This document shows positions 1-64,000 of a stretch of DNA of 64,000 nt, piece by piece. The position numbers and the translations under genes were made by a program. The DNA is taken from assembly GCA_009773665.1 (NCBI GenBank), contig WSYE01000004.1, positions 52,456 to 116,455 on the forward strand, given 5' to 3'. Positions within the stretch are counted from its first letter, which is position 1. Each line of letters starts with the position of its first letter. The notes under the pieces are model-generated. The model saw only the letters and a program-made list of their open reading frames with translations, made no database searches and had not been told where the DNA came from. The stretch is from Desulfovibrionaceae bacterium (lineage in GTDB: Bacteria; Desulfobacterota; Desulfovibrionia; Desulfovibrionales; Desulfovibrionaceae).

Positions 1-20
1 CCGCCCAGTCCGCCAAACAG

Positions 21-1097
21 GTGATCATCCAGCGCATGCGCGACGCAGAGCAGGAGATCATCTACGAGGAATACAAGGACCGCAAGGGCGAGATCGTCTC
101 CGGCATCATCCAGCGCCGCGACCGTGGCGGCTGGATCATCAACCTGGGACGCACCGAAGCCATGCTGCCCAAGGAAGAACAGATTCCCCGCGAGCGCTAC
201 AAGCGCGGCGACCGCGTGCAGGCCTTCATCATCGAAGTGCTGCCCAGCGGACGCGGTCCCCAGATCGTCGTTTCGCGCACCCACCCCGACTACATGGCCG
301 CCCTGTTCAAGCGTGAAGTGCCCGAAGTTTCCGACGGCACCGTGCGCATTCTCGGCGTCTCGCGCGATCCGGGCTCCCGGGCCAAGGTCGCCGTGTCCTC
401 CAAGGACCGCGACGTCGATCCGGTGGGCGCCTGCGTGGGCGTGCGCGGTTCGCGCATCCAGAACATCGTCCAGGAACTGCACGGTGAGCGCATCGACATC
501 GTGGTCTGGCATCTCGAGATCGCCACCTACGCCGCCAACGCCCTCTCCCCCGCCCGCATCACCCGCATCATGGTGGATGAGGACGACAAGACCCTGGAAG
601 TTGTGGTGCCGGACGACCAGCTCACCCTGGCCATCGGCCGCAAGGGCCAGAACGTGAAGCTTGCCGCCAAGCTCCTGGGCTGGAAGATCGATATCTTCAC
701 CGATTCGCGCTACTCCGAGCTGAACGCCGCGCGCGCTGGCATGGAGCAGTTGGCCAGCGTGGCCGAAATGAACATGGAGAACTTCCTCTCCGCCGGATTC
801 GACACCGTGGCCATGCTCGCCGAGGCCTCGGACGAAGACCTGGACCGCATCGAGAGCATGACCCCGACCAAGCGCGACCACCTGCGCGCCGCCATCAGGC
901 TTCTGCTGCCCGCGCAGCCCAAGCCCGAGGACGAAGGGGACGATGAGATCGAACCGGGCGAAGAGAAAGACGACCTTTCGCCTGACGATCTGGAAGAAGG
1001 CCAGGAAGAGGCCCCCGTCACGGCTGAAGAGAGCCCGGCGGTCGACGCCGCCCAGGTCAACGAGGCCGGCGAGGCCGATGAAGAAGCTGGTAAATAA
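21..1097 (+). CDS. nusA: Transcription termination/antitermination protein NusA (5' truncated by window start)
   Basis: S1/KH motifs 'GACVGVRGSRIQNIVQELHGERIDIV' and 'LAIGRKGQNVKLAAKLLGWKIDI'; acidic C-terminus; followed by ylxR and infB, the classic order. Confidence 0.95.
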   Translation: MIIQRMRDAEQEIIYEEYKDRKGEIVSGIIQRRDRGGWIINLGRTEAMLPKEEQIPRERYKRGDRVQAFIIEVLPSGRGPQIVVSRTHPDYMAALFKREVPEVSDGTVRILGVSRDPGSRAKVAVSSKDRDVDPVGACVGVRGSRIQNIVQELHGERIDIVVWHLEIATYAANALSPARITRIMVDEDDKTLEVVVPDDQLTLAIGRKGQNVKLAAKLLGWKIDIFTDSRYSELNAARAGMEQLASVAEMNMENFLSAGFDTVAMLAEASDEDLDRIESMTPTKRDHLRAAIRLLLPAQPKPEDEGDDEIEPGEEKDDLSPDDLEEGQEEAPVTAEESPAVDAAQVNEAGEADEEAGK

Positions 1098-1323
1098 CGA
1101 TCTCCAGGGACCGGTGCGGACTTGTATGGTCTGCAGAGTCCGGTTCCAGAAACATGACTTGACCCGCCACGTGTGGCGGGGTGAATGGACGCCCGACAAG
1201 GCGTATATCCTGCCCGGAAGGGGCTACTACTGTTGCGCTGGGGAAGCCTGTAAGGCTAAATTCCCCAAACGCGCTGCCGCCGTGAGGAAAGGCAAGGGGG
1301 AAGGCAAACGTGACGAAGCTTAG
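1078..1323 (+). CDS. YlxR family (DUF448) RNA-binding protein
   Basis: '[19 protein letters not shown]...GRGYYCC' between nusA and infB; ATG at 1078 is in frame with the ORF ending 1323. Confidence 0.85.
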
Positions 1324-4300
1324 AGTCCGAGACCTCGCTAAGGAGCTGAGGGTCAGCAACAAGGACATCTACCAGGCCCTGCGGGAGCTGGATATCCGTG
1401 TGTCCAGCGAGATGGCCACCCTGGAGGACGATCAAATCACCCAGGTTCGCGCCAAACTGAAGTCGGGGCTTGCCAAGTCCGAAGTCGTCCAGAGCCAGTC
1501 CCAGCCGGGAGTGGTGGTCAGACGGCGTCGTGCCAGCGCGCCCCACGCCGAGCCTGAGGCCCTGGCCGATGCGCCCGATTCCGCTCCCTCCTCCGCCCCC
1601 GAGGAAAAGGAGCAGGATCAGGACGCGCCCGCCAGGCAGACCGCGCAGCCCAAGCCGCGCCGCAGAATGATCGATACCCCTCCCGCCAGGATCATCTCCC
1701 AGCCTGAGCCCGAGCAGGCTCCCCAGGCTGAAGAGCAGGACCTTCCGGTGGTGCACGAGCACGAGTTCGCCCAGGTCGAAGAGCAGCCCGCTCCTCAGCC
1801 CGAGCAGGCCCCCCCGGCAGAGCAGTCCGCTGCGCCCGCCAAGGCAGAACCCGTTCAGGCCGCCGAGGTGCAGACCGTCCAGGCCGAAGCCGGTGAGCAG
1901 GCTCCCATGGCGGAAGCGTCCGGGGAAACCGGAGCGCCCGTCGCCGAGACTGACGCTCAGGCTTCTCAGGACGGCGCTCCCCAGGCTGAAGGCGCCGAGC
2001 CCGAAAAGCGGGTGAAGAAGCCGAAGCGCGAGGTCCCCATCGGTCCGCAGGTGCGTATCATTTCCATGCCCGAACCCCGTGCGCCGGAACCCCGTCCCGC
2101 ACCGGGCGCTCCCCGTCCCGGAGGCCCTGGCGGACCTGGCGGACAGCGCCCCGGCGGTCCTGGCGGTCCCGGCGGCTACCGCCCCAGCGGACCCGGCGGT
2201 CCTGGTGGCCCCGGTGGTCAGCGTCCTGGCGGACCTGGCGGTCCCGGCGGCTATCGTCCCAGCGGACCCGGTGGGCCTCGTCCCAGCGGCCCCGGTGGGC
2301 CTCGTCCCGGCGGCCCCGGCGGTTTCGACCGCCCGCAGCCCGCTGCTCCCGCGCCTGAATCCGACGACCGCAAGCGCCGTAAGGACAAGCGCGTCGTGGA
2401 GTTCGGCGGCAAGGCTGCTGCTGACGACGGCAACCGTTCCGGACGCGGCGGCCCCGGTGGCAAGCGCCGTGGCGGTGACATTCAGGACCGCACCGGACGT
2501 GGCGGCAAGAAAACCAAGAAGAAGGGCGGCGACCAGGTTGCCCAGATCATGGCCGCGCAGGCTCAGTCCCAGCCGCAGAAGGCCATCAAACGCAAGATCA
2601 AGATGGAAGACGCCATCCGCGTCGCCGAAATGGCGCGCCAGATGGGCTTGAAGGCTCAGGATCTGATGAAGGTGCTCCTGTCCATGGGCATGATGGCCAC
2701 CATCAACCAGTCCCTGGATTACGAGACCGCCCTGCTGGTGGCCGCCGAGTTCGGCTACGAAGTGGAGAAGATCGGCTTCGACGAAGATCTGTTCATCGAC
2801 GTCGAAGAGGCCGATGTGCCCGAGTCCTTGCAGTCTCGTCCGCCCGTCGTGACCATCATGGGCCACGTCGACCACGGCAAGACCTCACTGCTGGACGCCA
2901 TCCGCTCCACCAACGTGGTCATGGGCGAAGCTGGCGGCATCACGCAGCACATCGGCGCGTATCACGTCACCACCCCGCGCGGCGACGTGGTCTTCCTGGA
3001 CACCCCCGGCCACGAAGCCTTCACCGCCATGCGCGCCCGTGGCGCAAAGGTGACGGACATCGTGGTCCTGGTGGTTGCCGCCGACGACGGCGTGATGGAC
3101 CAGACCCGCGAGGCCATCAACCACTCCAAGGCCGCTGGCGTGCCCATGGTGGTTGCGGTCAACAAGATCGACAAGCCCGGCGCCGAGCCGGACCGCGTGA
3201 AGCGCGAACTGGCCGAACTCGGGCTCGTTCCCGAGGAATGGGGCGGAGAGACAATCTTCGCGTACGTTTCCGCCAAGCAGCGCGAGGGTCTGGACGGACT
3301 GCTGGAGATGATCCTCCTTCAGGCCGAAGTGCTGGACCTCAAGGCCAACCCCGACAAGCGCGCCAAGGGCCACATCATTGAGGCCAAGCTGGACAAGGGG
3401 CGCGGCCCCGTGGCCACCGTGCTGATCGAGGAAGGCACCCTGAGGCAGGGCGACGCCTTCGTGTGCGGCCTGTTCTCGGGCCGGGTGCGCGCCATGTTCG
3501 ACGACCAGGGCCTCAAGATCAAGGACGCCGGACCTGCCATGCCCGTCGAGGTGCAGGGTTTCGAAGGCGTGCCTGAAGCTGGCGAGGTGTTCAGCTGCGT
3601 CGAGGACGACAAGGTCGCCCGCCGCATCGCGGAAACCCGTCTGCACAAGCAGCGCGAACGCGAACTGGGCAAGGCCACCAAGCTCACCCTGGAGACCTTC
3701 CTGGCTTCGCGCGGCGAAGCCGAGGCCCAGGAACTCAAGCTGGTGCTCAAGTCCGACGTGCAAGGTTCGCAGGAAGCCATCGCCGACGCGCTCAACAAGC
3801 TCTCCGGCGAGAAGGTCAAGATCCGCCTGATCCACTCCGGAACCGGCGCGATCACTGAATCGGACGTGCTCCTGGCCGCCGCTTCGGGCGCGGTCATCAT
3901 CGGCTTCAACGTGCGCCCCTCGGTGAAGGTCAAGGATACCGCAGAACGCGAGAACGTGGACCTGCGCTACTACGACATCATCTACAAGGTGGTTGACGAG
4001 ATCAAGGCGGCCATGACCGGTATGCTCGCCCCGGTGTTCCGGGAGCAGTACCTGGGCCAGGCCGAGGTCCGTCAGACCTTCAGCGTGCCCAAGATCGGCC
4101 TCATCGGCGGCTGCGGCGTGCTGGACGGCAAAATCACCCGCAACGCCCAGATCCGCCTGCTGCGCGACGGCGTGGTGGTCTACACCGGCAAGCTCGCCAG
4201 CCTGAAGCGCTTCAAGGACGACGTGAAGGAAGTGACCAAGGGCTACGAGTGCGGCATGAACCTGGAGAACTTCAACGACATCAAGGTCGGCGACGTGATC

Positions 4301-4342
4301 GAGGCCTTCGAGACCGTGGAAGAGAAGGACACGCTGGACTAA
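1310..4342 (+). CDS. infB: Translation initiation factor IF-2
   Basis: GTG start; G-domain '[22 protein letters not shown]', 'DTPGHEAF', 'NKID'; long Pro/Gly-rich N-terminal linker. Confidence 0.98.
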
Positions 4343-4351
4343 ACGCATACA

Positions 4352-4396
4352 GACGCCTGGGAGTCTCCCTCCGGGGAGATTCCCAGGCGTTTTTTA
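4352..4396 (+). terminator. Rho-independent terminator after infB
   Basis: acgcctgggagtctccctccggggagattcccaggcgttttttat: long stem followed by T-run. Confidence 0.85.
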
Positions 4397-4409
4397 TCCC
4401 GTCAAAAGC

Positions 4410-4697
4410 ATGATCATCGGCGTGCTCACCTTGGAGTTCCGTCTGCACGGAAACGACTCCCTCAAGGGGAAGCGCTCGGTGGCACAGCGCCTCAAGGCCA
4501 AGTTGCGCAATAAATTCAATGTGGCCGTGAGCGAGATCGCCCACCACGACTCGCACGACACCCTGGTGCTGGCGGCCGTTACGGTAAGCCCCGACGGGAA
4601 GCACGCGCAGGGCCTCTTGCAGAAAGCCCTGAACATGGTGGTTGCCGCTGACGAAGCGGAACTTATATACGACGACATCGAGTTGATCGGCCAGTAA
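4410..4697 (+). CDS. DUF503 (YlxP-like) family protein
   Basis: 95 aa, 'MIIGVLTLEFRLHGNDSLKGKRSVAQRLKAKLRNKFNVAVSEI'; located between infB and rbfA. Confidence 0.85.
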   Translation: MIIGVLTLEFRLHGNDSLKGKRSVAQRLKAKLRNKFNVAVSEIAHHDSHDTLVLAAVTVSPDGKHAQGLLQKALNMVVAADEAELIYDDIELIGQ

Positions 4698-4757
4698 GCC
4701 GTTCACGGCGTGCTCCCGCCAATCCGGAGCCGTGCAAGAGACTGCGGCCCCTCTATG

Positions 4758-4796
4758 GGATTCCACAAGGGCGGAGCCCTAAGGCCTGCGGAGGCT
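4758..4796. repeat. 'cctccggcggccaaaggg' intergenic repeat (reverse orientation, diverged)
   Basis: ggattccacaagggcggagccctaaggcctgcggaggc resembles the reverse complement of the 19721 copy. Confidence 0.5.
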
Positions 4797-4908
4797 TCTC
4801 CTCTCCCACGCAATCTGTCCAGGAAAGAGTACCGCACTCACGACCATATTACCCGCCGGAGACTTTTTTCCTCCAGCGAAACCGCCCCATACAAGGCCGA
4901 CGCTCCCT

Positions 4909-5253
4909 ATGAAGACTACAAAAGAAGGCCCCAGCCGCCGCTCCATCCGCATGTCCGACCAGATCATGCGCGAACTGGCCCTCATGCTCATCGAAGAAAT
5001 GCAGGACCCGCGCCTTGACCTTGTGACCATCAGCGGCGTGCGCCTCAATTCCGACATGTCCGTGGCCACTGTGCTTTTCACCATGCACGGCGACGCCGCG
5101 CGCATCAAGGCCGCCAAGGACGCGCTGTATCAGTCCAGGGGCTTCCTGCGCCTCAACCTGGGCCGCAGGGTCAAGTCCAAGTTTGTGCCGGACCTGCGCT
5201 TCGAGCACGACGAATTTCTGGAGACCATGGTTTATGGACAGCCCCATGCATGA
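4909..5253 (+). CDS. rbfA: 30S ribosome-binding factor A
   Basis: 'RMSDQIMRELALMLIEEMQDPRLDLVTISGVRLNSDMSVATVLF'; conserved position before the DHH protein and truB. Confidence 0.93.
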   Translation: MKTTKEGPSRRSIRMSDQIMRELALMLIEEMQDPRLDLVTISGVRLNSDMSVATVLFTMHGDAARIKAAKDALYQSRGFLRLNLGRRVKSKFVPDLRFEHDEFLETMVYGQPHA

Positions 5254-6202
5254 CATCCTGCGCGCCATCCAGGCGGGTTCGCGTTTCCTGGTGGCAACGC
5301 ACGTCAGCCCTGACGGCGACGCCATCGGCTCCATGGCGGCCATGGGCCACATGCTGAAAAGCCTCGGCAAGGACGTGGTGTTGTACAACGCCTCCGGCCT
5401 GCCCGAGCATTTTTCCTGGGTGAACCTGCCCGCGCCCATCCTCACGGAGTTGCCTTCGCTTTCCGGCTTCGACGCCATCATCGCACTGGACTGCGGGGAT
5501 GACCGGCGCGGCGGCAAGGCCCTGCAGGACGCCATGGCCGCGCACCGCACCTTCGTCATCGACCACCACCTCTCCAACCCCAAGTGGGGCGAACTGAACT
5601 GGGTGGAAGTGGACCGCTCCTCCACGGGCGAGATGGTCGCCACCATGGCCCAGGAGCTGGGCCTATCCCTGTCCGGGCCGCTCGGCGAGGCCGTTTACCT
5701 GTGCCTGGTGACCGACACCGGACATTTCTCTTTCGAGAACACCAGCCCCCGCTGCATGGAGATGGCTGCGGTCATCATCCGCCAAGGAATCAACCTGGCC
5801 AGGATCAACGAGCTGATCCAGAACCAGTGGTCGCTGGCGCGCTTCAAGCTCTGGGGCGAAGTTCTTGGCGGCCTGACCCTTCATTTCGATGGACAGCTGG
5901 GTGTGATTCGCATAACCACCGAACAGCTCTCCCGTCTGGGGGCCACCAGCGCCGACAGCGAGGGCCTGACCAACTTCGTGCTGCGCATCAAGGGCTGCAA
6001 GATGGCCCAGTCCCTGCGCGAGGATGCGGACGGTTCGCTGAAGCTCAGCCTGCGCTCCGTTTCGGATGTGAACATCCAGCCCGTGGCTGCCGCGTTCGGC
6101 GGCGGCGGGCACAAGTGCGCGGCTGGCGCGAACCTCCAGGGTGACATCGACGAGGTCGAGTCGGCCCTGATTGCCGCATTGGGGAAGATCCTTGGTTTCT
6201 GA
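5234..6202 (+). CDS. DHH/DHHA1 phosphoesterase (NrnA-like oligoribonuclease / pAp phosphatase)
   Basis: 'THVSPDGDAIGS', 'ALDCGD', 'VIDHHLSNPKWGE', C-terminal 'GGGGHKCAAGA'; start at 5234 chosen within the 5183 ORF. Confidence 0.9.
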   Translation: MDSPMHDILRAIQAGSRFLVATHVSPDGDAIGSMAAMGHMLKSLGKDVVLYNASGLPEHFSWVNLPAPILTELPSLSGFDAIIALDCGDDRRGGKALQDAMAAHRTFVIDHHLSNPKWGELNWVEVDRSSTGEMVATMAQELGLSLSGPLGEAVYLCLVTDTGHFSFENTSPRCMEMAAVIIRQGINLARINELIQNQWSLARFKLWGEVLGGLTLHFDGQLGVIRITTEQLSRLGATSADSEGLTNFVLRIKGCKMAQSLREDADGSLKLSLRSVSDVNIQPVAAAFGGGGHKCAAGANLQGDIDEVESALIAALGKILGF

Positions 6203-7187
6203 TTCCGACGGCGATGCGCCGCAGGCTCCGGAAAATCAGGCTGGCTCCCCGGCTGGCGAACGCCCTGCCCGGCCCCGCCCCCCAAGGCCGCCGCAGATGC
6301 ACGGCGTGCTGGTGCTGGACAAGCCCAACGGGCCTACGTCCGCCGATTGCCTGCGTGACATAAAGTACCAGCTGGGGCAGAAGAAGATCGGCCACGCCGG
6401 CACCCTCGACCCCATGGCCACCGGCGTGCTGGTGGTGCTCCTGGGCGAGGCCACCAAGCTGGCCGGGTTCCTGACGGAAGGGCAGAAGATTTATTCGGGC
6501 CGCCTGCGCCTGGGACAGAACACCGACACCTTCGACGCCGAAGGCACGGTGACGTCCGAGGCCCCCTGGGAGCATCTGGCTCCCGAGACGGTCCGCGAGG
6601 CGGCGATAGCCTGGAAGGAAATGACCACCCAGGACATCCCGCCCTATTCGGCGGTGAAGGTGAACGGGCAGCCTCTGTACAAGAAGGCGCGCCGGGGCGA
6701 GGAAGTCCCGGTAATCACCAAGCCGCTCACGGTTTTTGATGCGGACGTGCTCTCCATGGAGCTGCCGCACATGCATTTCCGGGTGAGAGTGAGTCCCGGC
6801 TCCTATGTACGCTCCCTGGTCCACAGCCTGGGGTCGCGACTTGGGTGCGGGGCTCACCTGACTGAACTCATCCGGGAGTACAGCCATCCCTTCGGACTCG
6901 CCGATGCTATCCCCCTGGATCAGCTTCTGGCCGAACCCGAACGGCTGGCCCAACGGGTGATCCCGCTGGAAAAGGCCCTGCCTCATTGGCCAACGCTTGT
7001 TCTGACCCCGGAACAGGCAAAAATGGTCAAGGACGGAAAGGCCCTTCCCGTGTCGGAGATCCCCGGACCGCAGACGCGAGCCATTCTCGCCAATGCGGAC
7101 GGCCTGCCCGTGGCCCTGGCTGAACCCCAGGACCGGGATGGCGCGAGGCGCTGGGTGATTCTGCGCGGCTTGAACCCCGCCGGATGA
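6171..7187 (+). CDS. truB: tRNA pseudouridine(55) synthase TruB (start uncertain)
   Basis: 'GVLVLDKPNGPTSADCLRDIKYQLGQKKIGHAGTLDPMATGVLVV', 'GSYVRSLVHSLG'. Confidence 0.95.
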   Translation: MPHWGRSLVSDSDGDAPQAPENQAGSPAGERPARPRPPRPPQMHGVLVLDKPNGPTSADCLRDIKYQLGQKKIGHAGTLDPMATGVLVVLLGEATKLAGFLTEGQKIYSGRLRLGQNTDTFDAEGTVTSEAPWEHLAPETVREAAIAWKEMTTQDIPPYSAVKVNGQPLYKKARRGEEVPVITKPLTVFDADVLSMELPHMHFRVRVSPGSYVRSLVHSLGSRLGCGAHLTELIREYSHPFGLADAIPLDQLLAEPERLAQRVIPLEKALPHWPTLVLTPEQAKMVKDGKALPVSEIPGPQTRAILANADGLPVALAEPQDRDGARRWVILRGLNPAG

Positions 7188-7241
7188 CTCCCCCCGGCAA
7201 TCGTGCCGTAACAAGATTAAACGGAGGATATCGCTGTGGTC

Positions 7242-7505
7242 ATGATAGCTAGCGACAAGCTCAAAGTGATTGACGAGTACAAGACCCACGAGGGAGACAC
7301 CGGCTCCCCTGAGGTCCAGGTGGCGCTGCTGACCAGCCGCATCATCTACCTGACCGAACACTTCAAGACCCACGCGAAGGACTACCACTCCCGCACCGGC
7401 CTGCTCAAGCTGGTCGGCCAGCGCAGGAAGCTCCTGAACTACTTGAAGGGCAAGGACGTCAACCGTTACCGCACGCTGATTGCGCGTCTCGGCATCCGCA
7501 AGTAA
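7242..7505 (+). CDS. rpsO: 30S ribosomal protein S15
   Basis: '[50 protein letters not shown]'. Confidence 0.97.
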
Positions 7506-7518
7506 CGTGCTTCCCCGG

Positions 7519-7552
7519 CCTGTCCGGCAGCGCCCACGCGTTGCCGGACGGG
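7519..7552 (+). promoter_or_regulatory. Stem-loop between rpsO and pnp (attenuator/processing hairpin candidate)
   Basis: tgtccggcagcgcccacgcgttgccggacgg, ~13-bp stem in the rpsO-pnp intergenic region. Confidence 0.5.
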
Positions 7553-7722
7553 TCGATTCCGCTTTTTCGTTGGGCCGCAGCGCATAGTCTGCACGGCCCC
7601 TAACCGGCCAACCCCGAACGTTATCCGCGCGCCAGCGCCCGGGAGCAATGGTTCCCGGCCTCCGCCGCGCTCATCACGTTCCGGGTAGGCCTCTTCGTCA
7701 CATTCAACAAAGAGGTTACTAC

Positions 7723-9963
7723 ATGGGTCTTCTCGACAAAACTATCCGCGTGGAACGCACCATCGGAACACAGCCTATCATCATGGAAACCGGCCGTCTG
7801 GCCAATCAGGCCGACGGCGCGGTCTGGATGCAGTGCGGCGGCACCGTGGTGCTGGTCACCGTCTGCTCCCAGGCCCTGGAATTCGACAAGGGCTTCTTCC
7901 CCCTGACCGTCGAATACCGTGAGATGTCCTACGCCGCTGGCCGCATCCCCGGCAGCTATTTCCGCCGCGAAATCGGCCGCCCCTCCGAGCGCGAAGTGCT
8001 CACCTGCCGCCTGATCGACCGCCCCCACCGCCCGCTCTTCCCCAAGGGCTTCCGCGACGAGGTGCAGATCATGGCCACCGTGCTCTCCTCAGACGGAGTG
8101 AACGACGCCGACATCCTGGCCGTTACCGGCGCTTCCGCCGCGCTGCACATTTCCAGCGTCCCCTTCCTGGGTCCCATCGCGGGCGGCCGCGTGGGCTACA
8201 TCGGCGGACAGTTCGTGCTGAACCCCTCCATCACCGAACTGAAGGAAGTCTCCTCCCTGAACCTGGCTTTCGCCGCCACGCGCGACGCCGTGGTCATGGT
8301 TGAAGGCGGCGGCAACTTCATCTCCGAGGATATGCTGGCCGACGCCCTGGACTGGGGCCACAAGCAGGTCGTCGAATTGATCGACATGCAGGAAGAGCTG
8401 CGTGAGAAGGCCGGCAAGACCAAGATGATCTTCACCCCGCCCGCCGAGAACCCGGAGCTGAAAGCCCTGGTGCAGACCACCGTGGAGGCCGACATCAAGG
8501 GCGCCATGTGCACCCAGGAAAAGATGCCTCGCCGCGACGCTCGCAAGGCCCTGAAGATGCGCGCTGTTGAGGCCGCCAAGGCCGCCTACCCTGACGAGCC
8601 CGCCATCGGCGCCAAGGCCGCCGAGATCTTCGAGGCCCTGGAAAAGAAGACCATGCGCGCCTACATCAAGGAGTCCGGCACCCGTATCGACTGCCGCGAC
8701 ACCAAGACCGTGCGCCCCATCGAGATCGAGATCGGCGTGCTGCCCCGCACCCACGGCTCCTGCCTGTTCGCGCGCGGCGAGACCAAGGCCCTGTGCGTGG
8801 CCACCCTGGGCTCCACCGGCGACGAGCAGCGCATCGAGACCCTGGCGGGTGAGACCTCCAAGCGCTTCATGCTGCACTACAACTTCCCCCCCTACTGCGT
8901 GGGCGAAGTCAAGCCCGCGCGCGGCCCGTCGCGCCGCGACATCGGCCACGGCGCGCTCGCCGAGCGCTCCATCCTGCCGGTGCTGCCCCAGCCGGGCGAG
9001 TTCCCCTTCACCCTGCGCGTGGTGTCGGAAGTGATGGAGTCCAACGGTTCGTCCTCCATGGCCTCGGTCTGTGGCGCTTCCCTTGCGCTGATGGACGCGG
9101 GTGCGCCCATCAAGGCCGCTGTGGCAGGCATCGCCATGGGCCTCATCAAGGAGAACGACGAGTACCTGGTGCTCACCGACATCCTGGGTGACGAAGACGC
9201 CATGGGCGACATGGACTTCAAGGTTGCGGGTACTGCCGAGGGCATCACCGGCATCCAGATGGACATCAAGATCACCGGCATCCCCCAGGAAGTCATGCGC
9301 CGCGCCCTGCATCAGGCCCGCGACGCCCGCCTTGGCATCCTGGCCAAGATGAACGACGTGATCTCCTCCCCCCGCACCGAGCTGTCGCCCTACGCGCCCC
9401 AGCTCACCGTGGTGGAAATCAACCCGGAAAAGATCCGCGAAGTGATCGGACCCGGAGGCAAGACCATCAAGGCCATCACCGCTGCCACCGGAGCCTCCAT
9501 CGACATCGATGACTCCGGCAAGATCTCCATCTTCGCGCCCACCCAGGACGCCATGGAGCGCGCCAAGGAGATGGTGCTGTTCTACGACCAGAAGGCCGAC
9601 GTTGGCCGCAACTACCAGGGCAAGGTCAAGAAGATCATCGACTGCGGCGCGGTCGTTGAAATCCTGCCCGGCCTGGAAGGTCTGGTGCACGTCTCCCAGC
9701 TGGACATCGCCCGCGTGGAGAACGTCACCGACGCCGTTGCCATGGGACAGGACCTGGAAGTGAAGGTCATCGCCGTGGAGCCCAACGGTCGCGTTCGCCT
9801 GTCGCGCAAGGCCGTGCTGCTCGAAGAGCAGGGCGAGACCATCGACCTGAACGACTTCTCGGCCCCCTCGCGCCCGCGCGGCGATCGTCCCGGCGGCGAT
9901 CGTGACCGTGGACGCGGCGGCGACCGTGGCGGACGCGGCGGCGATCGCGGCGGACGCCGCTAG
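7723..9963 (+). CDS. pnp: Polyribonucleotide nucleotidyltransferase (PNPase)
   Basis: RNase PH domains, KH 'EKIREVIGPGGKTIKAITAATGASIDI', S1 domain, RGG-rich tail; ATG at 7723. Confidence 0.97.
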   Translation: MGLLDKTIRVERTIGTQPIIMETGRLANQADGAVWMQCGGTVVLVTVCSQALEFDKGFFPLTVEYREMSYAAGRIPGSYFRREIGRPSEREVLTCRLIDRPHRPLFPKGFRDEVQIMATVLSSDGVNDADILAVTGASAALHISSVPFLGPIAGGRVGYIGGQFVLNPSITELKEVSSLNLAFAATRDAVVMVEGGGNFISEDMLADALDWGHKQVVELIDMQEELREKAGKTKMIFTPPAENPELKALVQTTVEADIKGAMCTQEKMPRRDARKALKMRAVEAAKAAYPDEPAIGAKAAEIFEALEKKTMRAYIKESGTRIDCRDTKTVRPIEIEIGVLPRTHGSCLFARGETKALCVATLGSTGDEQRIETLAGETSKRFMLHYNFPPYCVGEVKPARGPSRRDIGHGALAERSILPVLPQPGEFPFTLRVVSEVMESNGSSSMASVCGASLALMDAGAPIKAAVAGIAMGLIKENDEYLVLTDILGDEDAMGDMDFKVAGTAEGITGIQMDIKITGIPQEVMRRALHQARDARLGILAKMNDVISSPRTELSPYAPQLTVVEINPEKIREVIGPGGKTIKAITAATGASIDIDDSGKISIFAPTQDAMERAKEMVLFYDQKADVGRNYQGKVKKIIDCGAVVEILPGLEGLVHVSQLDIARVENVTDAVAMGQDLEVKVIAVEPNGRVRLSRKAVLLEEQGETIDLNDFSAPSRPRGDRPGGDRDRGRGGDRGGRGGDRGGRR

Positions 9964-9989
9964 GTCGCATCCGATTTGAGATCGACATG

Positions 9990-10020
9990 AAAAAGGGGGG
10001 CAATCGCCCCCCTTTTCTGT
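9990..10020 (+). terminator. Rho-independent terminator after pnp
   Basis: aaaaggggggcaatcgccccccttttctgt. Confidence 0.8.
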
Positions 10021-10033
10021 TACGGGAGCGTTC

Positions 10034-10783
10034 ATGCAAATTAAAGACATGACCTTCATCATCACCGGCGCGTCCATGGGCCTGGGGCGCGCCCTGGCCG
10101 AGGCTCTGGCAGTGCTGGGGGCCAGGCTGGTTTTGAATGCACGCGGCGCGGACGAACTGGACGCCGCCTGGCAGTCCTGCGACATGGTGGGCGCCAGGGC
10201 CGTGGCCATGCCCGGAGACGTCTCCCAGGCCGCCACGGCGGCCAAGCTCGTGGAGCAGGCACTGGATCTGGGCGACTTTGCGGGGTTCGTCCACTGCGCC
10301 GGGGTGCTGCGCCCTGGGCCGCTGGTGCGCGAAATCAGCGACCACGACTTTCAAGAGGTCGTGTCCTCCAACCTGAAGGGCGCGTGGCAGATGATCCGAC
10401 ACTGCGTCCCCGCCCTGGCTCTGCGTGGCTCCGGGCTGGCCGTGTTCATCGGCTCCGCCGCCGCGTCGGTCGCCCAGCCGGGCATCGGCACATACTGCGC
10501 AGCCAAGGCCGCCGAGGAGCACCTCTGCCGCCAGTTGGCCGCCGAGGAGCCGTGGCTGACCAGCTTCGTCTACCGCCCAGGGCTGGTGGATACCCGCATG
10601 CAGGACGAAGCCCGCAAAGCCGAAGGCGGCGGGGCCGAATCGCTGCGAGCGCTGTTTCATCCCTGGAAGGAACGCGGCCACCTTATCATGCCCGAGCAAT
10701 CCGCCATGGGGCTTATCCGTCTGTTGATGCAGGATGGAGAGGGGCTCTCCGGCAAGACGTTCGATGTGCGCGACAAGTTCTAG
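10034..10783 (+). CDS. SDR family NAD(P)-dependent oxidoreductase
   Basis: 'FIITGASMGLGRALAEALA', 'YCAAKAAEEHLCRQL' (YxxxK). Confidence 0.88.
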   Translation: MQIKDMTFIITGASMGLGRALAEALAVLGARLVLNARGADELDAAWQSCDMVGARAVAMPGDVSQAATAAKLVEQALDLGDFAGFVHCAGVLRPGPLVREISDHDFQEVVSSNLKGAWQMIRHCVPALALRGSGLAVFIGSAAASVAQPGIGTYCAAKAAEEHLCRQLAAEEPWLTSFVYRPGLVDTRMQDEARKAEGGGAESLRALFHPWKERGHLIMPEQSAMGLIRLLMQDGEGLSGKTFDVRDKF

Positions 10784-10808
10784 CAGCTTCGATCCCTGAA
10801 CCGACACG

Positions 10809-10846
10809 AAAGCCCCCGCCTGGAGATTCCCGGCGGGGGCTTTTCA
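10809..10846. terminator. Bidirectional terminator between convergent genes
   Basis: gaaagcccccgcctggagattcccggcgggggcttttc. Confidence 0.7.
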
Positions 10847-10869
10847 GTATGGATCGCGAAAGCCAGGAC

Positions 10870-11814
10870 TCAGATTTCCAGAGGGGGCAAAACCCGCTTC
10901 GGTTCGGGCAACTCCTGCTCCGCCCCCTTTATGGGCGCACTTGGGGCCTTGGGGACCGTGGGCCCCGTGGATTCATTGGAAGCGGTCTGCGAAGCTTTGG
11001 CCCTGGCCAGCTCCGGGCTGTACTCCGAGGCCTGGGCGATGGGCAGGGTGTGAGTCTCGCTGCCTGATTCGTCGCGCACGGTCATCCGCACCGACCGGAT
11101 GCCCAGGCTCTCCGGCAGCAGCAGATAGCCCATGCGGGTGGTGCCGGGGGTGATGGGGTCCTCCTTCCAAACGTTGCCCTCCAGGTCAGCCCGGACGGCG
11201 TCCACAGCCTGCTTGGACATCGCGCCGTTGCTGGTGGCCACGCCCATGACGGCCCCTGCCCCGCCTCCCACGGCCGAGGCCTGCCAGATCAGGTTTGCGT
11301 CCTTGCTGCCGCCCAGCAGATACACCAGCGCCCCCGCTCCCGCGCCCAGCGCCGCGCCGATGCCCGCCCCCCAGGTACCGGATGACGCGGCGCTGGCGGC
11401 CTTCTTCGTGAACGGCTTGGCCGTGGCCAGGCGGACGCCCTCCTCGGGCGTGTACACAAGATACTCTGCTCCATCGGCCCCTGGCGTCCCTGTCGCCACG
11501 CCGCGAACATCCTCCAGAATCACCTGGGGCTGGCTCTGGCCGGTATTTTTCAACACCAGGAGCACCGGCAGAAGCCTGGTCGAGGAGTAATCCACCCCGC
11601 CAGCCCCCTCGCCGGTGCGCACCGCCGCAATAATCCAGCTTTTTCCCGACACGCTCTGCGGGAACCCGTCCGGATCAAGGGCGCGCTTGGCGTGCCCTAC
11701 CGCGTACGGCTTGGTGGAGCATGCCCCCAGCGCAAAACATACGCACAGCAGCATGAGCACCAAAACGGAAATCCGACCACGGACACGCCAGACACGCCCA
11801 TGAACACGCTCCAT
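10870..11814 (-). CDS. Predicted lipoprotein with Gly/Ala-rich (glycine-zipper-like) segment
   Basis: Signal peptide with lipobox 'CFALGACSTKPY'; 'GTWGAGIGAALGAGAGALVYLLGG'. Confidence 0.6.
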   Translation of the reverse strand: MERVHGRVWRVRGRISVLVLMLLCVCFALGACSTKPYAVGHAKRALDPDGFPQSVSGKSWIIAAVRTGEGAGGVDYSSTRLLPVLLVLKNTGQSQPQVILEDVRGVATGTPGADGAEYLVYTPEEGVRLATAKPFTKKAASAASSGTWGAGIGAALGAGAGALVYLLGGSKDANLIWQASAVGGGAGAVMGVATSNGAMSKQAVDAVRADLEGNVWKEDPITPGTTRMGYLLLPESLGIRSVRMTVRDESGSETHTLPIAQASEYSPELARAKASQTASNESTGPTVPKAPSAPIKGAEQELPEPKRVLPPLEI

Positions 11815-11836
11815 ACGTACACCTCATTCGAATTTT

Positions 11837-12466
11837 CTACGGGCAAAACTTAATCGAATCCTGGATGGAGCGCAACTCGGATTTCGCCGCCTCGAATTGA
11901 TCAGGGTGGGCAGTTGTGTTGAAGTTGTAATAGTAGTTCTGGCCGTCGTACCCCTGCCAGATCAACCGCTGGTGGGACCCGCCGCCCCCGGTGCGGCTCT
12001 CGGTGATCTCCCAGCCGATGGCCCCGCACTTCTTCTTGTAATCGCCGATGTCGCGGCGTTTGGCCTCGATCAGCCTGCCGGTCTTGACCTCGCCCTGGGA
12101 CTGCTTGAGCGACGCGGCAACGGACGCAGCCGCCGGGAAGTCCGCATTCATGGGCGTGTAGTGGAACTGGAAGCTCCAGGTTGTGCCGGGCTTCATGAAC
12201 ACAGGGTCCTTGCCGTTGGGATCGCCCCTTTCCAGCCGCCACCCCGCCGGGACTGTGTAGGAGAACTTGCGCTCGGCGTTGGTGAAAGTCTGGGCTGTGG
12301 CATAGCCCTTCCCGGCGGTCTTCTCGTCGGCCACGTTGTGGGCGTCGGACTTCTTGCCCTTGGTCGCGTCGATTCCCTGCTGGATGAGCCCGAACTGGGC
12401 AAAGGCGGGCACGGACGCCAGCATGAACAGGATCAGGAAAGCCGCAAGGATGGGGATGCTTCGCAT
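11837..12466 (-). CDS. Hypothetical secreted protein
   Basis: 'MRSIPILAAFLILFMLASVPAFAQFG' signal peptide; start at 12466 preferred over the long upstream extension. Confidence 0.6.
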   Translation of the reverse strand: MRSIPILAAFLILFMLASVPAFAQFGLIQQGIDATKGKKSDAHNVADEKTAGKGYATAQTFTNAERKFSYTVPAGWRLERGDPNGKDPVFMKPGTTWSFQFHYTPMNADFPAAASVAASLKQSQGEVKTGRLIEAKRRDIGDYKKKCGAIGWEITESRTGGGGSHQRLIWQGYDGQNYYYNFNTTAHPDQFEAAKSELRSIQDSIKFCP

Positions 12467-12527
12467 GGATTCCTCCTGGACGGGGTTGAGGGAGCAATCC
12501 CACAATACCACCGGGGGAGGAAAATTG

Positions 12528-13250
12528 CTAGGGCCGCATTGCTTTCGAGCGCCGCACAAGTGCGGGAAGCGTAGCCGCTGCGCCAAGAAGAGCCAAAGCC
12601 AGGGCGAACTGCGGGTCGGCCAGGTCCGAGAGCGACCGGAAGCTCTCCAGCCTGCTGCCGGACACGGCATAGATCATGGAGCTGGGCAGCACCCCGAGGA
12701 AGGTGCCCAGCAGGAACTTGCGCTTTCGGATGCAGGAGAGCCCGGCCAGCACGTTCACCATGAAGAAGGGCGTGGCCATGATGAGCCGGGCCGAGAGCAC
12801 GAACCAGAAGCCGTTGCGGGCGATCTCCAGGTTGGCCCTGGCCAGCTGGCGACTGAAGCGGGAATAGAGGGCGTGGTAGAAGAGGTGCCGCACGGCGACA
12901 AAACCCAGCAGCCCTCCGGCGCAGGACAGGCAGACATTGAGCGCGAAGCCCCAGGACGTGCCGAAAAAATACCCAGAGAGCACTTTGACTAGGGCGGCCA
13001 GCGGCAGCGGACAGTTGATGGCCACCGCCCCCAGGATCAGGATTCCCAGCCAGCATGCGATCTGGTTCTCCCTGACGAATCCCTTGGTGGCTCCGGCCCA
13101 GGCCTGGGCGAAGGCCAGTATCTCCTGGGCGTGGGCGGCCCACTGCCACAACACGGCCCCAAGCCCGACAAGGGCCAGAATCCAGGCCGTTTTGGCTTTC
13201 ATGCGTTGGTATTCCTTTGCGCGCGGCGCGTTGATAATGCCGGGGATCAT
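12528..13250 (-). CDS. TVP38/TMEM64 (VTT-domain) family membrane protein
   Basis: Hydrophobic; 'LAALVKVLSGYFFGTSWGFALNVCLSCAGGLLGFVAVRHLF', 'SARLIMATPFFMVNVLAGL', 'FLGVLPSSMIYAVSG'. Confidence 0.75.
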   Translation of the reverse strand: MIPGIINAPRAKEYQRMKAKTAWILALVGLGAVLWQWAAHAQEILAFAQAWAGATKGFVRENQIACWLGILILGAVAINCPLPLAALVKVLSGYFFGTSWGFALNVCLSCAGGLLGFVAVRHLFYHALYSRFSRQLARANLEIARNGFWFVLSARLIMATPFFMVNVLAGLSCIRKRKFLLGTFLGVLPSSMIYAVSGSRLESFRSLSDLADPQFALALALLGAAATLPALVRRSKAMRP

Positions 13251-13326
13251 CCCGGCCTGCGCCGCAAGGAAGTAGCCCGCGCGGATGACGTCCGCGTGAC
13301 GCTTTGCGGGGCGACTGCGCAGGTGC

Positions 13327-14157
13327 TCAGCTCACCAGCACGCCCGCGTAGCCCACCACCCGGTCGAAATCGCCGGACACGTCGCCCGAGTTGGCGTAGG
13401 CGGCCACCTCGGCCTTGGTTGCGCCAAGCTCCAGGGCGATCATCAGCCCCAGGGTCATGGGCAGCACACCGCACATGCTGATGCCCATCTCGCGCACCGT
13501 GGAATAGAGGCCCACGGGGTCCATCTGCCGGATGGCCGAGAGCGCCAGGGAATCGAGATCCCTGGCCCGGTCAGCGGGAACATAATGGCTCATGTCCGAG
13601 CTGACCACGATGCTGACCGGCTCCGGCCACGCCTTGATGACCGAGGCCATGCTGCGCGCAACGCCCGCCAGATCCGTAAGCCGCTGCGCCGAAACCGCCA
13701 CCGGAACTCCGCGTGGATGCACTTTCAGGGCGCACAGGAAGGGCACCACAACTTCCAGGGAGTGCTCCCGGACGTGGGCCTCCTGGTCGGCAGCGAGGCG
13801 CGCGTCGGCCCCAATGAGGGCGTCGGCCAGGGCCTCATCGATCTCCAGGCTGCACAGCGGCGTGAGCCACTGCCCCCTGTTCCAGACCGCCAGGGGAGCC
13901 CCCAGCCCGGTGTGGTTGGGGCCGAGCAGCAGAAGGTCGCCTGCCAGGTTGGCCTGGCCCAGGGTGCGTCCCGCCACCTCGCCGGAATAGACGTATCCGG
14001 CGTGGGGGACCATGGCCAGTATGGTGGGCTGCGTGCCTGGCGGGGTGGCCTTGGCCAGCATGGCCTTGACCTCCCGGTCCAGCGCGGCGGCTGTGCCGGG
14101 ATAGAACTGGCCTGATACCACAGGCTGGCGAATCATCGTGCTGACCTCCGGGCGCAT
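13327..14157 (-). CDS. AmmeMemoRadiSam system protein B (MEMO1 family)
   Basis: 'PVVSGQFYPGTAAALDREV', 'VPHAGYVYSGEVAGR', 'LLGPNHTGLG', 'VVSSDMSHYVPADRARDLD'. Confidence 0.88.
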   Translation of the reverse strand: MRPEVSTMIRQPVVSGQFYPGTAAALDREVKAMLAKATPPGTQPTILAMVPHAGYVYSGEVAGRTLGQANLAGDLLLLGPNHTGLGAPLAVWNRGQWLTPLCSLEIDEALADALIGADARLAADQEAHVREHSLEVVVPFLCALKVHPRGVPVAVSAQRLTDLAGVARSMASVIKAWPEPVSIVVSSDMSHYVPADRARDLDSLALSAIRQMDPVGLYSTVREMGISMCGVLPMTLGLMIALELGATKAEVAAYANSGDVSGDFDRVVGYAGVLVS

Positions 14158-17100
14158 GTCTGGAAAACCTGCCTGAATTTAACCCGTCGGAGAGGCTCAG
14201 GCAAGACGAATGAGCATCACGAACGCCCCGAGGCATTCCCTCAGGATCAGGGAGGCCCGGACAGGCGCCCCGCCCGTTCCTCGATCCCGCGCGTGGCCAG
14301 CTCCGAGGCGGCCAGCTTGCCGTAGAGCGAGTCTTTCTGGCTGTCGCGCATGTCCTCCAGGACCTTGCGCCAGGAGGCCAGGTCGCCCAGCAACCGGTGC
14401 AGATCGGCCATGCGCAGGCGGTTGGCGGCCCACTCCGCGCTGTCCGGCGGGGCTTCGGCCTCAAGCTGGGCGCACAGGGCCAGGGCCTCGCGGTAACGCC
14501 CGGCTCCCTGGTTGGCCTCCACCATGAGTTGCAGGGCGTCGCGGGCCTTGCCGTCATCCTTGGCCGCCTCCTTAAACAGGACGCGTGAATCCAGCGCCCA
14601 GACCAGGGCCTTGTCGTAATCCTTGCGGTCCAGGGCGGTACGGGCCTGATAGTACACGGCGTAAGCCCGCTTGGCCGGTTCGAGCTGGCTGTCGGCGGCC
14701 AGGCGCGCCCACAGCAGGCGTGAGCGGGAGAACTCTCCGGTGTGTTCCAGAGCCATGGCCTGGGCGAATTCCAGGGTGCGCCGGGGGTTGTCGGCCAGTT
14801 TCCAGGAAGAGACCTTGCGCAGGGTGTCCAGGATGGCCTGCCAATCCTGATTTTCGCGGTAGATGGTCAGCATCAGGGCCAGGGCCTTCTGTGCGTCGGG
14901 CGTAGGGCCTTTCTCCAGATAGGGTTCGGCCATGGTCAGCGCGTCCTTGGGCGCACCCTGGTAGTACAGGGCCAGGGCCACTCCCAGGCGTTCCCGGTCG
15001 GAGAGAACGTCACCGCGCTCCGCCAGGAACGGGTACTTGCGCCACAGCTCCAGAATGCGCTTGTAGTTCATCTCCTCCAGGAGCGGCCCGACCATCTTGC
15101 CGAAGGCCTGGGCGCCCACCTCCACGGCGGACTTCTCCAGCTCGTTGCCGTGGTAGTCCTTGACGAAGCGGTTCACCAGCTCAAGGGTTTCCGGATACTC
15201 CTGCTTGAACATGCGCCACATGGTCAGCTTGAGGAGCGCCAGCGGGGCCAGAGCGCTCTTGGGGTATTCGTTGACGATAATCTCGTAGATCTTCTCGGGC
15301 TTTATGTCCTTGGGATCGGCGAAGGCCTTGTACATTTCCTGAAGGGTGGGTGCGTCGTGGATGCCCTGCTCGGCCATGCGCATCATGGCCATGAGCGCGC
15401 CCTCCTGGCCGGGATACAGGCGGATGGCCATGTCATAAAACTCGCGGGCCGCGTCGCGTTTGCCGAGCTTCACGCTCACGTCGCCCAGGCGCGCAAGTAC
15501 GAGGTCGTTGGCCGAGTCCTTGGGGACAAGGTTGTAAAACCAGAGATAATCGTCCTTGGCCCTGGCGAAGTCGCCCAGCTTGTAGGCTATGTCCGCCGCC
15601 ACCCGGCGCAGGCTCGGATTCTCCACGTAGTAGCGCGGCCAGCGCTTGTCCACATACTCGACCACCTTGGCGGCCTCGCCGTACTGCTGGAGTTCCAGCA
15701 GGGCCTTGGAGAGGCCCAGGGCCGCGTCGCGGGCGAAGCGGCTCTCGGGATGCTTCTGGAGCACGTCGCGGAAGGCCTGGGCGGCGCGCTCGTAGTTGCC
15801 TTTAGCGTCGCGCTGCTTGGCCTGGTCCAGGTAGTATTCGCCCCAGTACACGTCGATGAGCGGCACTTCCTGGTCCAGGGGGTATTTGTTGCGCAGCAGG
15901 TTGAAATAGGCCCTGGCCTCGGGGAGGTTGCCCTGGCGCAGGTGGATGTAGCCCAGCTTGATGAGCGCGCGCGGCACCCGCATGGACGTGGTGTTGTAGT
16001 TGAGCGCCTGCTGGATGGCCCCGCTCAGTTCCGGGTAGGTCTCAGCCAGCTTGTCCTTGTTGAGGGCGAACATGGCCTCGGCCTGAAGATAGAGAGCCCC
16101 TTCGGTGAGTTCCTTGGAGAGCCCCTCCTTTCCGAGCAGAATTCTGGCGATTTCCAGGGCCTTTTCGTTGTCGCCGTGCGCCAGAGCCTGTTCGCCGGAG
16201 ACCAGCAAGGTCTTGTCCTCCATGCTATCCGGCTTTTCCTGGCCGGGCGCGAGAGGAGCGGCCGGAGCTCCGGATTTTTCGGGTGCTCCGGGTGCATCAG
16301 CTGCTGGTGTTTGGGCAGGCGTGGCGGCGGGAGCCTCGGGAGGAGTTTCTATTTTGCCCTGCGCGGCGGCCTTGGTCGGATCGGGGGCAGTCTCGAAGGA
16401 GATGGGAGCGCGGACCTCGCCGGGGGCGGGCGACGCGGGAGTCGGTGATGCCGGAGCCGCTGGCGTTGCCGGGGATGCCGGAGATGCCGGAGTCGCGGGA
16501 ACGGGCGGTTGTTGCGCCACGGGCTGCGCCCCAGCTGCCGGGGCAGTCGGAGAGGCCGGAGCCTGGGCGATCTGCTGAGTCACCGGTGCCGAAGCTGCCG
16601 GGGATGCCGGAGTTGGTTGAGCTTTCTCGGGGGCAGAGGGCTGCCCTGCTCCCTGCGCACCTTGCGGCGGCGTTGCGGAAAAGTCGATTTTCGCGGTCAC
16701 ACCCCGGGCGGGCGCTGGCTGCGGTTTGGCTTCCGGGCCTTGCGGCTGCGCGGGGGCCGGGGCCTGCCCGCCTATCTGGCCGGAGATTTGGCCGGACACT
16801 GGGGCGGGCACAGGCCCGGCAGACGGAGCCTGGGCCGGAGCCGAAGGCTGCGTCGCAGCGGGGGGGGGCGTCTGGCCCGAGGGCTGGGGGATGCCTTGCG
16901 CAGGAGTCGGGGCCTGCTGCGGCGCGGTGCCGGACAGGTCCATGCGGACCTTCACGCCGCCTCCGGGCAGTTGTTCCGCCTGGGGAGCCGGAGCCTGGGG
17001 CGAAGGCGTCTGCGGTGCAGGCTGCGCCGGGGCCGAGGCGTCGGCCTTGCCCGGTGCGGGCTTCCAGCGCGTCCCGGAGGGATCGTAAAACACCTGGAGC

Positions 17101-17496
17101 TGCACCGCCTTGCCACCCTTGGGTGAGCTGACAAAGCCGAAGGCGTCGGTCTCTGTGTCCACCACCAGCACGTTGTCCGCCACGCTAAGGCCTGAAATAT
17201 GCCTGCCGCGAACCGTACCGCCGGACACGCCCTTCAGACTGGTCCCAGCCGGAAATAATACCTCCACTCGTTTGGCGCCGGTGCGAAGCACCACGGGAAC
17301 CGGGGCGCTCTTGGGGAAGGTGATGGTCAAAAGATCGGCGGAGGAGTCGCTGGACAGGGCATAGGTCTGCGCCCAGGCCGGAGCCAGGGGCGCGAGGAGG
17401 ATGCACAGGCAAAGGAGCCAAGCCGTCTTGGCCGGTGGACGCGGCTTCACGGCGGTGAGGAAAGCAAGAAACGTGCTAGGCCACACGACGCGGGCC

Positions 17497-18573
<1,077 letters not shown>

Positions 18574-18647
18574 GAGGGGAGGCGCAAATAGTGAGGCGCA
18601 GTGAGCTCTCGGGCCGGACGAAGCCGGGATGGTGAAGAACAGCCAAG

Positions 18648-19028
18648 TCAGGTGCTCAGGCTGAGAATCGCCCCGGTGGTCTGCTCGATGGTCCGCACGG
18701 GCTGCTGGTTCAGCTGGAAGTTGCGCTCGAAAGCCTGGACGCCGTGCATCTCACGGGCGATCTCCAGATTGCCCCCCTGGTAGGGGTACTGCCAGGCGCG
18801 TTCCTGCACCTTCTGGTCGTTGGCGATGTCGTAGTGGATGGGGGGCATGTTCTGCCCGAAGGTGTAGGTGTGCTCCACCACCGCCTGCACACGCAATGGC
18901 CCGGCCTCGGCGGCGCTTGCCGGGGCCTGGGTCACGCCGTCCACCACGCGCCGCTCCGCCGCCAGGTTGTTCCCGGTGTTGGCGTAGAGCCCGAGGGCCT
19001 GAACGTTGGCGTCCACGATGTCGGTCAT
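18648..19028 (-). CDS. Hypothetical protein
   Basis: 126-aa ORF with non-shadow composition, '[31 protein letters not shown]...'; no family recognised. Confidence 0.5.
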
Positions 19029-19128
19029 GGCTTGTCACTCCTCAATACAGACTGTGCGCACTTCGTGTCATGCTGTCAACGCCCGTAGCTGTTGCCGTGC
19101 CCCTGCGCTTCAGGCTAAGCTCCCGTTG

Positions 19129-19689
19129 ATGTCCAGACGAAACGCCATCCTGCTGACTCTGGCGGCCTGCCTGCTGGCGGCCTGCGCCCAGGAGCCGCCG
19201 CCCAGACCGCAGCCCTGGGAGAGCGTCCAGGCGGGCATCCGCTTTTACGCCGCCGTGGGGTTCGAGGTCCGCGAGACCACCGAGGAGGGTTGCCAGTTCG
19301 CCGTGGAGGCGTCCAAGGGGGCGGATCTGCGCTTTCGCATCTGCGTAAGCCCGCCGCGCCCGGAGATTCTGCTTACCCAGAACGACTTCGTGGCCTGCGA
19401 GAACGTCAAGCTCTACATCGAGCAGGCGCTCAAGGGCATCCGGCCCACCTGCAACCCCGGCAAGGCCGGGGACCTCTTCGCCTACGACACCCTCTACGCC
19501 AGACGCCTCAAGGACGAGCACGGCAAGGTGCGCGTGCAGTTCGTGAACCATCTGTTCGTTCCGGCCAAGGGGAAGCTGGTGCAGGTGACGGCCAGCGCCA
19601 TCGGCGACGACGACAAGCACGCCCAGGCCCTGTTCGAGCAGAACCGGGGCGCGTTGTTCGCCATGATGTCGAGCGTTCGGATACGCTGA
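19129..19689 (+). CDS. Predicted lipoprotein
   Basis: 'MSRRNAILLTLAACLLAACAQEPPP' lipobox; ATG at 19129. Confidence 0.65.
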   Translation: MSRRNAILLTLAACLLAACAQEPPPRPQPWESVQAGIRFYAAVGFEVRETTEEGCQFAVEASKGADLRFRICVSPPRPEILLTQNDFVACENVKLYIEQALKGIRPTCNPGKAGDLFAYDTLYARRLKDEHGKVRVQFVNHLFVPAKGKLVQVTASAIGDDDKHAQALFEQNRGALFAMMSSVRIR

Positions 19690-19720
19690 GTATGAAGCGC
19701 AACAAATCGCAGTAGGATAC

Positions 19721-19757
19721 GCCTCCGGCGGCCAAAGGGCTGCGCCCTTTGGAATCC
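19721..19757. repeat. 'gcctccggcggccaaaggg' intergenic repeat
   Basis: gcctccggcggccaaagggctgcgccctttggaatcc. Confidence 0.65.
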
Positions 19758-19831
19758 GCAATTATCCCATCCGGCTACCAAGCCACTCTTCTGTTCTAGC
19801 GGCGGCAGCGATTTCTTTTGCAAGACTATAA

Positions 19832-20605
19832 TCAGCTCTTGGTCCGCTCGATCCCCGCGAAGGCGCAGTGGTTGTGGATGGACTCGAAGCTCTCGGCCTC
19901 CACGGAGTACCAGACCACCCCGGCGTGCTCCTCAAGCGACTTGGCCATGCCCCGCACCACGTCCTCCACGAAGCAGGGGTTGGCGAAGGCCGCCTCGGTG
20001 ACGTACTTCTCGTCCTCGCGCTTCAGGAGCGCGTACACCGGCGACGATCCAGCCCCCTCAGCCATGGTGATGAGCTCCTCCAGCCACACGAAGCCCTTGA
20101 AGCGGCAGCGTGCGCGCACCACCGTGCGCTGGCTGTGCGCGCCCTGGTCGCTGATGGCCAGCGAACACGGGCACACGGTCATCACCGGCACTTCCACGCC
20201 CAGCGTGATGCGGAACTTGTCCCCGGTGAGGTCGCCCTGCACGGTGCAGGCGTAGTCCATCTGGGACATCGCACCGCTGGCGGGCGAGGCCCGGCGCACG
20301 AAATAGGGGAACCGCACCGTAACGTGGGCGTTCTGGGCCTCCAGGCGCGAACGGACCCCGGCCACCAGTTCGCGGAAGCCGTGATAATCCAGCTCACCGT
20401 TCCAGCTCTCCAAAGCCTCCACGAAGCGCGACATGTGCGTGCCCTTGAACTCGGCGGGCAGGTCCACGGCCAGATCGACCTCGGCCACGGTGTGCTGGCG
20501 GCCCCGCTCGCGGTCGCGCACGGTCAGGGGCAGGCGCAGGGACTTGATGCCCACGCGGTCGATGGCGATGGAAACGTCGGAAGGCGATGATTGGATGTCT
20601 TTCAT
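19832..20605 (-). CDS. folE2: GTP cyclohydrolase I type 2 (FolE2)
   Basis: '[25 protein letters not shown]', '[42 protein letters not shown]'. Confidence 0.93.
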
Positions 20606-20635
20606 GGTCTCGTGCTCACGGCTCGGGGCCGGGCG

Positions 20636-21433
20636 TTATGGTTTGTTGGCGTTGCTTGCGCGAAATCCCAGGGAGATTACCCGCCTGGGACAGACGTCCG
20701 CGCACTCGCCGCACAGGACGCACTCTGCGTGGCGCATGTCTCCGCGCGCGGCCATGTCCGCAACGGGCAGGCTCATGGGGCAGGCTCTGGTACAAGCGGC
20801 GCAGGAAGAACAGCCGTCGCAGCCGCCGCTGCCGGAAGTCTCGACAGCAAGGCGCAGCCGGGGAAGATTCAGTCGCTCGCCCGCGCGCGTCCCCAGGATC
20901 AGAAACGGGGCCATCCAGCACAGGCTGTGGCAGAAGCCGCGCCTGCCAAGCGCCAGCGCCTGCCAGACGATGAGCGCCAGCACCGTGAAATACGGGATGA
21001 ACATCATGGGGCGGTCGATGCTGACCCAGGCCTTCATCATGAAGTCCGGCTCCAGGCGAAGTCCAGCCGGATTGGTGGCCACGGCCAGACCGTAGCAGGT
21101 CAGGATGGCCATGAGCCAGGGAATCCAGAGCATCCACTTGACCTTGCCCGCCACCTGGCTGGTCACCGCGTCGGGGTTCACCGCCGCCAGAGGCTCCTGA
21201 AGCCCCGCACCGGGGCAGACCCAGCCGCAGAAGCCGCGCCCGAACACCAGCCCGGAGAAGAAAAGCGCCACGAAGGTGATCGCGCTGGCCGTGACTGCGC
21301 CCTTGATGGCTCCCTGAAGGATGACCACCGGGGAGAAATAGGTGAGCGTCAGCGGAAACAGCAGGAACGAGGCGAATATGATCGCCCGCCGCCACCTCTG
21401 GCGGGGGGACATGGCGATGCGCAGGGGCTTCAT
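20636..21433 (-). CDS. 4Fe-4S membrane protein (NapH/polyferredoxin-like)
   Basis: TM helices; 'FCGWVCPGAGLQEPL'; C-terminal 'CDGCSSCAACTRACP' and 'CVLCGECADVCPRRV'. Confidence 0.8.
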   Translation of the reverse strand: MKPLRIAMSPRQRWRRAIIFASFLLFPLTLTYFSPVVILQGAIKGAVTASAITFVALFFSGLVFGRGFCGWVCPGAGLQEPLAAVNPDAVTSQVAGKVKWMLWIPWLMAILTCYGLAVATNPAGLRLEPDFMMKAWVSIDRPMMFIPYFTVLALIVWQALALGRRGFCHSLCWMAPFLILGTRAGERLNLPRLRLAVETSGSGGCDGCSSCAACTRACPMSLPVADMAARGDMRHAECVLCGECADVCPRRVISLGFRASNANKP

Positions 21434-21550
21434 GCGCGGGGTCCGCGCTTGCAGTCAACCGGAAAGGCCGCCCGGCACCTGGGGCATCCGGGGCATCCGG
21501 CAACGCCGAAAGAAAAGAATACTGCGTCGGTCATTGCCGCAAAGCCGTCC

Positions 21551-21970
21551 TTAAACCAGCCCCTGGCCCGTCGTAGTCAGAGTCAGCTTCCCGTGCTTCA
21601 CGCCCTTGGTGGCGATCAGCTTGTCGGCCAGGCGCTTGATGGCGTCGCCCGCGCCTTTCAAAATCAGCACTTCAAGGCAGTTGTGATGATCCAGGTGCAC
21701 GTGGACCGTGGTCAGGATCACGTCGTGCTCTTCATGCTGTATCTCCACCAGCCGCTGGGACAGGTCGGAGAAGTGATGGTCGTACACCAGGGTCAGCACG
21801 GCGGCGATTTCCGCCCCGCCGATCTGCTGCTCCTTCTCCACCAGGACGCCCCGGATCAGGTCGCGGATGGCCTCGGAGCGGTTGGGATAGCTGCGCTCCT
21901 CGCACAGGGCGTCGAACTTGTCCAAAAGGTCCGAGTTGAGCGACACGCCGAATCGGATGGTCTTGCCCAT
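21551..21970 (-). CDS. nikR: Nickel-responsive transcriptional regulator NikR
   Basis: RHH '[36 protein letters not shown]'; ACT-like '[46 protein letters not shown]'. Confidence 0.93.
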
Positions 21971-22045
21971 GCGTTATTCCCCTTTTGCCGCGCCAGGAAA
22001 CGGCGTCCCCTGCGCGGTTGAATCGTCGCGCGTTGCCTGAACTAT

Positions 22046-22753
22046 CTACTCGCCCAGAGTGAGTTCCCACAGGTTCACCGTGACGTGGTAGCCTTCCACG
22101 GGAACGGGCTCGGTGAAGAGTTTCTGCACACCGAAGCCGTCCTCGGCGAGGCGCTCCCACACCGGGCGCGACACGCTGCGCCGGGGTTCGGCCAGCCAGA
22201 TACGTCCGCCCGGAGCCAGATACTCCTTAAACAATTTCGTCAGCGGATGATAGAAGCGCGTTTCGTACACGATGTCGCCGCCCCACATGAAGTCGAAGCT
22301 CTTCGGCTTGAAGGCCGGGGCGCACCAGTCCATCTGGGTCCACAGGGGCTGCGCAACGCCGTTCAGCGCCGCGTTCTCGCGCGAAAAATACACTGCGGGC
22401 CACTGATGGTCCATGCCCACCACCTTCGCGCCCAGCGACTGGCCCACTATGCCCGTGAGCCCAAGTCCGCAGCCCACGTCCAGGCAGAAACGCCCCCGCA
22501 CCAGCTCCTGATTGCGCGCGAGCCAGCGGCACAGCAAAAGGCTCGCGGGCCACAGCTCCGCCCAATAGGGCATGCGCTCGTCCTCGCCGAACTCCTCGCG
22601 GCTCATGTTCTCCCAGATTGCTTCCAGGTCGCCGGTACGGTTCAAAAGCCAGGTGCGACCAAGCTCCTCAACATGCAGGCACTGCCTGGGGCCTTGGGTG
22701 TAGTCCGGGCTTGCGGGTTTGATGTCTGGGGGGGCGGTTGCCAGGGTTCGCAT
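22046..22753 (-). CDS. Class I SAM-dependent methyltransferase (lysine-methyltransferase-like)
   Basis: 'MPYWAELWPASLLLCRWLA', 'CLDVGCGLGLTGIVGQSLGAKVVGMDH'; start 22753 chosen inside the longer ORF. Confidence 0.8.
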   Translation of the reverse strand: MRTLATAPPDIKPASPDYTQGPRQCLHVEELGRTWLLNRTGDLEAIWENMSREEFGEDERMPYWAELWPASLLLCRWLARNQELVRGRFCLDVGCGLGLTGIVGQSLGAKVVGMDHQWPAVYFSRENAALNGVAQPLWTQMDWCAPAFKPKSFDFMWGGDIVYETRFYHPLTKLFKEYLAPGGRIWLAEPRRSVSRPVWERLAEDGFGVQKLFTEPVPVEGYHVTVNLWELTLGE

Positions 22754-22904
22754 GGGGCATATCCTCCGAAGGCGCTCCTGATACGCGCAAGCGTGCCCGC
22801 ATGCAAGCTCGCACACGAAGGAAAGCCTTGCCCCACGCGGTTCTGGCGGGTAAAGTGCCCGCGTTTTCAGGCAGACAACACGAGCGCAAGACAAGGAGCC
22901 ATAC

Positions 22905-23282
22905 ATGTTTCCCACCGATCTGAAGTACACCCCCTCCCACGAATGGGCCAAAATCGAGGGCGACACCGCCACCGTGGGCATCACCAGCTTCGCCCAGGAG
23001 CAGCTGGGCGACATCACCTTCGTGGATCTGCCCTCCGTTGGCGCGCAGGTCACCCAGGGCAGCGAATTCGGCTCCATCGAGTCCGTCAAGGCCGCAAGCG
23101 AGCTCTACTCACCCGTGACCGGCGAGGTCATCGAAGTGAACGGAGCTCTTGAAGCCAACCCGGAGCTGGTCAACCAGGAAGCCTTCACCGGCGGCTGGAT
23201 GATGAAGGTGAAGCTCTCCGCCGATCCCCAGGGCCTGCTGGACGCCGCCGCCTACGAAAAAACCGCCGTATCCTGCCACTAG
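22905..23282 (+). CDS. gcvH: Glycine cleavage system H protein
   Basis: '[40 protein letters not shown]', lipoylation motif '[21 protein letters not shown]'. Confidence 0.97.
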
Positions 23283-23295
23283 GCGAGGAGAACCG

Positions 23296-24627
23296 ATGCC
23301 CTACGTTCCCCACACCACGGCGGACACGCGGGCCATGCTGGAGGTCGTCGGCGTGGACTCCGTGGAGGAGTTGTTCGCCGAGATCCCCCAGACCCTGCGT
23401 CCCAAGAGCTTCGACCTGCCCGCCGGCATGTCCGAGATGGCCACCCGAGCCAAGCTTGAAGACCTGGCCTCGCGCAACTCCACCAACCTGGTGAGTTTCC
23501 TCGGCGCGGGCTTCTACGACCACTACGTGCCCTCGGCGGTGGACGCGCTCACCATGCGCGGCGAGTTCTACACCGCCTACACGCCCTACCAGCCCGAGGC
23601 CAGCCAGGGCACGCTCCAGGCCATCTACGAGTACCAGACCGCCGTGACCCGCCTCCTGGGCATGGACTGCTCCAACGCCTCGGTCTACGACGGCGGCACC
23701 GCCATCTATGAAGCGGTCATGATGGCCGTTCGCCAGACCAAGCGCGTGAAGGTGGTCATCTCGGAGACGGTCAACCCCATCTACCGCATCCTGCTTGGCA
23801 CCTACACGGTGAACCTGAAGCTGGAACTGGTCACCGTGCCCCATGTGGACGGCGCGACCGACTTCGCGGCCATGGAAAAGGCCGTGGATAAGTCAACCGC
23901 CTGCGTGGTGGTGCAGAGCCCCAACTTCTTCGGCTGCGTGGAGGACGCCTCCGCGCTGTTCGCCGCCGCCAAGGCCCAGGGCGCTGTGAACATCATCAGC
24001 GCCTACCCGGTGATGGCCAGCGTCATAAAGACCCCCGGCGCCATGGGCGCGGACATCGCCGTGGCCGAGGGCCAGAGCCTGGGCCTGCCCATGAGCTTCG
24101 GCGGGCCGTATCTGGGCATCATGACCTGCACCAAGGCCCTGGTCCGCCAGATGCCCGGGCGCATCGTGGGCCGCACCACCGACTCGCAGGGCCGCACCGG
24201 CTACGTGCTCACGCTGCAAGCCCGCGAGCAGCACATCCGCCGCCAGAAGGCCACCTCCAACATCTGCTCCAACCAGGCCCTATGTGCCCTGCGATGTCTG
24301 GCGCACCTGTGCCTGCTGGGCGAGGAGGGCCTTCGCCGCACGGCCAGCGCGTCCATCGGCAACGCGCGCTACGCCGCCGGGAAACTCGCAAAAATTCCGG
24401 GCGTTACGGTCCTGAACAACGGCCCCGTGGGCAACGAGTTCGCCATCCGCCTGCCGCGCCCCGCCCAGGACGTCTGCCTGGCCATGATCGGCCGTGGCTT
24501 CGTGCCGGGCTTCCCGCTGGGACGCTACTACCCCGGCCTTGAGAACTGCCTGCTGGTGACCTGCACCGAGAAGCACTCCCGCCGCGACATCGACATCCTG
24601 GCCGCCTGGCTGGAGGACGAACTATGA
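23296..24627 (+). CDS. gcvPA: Glycine dehydrogenase (decarboxylating) subunit 1
   Basis: 'MPYVPHTTADTRAMLEVVGVDSVEELFAEIP', 'SFLGAGFYDHYVPSAVDAL', 'RTGYVLTLQAREQHIRRQKATSNICSNQAL'. Confidence 0.96.
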   Translation: MPYVPHTTADTRAMLEVVGVDSVEELFAEIPQTLRPKSFDLPAGMSEMATRAKLEDLASRNSTNLVSFLGAGFYDHYVPSAVDALTMRGEFYTAYTPYQPEASQGTLQAIYEYQTAVTRLLGMDCSNASVYDGGTAIYEAVMMAVRQTKRVKVVISETVNPIYRILLGTYTVNLKLELVTVPHVDGATDFAAMEKAVDKSTACVVVQSPNFFGCVEDASALFAAAKAQGAVNIISAYPVMASVIKTPGAMGADIAVAEGQSLGLPMSFGGPYLGIMTCTKALVRQMPGRIVGRTTDSQGRTGYVLTLQAREQHIRRQKATSNICSNQALCALRCLAHLCLLGEEGLRRTASASIGNARYAAGKLAKIPGVTVLNNGPVGNEFAIRLPRPAQDVCLAMIGRGFVPGFPLGRYYPGLENCLLVTCTEKHSRRDIDILAAWLEDEL

Positions 24628-26069
24628 GCACCGTGTTCACCAAATCCGCGCCCGGCCGCGAGGGCGTCTGGCCCAAGCAGCCGGAACACGACCTGAGCGA
24701 TCTGCTGCCAGCCGGACTGATCCGCGAGGTCCCCGCCGGGCTGCCGTCGCTCTCGGAGCTGGACGTGGTGCGCCACTTCAGCCTTCTTTCGCGCAAGAAC
24801 TACGGGGTGGATTCCAACTTCTACCCGCTGGGTTCCTGCACCATGAAATACAACCCCAAGTTCTGCGAGGACGTAGCCGGACTGCCGGGCTTCGCCCGCC
24901 TGCACCCCCTGCTGCCCCAGCTGCCGCGCGGCGACGAGCTGACCCAGGGCGCACTCGAGGTGATGTACGAGTCCGAGCGCTGGCTGGCCGAGATCACCGG
25001 CATGCACGACTTCACCCTGCACCCCATGGCCGGGGCGCACGGCGAGTTGACCGGCGTTCTGATCATGGCGGCCTACCACGCGGACAAGGGCAACAAGAAG
25101 ACCAAGATCATCTGCCCCGACTCCGCCCACGGAACCAACCCCGCCTCCGCCGCCATCGCCGGGTACGAGGTGGTGTCCATCGCCTCCAAGGACGGCATCG
25201 TGGACCCGGACGCTCTGGCCGAAGTGCTGGACGACGAGGTGGCGGGCATGATGATGACCTGCCCCAACACCCTGGGCCTGTTTGAGAAGAACCTGCCCAA
25301 GATCGTCGAGATGCTGCGCTCTGTGGACGCCCTGCTCTACTACGACGGCGCGAACCTGAACGCGGTCATGGGCAAGATGCGCGTGGGCGACGCCGGGTTC
25401 GACGTGGTGCACCTGAACCTGCACAAGACCTTCGCCACGCCCCACGGTGGCGGCGGCCCCGGCTCCGGCCCCGTTGGCGTGTGCGAGAAGCTCGCGCCGT
25501 ACCTGCCCATCTCGCGCGTGGTGAAGGACCCCTCGGGACGCTTCCACCTGCGCTACGACTACCCCAAGTCCATCGGCTACGTGGCCCCCTTCTACGGCAA
25601 CTTCGGCGTGGTGCTCAAAGCCTACGCCTACATGCTGCGCCTGGGCCGCGAGGGCCTCATAAAGGTCAGCGAGAACGCCGTGCTTGCCGCCAACTACATG
25701 CGCAAGCGCCTGGACGACGTGCTGGAGGTCCCCTACGACCGCATCTGCATGCACGAGTTCGTGGCCTCCGCTGATAAGCAGTCGCACAAGGGCGTGCGCG
25801 CCCTGGACATCGCCAAGGCGCTCCTGGACAAGGGCTACCACGCCCCCACGGTCTACTTCCCGCTCATCGTCAAGGAATGCCTGATGTTCGAGCCCACGGA
25901 GACCGAATCCAAGGAGACCATGGACCAGTTCGTGGACGACCTGCGCGACATCCTGGCCCTGGCCGAGACCGACCCGGCGGCAGTTCAGGCTGCGCCCGTG
26001 ACGTTGCCCGTCACCCGCCTGGACGAGACAGCCGCCGCGCGCAACATGCACATCACGGAAGACATGTAA
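24624..26069 (+). CDS. gcvPB: Glycine dehydrogenase (decarboxylating) subunit 2
   Basis: 'YPLGSCTMKYNPKFCED', 'DSAHGTNPASAAIAGYEVVSI', 'HLNLHKTFATPHGGGGPGSGPVGV'. Confidence 0.97.
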   Translation: MSTVFTKSAPGREGVWPKQPEHDLSDLLPAGLIREVPAGLPSLSELDVVRHFSLLSRKNYGVDSNFYPLGSCTMKYNPKFCEDVAGLPGFARLHPLLPQLPRGDELTQGALEVMYESERWLAEITGMHDFTLHPMAGAHGELTGVLIMAAYHADKGNKKTKIICPDSAHGTNPASAAIAGYEVVSIASKDGIVDPDALAEVLDDEVAGMMMTCPNTLGLFEKNLPKIVEMLRSVDALLYYDGANLNAVMGKMRVGDAGFDVVHLNLHKTFATPHGGGGPGSGPVGVCEKLAPYLPISRVVKDPSGRFHLRYDYPKSIGYVAPFYGNFGVVLKAYAYMLRLGREGLIKVSENAVLAANYMRKRLDDVLEVPYDRICMHEFVASADKQSHKGVRALDIAKALLDKGYHAPTVYFPLIVKECLMFEPTETESKETMDQFVDDLRDILALAETDPAAVQAAPVTLPVTRLDETAAARNMHITEDM

Positions 26070-26108
26070 CAAATAGATTGGATACGGGCCTGCCAGCCCC
26101 CCGCAAAG

Positions 26109-26148
26109 CCGCCGCCCCGCGTATAAGACGCAGGGCGGCGGTTTTTGT
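26109..26148 (+). terminator. Rho-independent terminator after gcvPB
   Basis: gccgccccgcgtataagacgcagggcggcggtttttgtt. Confidence 0.75.
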
Positions 26149-26170
26149 TGAGAATTGGAGAGAGGGCAAA

Positions 26171-26256
26171 TGGGGCTTCACCCCAGACCCCACCAGGGCT
26201 CCGCCCTGGACCTGCCAGGAGGATGATCCCCCTGGACCCTCAATGGGCTTCGCGGG
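26171..26256. repeat. Modular intergenic hairpin repeat (reverse orientation)
   Basis: ggggcttcacccc agacccca ccagggctccgccctgg acctgccaggaggatgatccccctgg accctcaatgggcttcgcg. Confidence 0.7.
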
Positions 26257-26346
26257 ATATGGCAGAAACGAATAGTGAGGCGGACCCGCATAGGCCTCAA
26301 AGCACGAAGGGCTCGCGAATGTCATGCGTGGCGAAGGCTCAAGCGA

Positions 26347-27552
26347 TTACAGATACGAGAGCCACCAGTCTTTGTGTTTGGCTTTGTAGTCGGCAAACCA
26401 TCTGCACACCGGGTATAAAACAAGGACTGCAACAGCCCAGCCGGAATACGTCAGGAGAAGGTCGAATTGAAAGTCATATGGCCAGGCAGCTCCGGGTGGA
26501 TTTGTAAAAAGCCACGGTGCATCGCCATATTTCCAGGTTGACCATACAACAGCCATGACGTGGAGTAAGGGGAGATGCAAGACATAGAACAAAAAGGGGA
26601 CTCGCCCAAATATCTTTGCAGGGGTTAGCCAGCCGGGGGTTTCTGGACGGTCAAGAAGGGCCAGCAGCAAGAAGGCCGGCCCCATGGTCATGAGCAAATA
26701 GCTGACAGAGGGCGGGTATTTGCCGCAGGCGAGAAAGTCGAGAAAGGTAAATAGGGAAGATGATTGCTCGGTCCAGGGCTTAAGGTCTCCGTAGACGTTG
26801 ATCCAACGCAAAAGCACAAAGCCGATGGTGAGGGTCATCCCTGTTATAAAGAGCAATTTGCGTCTCTTGTCCGGGTCCCATTTCACGATAGGACCGCACG
26901 CATAACCTGCGGACATAAGTCCAATCCAAGGAATCAGCGGATAGACAACGAGAAGGCGCACGCCGTCAAACAGTTGAATAGTTCCCTTGACGTGGAGAAT
27001 GGTCCACAACCCTGAAAAAGAACCGAGATCTGAAGGCTTTATGCCATCCAGGAGGTTGTGCCCCGCAAGCATGACCACAGAGAAAGATATGAGCAGCCAC
27101 CGTGGCAAAAAGATCAGGCCGGCAAGAGCTACCATAGACCAGCCAAGACACCAGATGACACCAGCCTTGAGAAGTGTGTAGTCGAAGTTAAAATACCAGG
27201 CGACGCGGATGATCGCCAGTTCCAGAAAAACGAGCCAAAGGCCGCGTGTGAAAAGCAACCATGCAACGGTGGTCTTGGCCTTGCCGCGACTCGCGGAAAA
27301 CGATGCGCCGACTCCAGCCAGAAAACAAAAGACCGGCGCACAAAAGTTGGTGATCCAACGAGTCAAAAAAAATGCCACGTTGGTTTGCGTGACATCAATA
27401 GGGTCGAAATAGGCGTGTGAATTCGAGAAGAAATCACGTGAGTGGTCTAAAGCCATGATGATCATGACCAAGCCACGAAGGACGTCTATGTTGTCGAGGC
27501 GGGAACGACGCGGACTTGAAGATACATCAATGGTCTCCGATGCGTTCGGCAC
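26347..27552 (-). CDS. DUF1624 / heparan-alpha-glucosaminide N-acetyltransferase-like membrane protein
   Basis: 'RLDNIDVLRGLVMIIMALDHSRDFFSNS', multiple TM helices, 'RWITNFCAPVFCFLAGVGA'. Confidence 0.85.
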   Translation of the reverse strand: MPNASETIDVSSSPRRSRLDNIDVLRGLVMIIMALDHSRDFFSNSHAYFDPIDVTQTNVAFFLTRWITNFCAPVFCFLAGVGASFSASRGKAKTTVAWLLFTRGLWLVFLELAIIRVAWYFNFDYTLLKAGVIWCLGWSMVALAGLIFLPRWLLISFSVVMLAGHNLLDGIKPSDLGSFSGLWTILHVKGTIQLFDGVRLLVVYPLIPWIGLMSAGYACGPIVKWDPDKRRKLLFITGMTLTIGFVLLRWINVYGDLKPWTEQSSSLFTFLDFLACGKYPPSVSYLLMTMGPAFLLLALLDRPETPGWLTPAKIFGRVPFLFYVLHLPLLHVMAVVWSTWKYGDAPWLFTNPPGAAWPYDFQFDLLLTYSGWAVAVLVLYPVCRWFADYKAKHKDWWLSYL

Positions 27553-27762
27553 ATCGCCTCCTTCATCAAACTACGTCAAAATTTGGCACACTTTCCTATT
27601 CATATCTTTTGCAGAAAGTTTCGTCTACCACCTATATTCACATGATGTATTATTCAGGGCATGAAATACTTAAAAGCCATCCCACGTCCTAACAGCGGCT
27701 GGCCTTGGTCCCTTCCGGTTCGCGCGGGCAAAATGTTAAATATTAAGTGCTCCCAGTAATAG

Positions 27763-27857
27763 CCGGTCCAGGGGAGGCTTCTCCCCTGGCGGGTCAAGGG
27801 CAGAGCCCTTGCGGGTGCAGGGCGGAGCCCGCCGGGTCCGGGCAGAGCCCGGCTCCT
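27763..27857. repeat. Modular intergenic hairpin repeat
   Basis: ccggtccaggggaggcttctcccctggcgggtcaagggcagagcccttgcgggtgcagggcggagcccgccgggtccgggcagagcccgg. Confidence 0.75.
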
Positions 27858-27881
27858 TGCCCGGAATCTCGGCAGCGCCAG

Positions 27882-29510
27882 CTACTCGTACTGTGGCACG
27901 TACACGTGCGAGCGCACGAACGCTTCCACGTCCTTGGGGCGTTCCACCCCTGCCAAGCCGGAGTCGAACACCAGGGTCGCCACGCGCGCCGCCGTCTTCA
28001 GTTCCGTCTCCAAAATGTTCGACTGCAAAGGGTACAGCAATCCCTGCCCCAGTTGCTCCGCCGTCACCTGATCGGCCACGCCGCGCGCCGCCTCGATGAA
28101 CATCTGGTCGGTCACGCGTTTGGCCCGGGTGGCGTAGATGGCCATGCCCACGGCTGGGAAGATGTAGAAGTTGTTGGCCTGCCCCGGCAGGAATGTTTTC
28201 CCGCAGTAGGACACCGGCGCGAACTGCACCCCGGCGGCGTACAGGGCCTTGCCGTTACTCCAGGTGTAGGCCTGCTCGGCGGTGCATTCGGCCTTGTCGG
28301 TGGGGTTGGAGAGCGCCAGGATCACTGGCCGTTCGTTCACGCGGCTCATGGCCTCCACCACCTGTTTGTTGAAGGCCCCGCCCGTGGTGCTGACGCCGAT
28401 GATGGTGGTGGGCTTGAAGTCGTCCACGGCCTTGGCGAAGTCGGCCAGCTTCATGGGCGCGTGGGGATGCGCGTAGGGCAGTTGGAAGTCCGCAAGATCA
28501 GTGCGCGACGGCTCCAGCAGACCGTTCACGTCGAACATGTGGATGCGCGCCTGGGCTTCCTTGAGCGTCAGCCCTTCTTCCACCAGGGCCGTGCACAGCA
28601 GGTTGCTGAGGCCTATTCCGGCGGAGCCCGCGCCCAGGAACAGATAGGACTCGTCTTTGAGCTTCGTGCCTTTGACCTTGCAGACGTTTATCATGCCCGC
28701 CAGAGTGATGCCCGCCGTGCCCTGCACATCGTCGTTGTAGCAGCAGCATTTCTCGCGGTAGCGCGCCAGCAGATGCATGGCGTCCACGCCGGTCCAGTCC
28801 TCGAAGTGGATGCAGCAGTCCGGGAAGACCTCCTGCACGGCCTCCACGAACTCGTCCACAAAGGAGAAGAGGTCCTCGGTTTTGGGGCGGGGGCGACGCA
28901 TGCCCAGATAGAGCGGGTCGTTCAGGAGCGATACGTTGTTGGTCCCGGCGTCCAGGTACATGGGCAGCATGCCGCCGGGTGGCACCCCTGCGGCGGCGGT
29001 GTAGAGCTGCAACTTGCCGATGGGGATACCCATGCCGTTGGCCCCCAGGTCACCAAGCCCCAGGATGCGCCCGCCGTCGGTGACGCAGATGAAGCGCACG
29101 TCCTTCACGGGCCAGTTGCGCAGCACCTCACGCACTTTGCCGCGCCGGTCCATGGACAGGTACATGCCGCGCGGCTGGCGGTAGATGTGCCCGAACTTCA
29201 GGCAGGCTTCGCCGATGGTGGGGTCGTACACGATGGGCAGGAAGCGGGCCGGGTCTGACATGATGGTCTTGTAGAAGAGCGTCTCATTGTGGTCGAGCAG
29301 ATTCATCAGGTAGATGTAGCGGTCCAGGTCGGTGGCTTTGTGCCCCAGCTGCATGAGCACTCGCGCGAGCTGCATGTCGATGGATTCCACCACGTCGGGC
29401 ACCAGGCCGGTCAGGCCGTAGGTTTGCTTCTCCTGTTCGCTGAAGGCCGTGGACTTGTTCAGTGCGGGATCGCCGAGCAGTTCCTTGCCGCGCTTCGTGA
29501 TCGTATCCAT
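27882..29510 (-). CDS. NAD-dependent malic enzyme
   Basis: 'LNKSTAFSEQEKQTYGLTGLVP', 'VTDGGRILGLGDLGANGMGIPIGKL', 'YNDDVQGTAGITLAGM', 'FLGAGSAGIGLSNLL'. Confidence 0.95.
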   Translation of the reverse strand: MDTITKRGKELLGDPALNKSTAFSEQEKQTYGLTGLVPDVVESIDMQLARVLMQLGHKATDLDRYIYLMNLLDHNETLFYKTIMSDPARFLPIVYDPTIGEACLKFGHIYRQPRGMYLSMDRRGKVREVLRNWPVKDVRFICVTDGGRILGLGDLGANGMGIPIGKLQLYTAAAGVPPGGMLPMYLDAGTNNVSLLNDPLYLGMRRPRPKTEDLFSFVDEFVEAVQEVFPDCCIHFEDWTGVDAMHLLARYREKCCCYNDDVQGTAGITLAGMINVCKVKGTKLKDESYLFLGAGSAGIGLSNLLCTALVEEGLTLKEAQARIHMFDVNGLLEPSRTDLADFQLPYAHPHAPMKLADFAKAVDDFKPTTIIGVSTTGGAFNKQVVEAMSRVNERPVILALSNPTDKAECTAEQAYTWSNGKALYAAGVQFAPVSYCGKTFLPGQANNFYIFPAVGMAIYATRAKRVTDQMFIEAARGVADQVTAEQLGQGLLYPLQSNILETELKTAARVATLVFDSGLAGVERPKDVEAFVRSHVYVPQYE

Positions 29511-29556
29511 GTATTCTCTCCGGCTGATGTGCGTGTCTTGCTTGTGATTGGTGAGG

Positions 29557-30960
29557 CTAGCTCTCCTGCGCCACGTAAGGGTGCGTCATTTTTGAGGGCA
29601 CCACGATCCTGTCGAACTCCTCTGCGGTGACGAACTTCAGTTCCAGAGCAGCCTCGCGCAGCGTCAGGTCGTGCTCCAGGGCGTGATGCGCTATCTTGGA
29701 GGCCTTGTCGTAGCCGATAACCGGCGAGAGCGCTGTAACCAGCATGAGCGAGCGCCCCACGAACTCGCTTATGCGCTTCGCGTTGGGCTGCATGCCGTCC
29801 ACCAAGTACTTCCGGAAGTTGTTCATGCAGTCCGACATGACCCGGATGGACTTCATCACGTTGAAGATGATGAGCGGCTTGTACACGTTCATCTCCAGGT
29901 AGCCGCCCGCTCCGCCCAGGCTCACGGCCACGTCGGCGGCCATCACCTGCGCCGAGGCCATGGCCATGGCCTCGCACTGGGTGGGATTCACCTTGCCGGG
30001 CATGATGGAGGAGCCGGGCTCGTTGGAGGGGATGATGAGCTCGTAGAATCCGGCGCGCGGCCCGCAGGAGAGCAGGCGGATGTCGTTGGCGACCTTGTAG
30101 AGTGACACGGCCAGGGTCTTGAGAGCCCCGGAGAGGTGCACCAGCGCGTCGTGCGAGCCCTGCACCGTAAACCTGTTGGGCGCGCACGCGAAAGGCAGGC
30201 CGGTTATTTCGGCGATGCGGGCCACGGCGGCCTCGGCGAACCCCGCAGGCGCGTTGATCCCGGTGCCCACGGCGGTACCGCCCAGGGCCAGGCGGCAGGC
30301 TCCGCGCATGGCCTCGTTCAGCCGCTCCAGGTTGTCGTCCAAAAGGCCCACGTAGCCGGAGAACTCCTGGCCAAGCGTCAGGGGCGTGGCGTCCTGCATG
30401 TGGGTGCGCCCGATCTTCACGATGTCCTTCCAGGCGTCCACCTTGGCGGCCAGACCGTCGCGCAGGTTCGTGACAGCCGGGATGAGCGTTCCGGACACGC
30501 CCACGGCGGCGGCTATGCACATGGCCGAGGGAAAATTGTCGTTGGAGGACTGGGACATGTTCACGTGGTCGTTGGGATGCACGGGCGACTTGGAGCCGAG
30601 CGGAGTTGCGGCCAGCTGACAGCAGCGGTTGGAGATGACCTCGTTGACGTTCATGTTGAACTGGGTGCCGCTGCCGGTCATCCACACGTGCAGCGGGAAC
30701 ATGTCGTCGTGCCGGTGAGCGAGGATCTCGTCGCAGACGGTTTCGATCATTGCCGCGATGTCCCTGGAGAGGCGTCCCAGGGAAAGGTTGGCCTGGGCCG
30801 AGCACTTTTTCAGCACCGCGTAGGACGCAATCATCTCGCGCGGCATCAGGTCGTCACCGATGCTGAAGTGTTCGAGCGAGCGCTGGGTCTGCGCGCCCCA
30901 GAGCTTGCCTGCGGGAACCTGTACGTCGCCCAGGCTGTCTGATTCCGTGCGGTAATCCAT
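29557..30960 (-). CDS. fumC: Class II fumarate hydratase
   Basis: '[30 protein letters not shown]', '[17 protein letters not shown]'. Confidence 0.93.
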
Positions 30961-31314
30961 GTGCTGTCACTCCTTGTGTCGCACGCGCCGAGGGGCGTCC
31001 GGCCCGCTGCGGCGACCTCGTTTGGTGATGCGCGGCTTACGTGAACCAGAAAAAACGCCCGCCGCCTGCCGACGGGTGCATTCGAGCGCCGCTGCTCGCC
31101 CGGAGAAGGGATTCTAGCTTCATTGGGTACTTCAGCTGGAGCTTCATTGCAAGAATTTGATCATTTATTACATCCGCTTTTCGCACCGGAGCATCCAGCC
31201 ATTCATGCGACAAACGCCCTCTTCACGATTTCTCTTGCCTTCGGCCCCGGCTCCAATCTACCTAGGCAGTTGGCATCATTATTCTCCCGCACACCTCAAT
31301 ACAAAGCGAACGCC

Positions 31315-32682
31315 ATGGCATCCGATCTTCTCATCGTCGGCGGCGGCCCTGCCGGTTACGACGCGGCTCTTGCAGCCGCCAGACGCGGCATCTCCACCAC
31401 CCTCCTCGAAAAGGAACATTTGGGCGGCTCCTGCCTGAACTGGGGCTGCATCCCCACCAAGTTCCTGCTGGCCGCAGTGGCCCCAAAGGCCGAACTGGAA
31501 GGCCAGGAGAAGATGAAGACCGGCTCCGGCCAGGTTTTCGTGGACCTGCCCGCCCTGGTGGACCGCAAGAAGCGCCATCTGGAGGCCACCCGCAAGGCCA
31601 TGGCCGCAGAACTCACGAAGCTCGGGGTGGAATTCATCCACGGTGAGCTCAAGATGATCGGGGCCGCCCGCTCCGTCATCGAGGTGGACGGCGAACCGAA
31701 GACCGTCGACCACAAGCGCTGCATCCTGGCCACGGGCAGCCGCCCCGCCTGGCACCCCGGCCTCAAGGCCGACCACGACTGCGTGCTCAACTCCGGCGAC
31801 ATCCTGGGCCTGCGCGAAATCCCCAAGCACCTGCTGGTGGTGGGCGCAGGATTTATCGGCCTGGAACTGGCGCAGTTCTTCTCACGCGCCGGGTCCAAGA
31901 TCACCCTGGTGGAGGTCGCGCCGCGCATCGCCCCGTCCGAGGACGAGGAGATAAGCAAGGCCCTGGCCCAGAGCTTCAAGCGCATGGGCTGGGACATGCA
32001 CGTGGGCGTCTCCATTTCAAAGCTGGACTCGGTGGACGGACAGGCCAGCCTGAGTCTGGGCGACGGTAAGGTGATCACTGCGGACAAATGCCTGCTGGCC
32101 GTGGGCCGCCTGCCCAACTCGCGCAACCTCATGCTGGAAATGCTGGGAGCCGAGGTGAAAGGCGCTGCGGGCTGGATTCACACCGACGAGCACCTGCTGG
32201 CCACGCCCACGGTGTACGCCGTAGGCGACGTGAACGGTCGCACCCTGCTGGCCCACGCCGCCGCGAACCAGGGCGAATGGGCCGTGCGCCACTTCGCGGG
32301 CGAGGAAAAAACTCTCTACGAGCCCGGCCCCATTCCCGGCTGCATGTACGGTGCGCCCGAGACCATGCGCGTTGGCCTGATGCAGGCCGAAGCCATGGCC
32401 AGGGGCATGGACGTGGCCGTGAGCCGCTCCCAGCTGGTGGCCAACCCCATCGCCCAGGCGCATGGCGCCACGGGGGGGCTGGTGAAGTGCATCTGGAGCG
32501 AAGGTAAGCTGGTCGGCGTCACGGCAGTGGGGCATGGCGTCGCCTCTTTGGCCACGCTGTCCACGGTGATGGTGTCCCAGGGCTGGACCAGGAAGCAGTG
32601 CGGCGACCTGATCTTCCCGCATCCCACCCTGGACGAGGCCCTGCGCTCCGCCTTGCTGAATCCGGCTGCGTTAATTCCGTGA
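31315..32682 (+). CDS. lpdA: Dihydrolipoyl dehydrogenase
   Basis: 'LLIVGGGPAGYDAALAAARRGISTTLLEKEHLGGSCLNWGCIPTKFLL'; start ATG 31315 inside a longer ORF. Confidence 0.92.
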   Translation: MASDLLIVGGGPAGYDAALAAARRGISTTLLEKEHLGGSCLNWGCIPTKFLLAAVAPKAELEGQEKMKTGSGQVFVDLPALVDRKKRHLEATRKAMAAELTKLGVEFIHGELKMIGAARSVIEVDGEPKTVDHKRCILATGSRPAWHPGLKADHDCVLNSGDILGLREIPKHLLVVGAGFIGLELAQFFSRAGSKITLVEVAPRIAPSEDEEISKALAQSFKRMGWDMHVGVSISKLDSVDGQASLSLGDGKVITADKCLLAVGRLPNSRNLMLEMLGAEVKGAAGWIHTDEHLLATPTVYAVGDVNGRTLLAHAAANQGEWAVRHFAGEEKTLYEPGPIPGCMYGAPETMRVGLMQAEAMARGMDVAVSRSQLVANPIAQAHGATGGLVKCIWSEGKLVGVTAVGHGVASLATLSTVMVSQGWTRKQCGDLIFPHPTLDEALRSALLNPAALIP

Positions 32683-34610
32683 GCGGGGTTGTTCGCACCG
32701 CCTGCACCCGCCACTGCGGCGACGGCTGCGCCCTTTTGGTGGAGCAGCGCCCCGACGGCTCGCTCTCCGTGCGCGGCAACCCGGAGCATCCCTTCACGCG
32801 CGGCTTCCTGTGCGCCAAGACCGCCCGTTTCGGCGAGCGCCTCGCCAGTCCCCGGCGAATCACCACGCCGCTCATCCGGGAAGACGGCGATTTCCGCGAG
32901 GCCTCCTGGGACGAGGCCCTGGGCCTTATCGCCGCGCAGATCACACGCCTTCGCACAACACCGGAGCGCATGCTCCACGTTTTCTACTCCGCCTCCTTCG
33001 GCCTGCTGCATCAGGCCAGCAAGCTGCTGTTCGCAACGCTCGGCGCGTCGGCCTTTTCCGGTTCGCCGTGCCTCTCCGCCGGGGTTGAGGCCCTGAAGCG
33101 CGACTTCGGAGCCGTGCGCCAAGGTCCCCTCACCGACGCGGCCACAGCTGACCGCATCGTGAACTGGGGCCGCAACGCCGATGCCCAGTCCGTACATCTG
33201 GCGGCCATGCTCACCAATGCCCGCAAACGCGGCGCGCGCGTCCTGTCCATCCACCCAGGCGACCCCGGCTACGGCGGACTCTCCGACGAACAGATCGTCA
33301 TCCGGCCCGGCACGGACCGTTTCCTGGCGGCGGCAGCGGCCAAGCTCCTGCTGGAACGCGGCCTCTCAGACGATGCCCGGAAAGCGCTGTCGCGCAGCTT
33401 TGAACCTCAGGCATTTCTTGAGCTTCTGGACGGCTGGAGCCTCGACTCGCTGCTGGAGGCCTGCGGCGCAAGCCTGGAGCAGGCCCGCACGCTGGCAGAC
33501 TGGTATGCGGGGGACACGCCTACGGCCACGGTCATCGGGCGCGGCCTGCAACGCTACGCCTTCGGCGGCGAGAACGTACGCTTCATCGACGCACTGGCCA
33601 TGCTCTCCGGCCAGATCGGGCGCGAGGGCGCGGGCGTATTCTACAAGCAAGGGGAACTCGGCAACGCAGCCTGGGGCTGGACCCAGGCCAAGCCCGGCTA
33701 CGCGCGCACCTTCCCCCTGGCGGCCCTGGCAGAGGGAGTGGCCCTGGCCGACCCGCCCGTGGAGTTCGTGTGGGTGGAGGGCATGAATCTGGTCACGCAG
33801 TGTCCCGACAGCCTGGCCACCGCGCAGATGCTGCGATCGCGCTTCACCGTGGTGGTGGAGCCTTTCATGACCGATACCGCGCGCTGCGCCACGGTCATCC
33901 TGCCTCCTGCGCTCCTGTTCGAGTGCGAGGACGTGGTCAGGAACGACTCCCACGAGTTCGTGAACCACTCAGCCCAGGTGCTTCCACCGCGCGGGCAGGC
34001 CCGCAGCAATTTCCACATCGCCGCCGCGCTCGGGGCCATGCTGGATCCGCCCGTGGTCTATCCCGACCCCGATGACGTGATGGACGCGGCCCTGCGCAAA
34101 GGCAAGCTGAAGGCTACACTGGCAGAGCTTCGCGACAAGGGCTGGCTGGGCAGGCCCGTGCCGTCCACGCCCTGGGCGGACGGCGTGTTCGCGCACCCCG
34201 ACGGGCTGTACCGGTTGCCGGATGCGCTGCACCCGAACGCGCCCGCGCAGGACGAATTCCCCCTTCGTCTTTTAAGCTTCGTGCAAAAGGACCACCTGCT
34301 CTCGCAGATTCCCGAAGACGAACAGGTTTCGCCCCCGCGCGTGTTCGTATCGCCCGACAGTCCGGCCCTGGCCGGGCTGGACCAAACCCGCCCCGCCCTG
34401 CTTGAGACTGCGCTCGGATCCATGACCGTGCGGGTGGACATCCTCGACACCCTTCACCCCGAGGCCGTGCTCTACCCGCGCGGCGACTGGCTCTCTCGCG
34501 GCGGCTGCGTCAACAGGCTCATCACCGGGCGCGAGACCGACATGGGGGCGCAGGTGGCCTACTACGAACAAAGGGCGAGGCTTGTTACCGCCCCGCCCTC
34601 CGTCATCTGA
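32679..34610 (+). CDS. Molybdopterin-dependent oxidoreductase
   Basis: GTG start overlapping the lpdA stop (gtga); Fe-S 'CTRHCGDGC...GFLCAKT', 'NWGRNADAQSVHLAAMLTNARKRGARVLSIHP', 'RCATVILPPALLFECEDVVRND'. Confidence 0.85.
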   Translation: MSGVVRTACTRHCGDGCALLVEQRPDGSLSVRGNPEHPFTRGFLCAKTARFGERLASPRRITTPLIREDGDFREASWDEALGLIAAQITRLRTTPERMLHVFYSASFGLLHQASKLLFATLGASAFSGSPCLSAGVEALKRDFGAVRQGPLTDAATADRIVNWGRNADAQSVHLAAMLTNARKRGARVLSIHPGDPGYGGLSDEQIVIRPGTDRFLAAAAAKLLLERGLSDDARKALSRSFEPQAFLELLDGWSLDSLLEACGASLEQARTLADWYAGDTPTATVIGRGLQRYAFGGENVRFIDALAMLSGQIGREGAGVFYKQGELGNAAWGWTQAKPGYARTFPLAALAEGVALADPPVEFVWVEGMNLVTQCPDSLATAQMLRSRFTVVVEPFMTDTARCATVILPPALLFECEDVVRNDSHEFVNHSAQVLPPRGQARSNFHIAAALGAMLDPPVVYPDPDDVMDAALRKGKLKATLAELRDKGWLGRPVPSTPWADGVFAHPDGLYRLPDALHPNAPAQDEFPLRLLSFVQKDHLLSQIPEDEQVSPPRVFVSPDSPALAGLDQTRPALLETALGSMTVRVDILDTLHPEAVLYPRGDWLSRGGCVNRLITGRETDMGAQVAYYEQRARLVTAPPSVI

Positions 34611-34622
34611 TTCGTTCTTCGA

Positions 34623-35909
34623 CTACAATCCAGGAACCGGGAACGTCAGGCACATGGCCTCCACGTCCCGGCGGATGTCCGCACGCAGCGCCGCTTCCTC
34701 CGGCTTCCTGAGCACCGTCAGTATCCACGCAGCCATCCGCTCCATCTCGCACTCCTTCATGCCACGCGTAGTGGCCGCAGGCGTACCGATGCGGATGCCG
34801 CTGGGGCGCAAGGGCGGGTTCGGGTCGTCCGGGATCATCTGCTTGTTGGTGGTGATGCCCACCTCGTCCAGAAGCTCCTCCGCCACCCTGCCGTCCAGGC
34901 CGAAGCTGGCCTGGGTGTTCATCACCAGCATGTGGTTGTCCGTGCCGCCGGTCACCAGCTGCGCGCCGCCGCTGGCCAGGGCCCCGGCGAAGGCCTGGGC
35001 GTTCAGCAGCACCTGGGCCGCGTAGTCGCGAAATTCCGGCGTCAACGCCTTGCCCATGGTGATGGCGATGCCCGCGATCACGTTCATGTGCGGGCCGCCC
35101 TGCAAGCCCGGAAACACCGACTTGTCGATGCGCGCCGCCAGCTCCTTGCGGCACAGGATCATGCCCCCGCGCGGGCCGCGCAGCGATTTGTGCGAGGTGG
35201 TGGTCATCACGTCGAAGCCGTGGTCCATGGGGTTCTTCATCACCCCGCCCGCCACCAGCCCGGCGTAGTGCGAGGCGTCGCACATGGTGTACGCGCCCAC
35301 CTCGTCGGCCACGGCCTTGAAGGCCGCGTAATCCAGGTCGCGCGGGTAGGACGTGTAGCCACACAGCACCAGCTTGGGCTTGTGCTCGCGGGCCAGTTCG
35401 CGCACCACGTCGAAATCGATGGCTCCGTCGCCCGCGTTGGTCTTATAACGCACGAAGTTGAAGAGCCGCCCCATGTGCGACACAGGCGCGCCGTGCGTCA
35501 GGTGGCCGCCGTGGGAGAGGTCCATGGCCAGGATGGTGTCGCCCGGCTCCAGGAGGCCCAGGTACACGGCCTGGTTCATGGGCGAGCCGGACAGCGGCTG
35601 CACGTTGGCGTGCTCGCTGCGGAACACCTGGCAGGCCCGTTCGCGCGCCAGGATCTCCACACGGTCGGTGAACTCCTGGCCGCCGTAGTAGCGCCTGCCG
35701 GGGTAGCCCTCGGAGTACTTGTTGGTGAACACGCTGCCCAGGACGGCCAGCACTTCGGGATAGGTGTAGTTCTCGGACGGGATCAGCTCCACGCCGAGGC
35801 GCTGGCGGTTTTCCTCGCCGGTGAGCGTGGCAAATACGTCGGGATCGGATTTTTCGAGCAGGTCACGATGGGCGCGCATGGGCTCCTCCTGGATCAGGAA
35901 GGTTGGCAT
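34623..35909 (-). CDS. glyA: Serine hydroxymethyltransferase
   Basis: 'ELIPSENYTYPEVLAVLGSVFTNKYSEGYPGRRYYGG', 'MTTTSHKSLRGPRGGMIL'. Confidence 0.96.
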   Translation of the reverse strand: MPTFLIQEEPMRAHRDLLEKSDPDVFATLTGEENRQRLGVELIPSENYTYPEVLAVLGSVFTNKYSEGYPGRRYYGGQEFTDRVEILARERACQVFRSEHANVQPLSGSPMNQAVYLGLLEPGDTILAMDLSHGGHLTHGAPVSHMGRLFNFVRYKTNAGDGAIDFDVVRELAREHKPKLVLCGYTSYPRDLDYAAFKAVADEVGAYTMCDASHYAGLVAGGVMKNPMDHGFDVMTTTSHKSLRGPRGGMILCRKELAARIDKSVFPGLQGGPHMNVIAGIAITMGKALTPEFRDYAAQVLLNAQAFAGALASGGAQLVTGGTDNHMLVMNTQASFGLDGRVAEELLDEVGITTNKQMIPDDPNPPLRPSGIRIGTPAATTRGMKECEMERMAAWILTVLRKPEEAALRADIRRDVEAMCLTFPVPGL

Positions 35910-36106
35910 CGGTAACGATGCAGCCCAGGCGAGCGGCTAGACGGAATTTCGCGCTTCCCCGTGGTTGCCCACGTTTCTCGCCAGTCACGCGAAACGGATG
36001 GTTCGGACGAGGGGCATGTAGCGCGGCGCGGGAGGGAAGGTCAAGAGAGGAGCAGAGTTGACCAGGGCACGGGCCTGGGCTAGGCCACCGGGGCGAAGAG
36101 TAAGAG

Positions 36107-36159
36107 GCCTCCGGCGGCCAAAGGGACAGGGTCCCTTTGGAATCCCCAGTAGCTTCGCG
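36107..36159. repeat. 'gcctccggcggccaaaggg' intergenic repeat plus gcttcgcg tail
   Basis: gcctccggcggccaaagggacagggtccctttggaatccccagtagcttcgcg. Confidence 0.65.
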
Positions 36160-36182
36160 GGTTTCACCAGATCGTATGCAGT

Positions 36183-36812
36183 TTGGGAGAGGTGGTCATA
36201 GTGGGAATTGGAGCTTTCAGGACAACGGCGGACATCGTGCTGGCCTCAGGCTCGCCCAGGAGAAAAGAGCTGCTTGGGTCCACGGGCGTGGAGTTCAGGA
36301 TCGTGGTCTCCGGCGTGGACGAACCCGCTGCCGATGCCGGGGAAACGCCCGGTGGCTACGCCCTGCGCATGGCGCGCATGAAGACCTTGGACGTGGCCGC
36401 GTCCTGCGCCGGAGCGTATGTTTTGGGCGCGGACACCGTGGTTGCCGTGGGGGACTTCATCCTCGGCAAGCCTGTGGATGTGGACGATGCGAAGCGCATG
36501 CTGTCCATGCTCTCCGGACGTGAGCACACTGTGGTCACGGCCTGTTGTCTGGTCGGTCCGGAGGGAGAGGCAATATGGGAAGAGGCCCTGGCCTCGAAAG
36601 TTACTTTCGCCACACTGACCGAAGAAGCCATTGCCGCCTACGTGGCCACGGGCGAGCCCATGGACAAGGCTGGCGGCTACGCCATCCAGGGCCTGGGAGC
36701 GTTCATGATCGCCCGCGTGGAGGGGTCGTACACGAATGTTGTCGGGTTGCCCCTGGCTGAAGTGGTGGATGTCCTGAAGCGCAACGGGGGTATCGTTCCT
36801 AGAGAACGCTGA
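36183..36812 (+). CDS. maf: Maf family nucleotide pyrophosphatase (C-terminus apparently replaced by the adjacent insertion)
   Basis: 'IVLASGSPRRKELLGSTGVEF', 'YVLGADTVVAVGDFILGKPVD', 'GYAIQGLGAFMIARVEGSYTNVVGLPLAEV'. Confidence 0.93.
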   Translation: MGEVVIVGIGAFRTTADIVLASGSPRRKELLGSTGVEFRIVVSGVDEPAADAGETPGGYALRMARMKTLDVAASCAGAYVLGADTVVAVGDFILGKPVDVDDAKRMLSMLSGREHTVVTACCLVGPEGEAIWEEALASKVTFATLTEEAIAAYVATGEPMDKAGGYAIQGLGAFMIARVEGSYTNVVGLPLAEVVDVLKRNGGIVPRER

Positions 36813-38808
36813 ACAATCCCCACGCGGAGCAACGGGGTCAAGACGTGTCGAGGAATTATTTTCATACCGAGCTTTACAAGAAATACGAGAGAAGATAAAA
36901 GTAATTCGAAATAACTAATAAATATCGAGAAATACAAATGGCACGCATCAAGACGATTGAAATTCACAACATAAAAGGCATCAAACAATTAAAGCTAGAT
37001 TTGGATCTAATTCCTAACAAGCCAAGCCTATTTGTCGCCTCCAATGGATTTGGAAAGACATCGTTTGCAACTGCATTTAATTCTTTGAATAGAAACAGAA
37101 TTAATCTCAACGAAAATGACCTCCACGAACAACTCGAAACCAACAAACCACTGATATCCATTGAATATTCCGAAGACAACCGAGCAGTAACGATATACAA
37201 CGCAACAGAAAGTTCAAACGGAATATACAGCGAGTTTGATGTCCAGGTCATCAGAAACACGCTGGAATCCAAACATACCAAAAAAAACATGGGCGGTTTC
37301 ACCCATGTCAGTTCACATATCTGCATTCCTCCGATTACCCTCATTGACAGAATCCCAAAAAAACAAACACCTAGATACTCATGCCTAGCCGTTAGGCAAT
37401 CATTCGGGAAAAATGGAAAAATCCTTCCAAACATATCCGGGGAGATAAACAACCCCAACATTATTTTTCAAATCGGTTCACAAGTTGATATGGGGAAATT
37501 ATTACAAGTAAGATCAACCAGAGCCATTGAAAAATTCAAGGAAGAAGCAAATAAATTAAGTGGCAGCACGGCTGACATGACAAGAACCTTGAACGGCAGT
37601 CATATCAGCCTACTGAGTGACATCGAACCATTGACAAAAATTGTCGAAATTTTAAAAAACAATGGCATAAACCGCACCATTGAAATCGAACACTACCTGT
37701 CCGCATTACAATTCTTCGAATCGTTTAAGATAGAGCCACGCGAATTCAAGACCTATGTCGAATACTGCAACCATGTAATTCATGAACAACACCTGAAGAC
37801 TTTTTTCAACGCACTTAATCCCACCTGGAAGAACATTAGACCTACAAAAGAGAAAGACAAACTCATTCTCCACTTTCCAGAAGCCACACACATATCGAAC
37901 GGCGAACGGGATATACTGTGTTTTATCGCAAAACTATTAATTGCCAAAAATAAACTAAACAAAAGTAAGTGCATCCTAATAATTGACGAGATATTTGACT
38001 ACTTAGACGATGCGAACTTAATTTCCGCACAATACTACTTATCGAGAATGATTCAAGAATACAAAGAAGACGGCCGACAACTTTATCCAATCATATTGAC
38101 ACACTTAAACCCTCTTTATTTCAAAAGCTACCGCTTTAAAGATCAGAAAGTTTATTACCTTGAAAGAAAACCAATTTCATTTGACAAGAAAGTGTTCAAT
38201 GTCATCTTAAAAAGAGAGGAAGAAAGAATAAGAGACGCCATTGGAACATTTTATCTTCACCACCACTCAAGCGACATAAACTTGACCGCTGAATTTGCAG
38301 CACTTGGTCTTGACCCTAGCCTTTCTACAGCAAATTCATTCAAACGCTACATTTCTAACCAACTCACTGAGTACTTGAATGGAAATAGATATGATCCCGC
38401 ATCTGTTTGTTGCGCATTAAGGATTAGCATTGAAGAAATTGTTTTCAATGCCTTGGATTCTGCTCATTACGCAGACTTCCTTGACACACATGGCACAACC
38501 CCAAAATTAGAATTTGCCGAATCCAAAGGAATCAACATACCTGAAACGTTCCACCTTCTCGGAGTTATATATAACGAAGCAATGCATTTTCGTTATCCAA
38601 ACCAAGACTACGCCACACCCTTATTTTCAAAATTAGACAACTCAACCATCCGGCACATGATCAATGAAGCGTGCTCGTGTATATTGTAAGTCTTCTACAA
38701 CTCGAAGCATAACATCCAATACTTCCTATCAATTTATTGGACTGGCTCACACAAGCTCACATCAGCTGAAGTCATGGAAATCCTGAAGCGCAACGGGGTT
38801 ATCGTTCC
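36756..38808 (+). mobile_element. ~2.0-kb AT-rich insertion bounded by 44-bp imperfect direct repeats of the maf 3' end
   Basis: Repeats 36756..36799 and 38765..38808 are 39/44 identical by hand alignment, with an 18-nt perfect block tcctgaagcgcaacgggg; interior has visibly lower GC than both flanks. Confidence 0.75.
36938..38689 (+). CDS. SMC/ABC-type AAA ATPase with unassigned C-terminal domain (candidate single-gene defence protein)
   Basis: Walker A 'FVASNGFGKTSFATAF', signature 'HISNGERDILCFIAK', Walker B 'CILIIDEIFDYLDDANL', H-loop 'PIILTHLNPLYF'; ~130-aa C-terminal helical region. Confidence 0.85.
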   Translation: MARIKTIEIHNIKGIKQLKLDLDLIPNKPSLFVASNGFGKTSFATAFNSLNRNRINLNENDLHEQLETNKPLISIEYSEDNRAVTIYNATESSNGIYSEFDVQVIRNTLESKHTKKNMGGFTHVSSHICIPPITLIDRIPKKQTPRYSCLAVRQSFGKNGKILPNISGEINNPNIIFQIGSQVDMGKLLQVRSTRAIEKFKEEANKLSGSTADMTRTLNGSHISLLSDIEPLTKIVEILKNNGINRTIEIEHYLSALQFFESFKIEPREFKTYVEYCNHVIHEQHLKTFFNALNPTWKNIRPTKEKDKLILHFPEATHISNGERDILCFIAKLLIAKNKLNKSKCILIIDEIFDYLDDANLISAQYYLSRMIQEYKEDGRQLYPIILTHLNPLYFKSYRFKDQKVYYLERKPISFDKKVFNVILKREEERIRDAIGTFYLHHHSSDINLTAEFAALGLDPSLSTANSFKRYISNQLTEYLNGNRYDPASVCCALRISIEEIVFNALDSAHYADFLDTHGTTPKLEFAESKGINIPETFHLLGVIYNEAMHFRYPNQDYATPLFSKLDNSTIRHMINEACSCIL

Positions 38809-38821
38809 GGTAACCGTCTAG
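38765..38821 (+). pseudogene. Orphaned second copy of the maf 3' end
   Basis: gctgaagtcatggaaatcctgaagcgcaacggggttatcgttccggtaaccgtctag reads AEVMEILKRNGVIVPVTV*, parallel to the maf terminus AEVVDVLKRNGGIVPRER*. Confidence 0.8.
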
Positions 38822-38855
38822 ACTGGCACGGCATTGCCCGCTTGACGGTATCCTG

Positions 38856-39836
38856 TTGATGCATGATGCTCGCGGAGTGCGAAATTCCCCGGACGGAGGG
38901 TGGAACGTGGAAGAAGCTGGAACGGACAAAAAGGTCGACGTCCTCATCAACGTCTGCGGCAAGCCCTACCAGACCGCCCTGGCGCTTCTCACCCTGGAGC
39001 GCGCAAGCGGCCACCGCATCGACCGCATATATTTCGTCGAAGAGAACACCCAGCACCACAACGTGGACATCCACACCGGCCACCACGGCTTCGTCCTGGA
39101 CAGGCTGAAAGACAAGATCGTCTACCTGCGCCCCGAGACCTGGAACTACTGCTTCTCCATCGAACTGGACCGCCTGGGTGACGAGCAGTACCGCCACTCC
39201 GTGCGCTACCAGTACGGTTGGGAGAACTCCGACAAGGACCACGTCCTCATTATCCACAACGACGCGCACTTTCACGGCGACGTTGTCGGCGCAATGCTGG
39301 ACAACATCGACGGCCATATCGCCATCGGGCACGTGGGGCAGTGCTGGTACTGCCCGGCGTCGTTCACCGGCAAATGCGGGCCGGACAGCTACCTGGAGTA
39401 CAAGCCGTCGTTTCGGGAGCTGCGCGACCTCTACACCAAGACGCACGCGCCCGAGGGTTCGCTCATGCGGGCCTACCACCTGCCGCGCATGCACCCCATG
39501 TTCGAGAAGCAGCCCTGGCCGCTGCCCGAGTGCCGGGTGAACGAGTGGTGCGCGCTCATCGACATGAAGAAGGCCCGGGGCATCACCGCGCCGCACGGAC
39601 GCGTCACGCCCTTCGGGGCGATCCTGTCCGTTGGCAAGCAGATACTCGACGTGGGATGCCAGTGGTTCCGTGACGTGCACGTGCGCGGCCACACCTGCAA
39701 GAACTTCGACATCTACAAATACATGCACCACGACGTCCCGCCCACCGGACAGCCAACGCTTCTTGACAGGGAGCGCTACGAACAAAGGGAGATCGAGGCG
39801 CTGGCGCGGCTCCGGGAGGAGTTCGGCCACCCCTGA
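38856..39836 (+). CDS. Hypothetical protein, possibly glycosyltransferase-like (start uncertain)
   Basis: 'KVDVLINVCGKPYQTALALLTLERASGHRIDRIYFVEENTQHHN', 'DHVLIIHNDAHFHGDVVGAML'. Confidence 0.65.
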   Translation: MMHDARGVRNSPDGGWNVEEAGTDKKVDVLINVCGKPYQTALALLTLERASGHRIDRIYFVEENTQHHNVDIHTGHHGFVLDRLKDKIVYLRPETWNYCFSIELDRLGDEQYRHSVRYQYGWENSDKDHVLIIHNDAHFHGDVVGAMLDNIDGHIAIGHVGQCWYCPASFTGKCGPDSYLEYKPSFRELRDLYTKTHAPEGSLMRAYHLPRMHPMFEKQPWPLPECRVNEWCALIDMKKARGITAPHGRVTPFGAILSVGKQILDVGCQWFRDVHVRGHTCKNFDIYKYMHHDVPPTGQPTLLDRERYEQREIEALARLREEFGHP

Positions 39837-39883
39837 GCACGGATAATCCCGGATACTCAAAACTAATACGAGGAAACAATCTC

Positions 39884-40345
39884 ATGACCCTCATCGACCG
39901 CATCGCCACCAATTTCGCGTCGCTTGGCCCCTTTGGAAAGCTCCCCGTGTCCGGCACCTGGGGTTCCGCCGTGGCCGCCCTGGCCGCGCCGCTTCTCTTC
40001 ATGCCCGCGCCGTTCGCCGTGCGCCTGACCATGCTCGTGCTGGTGTTCATCGGCGGCTCGCTGGCCTGCGACATCGTGGAAAAGAATCTCTGCCGCAAAG
40101 ACCCCGGCCTGTGCGTCATCGACGAGGTGCTGGGCCAGTGGACCACGTACCTCTTCTTCACGGCTCTGACGCCCTGGCAGATGTTCTGGGGATTCGTGCT
40201 GTTTCGCGCCTTCGACATCCTGAAGCCCGCGCCGGTGCGCGCCTCGGAGTGCTGGATGCCCGGCGGGTTCGGCGTGATGCTCGACGACTTCCTGGCCGGC
40301 ATCTACGCGGCCATCGCGCTCGCCGTGCTGATCGCCCTGACCTAA
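39884..40345 (+). CDS. pgpA: Phosphatidylglycerophosphatase A
   Basis: 'FGKLPVSGTWGSAVAAL', 'DPGLCVIDEVLGQWTTYL', 'FRAFDILKPAPVRASE'. Confidence 0.88.
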   Translation: MTLIDRIATNFASLGPFGKLPVSGTWGSAVAALAAPLLFMPAPFAVRLTMLVLVFIGGSLACDIVEKNLCRKDPGLCVIDEVLGQWTTYLFFTALTPWQMFWGFVLFRAFDILKPAPVRASECWMPGGFGVMLDDFLAGIYAAIALAVLIALT

Positions 40346-40355
40346 GGCAGAATAT

Positions 40356-40437
40356 GCCTCCGGCGGCCAAAGAGGAAACTTTTTGAAAAAAGTTTCCTCT
40401 CTGGACTCTCCTTCAAAAACTTTCAAGTAGCTTCGCG
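40356..40437. repeat. 'gcctccggcggccaaag' repeat with long A/T hairpin and gcttcgcg tail
   Basis: gcctccggcggccaaagaggaaactttttgaaaaaagtttcctctctggactctccttcaaaaactttcaagtagcttcgcg. Confidence 0.65.
40371..40402 (+). terminator. Strong hairpin downstream of pgpA
   Basis: agaggaaactttttgaaaaaagtttcctct. Confidence 0.6.
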
Positions 40438-40481
40438 TCGTAACTCGACATCACGGTTGGGTTAAGATGCGAAGCCTATTG

Positions 40482-40553
40482 CAGGGTCCAGGGGGATCAT
40501 CCCCCTGGCGGGTCAAGGGCAGAGCCCTTGCGGGTGCAGGGCAGAGCCCTGCC
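40482..40553. repeat. Modular intergenic hairpin repeat
   Basis: cagggtccagggggatcatccccctggcgggtcaagggcagagcccttgcgggtgcagggcagagccctg. Confidence 0.75.
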
Positions 40554-40804
40554 TTGCACGCCGCCATCAGGTGCGTCGTTTCTTCTCCCGCTCTTTGGCG
40601 TCCTCAAAATTGAGGCGCAACTGACTCTTTTTTTTCTCTCTGGTCTGGAAAGTCAGCCTGGCTCCCAGATAGAAGCAGACCAGAATGACGATCCCCCAGA
40701 TAATGTAAGCGCTCACTGCTTTCTTCCTTGCAAATACCTGTCAGGCACTGGCTGTATGGTCCTTTCGCGCAAGCCGGTCAAGCACTGCGGCGCGGATGCC
40801 AAAG

Positions 40805-40836
40805 AAAAGGGCGCGGAACATGCCCGCGCCCTTTTT
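40805..40836. terminator. Hairpin terminator downstream of the minus-strand TPR gene
   Basis: aaaagggcgcggaacatgcccgcgccctttttc, flanked by A and T runs. Confidence 0.7.
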
Positions 40837-40859
40837 CCGAATATCCGGGTCAGGCAGAA

Positions 40860-41768
40860 TTATTCGCAGACGCCGCTCTTGCGCGCGTTCTCCGAGAGCT
40901 CACAGTCGCCTTTATCGCAGGCGGTCTTGAAGTCGGCGCACATCTTATCTGGCTGGTTAATCTTCAGATACGCCGAGCCCCGTCCCTTGTAGACTTCAGC
41001 GTCGGCATAACCCATCTGGATGGCTTTGTCGTAATCCTGAATCGCCTTGGTGAAGCTGCCGAGCTTGTAGTACGTGTGCCCGCGCATCACCACTGCCAGA
41101 GAGTCCTGAGCGTTCAGGGAGATGGACTTGTTGTAATCGTCCATGGCCTTGTCCAGGTGGTTCAGCATGAAGTTGGCGTGGCCGCGCCCTGCATAGAAGC
41201 TGGGGTTTTTGGGATCAAGCTTGATGGCCTGATCGAACTGTTCCAGGGCGTTGGCGTAGTCGTTCTGGCGGCCCAAATCCATGCCCTTCTCGTAGGCTTG
41301 CTGAGCGGAGCTTCCAGCCTGTTCGCGAAGTGGAGCTGCCGCTGCGGCGGCTCCGGCTCCTGCGGCGGCAGCTGCTGCCGGGGCCGTGGTGCGGATGGCT
41401 TCGTTCGCCTTGCGCTCGGCCTCGGCGTTGGACTGCACTACCGCCGGATGCTTCGTGCTCTTCTTGGGTTCTTTTTTTGATTTCGAAGATTTTGAGGATT
41501 TCGAGGACCCAGCGTCGCTGCCCTTCGAAGAGGACTTGGCCGAGGTACTGGCCTTGGCGTCACTCTTCCCGGAAGTGGTCTTCGTATCCGGAGCCTTTTT
41601 GGAGCTCTCGGATTTGGAGGACTTCGAGTCGGATTTAGGGGTGGCTTTTACGGTGGTTTTCGAGCCCTTCTGTTCCTTCTTGGCGGGTTCCGCCATAGAA
41701 ACGGCAACATTCAGGCTCAGGGACAGGGCCGTGATCGCTATGAAAAAAAATAAGTATATTCGGCGCAT
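40860..41768 (-). CDS. Secreted TPR protein with Lys/Ser-rich low-complexity linker
   Basis: Signal peptide 'MRRIYLFFFIAITALSLSLNVAVSMA'; K/S-rich segment; TPR 'ANALEQFDQAIKLDPKNPSFYAGRGHANFML'. Confidence 0.8.
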   Translation of the reverse strand: MRRIYLFFFIAITALSLSLNVAVSMAEPAKKEQKGSKTTVKATPKSDSKSSKSESSKKAPDTKTTSGKSDAKASTSAKSSSKGSDAGSSKSSKSSKSKKEPKKSTKHPAVVQSNAEAERKANEAIRTTAPAAAAAAGAGAAAAAAPLREQAGSSAQQAYEKGMDLGRQNDYANALEQFDQAIKLDPKNPSFYAGRGHANFMLNHLDKAMDDYNKSISLNAQDSLAVVMRGHTYYKLGSFTKAIQDYDKAIQMGYADAEVYKGRGSAYLKINQPDKMCADFKTACDKGDCELSENARKSGVCE

Positions 41769-41881
41769 AATTGATTCCGCTGGTCCTTTACGGGCAGTGG
41801 GCCACGGGATGCAGGCGGGACAGTAGCCCCTTCAATGGGACGCGGCAAGGGGCGCAGCCGCCCCAAATGATGAAGAAAAGT

Positions 41882-42712
41882 TCATGTACCCGGCGTAAGG
41901 CTCTGGCAGGCGGCGCAGAACGTGGACGTGCGGCCAGCCACCTTTTCCACGCGAAGCGCCCGCCCGCAGGCCGCGCAGGGCTGCCCGCCGCGCCCGTAAA
42001 CCTGGAAGGTCCACTGGAAGGAACCCTCCACGCCTTCGGCGCTCCGGTAGTCGCGGATGGTGCTGCCTCCGGACTCGATGGCTCGGCAGAGAACGTCCTG
42101 AATCGCGGCGAAGAGGGTGTCCAGCCGGGTGGGTGGAATGTCCACGGCACGGGCGTCCGGCCTGATTCCGGCGGCGAAGAGGGCCTCGTCCGCGTAGATG
42201 TTGCCGATGCCCGCGACCACTTCCTGGTTGAGCAGCAGCGCCTTGATGCGCCCGCCGCGTCCGGCCAGCACGTGGCGGAAATCCTGGGTGCCCATGCACA
42301 GTGGCTCGGGGCCAAGGCGGCGGTAGAAGTCCCAGCTCTCGATCCCGCCGGGAGCGAAACCACGGCAGGAACCGAAACGGCGGGTGTCTATGAAGTGCAG
42401 AGCGCGTCCGTCTTCCAGTTCGATGAGCACGCGCAGATGTGGCTCGGGGCGCTCTCCCGGACGGGTGACGAAGAGCCGTCCGGTCATCTTCAGGTGGAAG
42501 GCGATAAGGCCTCCGCCCTCGACCTCCACCAGACAGAGCTTGGCCCGGCGGTACACCCTGGTGACCACGCGCCCGACGAACAGCTCCCGGAACGTTTCGG
42601 GATCGCCGGGAAAAACCAGCCGGTCCAGCACGGCAAAGCCGGTGATGCGCCTTCCTGCCAGCAGGGGGTCGAGCCCCCTGGCGATAGTCTCGACCTCGGG
42701 AAGCTCGGGCAT
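41882..42712 (-). CDS. mutM: Formamidopyrimidine-DNA glycosylase
   Basis: N-terminal 'MPELPEVETIARGL'; 'GIGNIYADEALFAAGI'; Zn finger 'CAACGRAL...FCAACQ'. Confidence 0.97.
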   Translation of the reverse strand: MPELPEVETIARGLDPLLAGRRITGFAVLDRLVFPGDPETFRELFVGRVVTRVYRRAKLCLVEVEGGGLIAFHLKMTGRLFVTRPGERPEPHLRVLIELEDGRALHFIDTRRFGSCRGFAPGGIESWDFYRRLGPEPLCMGTQDFRHVLAGRGGRIKALLLNQEVVAGIGNIYADEALFAAGIRPDARAVDIPPTRLDTLFAAIQDVLCRAIESGGSTIRDYRSAEGVEGSFQWTFQVYGRGGQPCAACGRALRVEKVAGRTSTFCAACQSLTPGT

Positions 42713-43914
42713 CAGGAGCCTGAACGGATATCCGGCAGGGGCACCAGGAGCGTTTCGGGACGGCCATCGCGCAGGATTTCCAGGCGTAGCGCCCCGCCCT
42801 CCTGTGTGGCGCGCATGGTGGCGGAGTGCAGGTCCGAAAGAGCCTTCACCTCGGTACCCTGCGCCTTCAAGAACACGTCACCGGGTTTGAGGCCAGCCGT
42901 TTCGGCCCTGGAGCCCGACTCCACCGCAACCACGGTGACCGCCGAGTTTTTGGTCTCCAGCGTCAACCCGAGCCGTGGGCGTTTCACTTCAGGGCAGTAG
43001 AAGAACAGGTCGGCCTGGGAAGGGTCAGGGGCCTGCCCGCCGCGCCAGGGCATAAGCATCAGGCGCTGCCCGGTAGGGTCGAACACGGCTAGCCGGGAAG
43101 CGATGCCCCAGCCGTTCTCAACGTGTCCGCCGCCCGCGATGACGGCCACGGGACGCCGGGTGGCCACCCGCGCCTCCACGGCGCGCCGGGCCATGGCGGT
43201 ATCCCACAGGGCCTGCACGGTGACGAAGCTCTCCCAGGCGGCCTTGCGGTCCTTGGGCTTGCCGAAGGGATGGGAGTCGAACACGGCGCGCAGGAATTCC
43301 TCCTGCGCCTTGGGCACGGGGATGATCTTGGAGGGCAGACCGAGGCGCTCTTCCATGGTGAGACCCTTGAGCCCCACCCGCCCGACCTTGCGGGCAACGT
43401 CCCGCGGGACGTTCAGGGCGTAGAGCGGCAGTTCGAACCTGCGGGCAGTTTCGAAAATGGGGCGATAGATCTCAAAGGGGAATCCCCAGGTCTGGCCCCA
43501 GTGCAGCCGTTCTTCCAGCTCTTCCAGACCGATGATGCCCTTGTTGAACAGATCGAGGATGGGTTGCCCGTCCAGGCTGACCATCTCCAACCCCACGGCA
43601 GGAGGCATGCCGGTTTCAGCCATGAGGGCCAGCACCTGGGCCTGCACCTGATGGTCGCAGGCGCTGGTGTGGGCCTCTCCGATGAGCACGTACGCGGCCT
43701 TGGCGGCCTGCGCGCCTACCCAGGCTGGGTCGATCACCTGCTGGGCGGAGTCCAGGAACTGGCCGGGGGCCAGGGTCGCCTGTCCCTGAGGGGCAGGCTG
43801 GGGGGCGTGGGGAGGGAGCGGCGCGGACACGTCACTATAGCGCTTGCACGCCGGGAGAGCGAGGACGATGGCCGCCCAGAGGGCGGCCATCATGAGAGTT
43901 CGCGTTAATCCCAC
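42712..43914 (-). CDS. ChaN-family lipoprotein with C-terminal PDZ domain
   Basis: 'LALPACKRY' lipobox; 'YVLIGEAHTSACDHQVQAQVLALM'; 'VESGSRAETAGLKPGDVFLKAQGTEVK'. Confidence 0.85.
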   Translation of the reverse strand: MGLTRTLMMAALWAAIVLALPACKRYSDVSAPLPPHAPQPAPQGQATLAPGQFLDSAQQVIDPAWVGAQAAKAAYVLIGEAHTSACDHQVQAQVLALMAETGMPPAVGLEMVSLDGQPILDLFNKGIIGLEELEERLHWGQTWGFPFEIYRPIFETARRFELPLYALNVPRDVARKVGRVGLKGLTMEERLGLPSKIIPVPKAQEEFLRAVFDSHPFGKPKDRKAAWESFVTVQALWDTAMARRAVEARVATRRPVAVIAGGGHVENGWGIASRLAVFDPTGQRLMLMPWRGGQAPDPSQADLFFYCPEVKRPRLGLTLETKNSAVTVVAVESGSRAETAGLKPGDVFLKAQGTEVKALSDLHSATMRATQEGGALRLEILRDGRPETLLVPLPDIRSGS

Positions 43915-45170
43915 TTGCGCTTGTCCTCGATGGGACGGATCTGCGCGGGCAGCGTGCCGGGTGCCAGCACCTTCAACTCGGGGCGCAGCTTGATCTTCTC
44001 GCGGAACATATGCAGCAACTCGTCCTCGCGCTTGAAGTTGCTGGCCTCGATCATGAGGGTCATCTCGTCGATGCCGCCGGGGTTGGTGACCTCGATCTGC
44101 CAGCGCTTGATCTCCTCAAAGCGGGAGATGACCTGCTCCACCTGATGAGGGTAGACGAACATGCCCTTGATGCGGGCGGTGGTGTCCACGCGGCCCACGA
44201 TGTTGCCCAGGCGCGGCGAGGACCGGCCGCAGGAGCACGGGGCGCGGTCGATGTAGGACAGGTCGCCCGTGGCGAGGCGGATCAGGGGATAGGTCTTGTT
44301 GAAGGCCGTGACCACGATCTCGCCCACTTCGCCGTCCTTCAGGGGGATGCCGGTGTCGGGATGGCAGATCTCCACAAAGGCGCGGTTGGCGATGTGCAGG
44401 CCGTTCTTCTGGAAACATTCGTAGCCGATGCAGCCCACGTCGGCGGTGCCGTAGCCCTGGCGCATGATGAGGTCGAACTTCTTCTCCAGGTTGGCGCGAA
44501 GCTTCTCGGAGAACTTCTCGCCCGTGACGAAGGCCACTTCCAGGAAAAGGTCCTTGCGCAGGTTCAGCCCGGATTCCTCGCCCTTCTGGGCCAGGTGCAT
44601 CAGGTAGCTGGGGGTGCCCACGTAGCCGGTCACCCGGAGCTTCTGCATCACCTCGAGCTGCGTGGCGGTGTTGCCGGGACCGGCGGGCATCACGGCGCAG
44701 CCCATGTTGCGCAGCGGCTCCTCGAACATCAGGCCCGTGGGCGACAGGTGGTAGTTGAAGGTGCACTGCACCACGTCTCCGGCCCGGAAGCCCGTGGCGT
44801 AGAAGCCTTCGGTCCAACCCCAGTAATCGTCCTCGCGGTCTTCGGGATCAAAAATAGGCCCAGGGGAGAGGAAAACCCTGCGCAGATCGCCCAGGTCCTT
44901 GGTCAGAAGGCCGCCCAGACGCGGTCCCATGGACTGAAGGAAGATGAGTTCCTTCTTCTTGAGGATGGGGATATGTTTGAGGTCGGAGAGCTGCTTGAAC
45001 TTGCCCACCTGGAACTGGGCGCGGTCGAAGCGCTTCTTCACGTCCTCCGAATAGCGGTAGGCATAGGTCAACAGGTCCTTGAGCTGAATCTGGTAGTATT
45101 GACGGCGTTCGGATTCATCGAGCACCTCGCGGCGGGAATAAATGCCTTCGGTGCGGTCCTTGCGGGTCAT
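43905..45170 (-). CDS. Phenylacetate-CoA ligase family protein
   Basis: 'LSPGPIFDPEDREDDYWGWTEGFYATGFRAGDVVQCTFNYHLSPTGLMFE', 'RQGYGTADVGCIGYEC', 'LIRLATGDLSYI'. Confidence 0.88.
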   Translation of the reverse strand: MTRKDRTEGIYSRREVLDESERRQYYQIQLKDLLTYAYRYSEDVKKRFDRAQFQVGKFKQLSDLKHIPILKKKELIFLQSMGPRLGGLLTKDLGDLRRVFLSPGPIFDPEDREDDYWGWTEGFYATGFRAGDVVQCTFNYHLSPTGLMFEEPLRNMGCAVMPAGPGNTATQLEVMQKLRVTGYVGTPSYLMHLAQKGEESGLNLRKDLFLEVAFVTGEKFSEKLRANLEKKFDLIMRQGYGTADVGCIGYECFQKNGLHIANRAFVEICHPDTGIPLKDGEVGEIVVTAFNKTYPLIRLATGDLSYIDRAPCSCGRSSPRLGNIVGRVDTTARIKGMFVYPHQVEQVISRFEEIKRWQIEVTNPGGIDEMTLMIEASNFKREDELLHMFREKIKLRPELKVLAPGTLPAQIRPIEDKRKWD

Positions 45171-45585
45171 GTATGGGCTCCTTGTGACGGGCGGAACAGC
45201 CTCAGTCTAGCATGAAAAGCAGGTTTTTCTAACCCCCCAGTGCGAAAAAAGCAAGCCCACGGCATAACCCGGCGTTTTTGCAGCCGTTTAGGGCAATGTG
45301 CGTCCGATCCTGCCTCTGATTGCCGGTATTGCACGCCCTTGGAAGTCGCATTGCCTGGTCATAACAATTTTCGAATAATAAAAAGCAACATTACAGTATG
45401 TTCGGACCCTCCGACCTCTCAGCCCGACAACGTAGGCCAGACGCGCCCACCCTGCTTTGCGCAGCCGTAACCTGACAGACATGCGGGCCGTCACGACATA
45501 AGGCACACTTATAATGCCCATAAAGAGCTATATCGCAGACCGTTCAATCGGGAGCAGAATGATGGTTTGACCACGTGCAAAAAAT

Positions 45586-45618
45586 CCACTAATCACGGCC
45601 CCGGGGCTGATTTAGTGG
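45586..45618. promoter_or_regulatory. Intergenic hairpin between divergent genes
   Basis: ccactaatcacggccccggggctgatttagtgg. Confidence 0.4.
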
Positions 45619-45681
45619 TGGGTTTCTTTTGATCTGATACGTATCGCCTGTCACCAGGAAAAAGGAATCGTCAGCAATCCC

Positions 45682-46581
45682 ATGAGCCCTATATTCTTTC
45701 GCAGCCCTAACCTATTGGTTTTCTTTTTCATTCTTCTCATCCTGTCGGCAGCCCCCGCTACCATGGCCCAAGGTGAGCCAAGGATGCTGGCGGCGTCCAG
45801 GACCGACGCTCCTCCCCGCATCGACAAGCCGGACAGTTCACAGTGGTCCGCAGCGGCCCCGATAACGGTGCGGGACGTCGTGGCGAATATCGACATCACG
45901 CTGAAGGCCCTGCACGACGGCGAGAGCGTTTATATCCAGGCAACCTTCCCCGACCCCACCGAGAACCGGATGCACCGGATGCTGCGCTGGGACCCGGCCA
46001 AGCGCGCCTACCGCGACGGCCCGGAACGCGAGGACGTCCTGGTGCTCAAATGGAACATGTCGCCCCACGCGTCGGGCCTGACCCTCCATGAGGACGCGCC
46101 CTACGTGGCCGACATCTGGTTCTGGAAGGCCTGCAGGTCCGACCACGCCGGATACGCCGACGACAAGGTCGATATATACAGCGTCAACCCCGATCCCTAC
46201 GCCAAGGCACTGCTTTCGGGCAGCGGCAAGGTGTTCTACCTTACCCGCAAGGGCGACGAGGGCCAGGACCCGGCCGAATCCATCCTCTATCCCGATTACG
46301 CGGGCGACAAGGCGGAGAAGTTCAGGCTCTCCCAGCCCAGCGGATCACGAGCGGATATCCGCGCCAAGGGCTTCTGGAAGGACGGACGCTGGACCGTGAC
46401 CTACGCCAGGAAGCTGGTCACCGGCCATACGGACGACGTGTCCCTGACGCTGGACGGCGCGCATACCTTCGGGGTCTCCCGCTTCGAGATTGCCGGGCGT
46501 GGTCCCGACCCCGACGCCGAGGAACCCCTCTACGGATGCGGCGACGTCGGGGAAATAATTGCGTTGCGGTTAACGAGGTAA
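45682..46581 (+). CDS. Periplasmic ethylbenzene-dehydrogenase-related (heme-binding-like) protein
   Basis: Signal peptide; 'VYIQATFPDPTENRMHRMLRWD', 'EREDVLVLKWNMS', 'DIWFWKACRSDHAGYADDK', C-terminal 'TYARKLVTGHTDDVSL'. Confidence 0.75.
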   Translation: MSPIFFRSPNLLVFFFILLILSAAPATMAQGEPRMLAASRTDAPPRIDKPDSSQWSAAAPITVRDVVANIDITLKALHDGESVYIQATFPDPTENRMHRMLRWDPAKRAYRDGPEREDVLVLKWNMSPHASGLTLHEDAPYVADIWFWKACRSDHAGYADDKVDIYSVNPDPYAKALLSGSGKVFYLTRKGDEGQDPAESILYPDYAGDKAEKFRLSQPSGSRADIRAKGFWKDGRWTVTYARKLVTGHTDDVSLTLDGAHTFGVSRFEIAGRGPDPDAEEPLYGCGDVGEIIALRLTR

Positions 46582-46583
46582 GC

Positions 46584-49511
46584 GTGGGCATTACATCCCT
46601 GGAACGTCTGGCGGCACTGCTTGTCGCCGTCTGTTCGCTTTCAATCTGCTGGCTGTCCCTGGATCACTCCAACCGTTCCCAGGATGTTGTGCGGCATCTT
46701 GTAGAAGGCCACGCCCAGGCCGCGATGCTGCTCAGCGAAACGGACCAGTCGCTCTCCCAGAGCAGACAGGTCTATGACTATCTGCTCTCTGACCGGAGCG
46801 TGTCCGTCGAGGACGCGGTCTCCATTCTCGACTCGTTCACAGCGCGCCTGAAACAGTTGGACGCCGTGGAGCGGGAGCACTTCGCCGGAATGCTCCTGGA
46901 TCTTGCCCACCTCAGGGCCGGGCTACTGCTCATTGATGAAATGCGAGCCTTCGACGAGTTCTCCGACACCATGACCGTCACGGTGGAGGAAGTGAGCCAA
47001 CGGCTGGCTTCGGCGGAGGCCACATTCGGCGAGCTGATGGATAAAGCGGTACTCCCCGGAGAGACCCTCTACTTCCTCGGTAATTCGATAAAATCGCTCA
47101 AGACCATGGCCACCCGGTATCTTCGCTCGAAACCCGACCGTTTGCCGGTGTTCAATGAGCTCATGGCAAAGATAATCAGCAACCTGGACCATCTGCTTGC
47201 CATGGAGGAGATCTCCAGGGAGCACGAGGCCCTGCATGCGCTCCAGTCTGAAGTGGTAGGCTTAAGGACCAACATCCCCCGCCTGCGCGCCAACCTGCGT
47301 TACGACCCGAACTTCATGGCCAACACCAACAAGGCCGAGCGAGAAGCCGTAAAAAAGCTGTGGGACGCCGCCATGCACTCCGTGCAGGCCATCAAGGAAC
47401 GCCACAACCGCCACATGCGGCAGCACAGTGGCGCTTTCCAGCAAGAATCAGAGGCCGACAAGCGTACCTTTCTGATCCTGACGGGCTGCATCCTGGCCCT
47501 GGCAGCCGCCGGGCTTTACTCCATCAGACGATGCGCCGTGGGACGGATCGCCGTCCTCAAGAAGGGAGCCGCGCTCATCTCCAACGGCCAGTTGGAACAC
47601 CGCATCCCTCCCGGCCCGGGCGACGTGATCGGTGAACTGGCAGTGGAATTCAACTCCATGGCCGAGAGCCTGCAAAACGAGAAGCGCATCTCCGCCAAAG
47701 CCATGGAAGAGCTTGAGCGCTCCCGCGACCTCCTGGACGAGCGCTTCCGGGAACGCAACCTGGAACTGAGCGAGGCCATCGACAGCCTTCAACTCAAGGA
47801 TGCCGCCCTGGCTCACTCCCGCGACGGAGTGATTGTCTGCGACGAGAAACTGCGCGTCATCGACGCCAACCCCGCCATTTCCCGCCTGACCGGCTACCCC
47901 ATGGCCAGCCTCCTGGGGCTCACGCCGGGGTCCTTCTGCTCCAACCCGCCATCGGAGAATTTTCAGGGCACGCTGCTCCAGTCGCTCGAATCCCAGGGGC
48001 GCTTCGAGGGCGAAGTGGAAATCATGACCCGGGATGGGAAACGGGTGCCGCTGCGCGTGCTGTTCGCCCGCATCCCCGGCAACGGGGAGCGCCTGCCGCG
48101 CCATGTGGGCATCTGCCTGGACATAACGGAGCAGCGCGACAACGAACACAAGCTCAAGCGCCAGGCGCTTTCCGACGCGCTTACCGGGCTGCCCAACCGC
48201 GAGGCCCTGATCTCGTCCCTGGCCGGACGCATACGCAAAGCCAAGGCGGACTCCAGCAGATTCGCCGTGCTCCACCTGGACCTGGACGACTTCAAGAAGA
48301 TCAACGACAGCCTCGGACACGCCACTGGAGACTCTCTGCTCAAGATCGTCGCCATGCGCCTGTCCTCGGTCATGCGCAAGGACGGCCTGGTGGCCCGCCT
48401 CGGCGCAGACGAATTCGCCCTGGTCTCAGGCCCGCTGGAGTCGGACTCGCAGGCCCTGGCCATGGCCAAACGTGCTGCGGGCTGCTTCCGTGGCCCGCTC
48501 GAACTTTCCGGTGAGAGCTACAGGCTGAGCGCGAGTCTCGGGATGGCCACCTTCCCCAGGGACGGGTCGGACGCGGCGGAGCTGGTCAAGAACGCGGGGC
48601 TGGCCCTGCACCGCGCCAAGATGCACGGCAAGGGTCGGCTTGAGGTATTCACCCAGGAGCTCGACGAACAGGTACGCTCGAGGGTCGCGCTGGAGCGCGA
48701 CCTTCATAAGGCAGTAGAGGACAGGCAGTTCGAGGTCCATTACCAGCCCATCATCGACATCGTCACGTCGCGTATCGCCGGAGCCGAGGCCCTGTTGCGC
48801 TGGACCCGCAACGGCACGCCGGTCTCCCCCGGAGAGTTCATTCCGCTCTGCGAAGAGATGCACATCATGCGCGGCGTGACGGAGATCCTCCTGGAGAAGG
48901 TCACCCGCGACGTCAAGACCTGGAAAGCCCAAGGCATTGCCCCTCATGTCAGCGTGAACATCTCCGCCCTGCACCTCTCGGAGCCGGATTTTCTGGAGCG
49001 CCTGACCGACACCCTGGAATCCCAGGGGATCGCCAGCGACCGCATCGGGCTGGAAATAACCGAGACGGCCATCATGCAGAACCCTCAGGCCGCAGCGGAA
49101 ACACTGCGCCAGCTGCGCGAACGTGGACACGCCCTCTCCGTCGACGATTTTGGGACGGGATACTCCTCCCTGCGCTATCTCCAGAAGTTCCCCTTCACCT
49201 CGCTCAAGATCGACAGACAGTTCATCGCGGACCTGGACCGAAAGGAATCGCGCGCCATCGTGAAGGCCACCATCGCCATGGCCAGGACGCTGGGGCTTGC
49301 CGTGATCGCCGAGGGCGTGGAGACCGTCGGACAGCTTGAGCTCATCACGGGCAAAGGCTGCGACTTCTACCAGGGCTTTCTGTTCAGCCCCGCCCTGCCC
49401 GCCAACGGATTCGCAGACCTCTTCCGGGATAAGGCCGAAGGCTTTCTGGACCGAGCGGTCCAGCCCGGCGAGAAGTCCGCCGTCCCCTCGGACGACGACA
49501 CGTTGCAGTAA
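46584..49511 (+). CDS. Membrane-bound HAMP-PAS-GGDEF(degenerate)-EAL protein
   Basis: GTG start 3 nt after the preceding stop; 'LSDALTGLPNREALI', 'RLGADEFALV', 'AGAEALLRW', 'EITETAIM', 'VDDFGTGYSSLRYLQKFPFTSLKIDRQFI', 'VIAEGVET'. Confidence 0.92.
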   Translation: MGITSLERLAALLVAVCSLSICWLSLDHSNRSQDVVRHLVEGHAQAAMLLSETDQSLSQSRQVYDYLLSDRSVSVEDAVSILDSFTARLKQLDAVEREHFAGMLLDLAHLRAGLLLIDEMRAFDEFSDTMTVTVEEVSQRLASAEATFGELMDKAVLPGETLYFLGNSIKSLKTMATRYLRSKPDRLPVFNELMAKIISNLDHLLAMEEISREHEALHALQSEVVGLRTNIPRLRANLRYDPNFMANTNKAEREAVKKLWDAAMHSVQAIKERHNRHMRQHSGAFQQESEADKRTFLILTGCILALAAAGLYSIRRCAVGRIAVLKKGAALISNGQLEHRIPPGPGDVIGELAVEFNSMAESLQNEKRISAKAMEELERSRDLLDERFRERNLELSEAIDSLQLKDAALAHSRDGVIVCDEKLRVIDANPAISRLTGYPMASLLGLTPGSFCSNPPSENFQGTLLQSLESQGRFEGEVEIMTRDGKRVPLRVLFARIPGNGERLPRHVGICLDITEQRDNEHKLKRQALSDALTGLPNREALISSLAGRIRKAKADSSRFAVLHLDLDDFKKINDSLGHATGDSLLKIVAMRLSSVMRKDGLVARLGADEFALVSGPLESDSQALAMAKRAAGCFRGPLELSGESYRLSASLGMATFPRDGSDAAELVKNAGLALHRAKMHGKGRLEVFTQELDEQVRSRVALERDLHKAVEDRQFEVHYQPIIDIVTSRIAGAEALLRWTRNGTPVSPGEFIPLCEEMHIMRGVTEILLEKVTRDVKTWKAQGIAPHVSVNISALHLSEPDFLERLTDTLESQGIASDRIGLEITETAIMQNPQAAAETLRQLRERGHALSVDDFGTGYSSLRYLQKFPFTSLKIDRQFIADLDRKESRAIVKATIAMARTLGLAVIAEGVETVGQLELITGKGCDFYQGFLFSPALPANGFADLFRDKAEGFLDRAVQPGEKSAVPSDDDTLQ

Positions 49512-49542
49512 CGGACAGCTTCATTATTTCCCCGCACCAGTC

Positions 49543-49576
49543 GCAAGGCCCCCGCACTTCCGGGGGCCTTGTTTGT
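49543..49576 (+). terminator. Rho-independent terminator after the EAL gene
   Basis: caaggcccccgcacttccgggggccttgttt. Confidence 0.8.
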
Positions 49577-49783
49577 TTCAGGGGTGACCCGTCCCTGGAG
49601 CGTTCACCTGGCCCTGAAGCCGCAGCAGCCGGAACCGGAGCACGTGATGCGTCGTTGAAAAGCATGAATACGCCATTCGGGACCTATGGCGGCAATGACG
49701 CTACCCGGGGACACGTGAAAGGGCCGGGAACGCCATACGGCGCTCCGGCCCTCTCGTTATCCACAGGGTTGGCGCAAAGCCGA

Positions 49784-50068
49784 TCAGATGGGCGGGGCGA
49801 TGGTCACCAGCACGCGCATGTCGGTGACGGCGTGTACGCCGTGCGGCTCGGAGATGTCCGACACCAGAACGTCGCCGGTTTTGGCCGGGATGACGTCGTC
49901 CTCAGAGAGGAACTCGCCCTCGATGTCGTGCGAGTGGATGGGCATGGTCTGCCCGGCCTTGAAATTGAAATTGATGATCTTGAAGTTTTCCGAGTCGTGA
50001 ACCAGGAAACTGTGGAACGTGAGGTCAGTGAACTTGGCCTCGTCGAATATGGCCACTTTCTTCATCAT
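49784..50068 (-). CDS. Cupin domain protein
   Basis: 'FKAGQTMPIHSHDIEGEFLSEDDVIPAKTGDVLVSDISEPHGVHAVTDMRVLVTIAPP'. Confidence 0.8.
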   Translation of the reverse strand: MMKKVAIFDEAKFTDLTFHSFLVHDSENFKIINFNFKAGQTMPIHSHDIEGEFLSEDDVIPAKTGDVLVSDISEPHGVHAVTDMRVLVTIAPPI

Positions 50069-50081
50069 GGCGCGCCTCCTC

Positions 50082-50187
50082 GTGTCGCGTTTTTGAAAGA
50101 CATGAACATGTATCTCAAAAACACAATGAATGGTTCTCTTGGTTTAGGCTCACAAATTGTATGAACGTATTTTGAGAACGCAACACT
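50082..50187. repeat. MITE-like repeat, copy 1
   Basis: gtgtcgcgttttt...gaacgcaacact with inverted termini and internal hairpin; near-copy at 60228..60332. Confidence 0.75.
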
Positions 50188-50276
50188 ATCTGGTCTGACG
50201 GCACGTAAGCCGCCTGGGTCAGTCCTGAATGAATACATCAGGCAGGGAGCTGCGTCGAGAAAAGAAACGCGGAAAG

Positions 50277-51665
50277 CTACTGCTCGGCGGGCACGCTCTT
50301 GCGGGCGCAACGCCTGACGGCGTGGGCCAGGGCCTCCAGCCGGAAGGGCATGTCCATGACTTCAGCGGGGGAACGGCCCAGGCGGGGGATCTCCTTACTG
50401 GCCACGCTTCGCACCAGGACGTAATTCACGCGCCCCAGTTCCTCCAGTCGGCGGGCCAGGGCTTTGGGTTCCCCGTGCCAGAACACCACGGCGGCATCGG
50501 CCTTGGCGTCTGCCTTGCCCTTGCCGCTTCCGTTGCCGTTTCCCTTCCCGGCCTGGCTGACCGAGAGCCCGGACGAACCGAGGCTTTCGGAGAGGATGTC
50601 GCCGATGGCCTGGTCGGAACTTATAACCGCGACCCGCACGCGCGGCTCTTTAGGGGCGGCCTCTCCGGGCGGACCTGCCTCGCGCCGGGCAGCCTGGAGC
50701 AGCGCCTTGAGCCGCGCCAGGACGAACCTCTGCTCCGTGCCGGGCTCAGGAGGCGTACCGCCCTGCTCTGGCGATTCAAGAAGGCGCACCAAGGCCAGGG
50801 CCTTGTCCAGGGCCTTGCCGATCTCCGGGTTCGGCTTGCCCTGCCCGCGCATGGGGGAGGACTCGCGCATGCGCACCAGCGCCCCTTCCATGAAGGCAGC
50901 GGGAGAGGAGGCCACCGTTCCGGCGGACAATCGGGCCTCGTCCAGGGACCGGGCCAGGGCCAGCATGGCGCGCCCGGCGTTGGAGGCCGGGTAGAGTTCC
51001 ACCAGGGGGCGCTGCCTCCCGGCGGCGGCTCCCACGTGCGGATCGCTTGGGATGTGCCCCAGGAAGTTGGCGTCGAGCTTCAGGTACTTGCCCATGGCCC
51101 CGCGCAGGCGGCCAAAGATGTTTTTCGCGGACTCGGCGGACGCGGCCCGGTTCACCACCACGTTGGGGCTTCGGCGCAGGCCGTTCTCGAAGAGCACCTT
51201 GACCAGGGCGTAGGCGTCCGTGAGGGAGGCGGGGTCGGGGTTTACCACCACCAGCAGTTCCGGGCAGGCCAGGCACAGCGAGATGACCTGGCTTGAGATG
51301 CCGGGGGAGCCGTCCACAATCAGGTAGTCGTAGCCGTCCAGCTTGGCGAACTCCGTGGCCAGGGTGGCGCGCGACTCGCGCGAGAGGTCCGCCAGCCGGG
51401 ACACGCCGGACCCGCCGGGGATGACGTCCAGCCCAGGACCGGCCCGCAGGATGGCCGCCTCCATGGGCACGCCCTCGAAGAGCACGTCCTCGAGCGTGAG
51501 CTTGGGGGATATGCCCAGCAAAACGTCCACGTTGGACAGGCCCAGGTCCGCGTCCAGCAAGCACACGGTCCGGCCCATGCGGCCAAGCGCCAATGACAGG
51601 TTGACTGAAATGCTCGTCTTGCCCGTACCGCCCTTTCCGCTGGCAACGGACAGGATTCGGCTCAC
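50277..51665 (-). CDS. MinD/ParA-family ATPase (FlhG-like) with extra C-terminal receiver-like domain
   Basis: 'VASGKGGTGKTSISVNLSLALGRMGRTVCLLDADLGLSNVDVLLG'; C-terminal 'VRVAVISSDQAIGDILSESLGSSGLSVSQA...'; GTG start 51665. Confidence 0.88.
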   Translation of the reverse strand: MSRILSVASGKGGTGKTSISVNLSLALGRMGRTVCLLDADLGLSNVDVLLGISPKLTLEDVLFEGVPMEAAILRAGPGLDVIPGGSGVSRLADLSRESRATLATEFAKLDGYDYLIVDGSPGISSQVISLCLACPELLVVVNPDPASLTDAYALVKVLFENGLRRSPNVVVNRAASAESAKNIFGRLRGAMGKYLKLDANFLGHIPSDPHVGAAAGRQRPLVELYPASNAGRAMLALARSLDEARLSAGTVASSPAAFMEGALVRMRESSPMRGQGKPNPEIGKALDKALALVRLLESPEQGGTPPEPGTEQRFVLARLKALLQAARREAGPPGEAAPKEPRVRVAVISSDQAIGDILSESLGSSGLSVSQAGKGNGNGSGKGKADAKADAAVVFWHGEPKALARRLEELGRVNYVLVRSVASKEIPRLGRSPAEVMDMPFRLEALAHAVRRCARKSVPAEQ

Positions 51666-51690
51666 GGCGTCGGTCCTTGCGTGATGGGAA

Positions 51691-54351
51691 TCACCGTGAG
51701 GCCCCCTCTTCCAGGAGCCTGCTGGCCTGTTCCAGCAGCTCCTCCACCTGGAAGGGCTTGCGCAGGCATGCAGCCGCGCCCAGCGCCTTGGCCTCGCTGA
51801 GTTCCTGCTCACTGGCCATTCCCGTCAGCACCAGCACGGGCATGGCAGGTTCGGCGAAGCTGTTGGCCTCGCGCAGGAGCGACAGCCCATCCCGGCTGGG
51901 CATGCGGATGTCCAGGATCATGAGCTGGTAGCGGTTCTGGCGCAAAAGCGACAGGGCCACCTCGCCGTCCTGGGCGACCTCCACGGCGTAGCCCTTGGAT
52001 TCCAGGGACTCGCGCAGAATCTCGCGGATGCTCTGTTCGTCGTCCACCACGAGCACCGCCTGCCTGGGCGTCCTGGAGGCCATGGGAAGGCCCGAGTTCC
52101 TGGCCGGGGCGGTCAGGTCGCGCGGCAGGACCAGGCTGAAGACCGAGCCGGAACCCGGTTCGCTGCTTACGGAGATGCGTCCCTTGTGCGCGGCCACGAT
52201 TCCGTACGCGGTGGAAAGCCCGAGCCCGGTACCCTTGCCCTCGGCCTTGGTGGTAAAGAAGGGGTCGAAGATTTTTTCCAGGTTTTCCCGAGGGATGCCA
52301 ACGCCCGTGTCGGAGATGCTGAACATCACCGAGTCGTTCTCGGTGGAATAGCTGATCCCGGCGGTCAGGACCCCGCCAGCGTCCTCCATGGCGTGCTGGG
52401 CGTTCAGCGCAAGGTTGAGCAGCACCTGCTCCATCTGGCGCGCGTCGGCCTTGATGTCGGGGATGGCCCCCCGATAGTCCCGGCGGACCTCGATGCCCTG
52501 GCTTCCCATGCTGCCTTCCAGCAGGCTCAACACCCGGTCCATCACGTCGCGCGGATTCATGGCTTCCATGCGCGGGGCGGCCGGACGGGCGAAATCCATC
52601 AGACTGCCAAGGATGGCGCTGATTCGCTCGATCTGCTCCCCCATCTGGCGCAGGCCCTTTTTCTTGGCCTGGTCCTCCTCGCGCATTTCCAGAAGCTGGG
52701 CGCGGGCCGAAATGATGGCCAGGGGGTTGTTGATCTCGTGCGCCGCGCCTGCGGCCAACTGGCCCACGGCGGCGAGGCGCTGGGTCTTCAAGAGCTTGTC
52801 GTTCATGTCCTGCATGGAGCGCATCACCTGGGCCAGACGCTCGGAGCGAAGTTCGCAGCGGCCCACCAGCTCGATATGGCGGAAGGCCTGCGCCGCCAGC
52901 TGGGCCAGCAGGCTGACCGCCGTGCGCTCCTCGGGCAGGACGCGCCCGGACGCGGGGCGGTACAGCAGCTCTCCGAAGGATTCAGCCCCGTCCGTCAAGG
53001 TCACCATGGCCACGCCGTCCTGGAAGTGGATGGGCGGGCCTTCGGGTCCGGCCAGGGCGGATGCCCTGGTGCGCCAGCCCGTCAGGTGGTCCAGGAACTC
53101 GCGCGGGAGCCCCACGGGACTGTCGGAGTCGTCAGGCCGCAGGTTCTCGTCCAGGGGGATGTCCACGGGGCGCGGCCCGCCGCCGAACCCCCAGGCATGG
53201 CCCGTGGCCGAACGCAGCACCGGCTCGATCACGCAGGCCAGCCCGCCAGGGGAGGCGAACCGCTCCTGGATGCACCGGGCCAGGGCCAGCAGCACGTCCT
53301 GGGGAGTGAAGGCCTTGGCGATCTCCACCCCGGCCTGGGCCACGCGCCGAAGCGCCATGGCGTCGCGCTCCAGGGTCTGGTTCTTGCCGGTCAGGCCCAG
53401 GGTGGCTTCGCCCAGACGCCGGTTGGCTCGGCCAAGGGCGTTGAAATAGAAGGAGGCTGCGTCCTCCTTGAGAGCGAACAGGGAGGCCCGCTCGGCAAAC
53501 AGGCTGCCAACGCCCGCGCGAACCTCGCGCAGCGCCGCCGAGCCCTCAAGGCCCAGAGCGGAAGCAAGACCCAGGCAGTCCGCGTCCTCGAAGCCGCTGG
53601 GCACCGTTCCCATGGCCTCATGGGCCAGCCGGTCCGCCAGAGCAACCATGAGGCTCACGGTCGCACCCTCGCCCGCTCCCAGCAGGGCGCTGGCGGGCTG
53701 GTGGTGCATCCAGGCTGCGTCGATGAACACGTCCGGCAGCTTCCAGCGCTCCAGGAGCCACTTCCCGGCCAGACAGTGGTCTGCCCCCAGGGCCTCCTGC
53801 TCGGCGGCGACGAGACGCTGGCCCACCAGGAACTCGTCACGCACCAGGGAGACGTAGCCTTCGCCCCCGGCGCTGATCAGGGCCAGCTTGCCGCAGTCGT
53901 GCAGCAAGCCCGCCGCGAAAGCGGCCCCGCACAGGCCTGGCCGGGCCTTTTCGGCCAGCAGCTTGGCCGCGCAGGCGCAGGCCAGGGAATGCCGCCAGAA
54001 CTCGCGCACCAGGGGATCGCCCGCGTCGAAGGTGTTGAAGAGCCCTTCGCGCACGCACACGCACAGGGCCACGGTGCGCACCACATCGGTGCCCAGCAGC
54101 ATGGCCGCCTGGCGGATGTCGTCCACCTTCTCCACGCGGTTGAATCCGGCGGTGTTGGCGAGGCGCAGCAGCTGGGTGGAAACGGATGGATCGGCCTCGA
54201 TGGCCTCGACAAGCTCTTGAAAGTCGGGGAACTCCCTGGTCGCTATTCCAAGAATACGGGCAGCCGAGGCGGGCGCGGAAGGAAGCTGTTCCATGCTCTC
54301 GATGAGCTTGCGCATCCGGTCGGTGGTCTGCTTGGGCGGGTCCTGACGCAT
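51691..54351 (-). CDS. HDOD domain - histidine kinase - receiver hybrid protein
   Basis: HDOD 'SMEQLPSAPASAARILGIA...ADPSVSTQLLRLANTAGF'; HisKA 'AAGAAHEINNPLAII'; HATPase 'DTGVGIPRENLEKIFDPFFTTK'; REC 'VLVVDDEQSIREILRES...LMILDIRMPSRDGL'. Confidence 0.93.
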   Translation of the reverse strand: MRQDPPKQTTDRMRKLIESMEQLPSAPASAARILGIATREFPDFQELVEAIEADPSVSTQLLRLANTAGFNRVEKVDDIRQAAMLLGTDVVRTVALCVCVREGLFNTFDAGDPLVREFWRHSLACACAAKLLAEKARPGLCGAAFAAGLLHDCGKLALISAGGEGYVSLVRDEFLVGQRLVAAEQEALGADHCLAGKWLLERWKLPDVFIDAAWMHHQPASALLGAGEGATVSLMVALADRLAHEAMGTVPSGFEDADCLGLASALGLEGSAALREVRAGVGSLFAERASLFALKEDAASFYFNALGRANRRLGEATLGLTGKNQTLERDAMALRRVAQAGVEIAKAFTPQDVLLALARCIQERFASPGGLACVIEPVLRSATGHAWGFGGGPRPVDIPLDENLRPDDSDSPVGLPREFLDHLTGWRTRASALAGPEGPPIHFQDGVAMVTLTDGAESFGELLYRPASGRVLPEERTAVSLLAQLAAQAFRHIELVGRCELRSERLAQVMRSMQDMNDKLLKTQRLAAVGQLAAGAAHEINNPLAIISARAQLLEMREEDQAKKKGLRQMGEQIERISAILGSLMDFARPAAPRMEAMNPRDVMDRVLSLLEGSMGSQGIEVRRDYRGAIPDIKADARQMEQVLLNLALNAQHAMEDAGGVLTAGISYSTENDSVMFSISDTGVGIPRENLEKIFDPFFTTKAEGKGTGLGLSTAYGIVAAHKGRISVSSEPGSGSVFSLVLPRDLTAPARNSGLPMASRTPRQAVLVVDDEQSIREILRESLESKGYAVEVAQDGEVALSLLRQNRYQLMILDIRMPSRDGLSLLREANSFAEPAMPVLVLTGMASEQELSEAKALGAAACLRKPFQVEELLEQASRLLEEGASR

Positions 54352-54561
54352 GGCGATGCCAACTTGGGGTAAGCGTTATTTCCAGAGAGTACAGCAGTTG
54401 CTGCTCCCTACATCATCCGTTCGAAAAAGCAACCGTCAGTCCGGCTGACATGGTCCTCTACCGGTTTTCCCGAGGATACTGGACAAATCCCGTAGGCAGG
54501 TTGTAGACCAGAATCGTCCGGGCGGTTTTCAACACCTTCATCAGGACAGGACTCGATCCCT

Positions 54562-55936
54562 ATGGCTCAACACAAGACGCGCATCCTGCTGGTGGACGAT
54601 GAACCGGGCGTGCTTGAAGTCTGCGCCGAAACCCTCGAGGGGATCGCCTCTTCCGTATCCACCGCGCGCGACGGGCTTGCGGCCATGGAACTTCTGCGCA
54701 CTGACAGCTTCGACCTCATCGTGAGCGACCTGCGCATGCCCGGCATGGGTGGCCTGGACCTCATCAAGGCCGCAGGCACGCTGGCTCCTGACACCGACGT
54801 GATCGTGCTCACCGGCTACGGCGGCATCGAGAGCGCCGTGGAGTGCGTGAAGCTCGGCGCGGTGAACTACCTGCTCAAGCCCTTCAAGCTGGAAGCGCTC
54901 CGGGAAGCCGTCTGCAAGGCCCTGGAGGAACGCTCACTTCGCATCAAGCGCAGCACCTACGGGACGCTGGCGCAGATGCTCGCACTGAAAGACGCCATGA
55001 ACGGGCATGAGGATTCCAAGTCGCTCATCAAGCAGTTCCTCGGGCAGGTGAAATCCGCCTTTTCTCCTGACGGAATCGCCTTCTTCATCAAAGGTGTGAA
55101 GGACCTCGAGTCCGGCCCGCAGGTGCTCATCGGCCCCTATTTCCGCGACAACCCCGGCGTGCGCTCCTGGTTCGAGACCCTGAGCGCCTCCATGCCGCCG
55201 TCCCCAGTTCGGCCATCGGCGTCCCCGTGGAAGGCCAGAACGGGCCGCGCGGGGCCGTGGTTGCCTTACGGGCCGGAAATTCCGCACCCTACGGTCTGGA
55301 TGAGCTGAAGCTTTTGACCCTGTTTGCGGCCCACGCCTCGCTGTGCTTCGAGAGTAACCAGGCCTGCGCCAAGCTCAAGTCCGTCAACGGAGAGATCGTC
55401 TTCTCCCTGGTCCACGCCGTGGAGGCCAAGGACACCTACACCAGGGGCCACTCCGAGCGGGTGAGCCGCTACGCCACGAAGCTGGCGCGTTTTCTGGGCC
55501 TTTCCGAGGCCGAGGTGGAGCTGGTGCGCATCGCCGGAGTCCTGCACGACATCGGCAAGATCGGCGTTCCGGATAGCATTTTGAACAAGCAGGGGCCGCT
55601 GATTTCCCAGGAAGTGCCCGCCATGCGCCAGCATCCGACCATCGCGCGCACCATCCTGGGCAAGGTGGAGTCCCTCTCGGACGTCTTGCCCATCGTCTAC
55701 CACCACCACGAGCGCGTGGACGGCAACGGATACCCCGACGGCCTCTCCGGCGACGAGATCCCCTTCCTGGCGCGACTGGTGAGCGTGGTGGACGGATTCG
55801 AGGCCATGACCTCCGACCGCGCCTACCACAAGGCCAGGAGCGTCGCACCATCCTGCGCAAGGGCGCGGGCAGCCAGTGGGACGCGGAGCTTGTCAACGCG
55901 TGGCTCCAACTGCTGGACGCGCCCGGCGAGAACTGA
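54562..55936 (+). pseudogene. Response regulator-HD-GYP phosphodiesterase split across three frames by two apparent frameshifts
   Basis: ORF 54562..55308 gives REC; ORF from 55227 gives 'HDIGKIGVPDSILNKQG', 'HHERVDGNGYPDGLSGDEIPF'; third frame gives 'RRTILRKGAGSQWDAELVNAWLQLLDAPGEN*' ending 55936. Confidence 0.75.
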
Positions 55937-56236
55937 GCCCTTAAACAACCGGTCGCACAGTCGCAATTATTCGATATTATTACTGTTAAGTCACCACCAT
56001 TTGCCCTGACACACCCTGAAATTACCCACACAAGGTGAGTCAAGCTGGCCGAACTGACTGGAGTTGGCGTTGTCCTGCGACGCGCTGACGCTCATTCCGC
56101 CGCGCGGGCTCCGTACTTCGTGGGCGATGCGTCCAGCACAAATCCCTTGCTGGTGATGGAGGCAGCCAGTGGGCGCACTTACTGGTCAAGCATGCCTATC
56201 CATCGTCTATGCAGGCACCATGTCAAGTGATTACCA

Positions 56237-56647
56237 TCACTCTGTGTCCGGTTTGCTGGAGTGTTGTCCTTGATATAGTGGCATTGGCATATTTTTGTAT
56301 TTTGCTTCGTAAATTTCGAGTTCTTCGCACGCAGTAATGTTAGCATATTTGGCATTTCCGCTTTTCTTTTCTTCACATATTTTCCTTATCCATGCCAATT
56401 CCTGCGCAAACAGCACACATGGATCTTGTTTTAAAGTACTGACTCCGAGTTTATATTTCTCACAGGCAATCTGCATAAACCATATTTGTTTAGCATTTTC
56501 CTCAGGAATCATCGGCCCGTACCATTTTTTAAGATCATTGGTACCTCCGGTATGGATCATGTCGGCCATGCCGCAGCCGAAATTCAGTGACAATAGCAAT
56601 ATCGCCAATAATCTGTATATATTATTGGGCATCGTCAGCAACTCCAA
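56237..56647 (-). CDS. Hypothetical small lipoprotein in an AT-rich patch
   Basis: 'MPNNIYRLLAILLLSLNFGCGMADM' lipobox-like; lower GC than surroundings. Confidence 0.5.
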   Translation of the reverse strand: MELLTMPNNIYRLLAILLLSLNFGCGMADMIHTGGTNDLKKWYGPMIPEENAKQIWFMQIACEKYKLGVSTLKQDPCVLFAQELAWIRKICEEKKSGNAKYANITACEELEIYEAKYKNMPMPLYQGQHSSKPDTE

Positions 56648-56844
56648 TATGATTTGAATTTATCATTATTTAGCATTATACGTTGAGTTATTACGTGCAA
56701 GAGATGAGTTCCCGGATTTTTAGGACAAAAGCTGGCGCTTCAGCCTGTACTATATGTAAGACAGCCGCACAATTATTCTCCAACTCAACCCGAGCCGCCA
56801 GCGTTGCTGTAGCGGCTCCGGCAAGCCCTCTCGCAGGCAATGAT

Positions 56845-56873
56845 AAAGCCCCCGGCTCTCACCGGGGGCTTTC
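56845..56873. terminator. Terminator downstream of rubredoxin
   Basis: aaagcccccggctctcaccgggggctttc. Confidence 0.75.
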
Positions 56874-56902
56874 TGATTTCACCGTGCTCTGCGAGGCGAG
56901 GC

Positions 56903-57064
56903 TCAGCCCTCGACCTTCTCGAAGAATTCCTTTTCCGCCCCGCACTTGGGGCAAACCCAGTCCGCCGGGACATCCTCCCAGGCAGTGCCGGGGTTCACGC
57001 CATGGGCCACGTCGCCCTCTTCAGGGTCGTACACATAGGCGCACGGGCATTCCCACTTGTCCAT
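56903..57064 (-). CDS. Rubredoxin-like protein with atypical first Cys pair (CPC)
   Basis: '[53 protein letters not shown]'. Confidence 0.88.
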
Positions 57065-57221
57065 GATGGTCTCCTTACGGTATCCAGTAAATTTCATCCG
57101 GCAGGCTTGAACACATACAAACTGTGCATTGGCACGATTCGCTGTTGCACATCACAAGCCTTGCCACAAAAAACCAGAGAGTATCTTTAGAAAAACATGC
57201 CTTGTTATTCAAAGCAGCTCA

Positions 57222-57716
57222 CTAGCCGACCGTGAAGAACGCCTTGGCAGCGGCTTTGCAGACCGGGCAGTTCTCGGGGGCGTGGTCCTCGCAGGTGTAC
57301 CCGCACACGGAACAGATGTAGTATTCGGTATCCTTGAGGCCGGAGGGATCAGCCAGGGCCTTCTTGTAGAGATCGGCGTGGATCTTCTCCACCTCGTTGG
57401 CGAAACGGAAGGTGCGCTCGGCCTGCTTGTTGCCCTCGGCCACGGCCTCTTCGATCATCTTGGGGTACATGCTCTCGAACTCGTGGGTCTCGCCTTCGAT
57501 GGCGGCCTTCAGGTTCTCGGCGGTCCCGGCCACGCCCTTGAGAACGTGCAGGTGGGTGTGGGCGTGCACGGTTTCGGCTTCGGCGGTGGCGCGGAACAGC
57601 TTGGCGACCTGCTTCAGGCCTTCCTTGTCGGCCTGCTTGGCGAAAGCCAGATATTTGCGGTTGGCCTGGGATTCACCGGCAAAAGCTTCCTTCAGATTCG
57701 CTTCGGACTTGGACAT
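57222..57716 (-). CDS. Rubrerythrin
   Basis: '[28 protein letters not shown]'; C-terminal rubredoxin-like '[24 protein letters not shown]'. Confidence 0.95.
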
Positions 57717-57750
57717 GATGCCTCCAAACAATAAGATGATTTTGTTTTTA

Positions 57751-57798
57751 AGAATAATTCTGACAAGAAGTGTACACCAAATTGACCATTCTGGTCAA
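57751..57798. promoter_or_regulatory. Two palindromes upstream of rubrerythrin (candidate Fur-family/PerR or other operators)
   Basis: agaataattct (57751..57761) and ttgaccattctggtcaa (57782..57798), both perfect palindromes. Confidence 0.45.
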
Positions 57799-57833
57799 GT
57801 GCCCGGAAACATTTCGATTGCCTAGCGAGATTC

Positions 57834-58292
57834 CTACTGGGTACTCAGGCACCCCTGGCAGACGCCGCGCACCACAACACGCCGGTCGTCCACGCGGCCC
57901 AGGGCCTCAGAATCATCCGGCAGAACCAGTTGGTCGAACTCGCTCCACATGAAGTCGTAGATGGACTTGCAGCGCGAACAGACGAAGTGGTGGTGTGGAC
58001 TCGTGTCGGCATCGAAGCGACCCTGATCCCCCGTGACCGGAACACGCATGATGATGCCCAGATCGTCGAAGGTGGAGAGAGTGCGGTAGACAGTATCCAG
58101 CGAGATGGTGGGCAGCCTGCGCCGCACCCGCCCGAACACCATTTCCGCGCTGGGATGGTCCTTTGCGCCAACAAGTTCCCGCAGGATCTCAAGGCGTTGA
58201 TGCGTCAGCCGCAACCCTTTGTCCTGTGAGATGACCTTGAACTTCTCCAGGGCGGAGTCGAAATCCATGGCCATTGCATGCGTCTGCAACAT
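57834..58292 (-). CDS. Fur-family transcriptional regulator (PerR-like)
   Basis: 'GLRLTHQRLEILRELVGAKDHPSAEMVFGRVRRRLPTISLDTVYRTLSTFDDLGII', 'HHHFVCSRCKSIYDF', C-terminal 'GVCQGC'. Confidence 0.9.
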   Translation of the reverse strand: MLQTHAMAMDFDSALEKFKVISQDKGLRLTHQRLEILRELVGAKDHPSAEMVFGRVRRRLPTISLDTVYRTLSTFDDLGIIMRVPVTGDQGRFDADTSPHHHFVCSRCKSIYDFMWSEFDQLVLPDDSEALGRVDDRRVVVRGVCQGCLSTQ

Positions 58293-58456
58293 GGGAACAT
58301 CTCCTTAAAACGGATTGTTTTCTGATAGCCTACTTGTTGTCGAAGTCAAGGGTTACTGAGAAATATTCAAAACAAGGAAAGACCCTCCTTAACGGTCGGA
58401 ATTGATTTCAGGGGCCACTTGCGCTACCCCACGCCTACCGAACCCAAGGAGCGAAC

Positions 58457-59737
58457 ATGAACGTCCTGCTGGTTGGCTCGGGCGGGCGCGAACACGCCCT
58501 GGCCTGGAAGCTCTCCCAAAGCCCCCTCGTCGATACGCTTTTCGCCGCGCCCGGAAACGGCGGCACAGCCCTTACCGCAACCAACGTCCCCCTGGCCGAC
58601 ACCGACGTGGCCGGACTGGTGGAATTCGCCAAGGCCAACGCCATCGGCCTCGTGGTGGCCGGTCCCGAAGCACCTCTGGTGGCCGGGCTGGCCGACGCCC
58701 TGGCCCAGGCCAAGATCCCCTGCTTCGGCCCCAACGGCTACGCCGCGCAGCTGGAAGGCTCCAAGGCTTTCGCCAAGGACATCATGCGCGCCTCCGGCGT
58801 GCCCACCGCCGACTACCAGGTCTTCACCGACTATCAGGCCGCCAAGGCCTTCATCACGGCCCACGCGCTGCCCATGGTGGTCAAGGCCGACGGCCTGGCC
58901 GCCGGAAAGGGCGTGGTCGTGGCCAAGACCCACGCCGAGGCCCTGGAAGCGCTGGACGACATGATGGTCGCCCGCAGCTTCGGCGCCGCTGGCGACACCG
59001 TGGTGGTGGAAGACTGCATCGTCGGCGAGGAGGCCTCCTTCCTGGCCTTCTGCGACGGCGAGACAGTGGTCCCCATGCCCTCCTGCCAGGACCACAAGGC
59101 CGTGGGCGAAGGCGACACCGGCCCCAATACCGGCGGCATGGGCGCATACTGCCCCGCCCCGGTCCTGCCCGACACCGAGTGGGAGCGCATGGCCGCCCTG
59201 GTCATCACCCCCATCGTGCGCACCCTGGCCGCCAAGGGCCACCCCTTCAAGGGCATCCTGTACGCGGGCCTGATGATGACCGCCGACGGCCCCATGGTGC
59301 TGGAATACAACGTCCGCTTCGGCGACCCCGAGTGTCAGCCGCTGCTCATGCGCCTGGAGTCCGACATCGTGCCCATCATGCTGGCCTGCGCCTCGGGCAC
59401 GCTGACCCCGTCCCTGGTGACATGGAGCCCCAAAACCGCCCTGTGCGTGGTGCTGGCCGCCGGAGGATATCCCGGCAGCTACCCCAAGGGCATGGTCATC
59501 TCCGGCATCGAAGAAGCGGAAAAGACCCCCGGTGCGAAGGTCTTCGTGGCCGGAGCGAAGCTCGAAGCGGGCAAGCTCCTGACCACGGGCGGGCGCGTGC
59601 TGGGCGTCACCGCCTTGGGCGAAGACCTGGCCTCGGCCCAGGCCAACGCCTACGCCGCCGTTTCGTCCGTCCACTTCGACACGTGCCACTTCCGCCGCGA
59701 CATCGGCGACAAGGGCATCAGGAGGAGCGTGAAATGA
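58457..59737 (+). CDS. purD: Phosphoribosylamine--glycine ligase
   Basis: 'MNVLLVGSGGREHALAWKLSQSP', 'NTGGMGAYCPAPVLP', 'EYNVRFGDPECQPLLMRLESD'. Confidence 0.97.
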   Translation: MNVLLVGSGGREHALAWKLSQSPLVDTLFAAPGNGGTALTATNVPLADTDVAGLVEFAKANAIGLVVAGPEAPLVAGLADALAQAKIPCFGPNGYAAQLEGSKAFAKDIMRASGVPTADYQVFTDYQAAKAFITAHALPMVVKADGLAAGKGVVVAKTHAEALEALDDMMVARSFGAAGDTVVVEDCIVGEEASFLAFCDGETVVPMPSCQDHKAVGEGDTGPNTGGMGAYCPAPVLPDTEWERMAALVITPIVRTLAAKGHPFKGILYAGLMMTADGPMVLEYNVRFGDPECQPLLMRLESDIVPIMLACASGTLTPSLVTWSPKTALCVVLAAGGYPGSYPKGMVISGIEEAEKTPGAKVFVAGAKLEAGKLLTTGGRVLGVTALGEDLASAQANAYAAVSSVHFDTCHFRRDIGDKGIRRSVK

Positions 59738-60228
59738 CCCAGGTTGCCATCTTCATCGGCTCCATCTCCGACCGCGACATCATGCAGCCCTGCTCCGACG
59801 TGCTGACCGAGCTTGGCATCTCGCACCTGTACACGGTCACCAGCGCGCACCGCACCCCGGACCGCACGGAAAAGCTCATCCGCGACCTGGAGGCCGACGG
59901 CTGCCAGGTGTTCATCTGCGCGGCGGGCATGGCCGCGCATCTGGCCGGGGCCGTGGCCGCGCGCACCGTAAAGCCTGTGCTTGGCGTGCCCATCACCGCG
60001 TCCGCCCTGGGCGGCATGGACGCCCTGCTGGCCACGGTGCAGATGCCGCCAGGCTTTCCGGTGGGAACCGTTGCCCTGGACAAAGCCGGGGCGCGCAACG
60101 CCGCCTGGATGGCCGCCCAGATTCTGGCCATCGGCGACAAGTCCCTGGAGGCCAAGATCGTCAAGGCCCGCGAAGGCTTCGTGGCGGGCGTCGAGAAGGC
60201 CGCGCAGGAGCTCGAAGGCCGAAGCTAG
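59734..60228 (+). CDS. purE: 5-(carboxyamino)imidazole ribonucleotide mutase (PurE)
   Basis: ATGA overlap with purD; 'IFIGSISDRDIMQPCSDVLTELGI', 'VTSAHRTPDR', 'GVPITASALGGMDALLATVQMPPGFPVGTVALDKAGARNAAWMAAQIL'. Confidence 0.95.
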   Translation: MTQVAIFIGSISDRDIMQPCSDVLTELGISHLYTVTSAHRTPDRTEKLIRDLEADGCQVFICAAGMAAHLAGAVAARTVKPVLGVPITASALGGMDALLATVQMPPGFPVGTVALDKAGARNAAWMAAQILAIGDKSLEAKIVKAREGFVAGVEKAAQELEGRS

Positions 60229-60332
60229 TGTCGCGTTTTTGAAATACATGAGCATGTATTTCAAAAACAAATCCAATGGTTCTCTTAGTTTAGACTCATC
60301 AATTGTCTGAACGTATTTGAGAACGCAACACT
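60228..60332. repeat. MITE-like repeat, copy 2 (abuts the purE stop codon)
   Basis: gtgtcgcgtttttgaaatacatgagcatgtatttcaaaaac...cgtatttgagaacgcaacact. Confidence 0.75.
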
Positions 60333-60379
60333 CGCTTTGCCTTCCCGGCCTGTCCTTCTATCAACACCGTCAGACCGAA

Positions 60380-60416
60380 ACGCGCCCTTCACGGAATTTT
60401 CGTGGAGGGCGTTTTC
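60380..60416 (+). terminator. Terminator downstream of purE
   Basis: acgcgcccttcacggaattttcgtggagggcgtttt. Confidence 0.7.
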
Positions 60417-60678
60417 ATCATCGGCACGCGTTCCCGGCAAAGCGCCCCCCCCCAATTCGCCAACACGCCGCCCCTTGCCTTGCATCTGGCGTCCCAATAC
60501 TCTAATGTTGAAAATTCCGAGTATGATTTGACAATAATACATCGTAGATAAGTGTCATTCACCCTCTACCGCAACGATTCGAACCCATCGCGCCATGCGC
60601 GGGAAGCGCATAACCACCCCCACGTTGACGCGTTTCACCCGGAACTACAGTAGCCACGTACGAATACACAGGAAAGGC

Positions 60679-62547
60679 ATGAAACCACTTCTTCACTCGG
60701 TCGACTGGAAGGAAGCCTCTCTTGGTATCGTGCTTTTGATTGGCCTGGCGATGTCGGCATCCTACAGTTACCTGTTCTTCCACACTTTCGCCGAACTGTT
60801 CGGCATCGTCATCGCCTTTGGCGTGTTCATGCTGGCCTGGAACACCAAGCGCTTCCTGAACAACGGCTATCTGCTGCTCATGGGGATCACGTATTTCTTC
60901 GTTGCCCTGCTCGACACGCTGCATACCCTGGCCTACAAGGGCATGCCGATCTTCCCCGGCTACGACGGCAACAACCTCCCCCCGCAGATATGGATCGTCA
61001 GCAGATACATCGAGAGCCTCGCGCTTCTGGCCGCCCCCCTGTTTTTCCGGCGCAGGTTGCCGGTCGTCCCTGTCTTCTGCGGATTCTGCGTGGTCACGGC
61101 CCTGGCCCTGGCCTCAATTTTTTACTGGCGGATCTTCCCGGATTGTTTCGTTGAGGGATACGGCCTGACGCCGTTCAAGATCGCCAGCGAATACATCATC
61201 TGCGTCATCCTGGCGGGAGCGTCGTACCTGCTCTGGATAAGCCGCGACAAGTTCGATCCGCTGGTACTGCGTTTTCTCTTCCTCTCCATGGCTGCCACCA
61301 TCGCCACGGAACTGTGCTTCACCGCCTATACGGACCTCTACGCCACCATCAATCTGGTTGGACACATCTTCAAGATCTTGTCCTTTTACTTCATGTACCG
61401 GGCCATCATCGAGACGGGCCTGAAAAAGCCCTATGACCTCCTCTTCCGCGACCTCCAGTTGGAAATCGAGGAACGCCGCAAGGCGGAAACCGCGCTGCGC
61501 GAAAGCCGGGAGCTCCTGGACAAGACCCAGAAAGCGGGAGGGATCGGCGGCTTCGACTGGGAGCGAGAAAGTAACGACCTGCACTGGACCGACGAGACCC
61601 ACCGCCTCTTTGAAGCTCCGCCCGGATTTGTCCCCACTATGGACGCCATGCTTGAACGCGTTGACTCCGAGGACCGCGTCTCCCTTATGGTCTCCTTCGA
61701 AAATTCGCGCGAATCCGGCATCCCGCTGGACGCGGAAGCCAAAGTCTCCACCTTCCAGGGCAGCGAACGCTGGATCAGGTTCCTGGGGAGCGTCACCCTC
61801 CACGGCACGCGCAAAACGCTGGCCGGCGTCCTGCAAGACGTCACCGACAAGAAACGCCTGGAGCAGCTGCGTGAGGACATCGACCGGATGTCCCGCCATG
61901 ACCTGAAAAGCCCCCTCAATGCCATCATCGGGCTGCCCAGGCTCATTCTCCTCGACAAGGACATGCCGCGCGCGGAAATCGACGAGTATCTGAGGCTCAT
62001 CCGCCAGACTGGCTACAATATGCTGAATCTCATCAACATATCCCTGGAAATGTTTAAGATGGAACAGGGAACCTACACCTTCGAGCCCAAACCCATGGAC
62101 GTCGCGGAACTGCTGCGCAAGCTCAAGCTCGAAGCTTCCGACAGGCTCAACAGAAAGCAACTCACCCTGGAGATGACCATCGAAGGCCAAACAGCCCAGG
62201 AATCAGACACGTTCCCGGTCCTCAGCGAAGAACTGCCGTGCTGGTCCATGCTCGGAAATCTGCTGGAAAACGCCATCCAGGCATCCCCAAAAGGCGACGC
62301 CATAACCGTCGCGCTCACCAGGCAGGACGGCCAGGGCCGCATCTCCATCACCAACACAGGCGCGGTGCCCCACGACATCCGCGCCCGCTTCTTCGAAAAA
62401 TACGCCACCTCCGGGAAAACACACGGCACCGGACTTGGCACCTACTCCGCCAGGCTGATCGCACAAACCCTCGGCGGCTCCATCGCGCTGGATACCTCCG
62501 CCCCCGAAGGCACCACCATCCACGTGACCCTGCCCCTGGCCGAGTAA
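60679..62547 (+). CDS. MASE3-domain PAS sensor histidine kinase
   Basis: Multi-TM N-terminus 'NNGYLLLMGITYFFVALLDTLHTLAYKGMPIFPGYDGNNLPPQIWIVSRYIESLALL'; 'SRHDLKSPLNAIIGLPRLI'; 'GKTHGTGLGTYSARLIAQTLGG'. Confidence 0.88.
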   Translation: MKPLLHSVDWKEASLGIVLLIGLAMSASYSYLFFHTFAELFGIVIAFGVFMLAWNTKRFLNNGYLLLMGITYFFVALLDTLHTLAYKGMPIFPGYDGNNLPPQIWIVSRYIESLALLAAPLFFRRRLPVVPVFCGFCVVTALALASIFYWRIFPDCFVEGYGLTPFKIASEYIICVILAGASYLLWISRDKFDPLVLRFLFLSMAATIATELCFTAYTDLYATINLVGHIFKILSFYFMYRAIIETGLKKPYDLLFRDLQLEIEERRKAETALRESRELLDKTQKAGGIGGFDWERESNDLHWTDETHRLFEAPPGFVPTMDAMLERVDSEDRVSLMVSFENSRESGIPLDAEAKVSTFQGSERWIRFLGSVTLHGTRKTLAGVLQDVTDKKRLEQLREDIDRMSRHDLKSPLNAIIGLPRLILLDKDMPRAEIDEYLRLIRQTGYNMLNLINISLEMFKMEQGTYTFEPKPMDVAELLRKLKLEASDRLNRKQLTLEMTIEGQTAQESDTFPVLSEELPCWSMLGNLLENAIQASPKGDAITVALTRQDGQGRISITNTGAVPHDIRARFFEKYATSGKTHGTGLGTYSARLIAQTLGGSIALDTSAPEGTTIHVTLPLAE

Positions 62548-62553
62548 GCCGAT

Positions 62554-62639
62554 GCTGGGACTCCGTCCCAGACCCTGCCAGGGCTCTGCCCTGGACCCGC
62601 CAGGGGGATGATCCCCCTGGACCCTGCATTCGCTTCGCG
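62554..62639. repeat. Modular intergenic hairpin repeat (reverse orientation)
   Basis: tgggactccgtcccagaccctgccagggctctgccctggacccgccagggggatgatccccctggaccctgcattcgcttcgcg. Confidence 0.75.
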
Positions 62640-62862
62640 TAACGCCCCGCTACGTTTCAGATATCCCGCAAGAAAGCCCAGAAACGCGCGTTTCAGGGCT
62701 TATCAATTCTTGGAATCGCCGTATTCAGACAGGGCCTGCCCCCCGGACGTGCCGTATTGAACGTTCCCGACCGACCACGTGCTTTCCCGTCCTGGGTCAC
62801 GCTTTGTCGCGGCAGAGTGCGCCATCGGGCATCGTTCAGGGAAAAGGAGCGTGTGGTCCAGG

Positions 62863-62977
62863 CGGTGGCAAGGGGCTGTCACGGTCGGGTTCTGGCGGGC
62901 GGGCGACGAATCGTCTTCAAATCGGTTCTAGCCCGCCCGCCAGGACACGAACGGGACAGCCCCCGGCCACTGCCACC
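62863..62977. repeat. Long imperfect inverted repeat (~42/47-nt arms, 26-nt loop)
   Basis: Left arm cggtggcaaggggctgtcacggtcgggttctggcgggcgggc pairs with right arm gcccgcccgccaggacacgaacgggacagcccccggccactgccacc. Confidence 0.75.
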
Positions 62978-63004
62978 AGTCCCAACTCAAGCCTCCCGCA
63001 CACG

Positions 63005-63134
63005 ACGCGAAGCTAAGAGCCGGGTCCAGGGGAGGCTTCTCCCCTGGCGGGTGCAGGGCGGAGCCCGCCGGGGGGTGCAGGGCGGAGCCCGCCGGGGTGC
63101 AGGGGCAGCGCCCCTGCCGGGTCTGGGCGGAGCC
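63005..63134. repeat. Modular intergenic hairpin repeat with tandemly repeated module
   Basis: cgcgaagctaagagccgggtccaggggaggcttctcccctggcgggtgcagggcggagcccgccggggggtgcagggcggagcccgccggggtgcaggggcagcgcccctgc. Confidence 0.75.
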
Positions 63135-63142
63135 AAGTGACC

Positions 63143-64000
63143 TCAGGACGCCTTCGCGGCCTTCTTCTCCACGGCGGCCCAGTCTTTGACGCGAAGCTCA
63201 ATGCTGGCCAGTCCGTTGTAGGTGTCCAGACGCGGCGTGAAGGCCAGGGTCAGCTTGCGACCGGTGACGTCGGCCCCGATCTCCTCGGCCATGCGCCAGG
63301 CCTTGGCGCGCAGCGTGACGGACGCGTCGGGGTCGCGCACTTCCAGAAGCACGTGGTTGGCCCCGAACACGCGGCGGGCCTTCACGTCCAGGGGCGGTGA
63401 GCTGAACACGGGTTCGGGGTTGCCGCAGCCGAAGGGTCCGAGCAGCGTGAGTTCCTTGAGGAGCTCCTGATGAATGTCCTTGAAGGAGAGTTCGCCGTCG
63501 AGGCGCAGCGTGGGCGACGGGGAGGCCGTACCGAGTTGGGCGGCCACGGCTTTCAAGAAGTCGGCGCGCAGGGCGTCGAGGTTTTCGGGCGCGAGACTTA
63601 AGCCTGCGGCCTGATGATGCCCGCCGAAACCAAGCAGGTGCTCCTGGCAGGTGGTGAGGGCGGCGTGCAGGTCCACCTCGGGGATGGAGCGCCCGGAGCC
63701 CTTAAGCTTGCCGTTGTCCGCTGTGATGATGAGCGTTGGCCGGTAGTGGGCGTCCACCACGCGCGAGGCCACGATGCCGATGACGCCCTGGTGCCAGTGC
63801 GGCGCGTGCAACACCATGGCGGGGTTGCCGGACTGGGCCTGAGCCTGGGCCAGGGCCTCGCCGGAGATGGCGTCCTCCTCGGCGCGGCGCTGGACGTTCA
63901 GTTCGTCGAGCGCCTTGGCCAGGGGGCGCGCGGTTTCCAGATCAGGAGCCAGGAGAAGATCCAGGGCATCGTCGGCGCGGTTGAGGCGGCCTGCGGCGTT
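63143..64000 (-). CDS. recJ: Single-stranded-DNA-specific exonuclease RecJ (C-terminal part; 5' end beyond window)
   Basis: 'HAPHWHQGVIGIVASRVVDAHYRPTLII', 'GSGRSIPEVDLHAAL', 'LLGFGGHHQAAGLSL', 'LLGPFGCGNPEPVF'; frame stays open to the window edge. Confidence 0.93.
   Translation of the reverse strand, partial: NAAGRLNRADDALDLLLAPDLETARPLAKALDELNVQRRAEEDAISGEALAQAQAQSGNPAMVLHAPHWHQGVIGIVASRVVDAHYRPTLIITADNGKLKGSGRSIPEVDLHAALTTCQEHLLGFGGHHQAAGLSLAPENLDALRADFLKAVAAQLGTASPSPTLRLDGELSFKDIHQELLKELTLLGPFGCGNPEPVFSSPPLDVKARRVFGANHVLLEVRDPDASVTLRAKAWRMAEEIGADVTGRKLTLAFTPRLDTYNGLASIELRVKDWAAVEKKAAKAS

Follow-up and report, generated by a model that had tools for sequence, protein, structure and literature searches.

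How could a 2-kb segment with a single gene be placed at the 3′ end of maf while maf itself was preserved? This question is raised by a stretch of 64,000 nucleotides (the window), which is part of contig C25 of an assembly (MAG) with an estimated completeness of 66%. No cognate integrase was found in this genome, and since it is only 66% complete, the absence of a gene from it means little.

Structure of the maf locus and its empty counterpart

The initial annotation had described two copies of the maf 3′ end with an offset of 2009 bp around an AT-rich segment containing one ATPase gene, and these values were reproduced by recomputation. The copies (36756-36799 and 38765-38808) are 44 nt in length, have the same orientation and are identical at 39 positions (89%), including a perfect block of 18 nt (TCCTGAAGCGCAACGGGG). 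The 26-nt pattern common to both copies was matched twice in the window, compared to 0 matches expected from shuffled sequences, and among the surveyed relatives it was found only at the maf gene of genome G003. The GC content changes from 0.64 in maf to 0.385 in the segment and 0.60 beyond it. According to the ORF list and family searches, the ATPase gene is the only sizeable ORF of the segment and integrase and transfer genes are absent, in agreement with the earlier description of a unit without an encoded integrase. A tRNA search of the 64,000-nt window gave no result. The following features were assigned:

36183..36812, + strand: maf gene with element-supplied 3′ terminus (ending in LKRNGGIVPRER and a stop codon); ORF, Pfam Maf E=9.6e-61
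36756..36799, + strand: left repeat copy (attL-like) with crossover block 36772-36789; upstream of the block the sequence matches the empty site of G003, downstream of it this is not the case
36790..36812, + strand: element-borne substitute for the last maf codons and stop; differs from the native GTTCCGGTAACCGTCTAG retained at the right end
36790..38798, + strand: inserted AT-rich element of 2009 bp with one gene and without integrase; repeat offset, GC 0.385, absent in G003
36938..38689, + strand: cargo gene for an ATPase of 583 aa, ABC-type (RecF/SMC/OLD-like) and a candidate defence protein; weak Pfam and PADLOC matches, distant homologs
38765..38808, + strand: right repeat copy (attR-like) with crossover block 38781-38798; downstream of the block the sequence matches the empty site of G003
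38799..38821, + strand: displaced native maf end (VIVPVTV and stop); identical codons end the G003 maf, followed by colinear DNA of 95% identity
38822..39836, + strand: native right flank, which directly adjoins maf in the empty site; blastn of window 38765-39836 against L003 2068-3139, 95%

Among 60 relatives, G003 was the closest at maf (94% amino acid identity). Its single maf terminus (LKRNGVIVPVTV and stop; the end of the gene reads LAEVVDVLKRNGVIVPVTV up to the stop) is directly joined to DNA that is 95% identical to the right flank of the window. This is the empty site that the initial annotation had predicted, with one maf 3′ end of the type found at 38765. Measured against G003, copy 1 is native in its left half and copy 2 in its right half; the other two halves, the right one of copy 1 (GTATCGTTCCTAGAGAACGCTGA) and the left one of copy 2, came with the element. 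Of the positions left of the block at which the window copies differ, three have the base of copy 1 in G003 and one has a base found in neither copy; from the first base after the block on, G003 follows copy 2. Because the diagnostic bases switch in this way, the crossover is located within TCCTGAAGCGCAACGGGG (36772-36789 and 38781-38798), and therefore the last maf codons were replaced by the 2009-bp element. A core at GCTGAAGT, at the left edge of the homology in the window, was set aside, since the bases of G003 speak for the 18-nt block.

The regeneration of the maf terminus by the element, as proposed before, is borne out by the native end of G003, which differs from the window maf end and matches 38799-38821. 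If the ends of the element are joined, they read AEVMEILKRNGGIVPRER followed by a stop, i.e., the complete terminus of a different maf allele. The ATPase gene was absent from all 60 relatives searched, and in a sample of 398 genomes of the phylum it was found nowhere else, except for a single weak and partial match. Ancestral synteny is therefore excluded, and the segment is an insertion.

The maf 3′ end as a recurrent integration site

The surroundings of maf were surveyed in 100 Desulfovibrionaceae genomes, resulting in 101 maf loci including the window. Additional copies of the maf 3′ end were identified downstream in 14 of the 101 loci (E<1e-3; self-comparison and copy profile; window not counted), with one to four copies per positive locus. 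All of them are on the forward strand, and no reverse-strand copy was found in the surveyed loci at E<0.1. Copy 2 of the window reached only E=0.13 in the family profile. As the profile was built in part from the copies of these loci, weight must be given to the self-comparison, which is independent of it, and to a control with upstream segments: with 90-nt queries along maf, the final 90 nt gave 16 forward matches and segments further upstream gave 1-2. The highest number of copies was found in G621 (four), followed by G620 and G635 (three each). In G621 (L074), weaker maf-like copies are located 2.4-10.8 kb past maf, the last near 10.7 kb, which suggests an old, eroding array.

The genes between the copies differ from case to case and comprise ParDE, GFA, SnoaL, GGDEF, Abi_C, GNAT, RelA/SpoT-like and unassigned genes, mostly with a GC content below that of maf. 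Other cargo at the same position had been expected in sister strains; unrelated cargo was indeed found, in other genera of the family. The GFA ORF region of G635 is 88-90% identical to that of G623 and G621, compared to 60% identity of the host maf genes. Identical cargo types occur beside different neighbours in different species, and GFA occurs in different genera. A comparison of GC content between the first and the last maf copy in 12 loci was mixed, with 7 of the 12 in the expected direction, and the contrast was clear only for part of the GC-rich hosts, for example G030 and L059. The only integrase within 16 kb of maf in a search of the loci, for which some queries had been mis-picked, was located 8 kb off in L088. 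The window element has the same layout, with a co-oriented maf 3′-end copy downstream, low-GC cargo and no integrase. Nothing relevant on maf as an integration site was found in the literature searched, and as far as this search extends, the maf 3′ end is a gene-capture site in sulfate reducers without an earlier description.

The ends of these cassettes are conserved. On the left, the maf terminus is followed by AAAATCGTACATTCG and paired TCCCCAC-like repeats. On the right, TCCCACACAAGTCCCCAC is followed by a GTTACA-like motif and CAACGTCGTCGG, at which the similarity to maf begins sharply. Several cassettes retain just the last codons of an integrase at their right end, for example PTQVPTQLRLVG and stop in L059, and this integrase-tail motif was found at 8 of 32 sites compared to 47 of 5,050 control windows (0.9%). 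In the window, the left flank did not match the family left-end profile, the right-end repeat similarity was weak (shuffle p 0.02-0.25) and no integrase remnant could be recognised in the element. The crossover block of the window is located in the LKRNG codons of maf, about 40 nt past the CAACGT core seen in the rest of the family, whose cassettes cross over at the NVVG codons. As judged from these sequences, the window element is common to the maf cassette family in architecture and not in end profile or core. Viral contigs containing AAATCGTACATTCG (109 stretches) were discarded as looking like chance matches, with no convincing match to the end profiles.

A survey with the right-end repeats revealed an array in G008 that is not located at maf, where the repeats are contained in the coding end of an integrase C-terminal fragment, and relatives of this fragment led to the integrase of G030. 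The maf site of G030 holds an element with a full-length tyrosine integrase of 352 aa. It ends in SPTKVPTKLRLVG and stop, and its final codons are the cassette end repeats. This end is encoded by a sequence starting with AGTCCCACCAAAGTTCCCACCAAACTG; about 60 nt further on, contig C62 has a GC-rich maf end and then other chromosomal genes. The displaced native maf end has a GC content of 0.71; on contig C33, the maf gene has an AT-rich substitute terminus (0.46, compared to 0.71 in the gene body), followed by the left-end repeats. C33 and C62 are not joined in the assembly; they presumably represent the two ends of one continuous element. The initial annotation had recommended looking for integrases next to maf elsewhere, which was successful with this element, and together with the copies in the 14 other loci the G030 element supports the proposed role of the maf 3′ end as an attachment site or hotspot.

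In a family-wide scan, strong relatives of the G008 fragment were found only in G008, G030, G460 and G685, and truncated integrases in a like arrangement are present in G460 and G008. Relatives of the G030 integrase on viral contigs are only 25-28% identical. The small integrase-less cassettes were probably founded by the integrase on the larger G030 element. The G008 array (L301 9700-11310, contig C31) is a second array of maf-like sites, located immediately downstream of a phage-tail-protein-D-like gene, and holds a DUF3800 gene besides the integrase fragment. In G685 (L347 9474-9686, minus strand, contig C11), a full-length relative of the G030 integrase (49%) has GTACCAC repeats in its last codons; no maf-like site was found alongside, and this integrase may use the end of another gene. 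A short tyrosine recombinase-like ORF of 185 aa is located upstream of the maf-type integrase in G030 (L345 12331-12888, minus strand, contig C62).

Origin of the inserted element

The window segment 36790-38798 is probably a one-gene unit without integrase, similar to the cis-mobilisable elements known as CIMEs, which entered the maf 3′ end by conservative recombination. The recombination partners would be the maf-3′-end sequence carried by the element and the chromosomal maf 3′ end. From the anatomy of these loci, we infer that a tyrosine integrase acts in trans, binding the end repeats and recombining the maf-derived core of the element with maf. It would most likely be provided by an autonomous element of the G030 kind, for whose integrase CAACGTnGTCGG is the predicted crossover site between the cassette ends and the maf 3′ end. 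Cassettes without integrase could be integrated and excised when a related autonomous element enters, or could be carried along after accretion. Since the element brings a new terminus, maf survives and the native end is pushed 2009 bp downstream. An enzyme of this type acting on the window element, a circular intermediate and present mobility would be part of the same scheme.

An alternative without a site-specific recombinase is homologous recombination by RecA with the maf locus of a related strain that already contained the ATPase gene, using short maf homology. This route agrees with a crossover in a perfect block of 18 nt that is embedded in a longer stretch of imperfect maf homology. 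It also agrees with the left half of copy 2, which came with the element (AEVMEI) and resembles the coding sequence of another maf allele, and with window ends unlike the conserved family ends. Nevertheless, we consider it unlikely, though conceivable for this one locus, since 18 nt is short for RecA and a like architecture recurs at the maf end, with conserved repeat-bearing ends and an integrase in G030. Recurrent architecture and integrase point to an enzyme for the maf cassette family as a whole. The tandem, co-oriented one-gene units, each closing with a repeat of about 80 nt, and typical cassette cargo such as toxin-antitoxin genes resemble integron cassettes, and this layout suggested that maf 3′ ends could serve as attC-like sites for an integron integrase. 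This was dropped as highly improbable, given that TIGR02249 gave no match over the curated cut-off in 14 genomes (the window's MAG being 66% complete) and that the G030 element bears its own integrase. Moreover, paired direct repeats are present at both ends, like integrase arm sites, and the remnant is that of a non-IntI integrase.

The element could also be a decayed remnant, i.e., a larger integrase-bearing element in maf that was deleted down to the ATPase gene and is now immobile. This reading overlaps with the CIME-like unit proposed above, and the sole difference is present mobility. No integrase leftover can be recognised in the window, although C-terminal leftovers persist in the cassettes of relatives and CIMEs have been described as deletion derivatives (PMC7563491). 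The same cargo is found beside different neighbours in different species, which favours units that are still moving, so that we regard an immobile remnant as possible but the weaker reading.

CIMEs have lost their integration and transfer genes and have kept attL and attR (PMC5704250, PMC7563491). They occur in tandem at the 3′ ends of rpsI, rpmG, fda and rplL, the first three for example in Streptococcus salivarius, with sizes of 1.2-13 kb and including gene-less microCIMEs (PMC5704250, PMC7563491). The window element likewise lacks integrase and transfer genes and has two maf-3′ copies as attL/attR-like sites; the maf units agree with the CIME description and also share the restoration of the target 3′ end and tandem accretion (PMC7563491). 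In contrast to these, the maf units mostly consist of one gene each, and some loci contain at least three co-oriented copies. No ICE or IME was attached within the stretch read at the surveyed maf loci with copies, and the C-terminal codons of the integrase serve at the same time as end repeats and are retained in the cassettes. Compared to known CIMEs, the target gene maf, the one-gene arrays and the integrase-tail signature are new. Integrase islands at tRNA and tmRNA 3′ ends (Islander, PMC4383910) also restore the target gene and displace its native end, whereas the target maf is protein-coding, up to about 26 codons are replaced and the unit has no integrase. The pdif/dif modules of Acinetobacter plasmids (PMC13141974, PMC12907356) are similar in their small size of 1-2 genes, toxin-antitoxin content, shuffling and lack of an own recombinase. 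However, dif sites are short XerC/XerD sites, and the maf cassettes have long ends that derive from maf and are linked to a phage-type integrase. Integron cassettes are likewise single-gene units in tandem and in the same orientation with a terminal recombination site, but IntI was not found over the cut-off in the 14 genomes searched, and the sites of the maf cassettes copy the end of a coding gene.

Tentatively, the maf 3′ end of Desulfovibrionaceae could be seen as a cassette platform that is integron-like in layout. A single tyrosine integrase from a rare autonomous element would act in trans, and many single-gene cassettes would be captured, placed in tandem, shuffled and exchanged between genera, with maf remaining functional. 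Each cassette is predicted to close with a maf terminus copy that is flanked by repeats bound by the integrase. At this site it can be tested directly whether a trans-acting integrase moves single genes as units outside the integron system. A maf 3′-end copy downstream of maf is also a simple handle for finding mobile, possibly defence, genes in these genomes.

The ATPase cargo gene

The ATPase (583 aa) has intact motifs, namely NGFGK (Walker A), SNGERD (signature) and ILIIDE (Walker B). Its Pfam match to SMC_N (1.3e-5) is under the cut-off, other RecF/SMC-like matches are also weak, and the PADLOC match to PtuA (1.1e-7) covers only the N-terminal residues 3-121. It could not be assigned to Septu PtuA or Gabija GajA, as there is no full-length family match and no partner gene in the element. 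Searches of phages and viral contigs gave no relatives, PDB sequences gave no match, and a structure prediction was set aside (mean pLDDT 38). A role in defence is plausible. Full-length homologs are distant (30-37% identical) and were found in Mucilaginibacter and on plasmids. One homolog adjoins a DNA cytosine methyltransferase gene, and another, on a Sinorhizobium meliloti plasmid, adjoins a run of TIR-domain genes (L037 6000-12200).

Follow-up and report, generated by a model that had tools for sequence, protein, structure and literature searches.

The window, that is the whole 64,000-nucleotide stretch of DNA analysed here, carries a 583-aa protein that is probably an abortive-infection RNase of the ABC-HEPN kind, acquired horizontally and belonging to a new lineage, for which we infer nuclease activity and a tRNA target. 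Relatives found within restriction operons and prophages make it a probable, so far unlisted, cousin of PrrC and RloC, the phage-defence proteins that cut tRNA. The ABC-HEPN kind is known; what is new is a compact, uncatalogued family found across four types of restriction/modification locus and also as a single-gene insert. If this reading is true, the tRNA-cutting defence ATPases gain a compact family of ABC-HEPN proteins that Pfam, NCBIfam and PADLOC have all missed.

An intact gene encoding an ABC head

The gene (36938..38689, on the + strand like all the features located below) is an intact open reading frame from ATG to TAA, with a GC content of 38.5% against 64% for the window. It is coding beyond doubt, since full-length homologs of 29–41% identity exist in several phyla. 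A promoter scan gave a result no better than chance.

The ABC motifs that had been described preliminarily are all confirmed, and in order, including the Walker B/D-loop ILIIDEIFDYLDD (345–358), T388-H-L and S320-N-G-E/Q-R-D. Walker A (AxNGFGKTS, residues 34–42; 37037..37063) has an alanine at the consensus first glycine throughout the family, the pattern being A34-P/S-N-G-F-G-K-S/T. The ABC signature ISNGERD (residues 319–325; 37892..37912) is conserved as SNG(Q/E)RD, and the H-loop THLNP (residues 388–392; 38099..38113) as THL(N/D)P, in 16/16 homologs; between them lie Walker B and the D-loop, CILIIDEIFDYLDD, at residues 345–358 (37970..38011). The span from Walker A to the signature is indeed short, about 280 aa in the window protein, with no zinc-hook motif within it, and CXXC is absent in 15/16 members. 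One solitary homolog (L059 933–2693), a gene of 32% GC in a contig of ~60% GC, has APNGFRKSS as its Walker A, with an arginine at the Gly39 position, which is either an inactivated ATPase or a sequencing error.

The AlphaFold2 model of the whole window protein has a pLDDT of 76. When this model is compared with known structures, residues 1–411 match the heads of SMC, Rad50, retron PtuA and GajA, with SMC and Rad50 on top, and this part is an SMC/Rad50/PtuA-like ABC head. Pfam, NCBIfam and PADLOC detect this ABC part alone: SMC_N and RecF profiles match weakly in Pfam and NCBIfam, with scores under the curated cut-offs, and none of the three collections holds a full-length model for the window protein. 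The PADLOC check proposed in the preliminary description detected the ABC part, by the PtuA profile and over residues 3–121 only, and no full-length model. Searches of the PDB, by phmmer and by profiles, returned chance or Walker-A matches only.

The weak SMC_N and RecF profiles and the top rank of SMC and Rad50 heads would fit an ordinary SMC-like or RecF-type DNA-repair ATPase. We consider this very improbable, as the profile scores are under curated cut-offs, the distribution is sporadic, low-GC and mobile with copies in defence operons, and the conserved extra domain described below is missing from repair ATPases. Among defence proteins, PtuA (Septu, retron Eco7/Ec78) and OLD/GajA share the ABC head, by profile and by structure. 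The effector of PtuA is, however, a separate HNH protein, PtuB, and that of OLD/GajA a TOPRIM domain, whereas the window family has a fused all-helical tail. No TOPRIM (OLD/Gabija/PARIS) is fused or adjacent to the window protein, its C-terminal domain being helical and its neighbours being maf and a gene for a 326-aa protein, and no PtuB-like HNH gene (Septu) is present, the 2.0-kb insert that carries the gene being without a second gene.

A HEPN-like domain with an invariant triad

The matches to ABC heads stop at about residue 411, so that the tail, residues 418–583 (38189..38686), lies outside the ATPase. Modelled alone by AlphaFold2, from an alignment with six homologs, it gives an all-helical domain with a pLDDT of 92.1 and a pTM of 0.87. 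When this model is compared with solved structures by VIA-align, each of the first 12 matches is a HEPN toxin, a HEPN-like partner of an NTase or MtlR, with Z of 5.9–4.3 and rmsd of 3.4–4.3 across 95–111 residues, and unrelated folds have Z of at most 3.5. We take the matches ranked 13 and 14, the Roquin ROQ domain and Cas13b, to be HEPN-containing as well. For helical bundles such Z values are no more than suggestive, but a list as uniform as this one would hardly arise by chance. Foldseek returned no significant match to the domain in the PDB or BFVD; the TetR-like rows in its output were dismissed as helical-bundle noise. The model supports, with moderate confidence in view of the Foldseek outcome, a resemblance to the HEPN superfamily fold; Z values around 6 can also reflect a common arrangement of helical bundles. 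The preliminary description of a helical, HEPN-resembling C-terminus is thus upheld, as a separate domain whose nearest solved folds by VIA-align are HEPN.

In this domain, 13 of the 166 columns are invariant among the 16 sequences, and they include Arg495 and Glu499 (Arg495-X3-Glu499; 38420..38434) and His550 (38585..38587), all three invariant in 16/16. Their spacing is R-X3-E-X50-H in the window protein and R-X3-E-X50-52-H across all 16. These residues lie in the two segments, 'ALR..IEE' and 'YNEAMH', that had been singled out from the start. In RloC, the motif R-X3-E-X36-52-H corresponds to Arg320-Glu324-His356 of PrrC, and each residue is required for RloC activity and toxicity (PMC2610378); the nuclease domains of PrrC and RloC both belong to the HEPN superfamily according to a survey of it (PMC3710099). 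The C-terminal domain of the window protein matches the PrrC/RloC triad pattern, R-X3-E-X31-52-H, and RloC-like proteins of host relatives have the same triad with a spacing of X37-42. Arg495, Glu499 and His550 are therefore proposed as a putative RNase active site of the PrrC/RloC type.

The canonical HEPN motif Rx4-6H is absent, as had been stated, residues 540–550 being LLGVIYNEAMH with no arginine preceding His550. It was nevertheless the wrong motif to look for: the doubt that its absence had cast on a nuclease is answered by another signature, R-X3-E-Xn-H, which is present. This corrects a search habit: R-X3-E...H offers a means of recognising HEPN nucleases that have no Rx4-6H. The HEPN protein of the type IX retron (retron-Kva2) likewise lacks the canonical motif, and its proposed site is made of a His and an Arg distant in sequence, at the dimer interface (PMC13405049); it differs from the window family in being a separate small protein under RT-msDNA control, and not attached to an ABC head. 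The HEPN toxins (HEPN-MNT/MntA-HepT, SO_3166) and MtlR, which are the best structural matches of the C-terminal domain, differ from the family, which is without Rx4-6H and without an MNT antitoxin and is fused to an ABC ATPase. Four other residues of the domain, Arg426, His441, Lys523 and Lys565, likewise do not vary among the 16 sequences; they are candidate RNA-binding or additional catalytic residues, and could form an alternative active site to R495/E499/H550.

Relation to PrrC and RloC

The window family shares with RloC a Rad50-like ABC head followed by a C-terminal R-X3-E-Xn-H domain, and RloC too is self-contained and often not linked to R-M genes. It differs from RloC in having no zinc-hook coiled-coil insert, in being shorter (~580 aa against 724–799 aa for the RloC-like controls), and in its triad, with a spacing at the top of the range (X50-52 against X36-52) and NxxxH in place of Ser-His. 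With PrrC, the partner of the EcoprrI type I R-M system, it shares an architecture of ABC plus anticodon nuclease (ACNase) without a long coiled coil. Some homologs also lie in R-M operons, of type I in L061 and of type III in L038; the match to the PrrC profile is, however, non-significant and the window copy is not R-M-linked.

It is possible, though we would not favour it, that these proteins belong within PrrC/RloC (AAA_13) itself and have merely diverged, a filing question that would leave the mechanism the same. Architecture, triad and, for some homologs, R-M linkage are common to both, and hhalign aligns the signature, Walker B and H-loop, and these only, with the RloC-like controls at a probability of 89.9%. 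On the other side, neither the window protein nor any of the 10 members scanned matches Pfam AAA_13, whereas the controls, RloC-like proteins and the ABC ATPase of an APEC O1 prophage, do so with E of 1e-111 to 1e-170. The window protein has no PADLOC PrrC or PDC-S06 match either, whereas the RloC-like controls are recognised as both, and the C-terminal domains are not significantly alignable: the profile of this domain reaches E 0.13 against the local RloC-like proteins, with R-X3-E in register. Another candidate identity, the APECO1_4465 prophage ABC-HEPN group (PMC3710099), was rejected, as APECO1_RS04465, an ABC ATPase which a P2-like prophage in APEC O1 encodes and which was assumed to be APECO1_4465, is an AAA_13 protein without a match to the family; its own triad is R-X3-E-X39-H.

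No description of the family was found in the main texts of the literature searched.

A sparse family in defence and mobile loci

The 16 aligned full-length homologs, which are 29–41% identical to the window protein, form a coherent but sparse family, hosted by Desulfovibrio-like bacteria, Bacteroidota, Bacillota and Rhizobiaceae. They include a Mucilaginibacter relative found by genome scan (37% identity), three plasmid relatives found by tblastn (Brochothrix, Sinorhizobium and Agrobacterium), five viral-contig relatives (30–41% identical) and six further ones from sets of 395 and 300 Bacteroidota genomes. The viral-contig relatives were found by scanning with alignments as queries, single queries returning little, and their number was unchanged with larger alignments. 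The gene is present in 1/198 of the host relatives and in 3/395 and 5/300 Bacteroidota genomes; neither these 198 nor a set of 395 genomes from the host phylum contained a second full-length member, and the phage records searched gave no match. The GC content of the gene is below that of its surroundings in 16/16 loci. In the family tree, whose branches are long and whose deep support is weak, the window copy is closest to two prophage copies. Low GC, sparse hosts and tree together form the pattern of a mobile, sparsely retained gene.

At four loci the family gene is part of a tight operon, together with genes of type I R-M (L061), type III R-M (L038), BREX (L040) or a C5 methyltransferase (L035). 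In L040, GmrSD, PglZ, BrxL and Mrr (BREX) are followed by the family gene with a 1-nt overlap; in L038, GmrSD and the type III mod and res genes are followed by two small genes, the family gene and a resolvase. Both loci belong to IMG/VR, which is no proof of viral origin. In L061, the genes for AbiEii, HsdR, HsdM, HsdS, a DUF4145/MtlR-like protein, a 164-aa protein and the family protein follow one another on one strand throughout, and L035 has genes for a recombinase and a C5 methyltransferase and a small gene that overlaps the start of the family gene. Elsewhere the gene is near a DNA methyltransferase (L060), on a plasmid with R-M-like genes and a recombinase (L033), near TIR proteins (L034), or adjacent or close to a phage integrase, in company with genes for phage primase, terminase or tail proteins (L036, L037 and L039). 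The phage context is partly by construction, as the viral-contig loci were drawn from a viral collection, a bias that does not affect the loci on plasmids and in genomes. The copies of the window, L059 and L064 are solitary, and no defence gene adjoins that of the window. The preliminary proposal of a self-contained, one-gene effector hence holds for the window copy and some others and not for the whole family, which is not always autonomous since R-M or BREX operons include several of the homologs. The two ways in which that proposal was said to be open to failure, a C-terminus that is part of the ATPase or a non-toxin domain and homologs outside any defence or mobile context, have both fallen away, since the C-terminus is separate with HEPN as its nearest folds and the homologs lie in defence and mobile contexts.

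The tight operons with DNA-modification systems, the missing Rx4-6H and the presence among the structural matches of MtlR, whose HEPN family is non-catalytic at least in part, could all be explained if the C-terminal domain were, like MtlR, a non-catalytic module for RNA or protein binding or for dimerisation, and the protein a DNA-sensing or regulatory ATPase of R-M or BREX systems. This seems unlikely to us, given the invariance in 16/16 of a polar triad matching the one proven by experiment for PrrC and RloC, when so few columns of the domain are invariant, and the persistence of partnerless copies.

If the protein is instead an abortive-infection RNase, as we favour, the ABC head (1–411) would keep the HEPN-like RNase (418–583) inactive in uninfected cells, and infection would alter the ligand of the head, for which DNA ends, a nucleotide and a restriction complex that has been disturbed are candidates. 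An ATP-dependent rearrangement of the head dimer would then join two HEPN domains, and Arg495, Glu499 and His550 would cleave RNA without a metal, the likeliest target being the anticodon loop of tRNA, as for PrrC and RloC; translation would halt, which might protect against phages. Where the gene belongs to an R-M or BREX operon, its product would stand guard over that system, much as PrrC does over EcoprrI, and stand-alone copies, including that of the window, would act like RloC. An effector directed at mRNA or rRNA instead of tRNA, in the manner of the RnlA/LsoA-type HEPN toxins, is conceivable but less probable: the targets of HEPN RNases are very diverse (PMC3710099) and nothing in the sequence fixes the substrate, but the ABC-HEPN proteins of known activity, PrrC and RloC, whose triad matches, are anticodon nucleases (PMC2610378). 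Since closely related copies occur both in operons, with four kinds of restriction/modification genes, and on their own, the family offers a direct test of whether PrrC-like guards sense DNA itself or the disturbance of a restriction enzyme.

Two further observations concern possible partners. DUF4145/MtlR-like (HEPN-type) and 164-aa, Pfam-less proteins are encoded upstream of the ABC-HEPN gene in two Bacteroidota genomes (L061 10164–10709 and 9659–10150; L062 815–1653), and are possible partners or antitoxins. The window's own genome also encodes a protein with a strong N6_Mtase match, type I HsdM-like (G000:C48:28696–29700); that it acts as a partner in trans of the window protein is speculation.

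Insertion at the 3' end of maf

The gene lies alone in a low-GC insert of about 2.0 kb, bounded by two imperfect 44-bp direct repeats that are 89% identical and 2009 bp apart. The left copy (36756..36799) is at the 3' end of maf (36183..36812; Pfam Maf, E 9.6e-61) and the right copy (38765..38808) continues into the native maf terminus. Both contain an exact 18-bp core (36772–36789 and 38781–38798) that occurs nowhere else in the genome. In a sister genome (G003, L058) the site is empty, with maf directly abutting the next gene; in the window, the downstream neighbour of the insert encodes the 326-aa protein, which has no significant Pfam match. Compared with this empty site, the left copy changes at the core from host-like to foreign sequence and the right copy from foreign to host-like, indicating that maf has acquired a new C-terminus, its native 3' end being replaced by one borne by the insert. 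An integrase was sought within the insert and is absent. The picture left is that of a site-specific (or very-short-homology) integration of an element with its own maf 3' end and att-like repeats.

Taken as a whole, the reading that the family is a lineage of its own, uncatalogued so far, of anticodon-type nucleases of the ABC-HEPN kind is tentative, somewhat short of an even chance. On this reading, it would act as a guard in restriction systems that differ in mechanism (type I, type III, BREX and C5 methylation) and also travel as an integrase-less, one-gene cassette that uses an att-like site to enter maf at its 3' end.

The same maf 3' end carries an 11.9-kb island in another genome of the same order (G025; L069, G025:C16:247500–264000), with genes for a SNF2/DrmD-like helicase, a type III methyltransferase and restriction enzyme and a SoFic-like Fic protein, and bounded by a 300-nt maf duplication of 93% identity (L069 1622–1921 and 13501–13800). 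These two cases, though no proof, point to the 3' end of maf as a possible hotspot at which defence genes land repeatedly.

Just downstream of maf in a further genome (G021; L073 1957–3414), a truncated pgpA, a low-GC 155-aa gene and an intact pgpA form another single-gene insertion with a duplicated flank, whose 155-aa product is DinB-type-like by eye. The window itself contains a second low-GC open reading frame (56240–56647; 41% GC, 136 aa), which is possibly a foreign gene.
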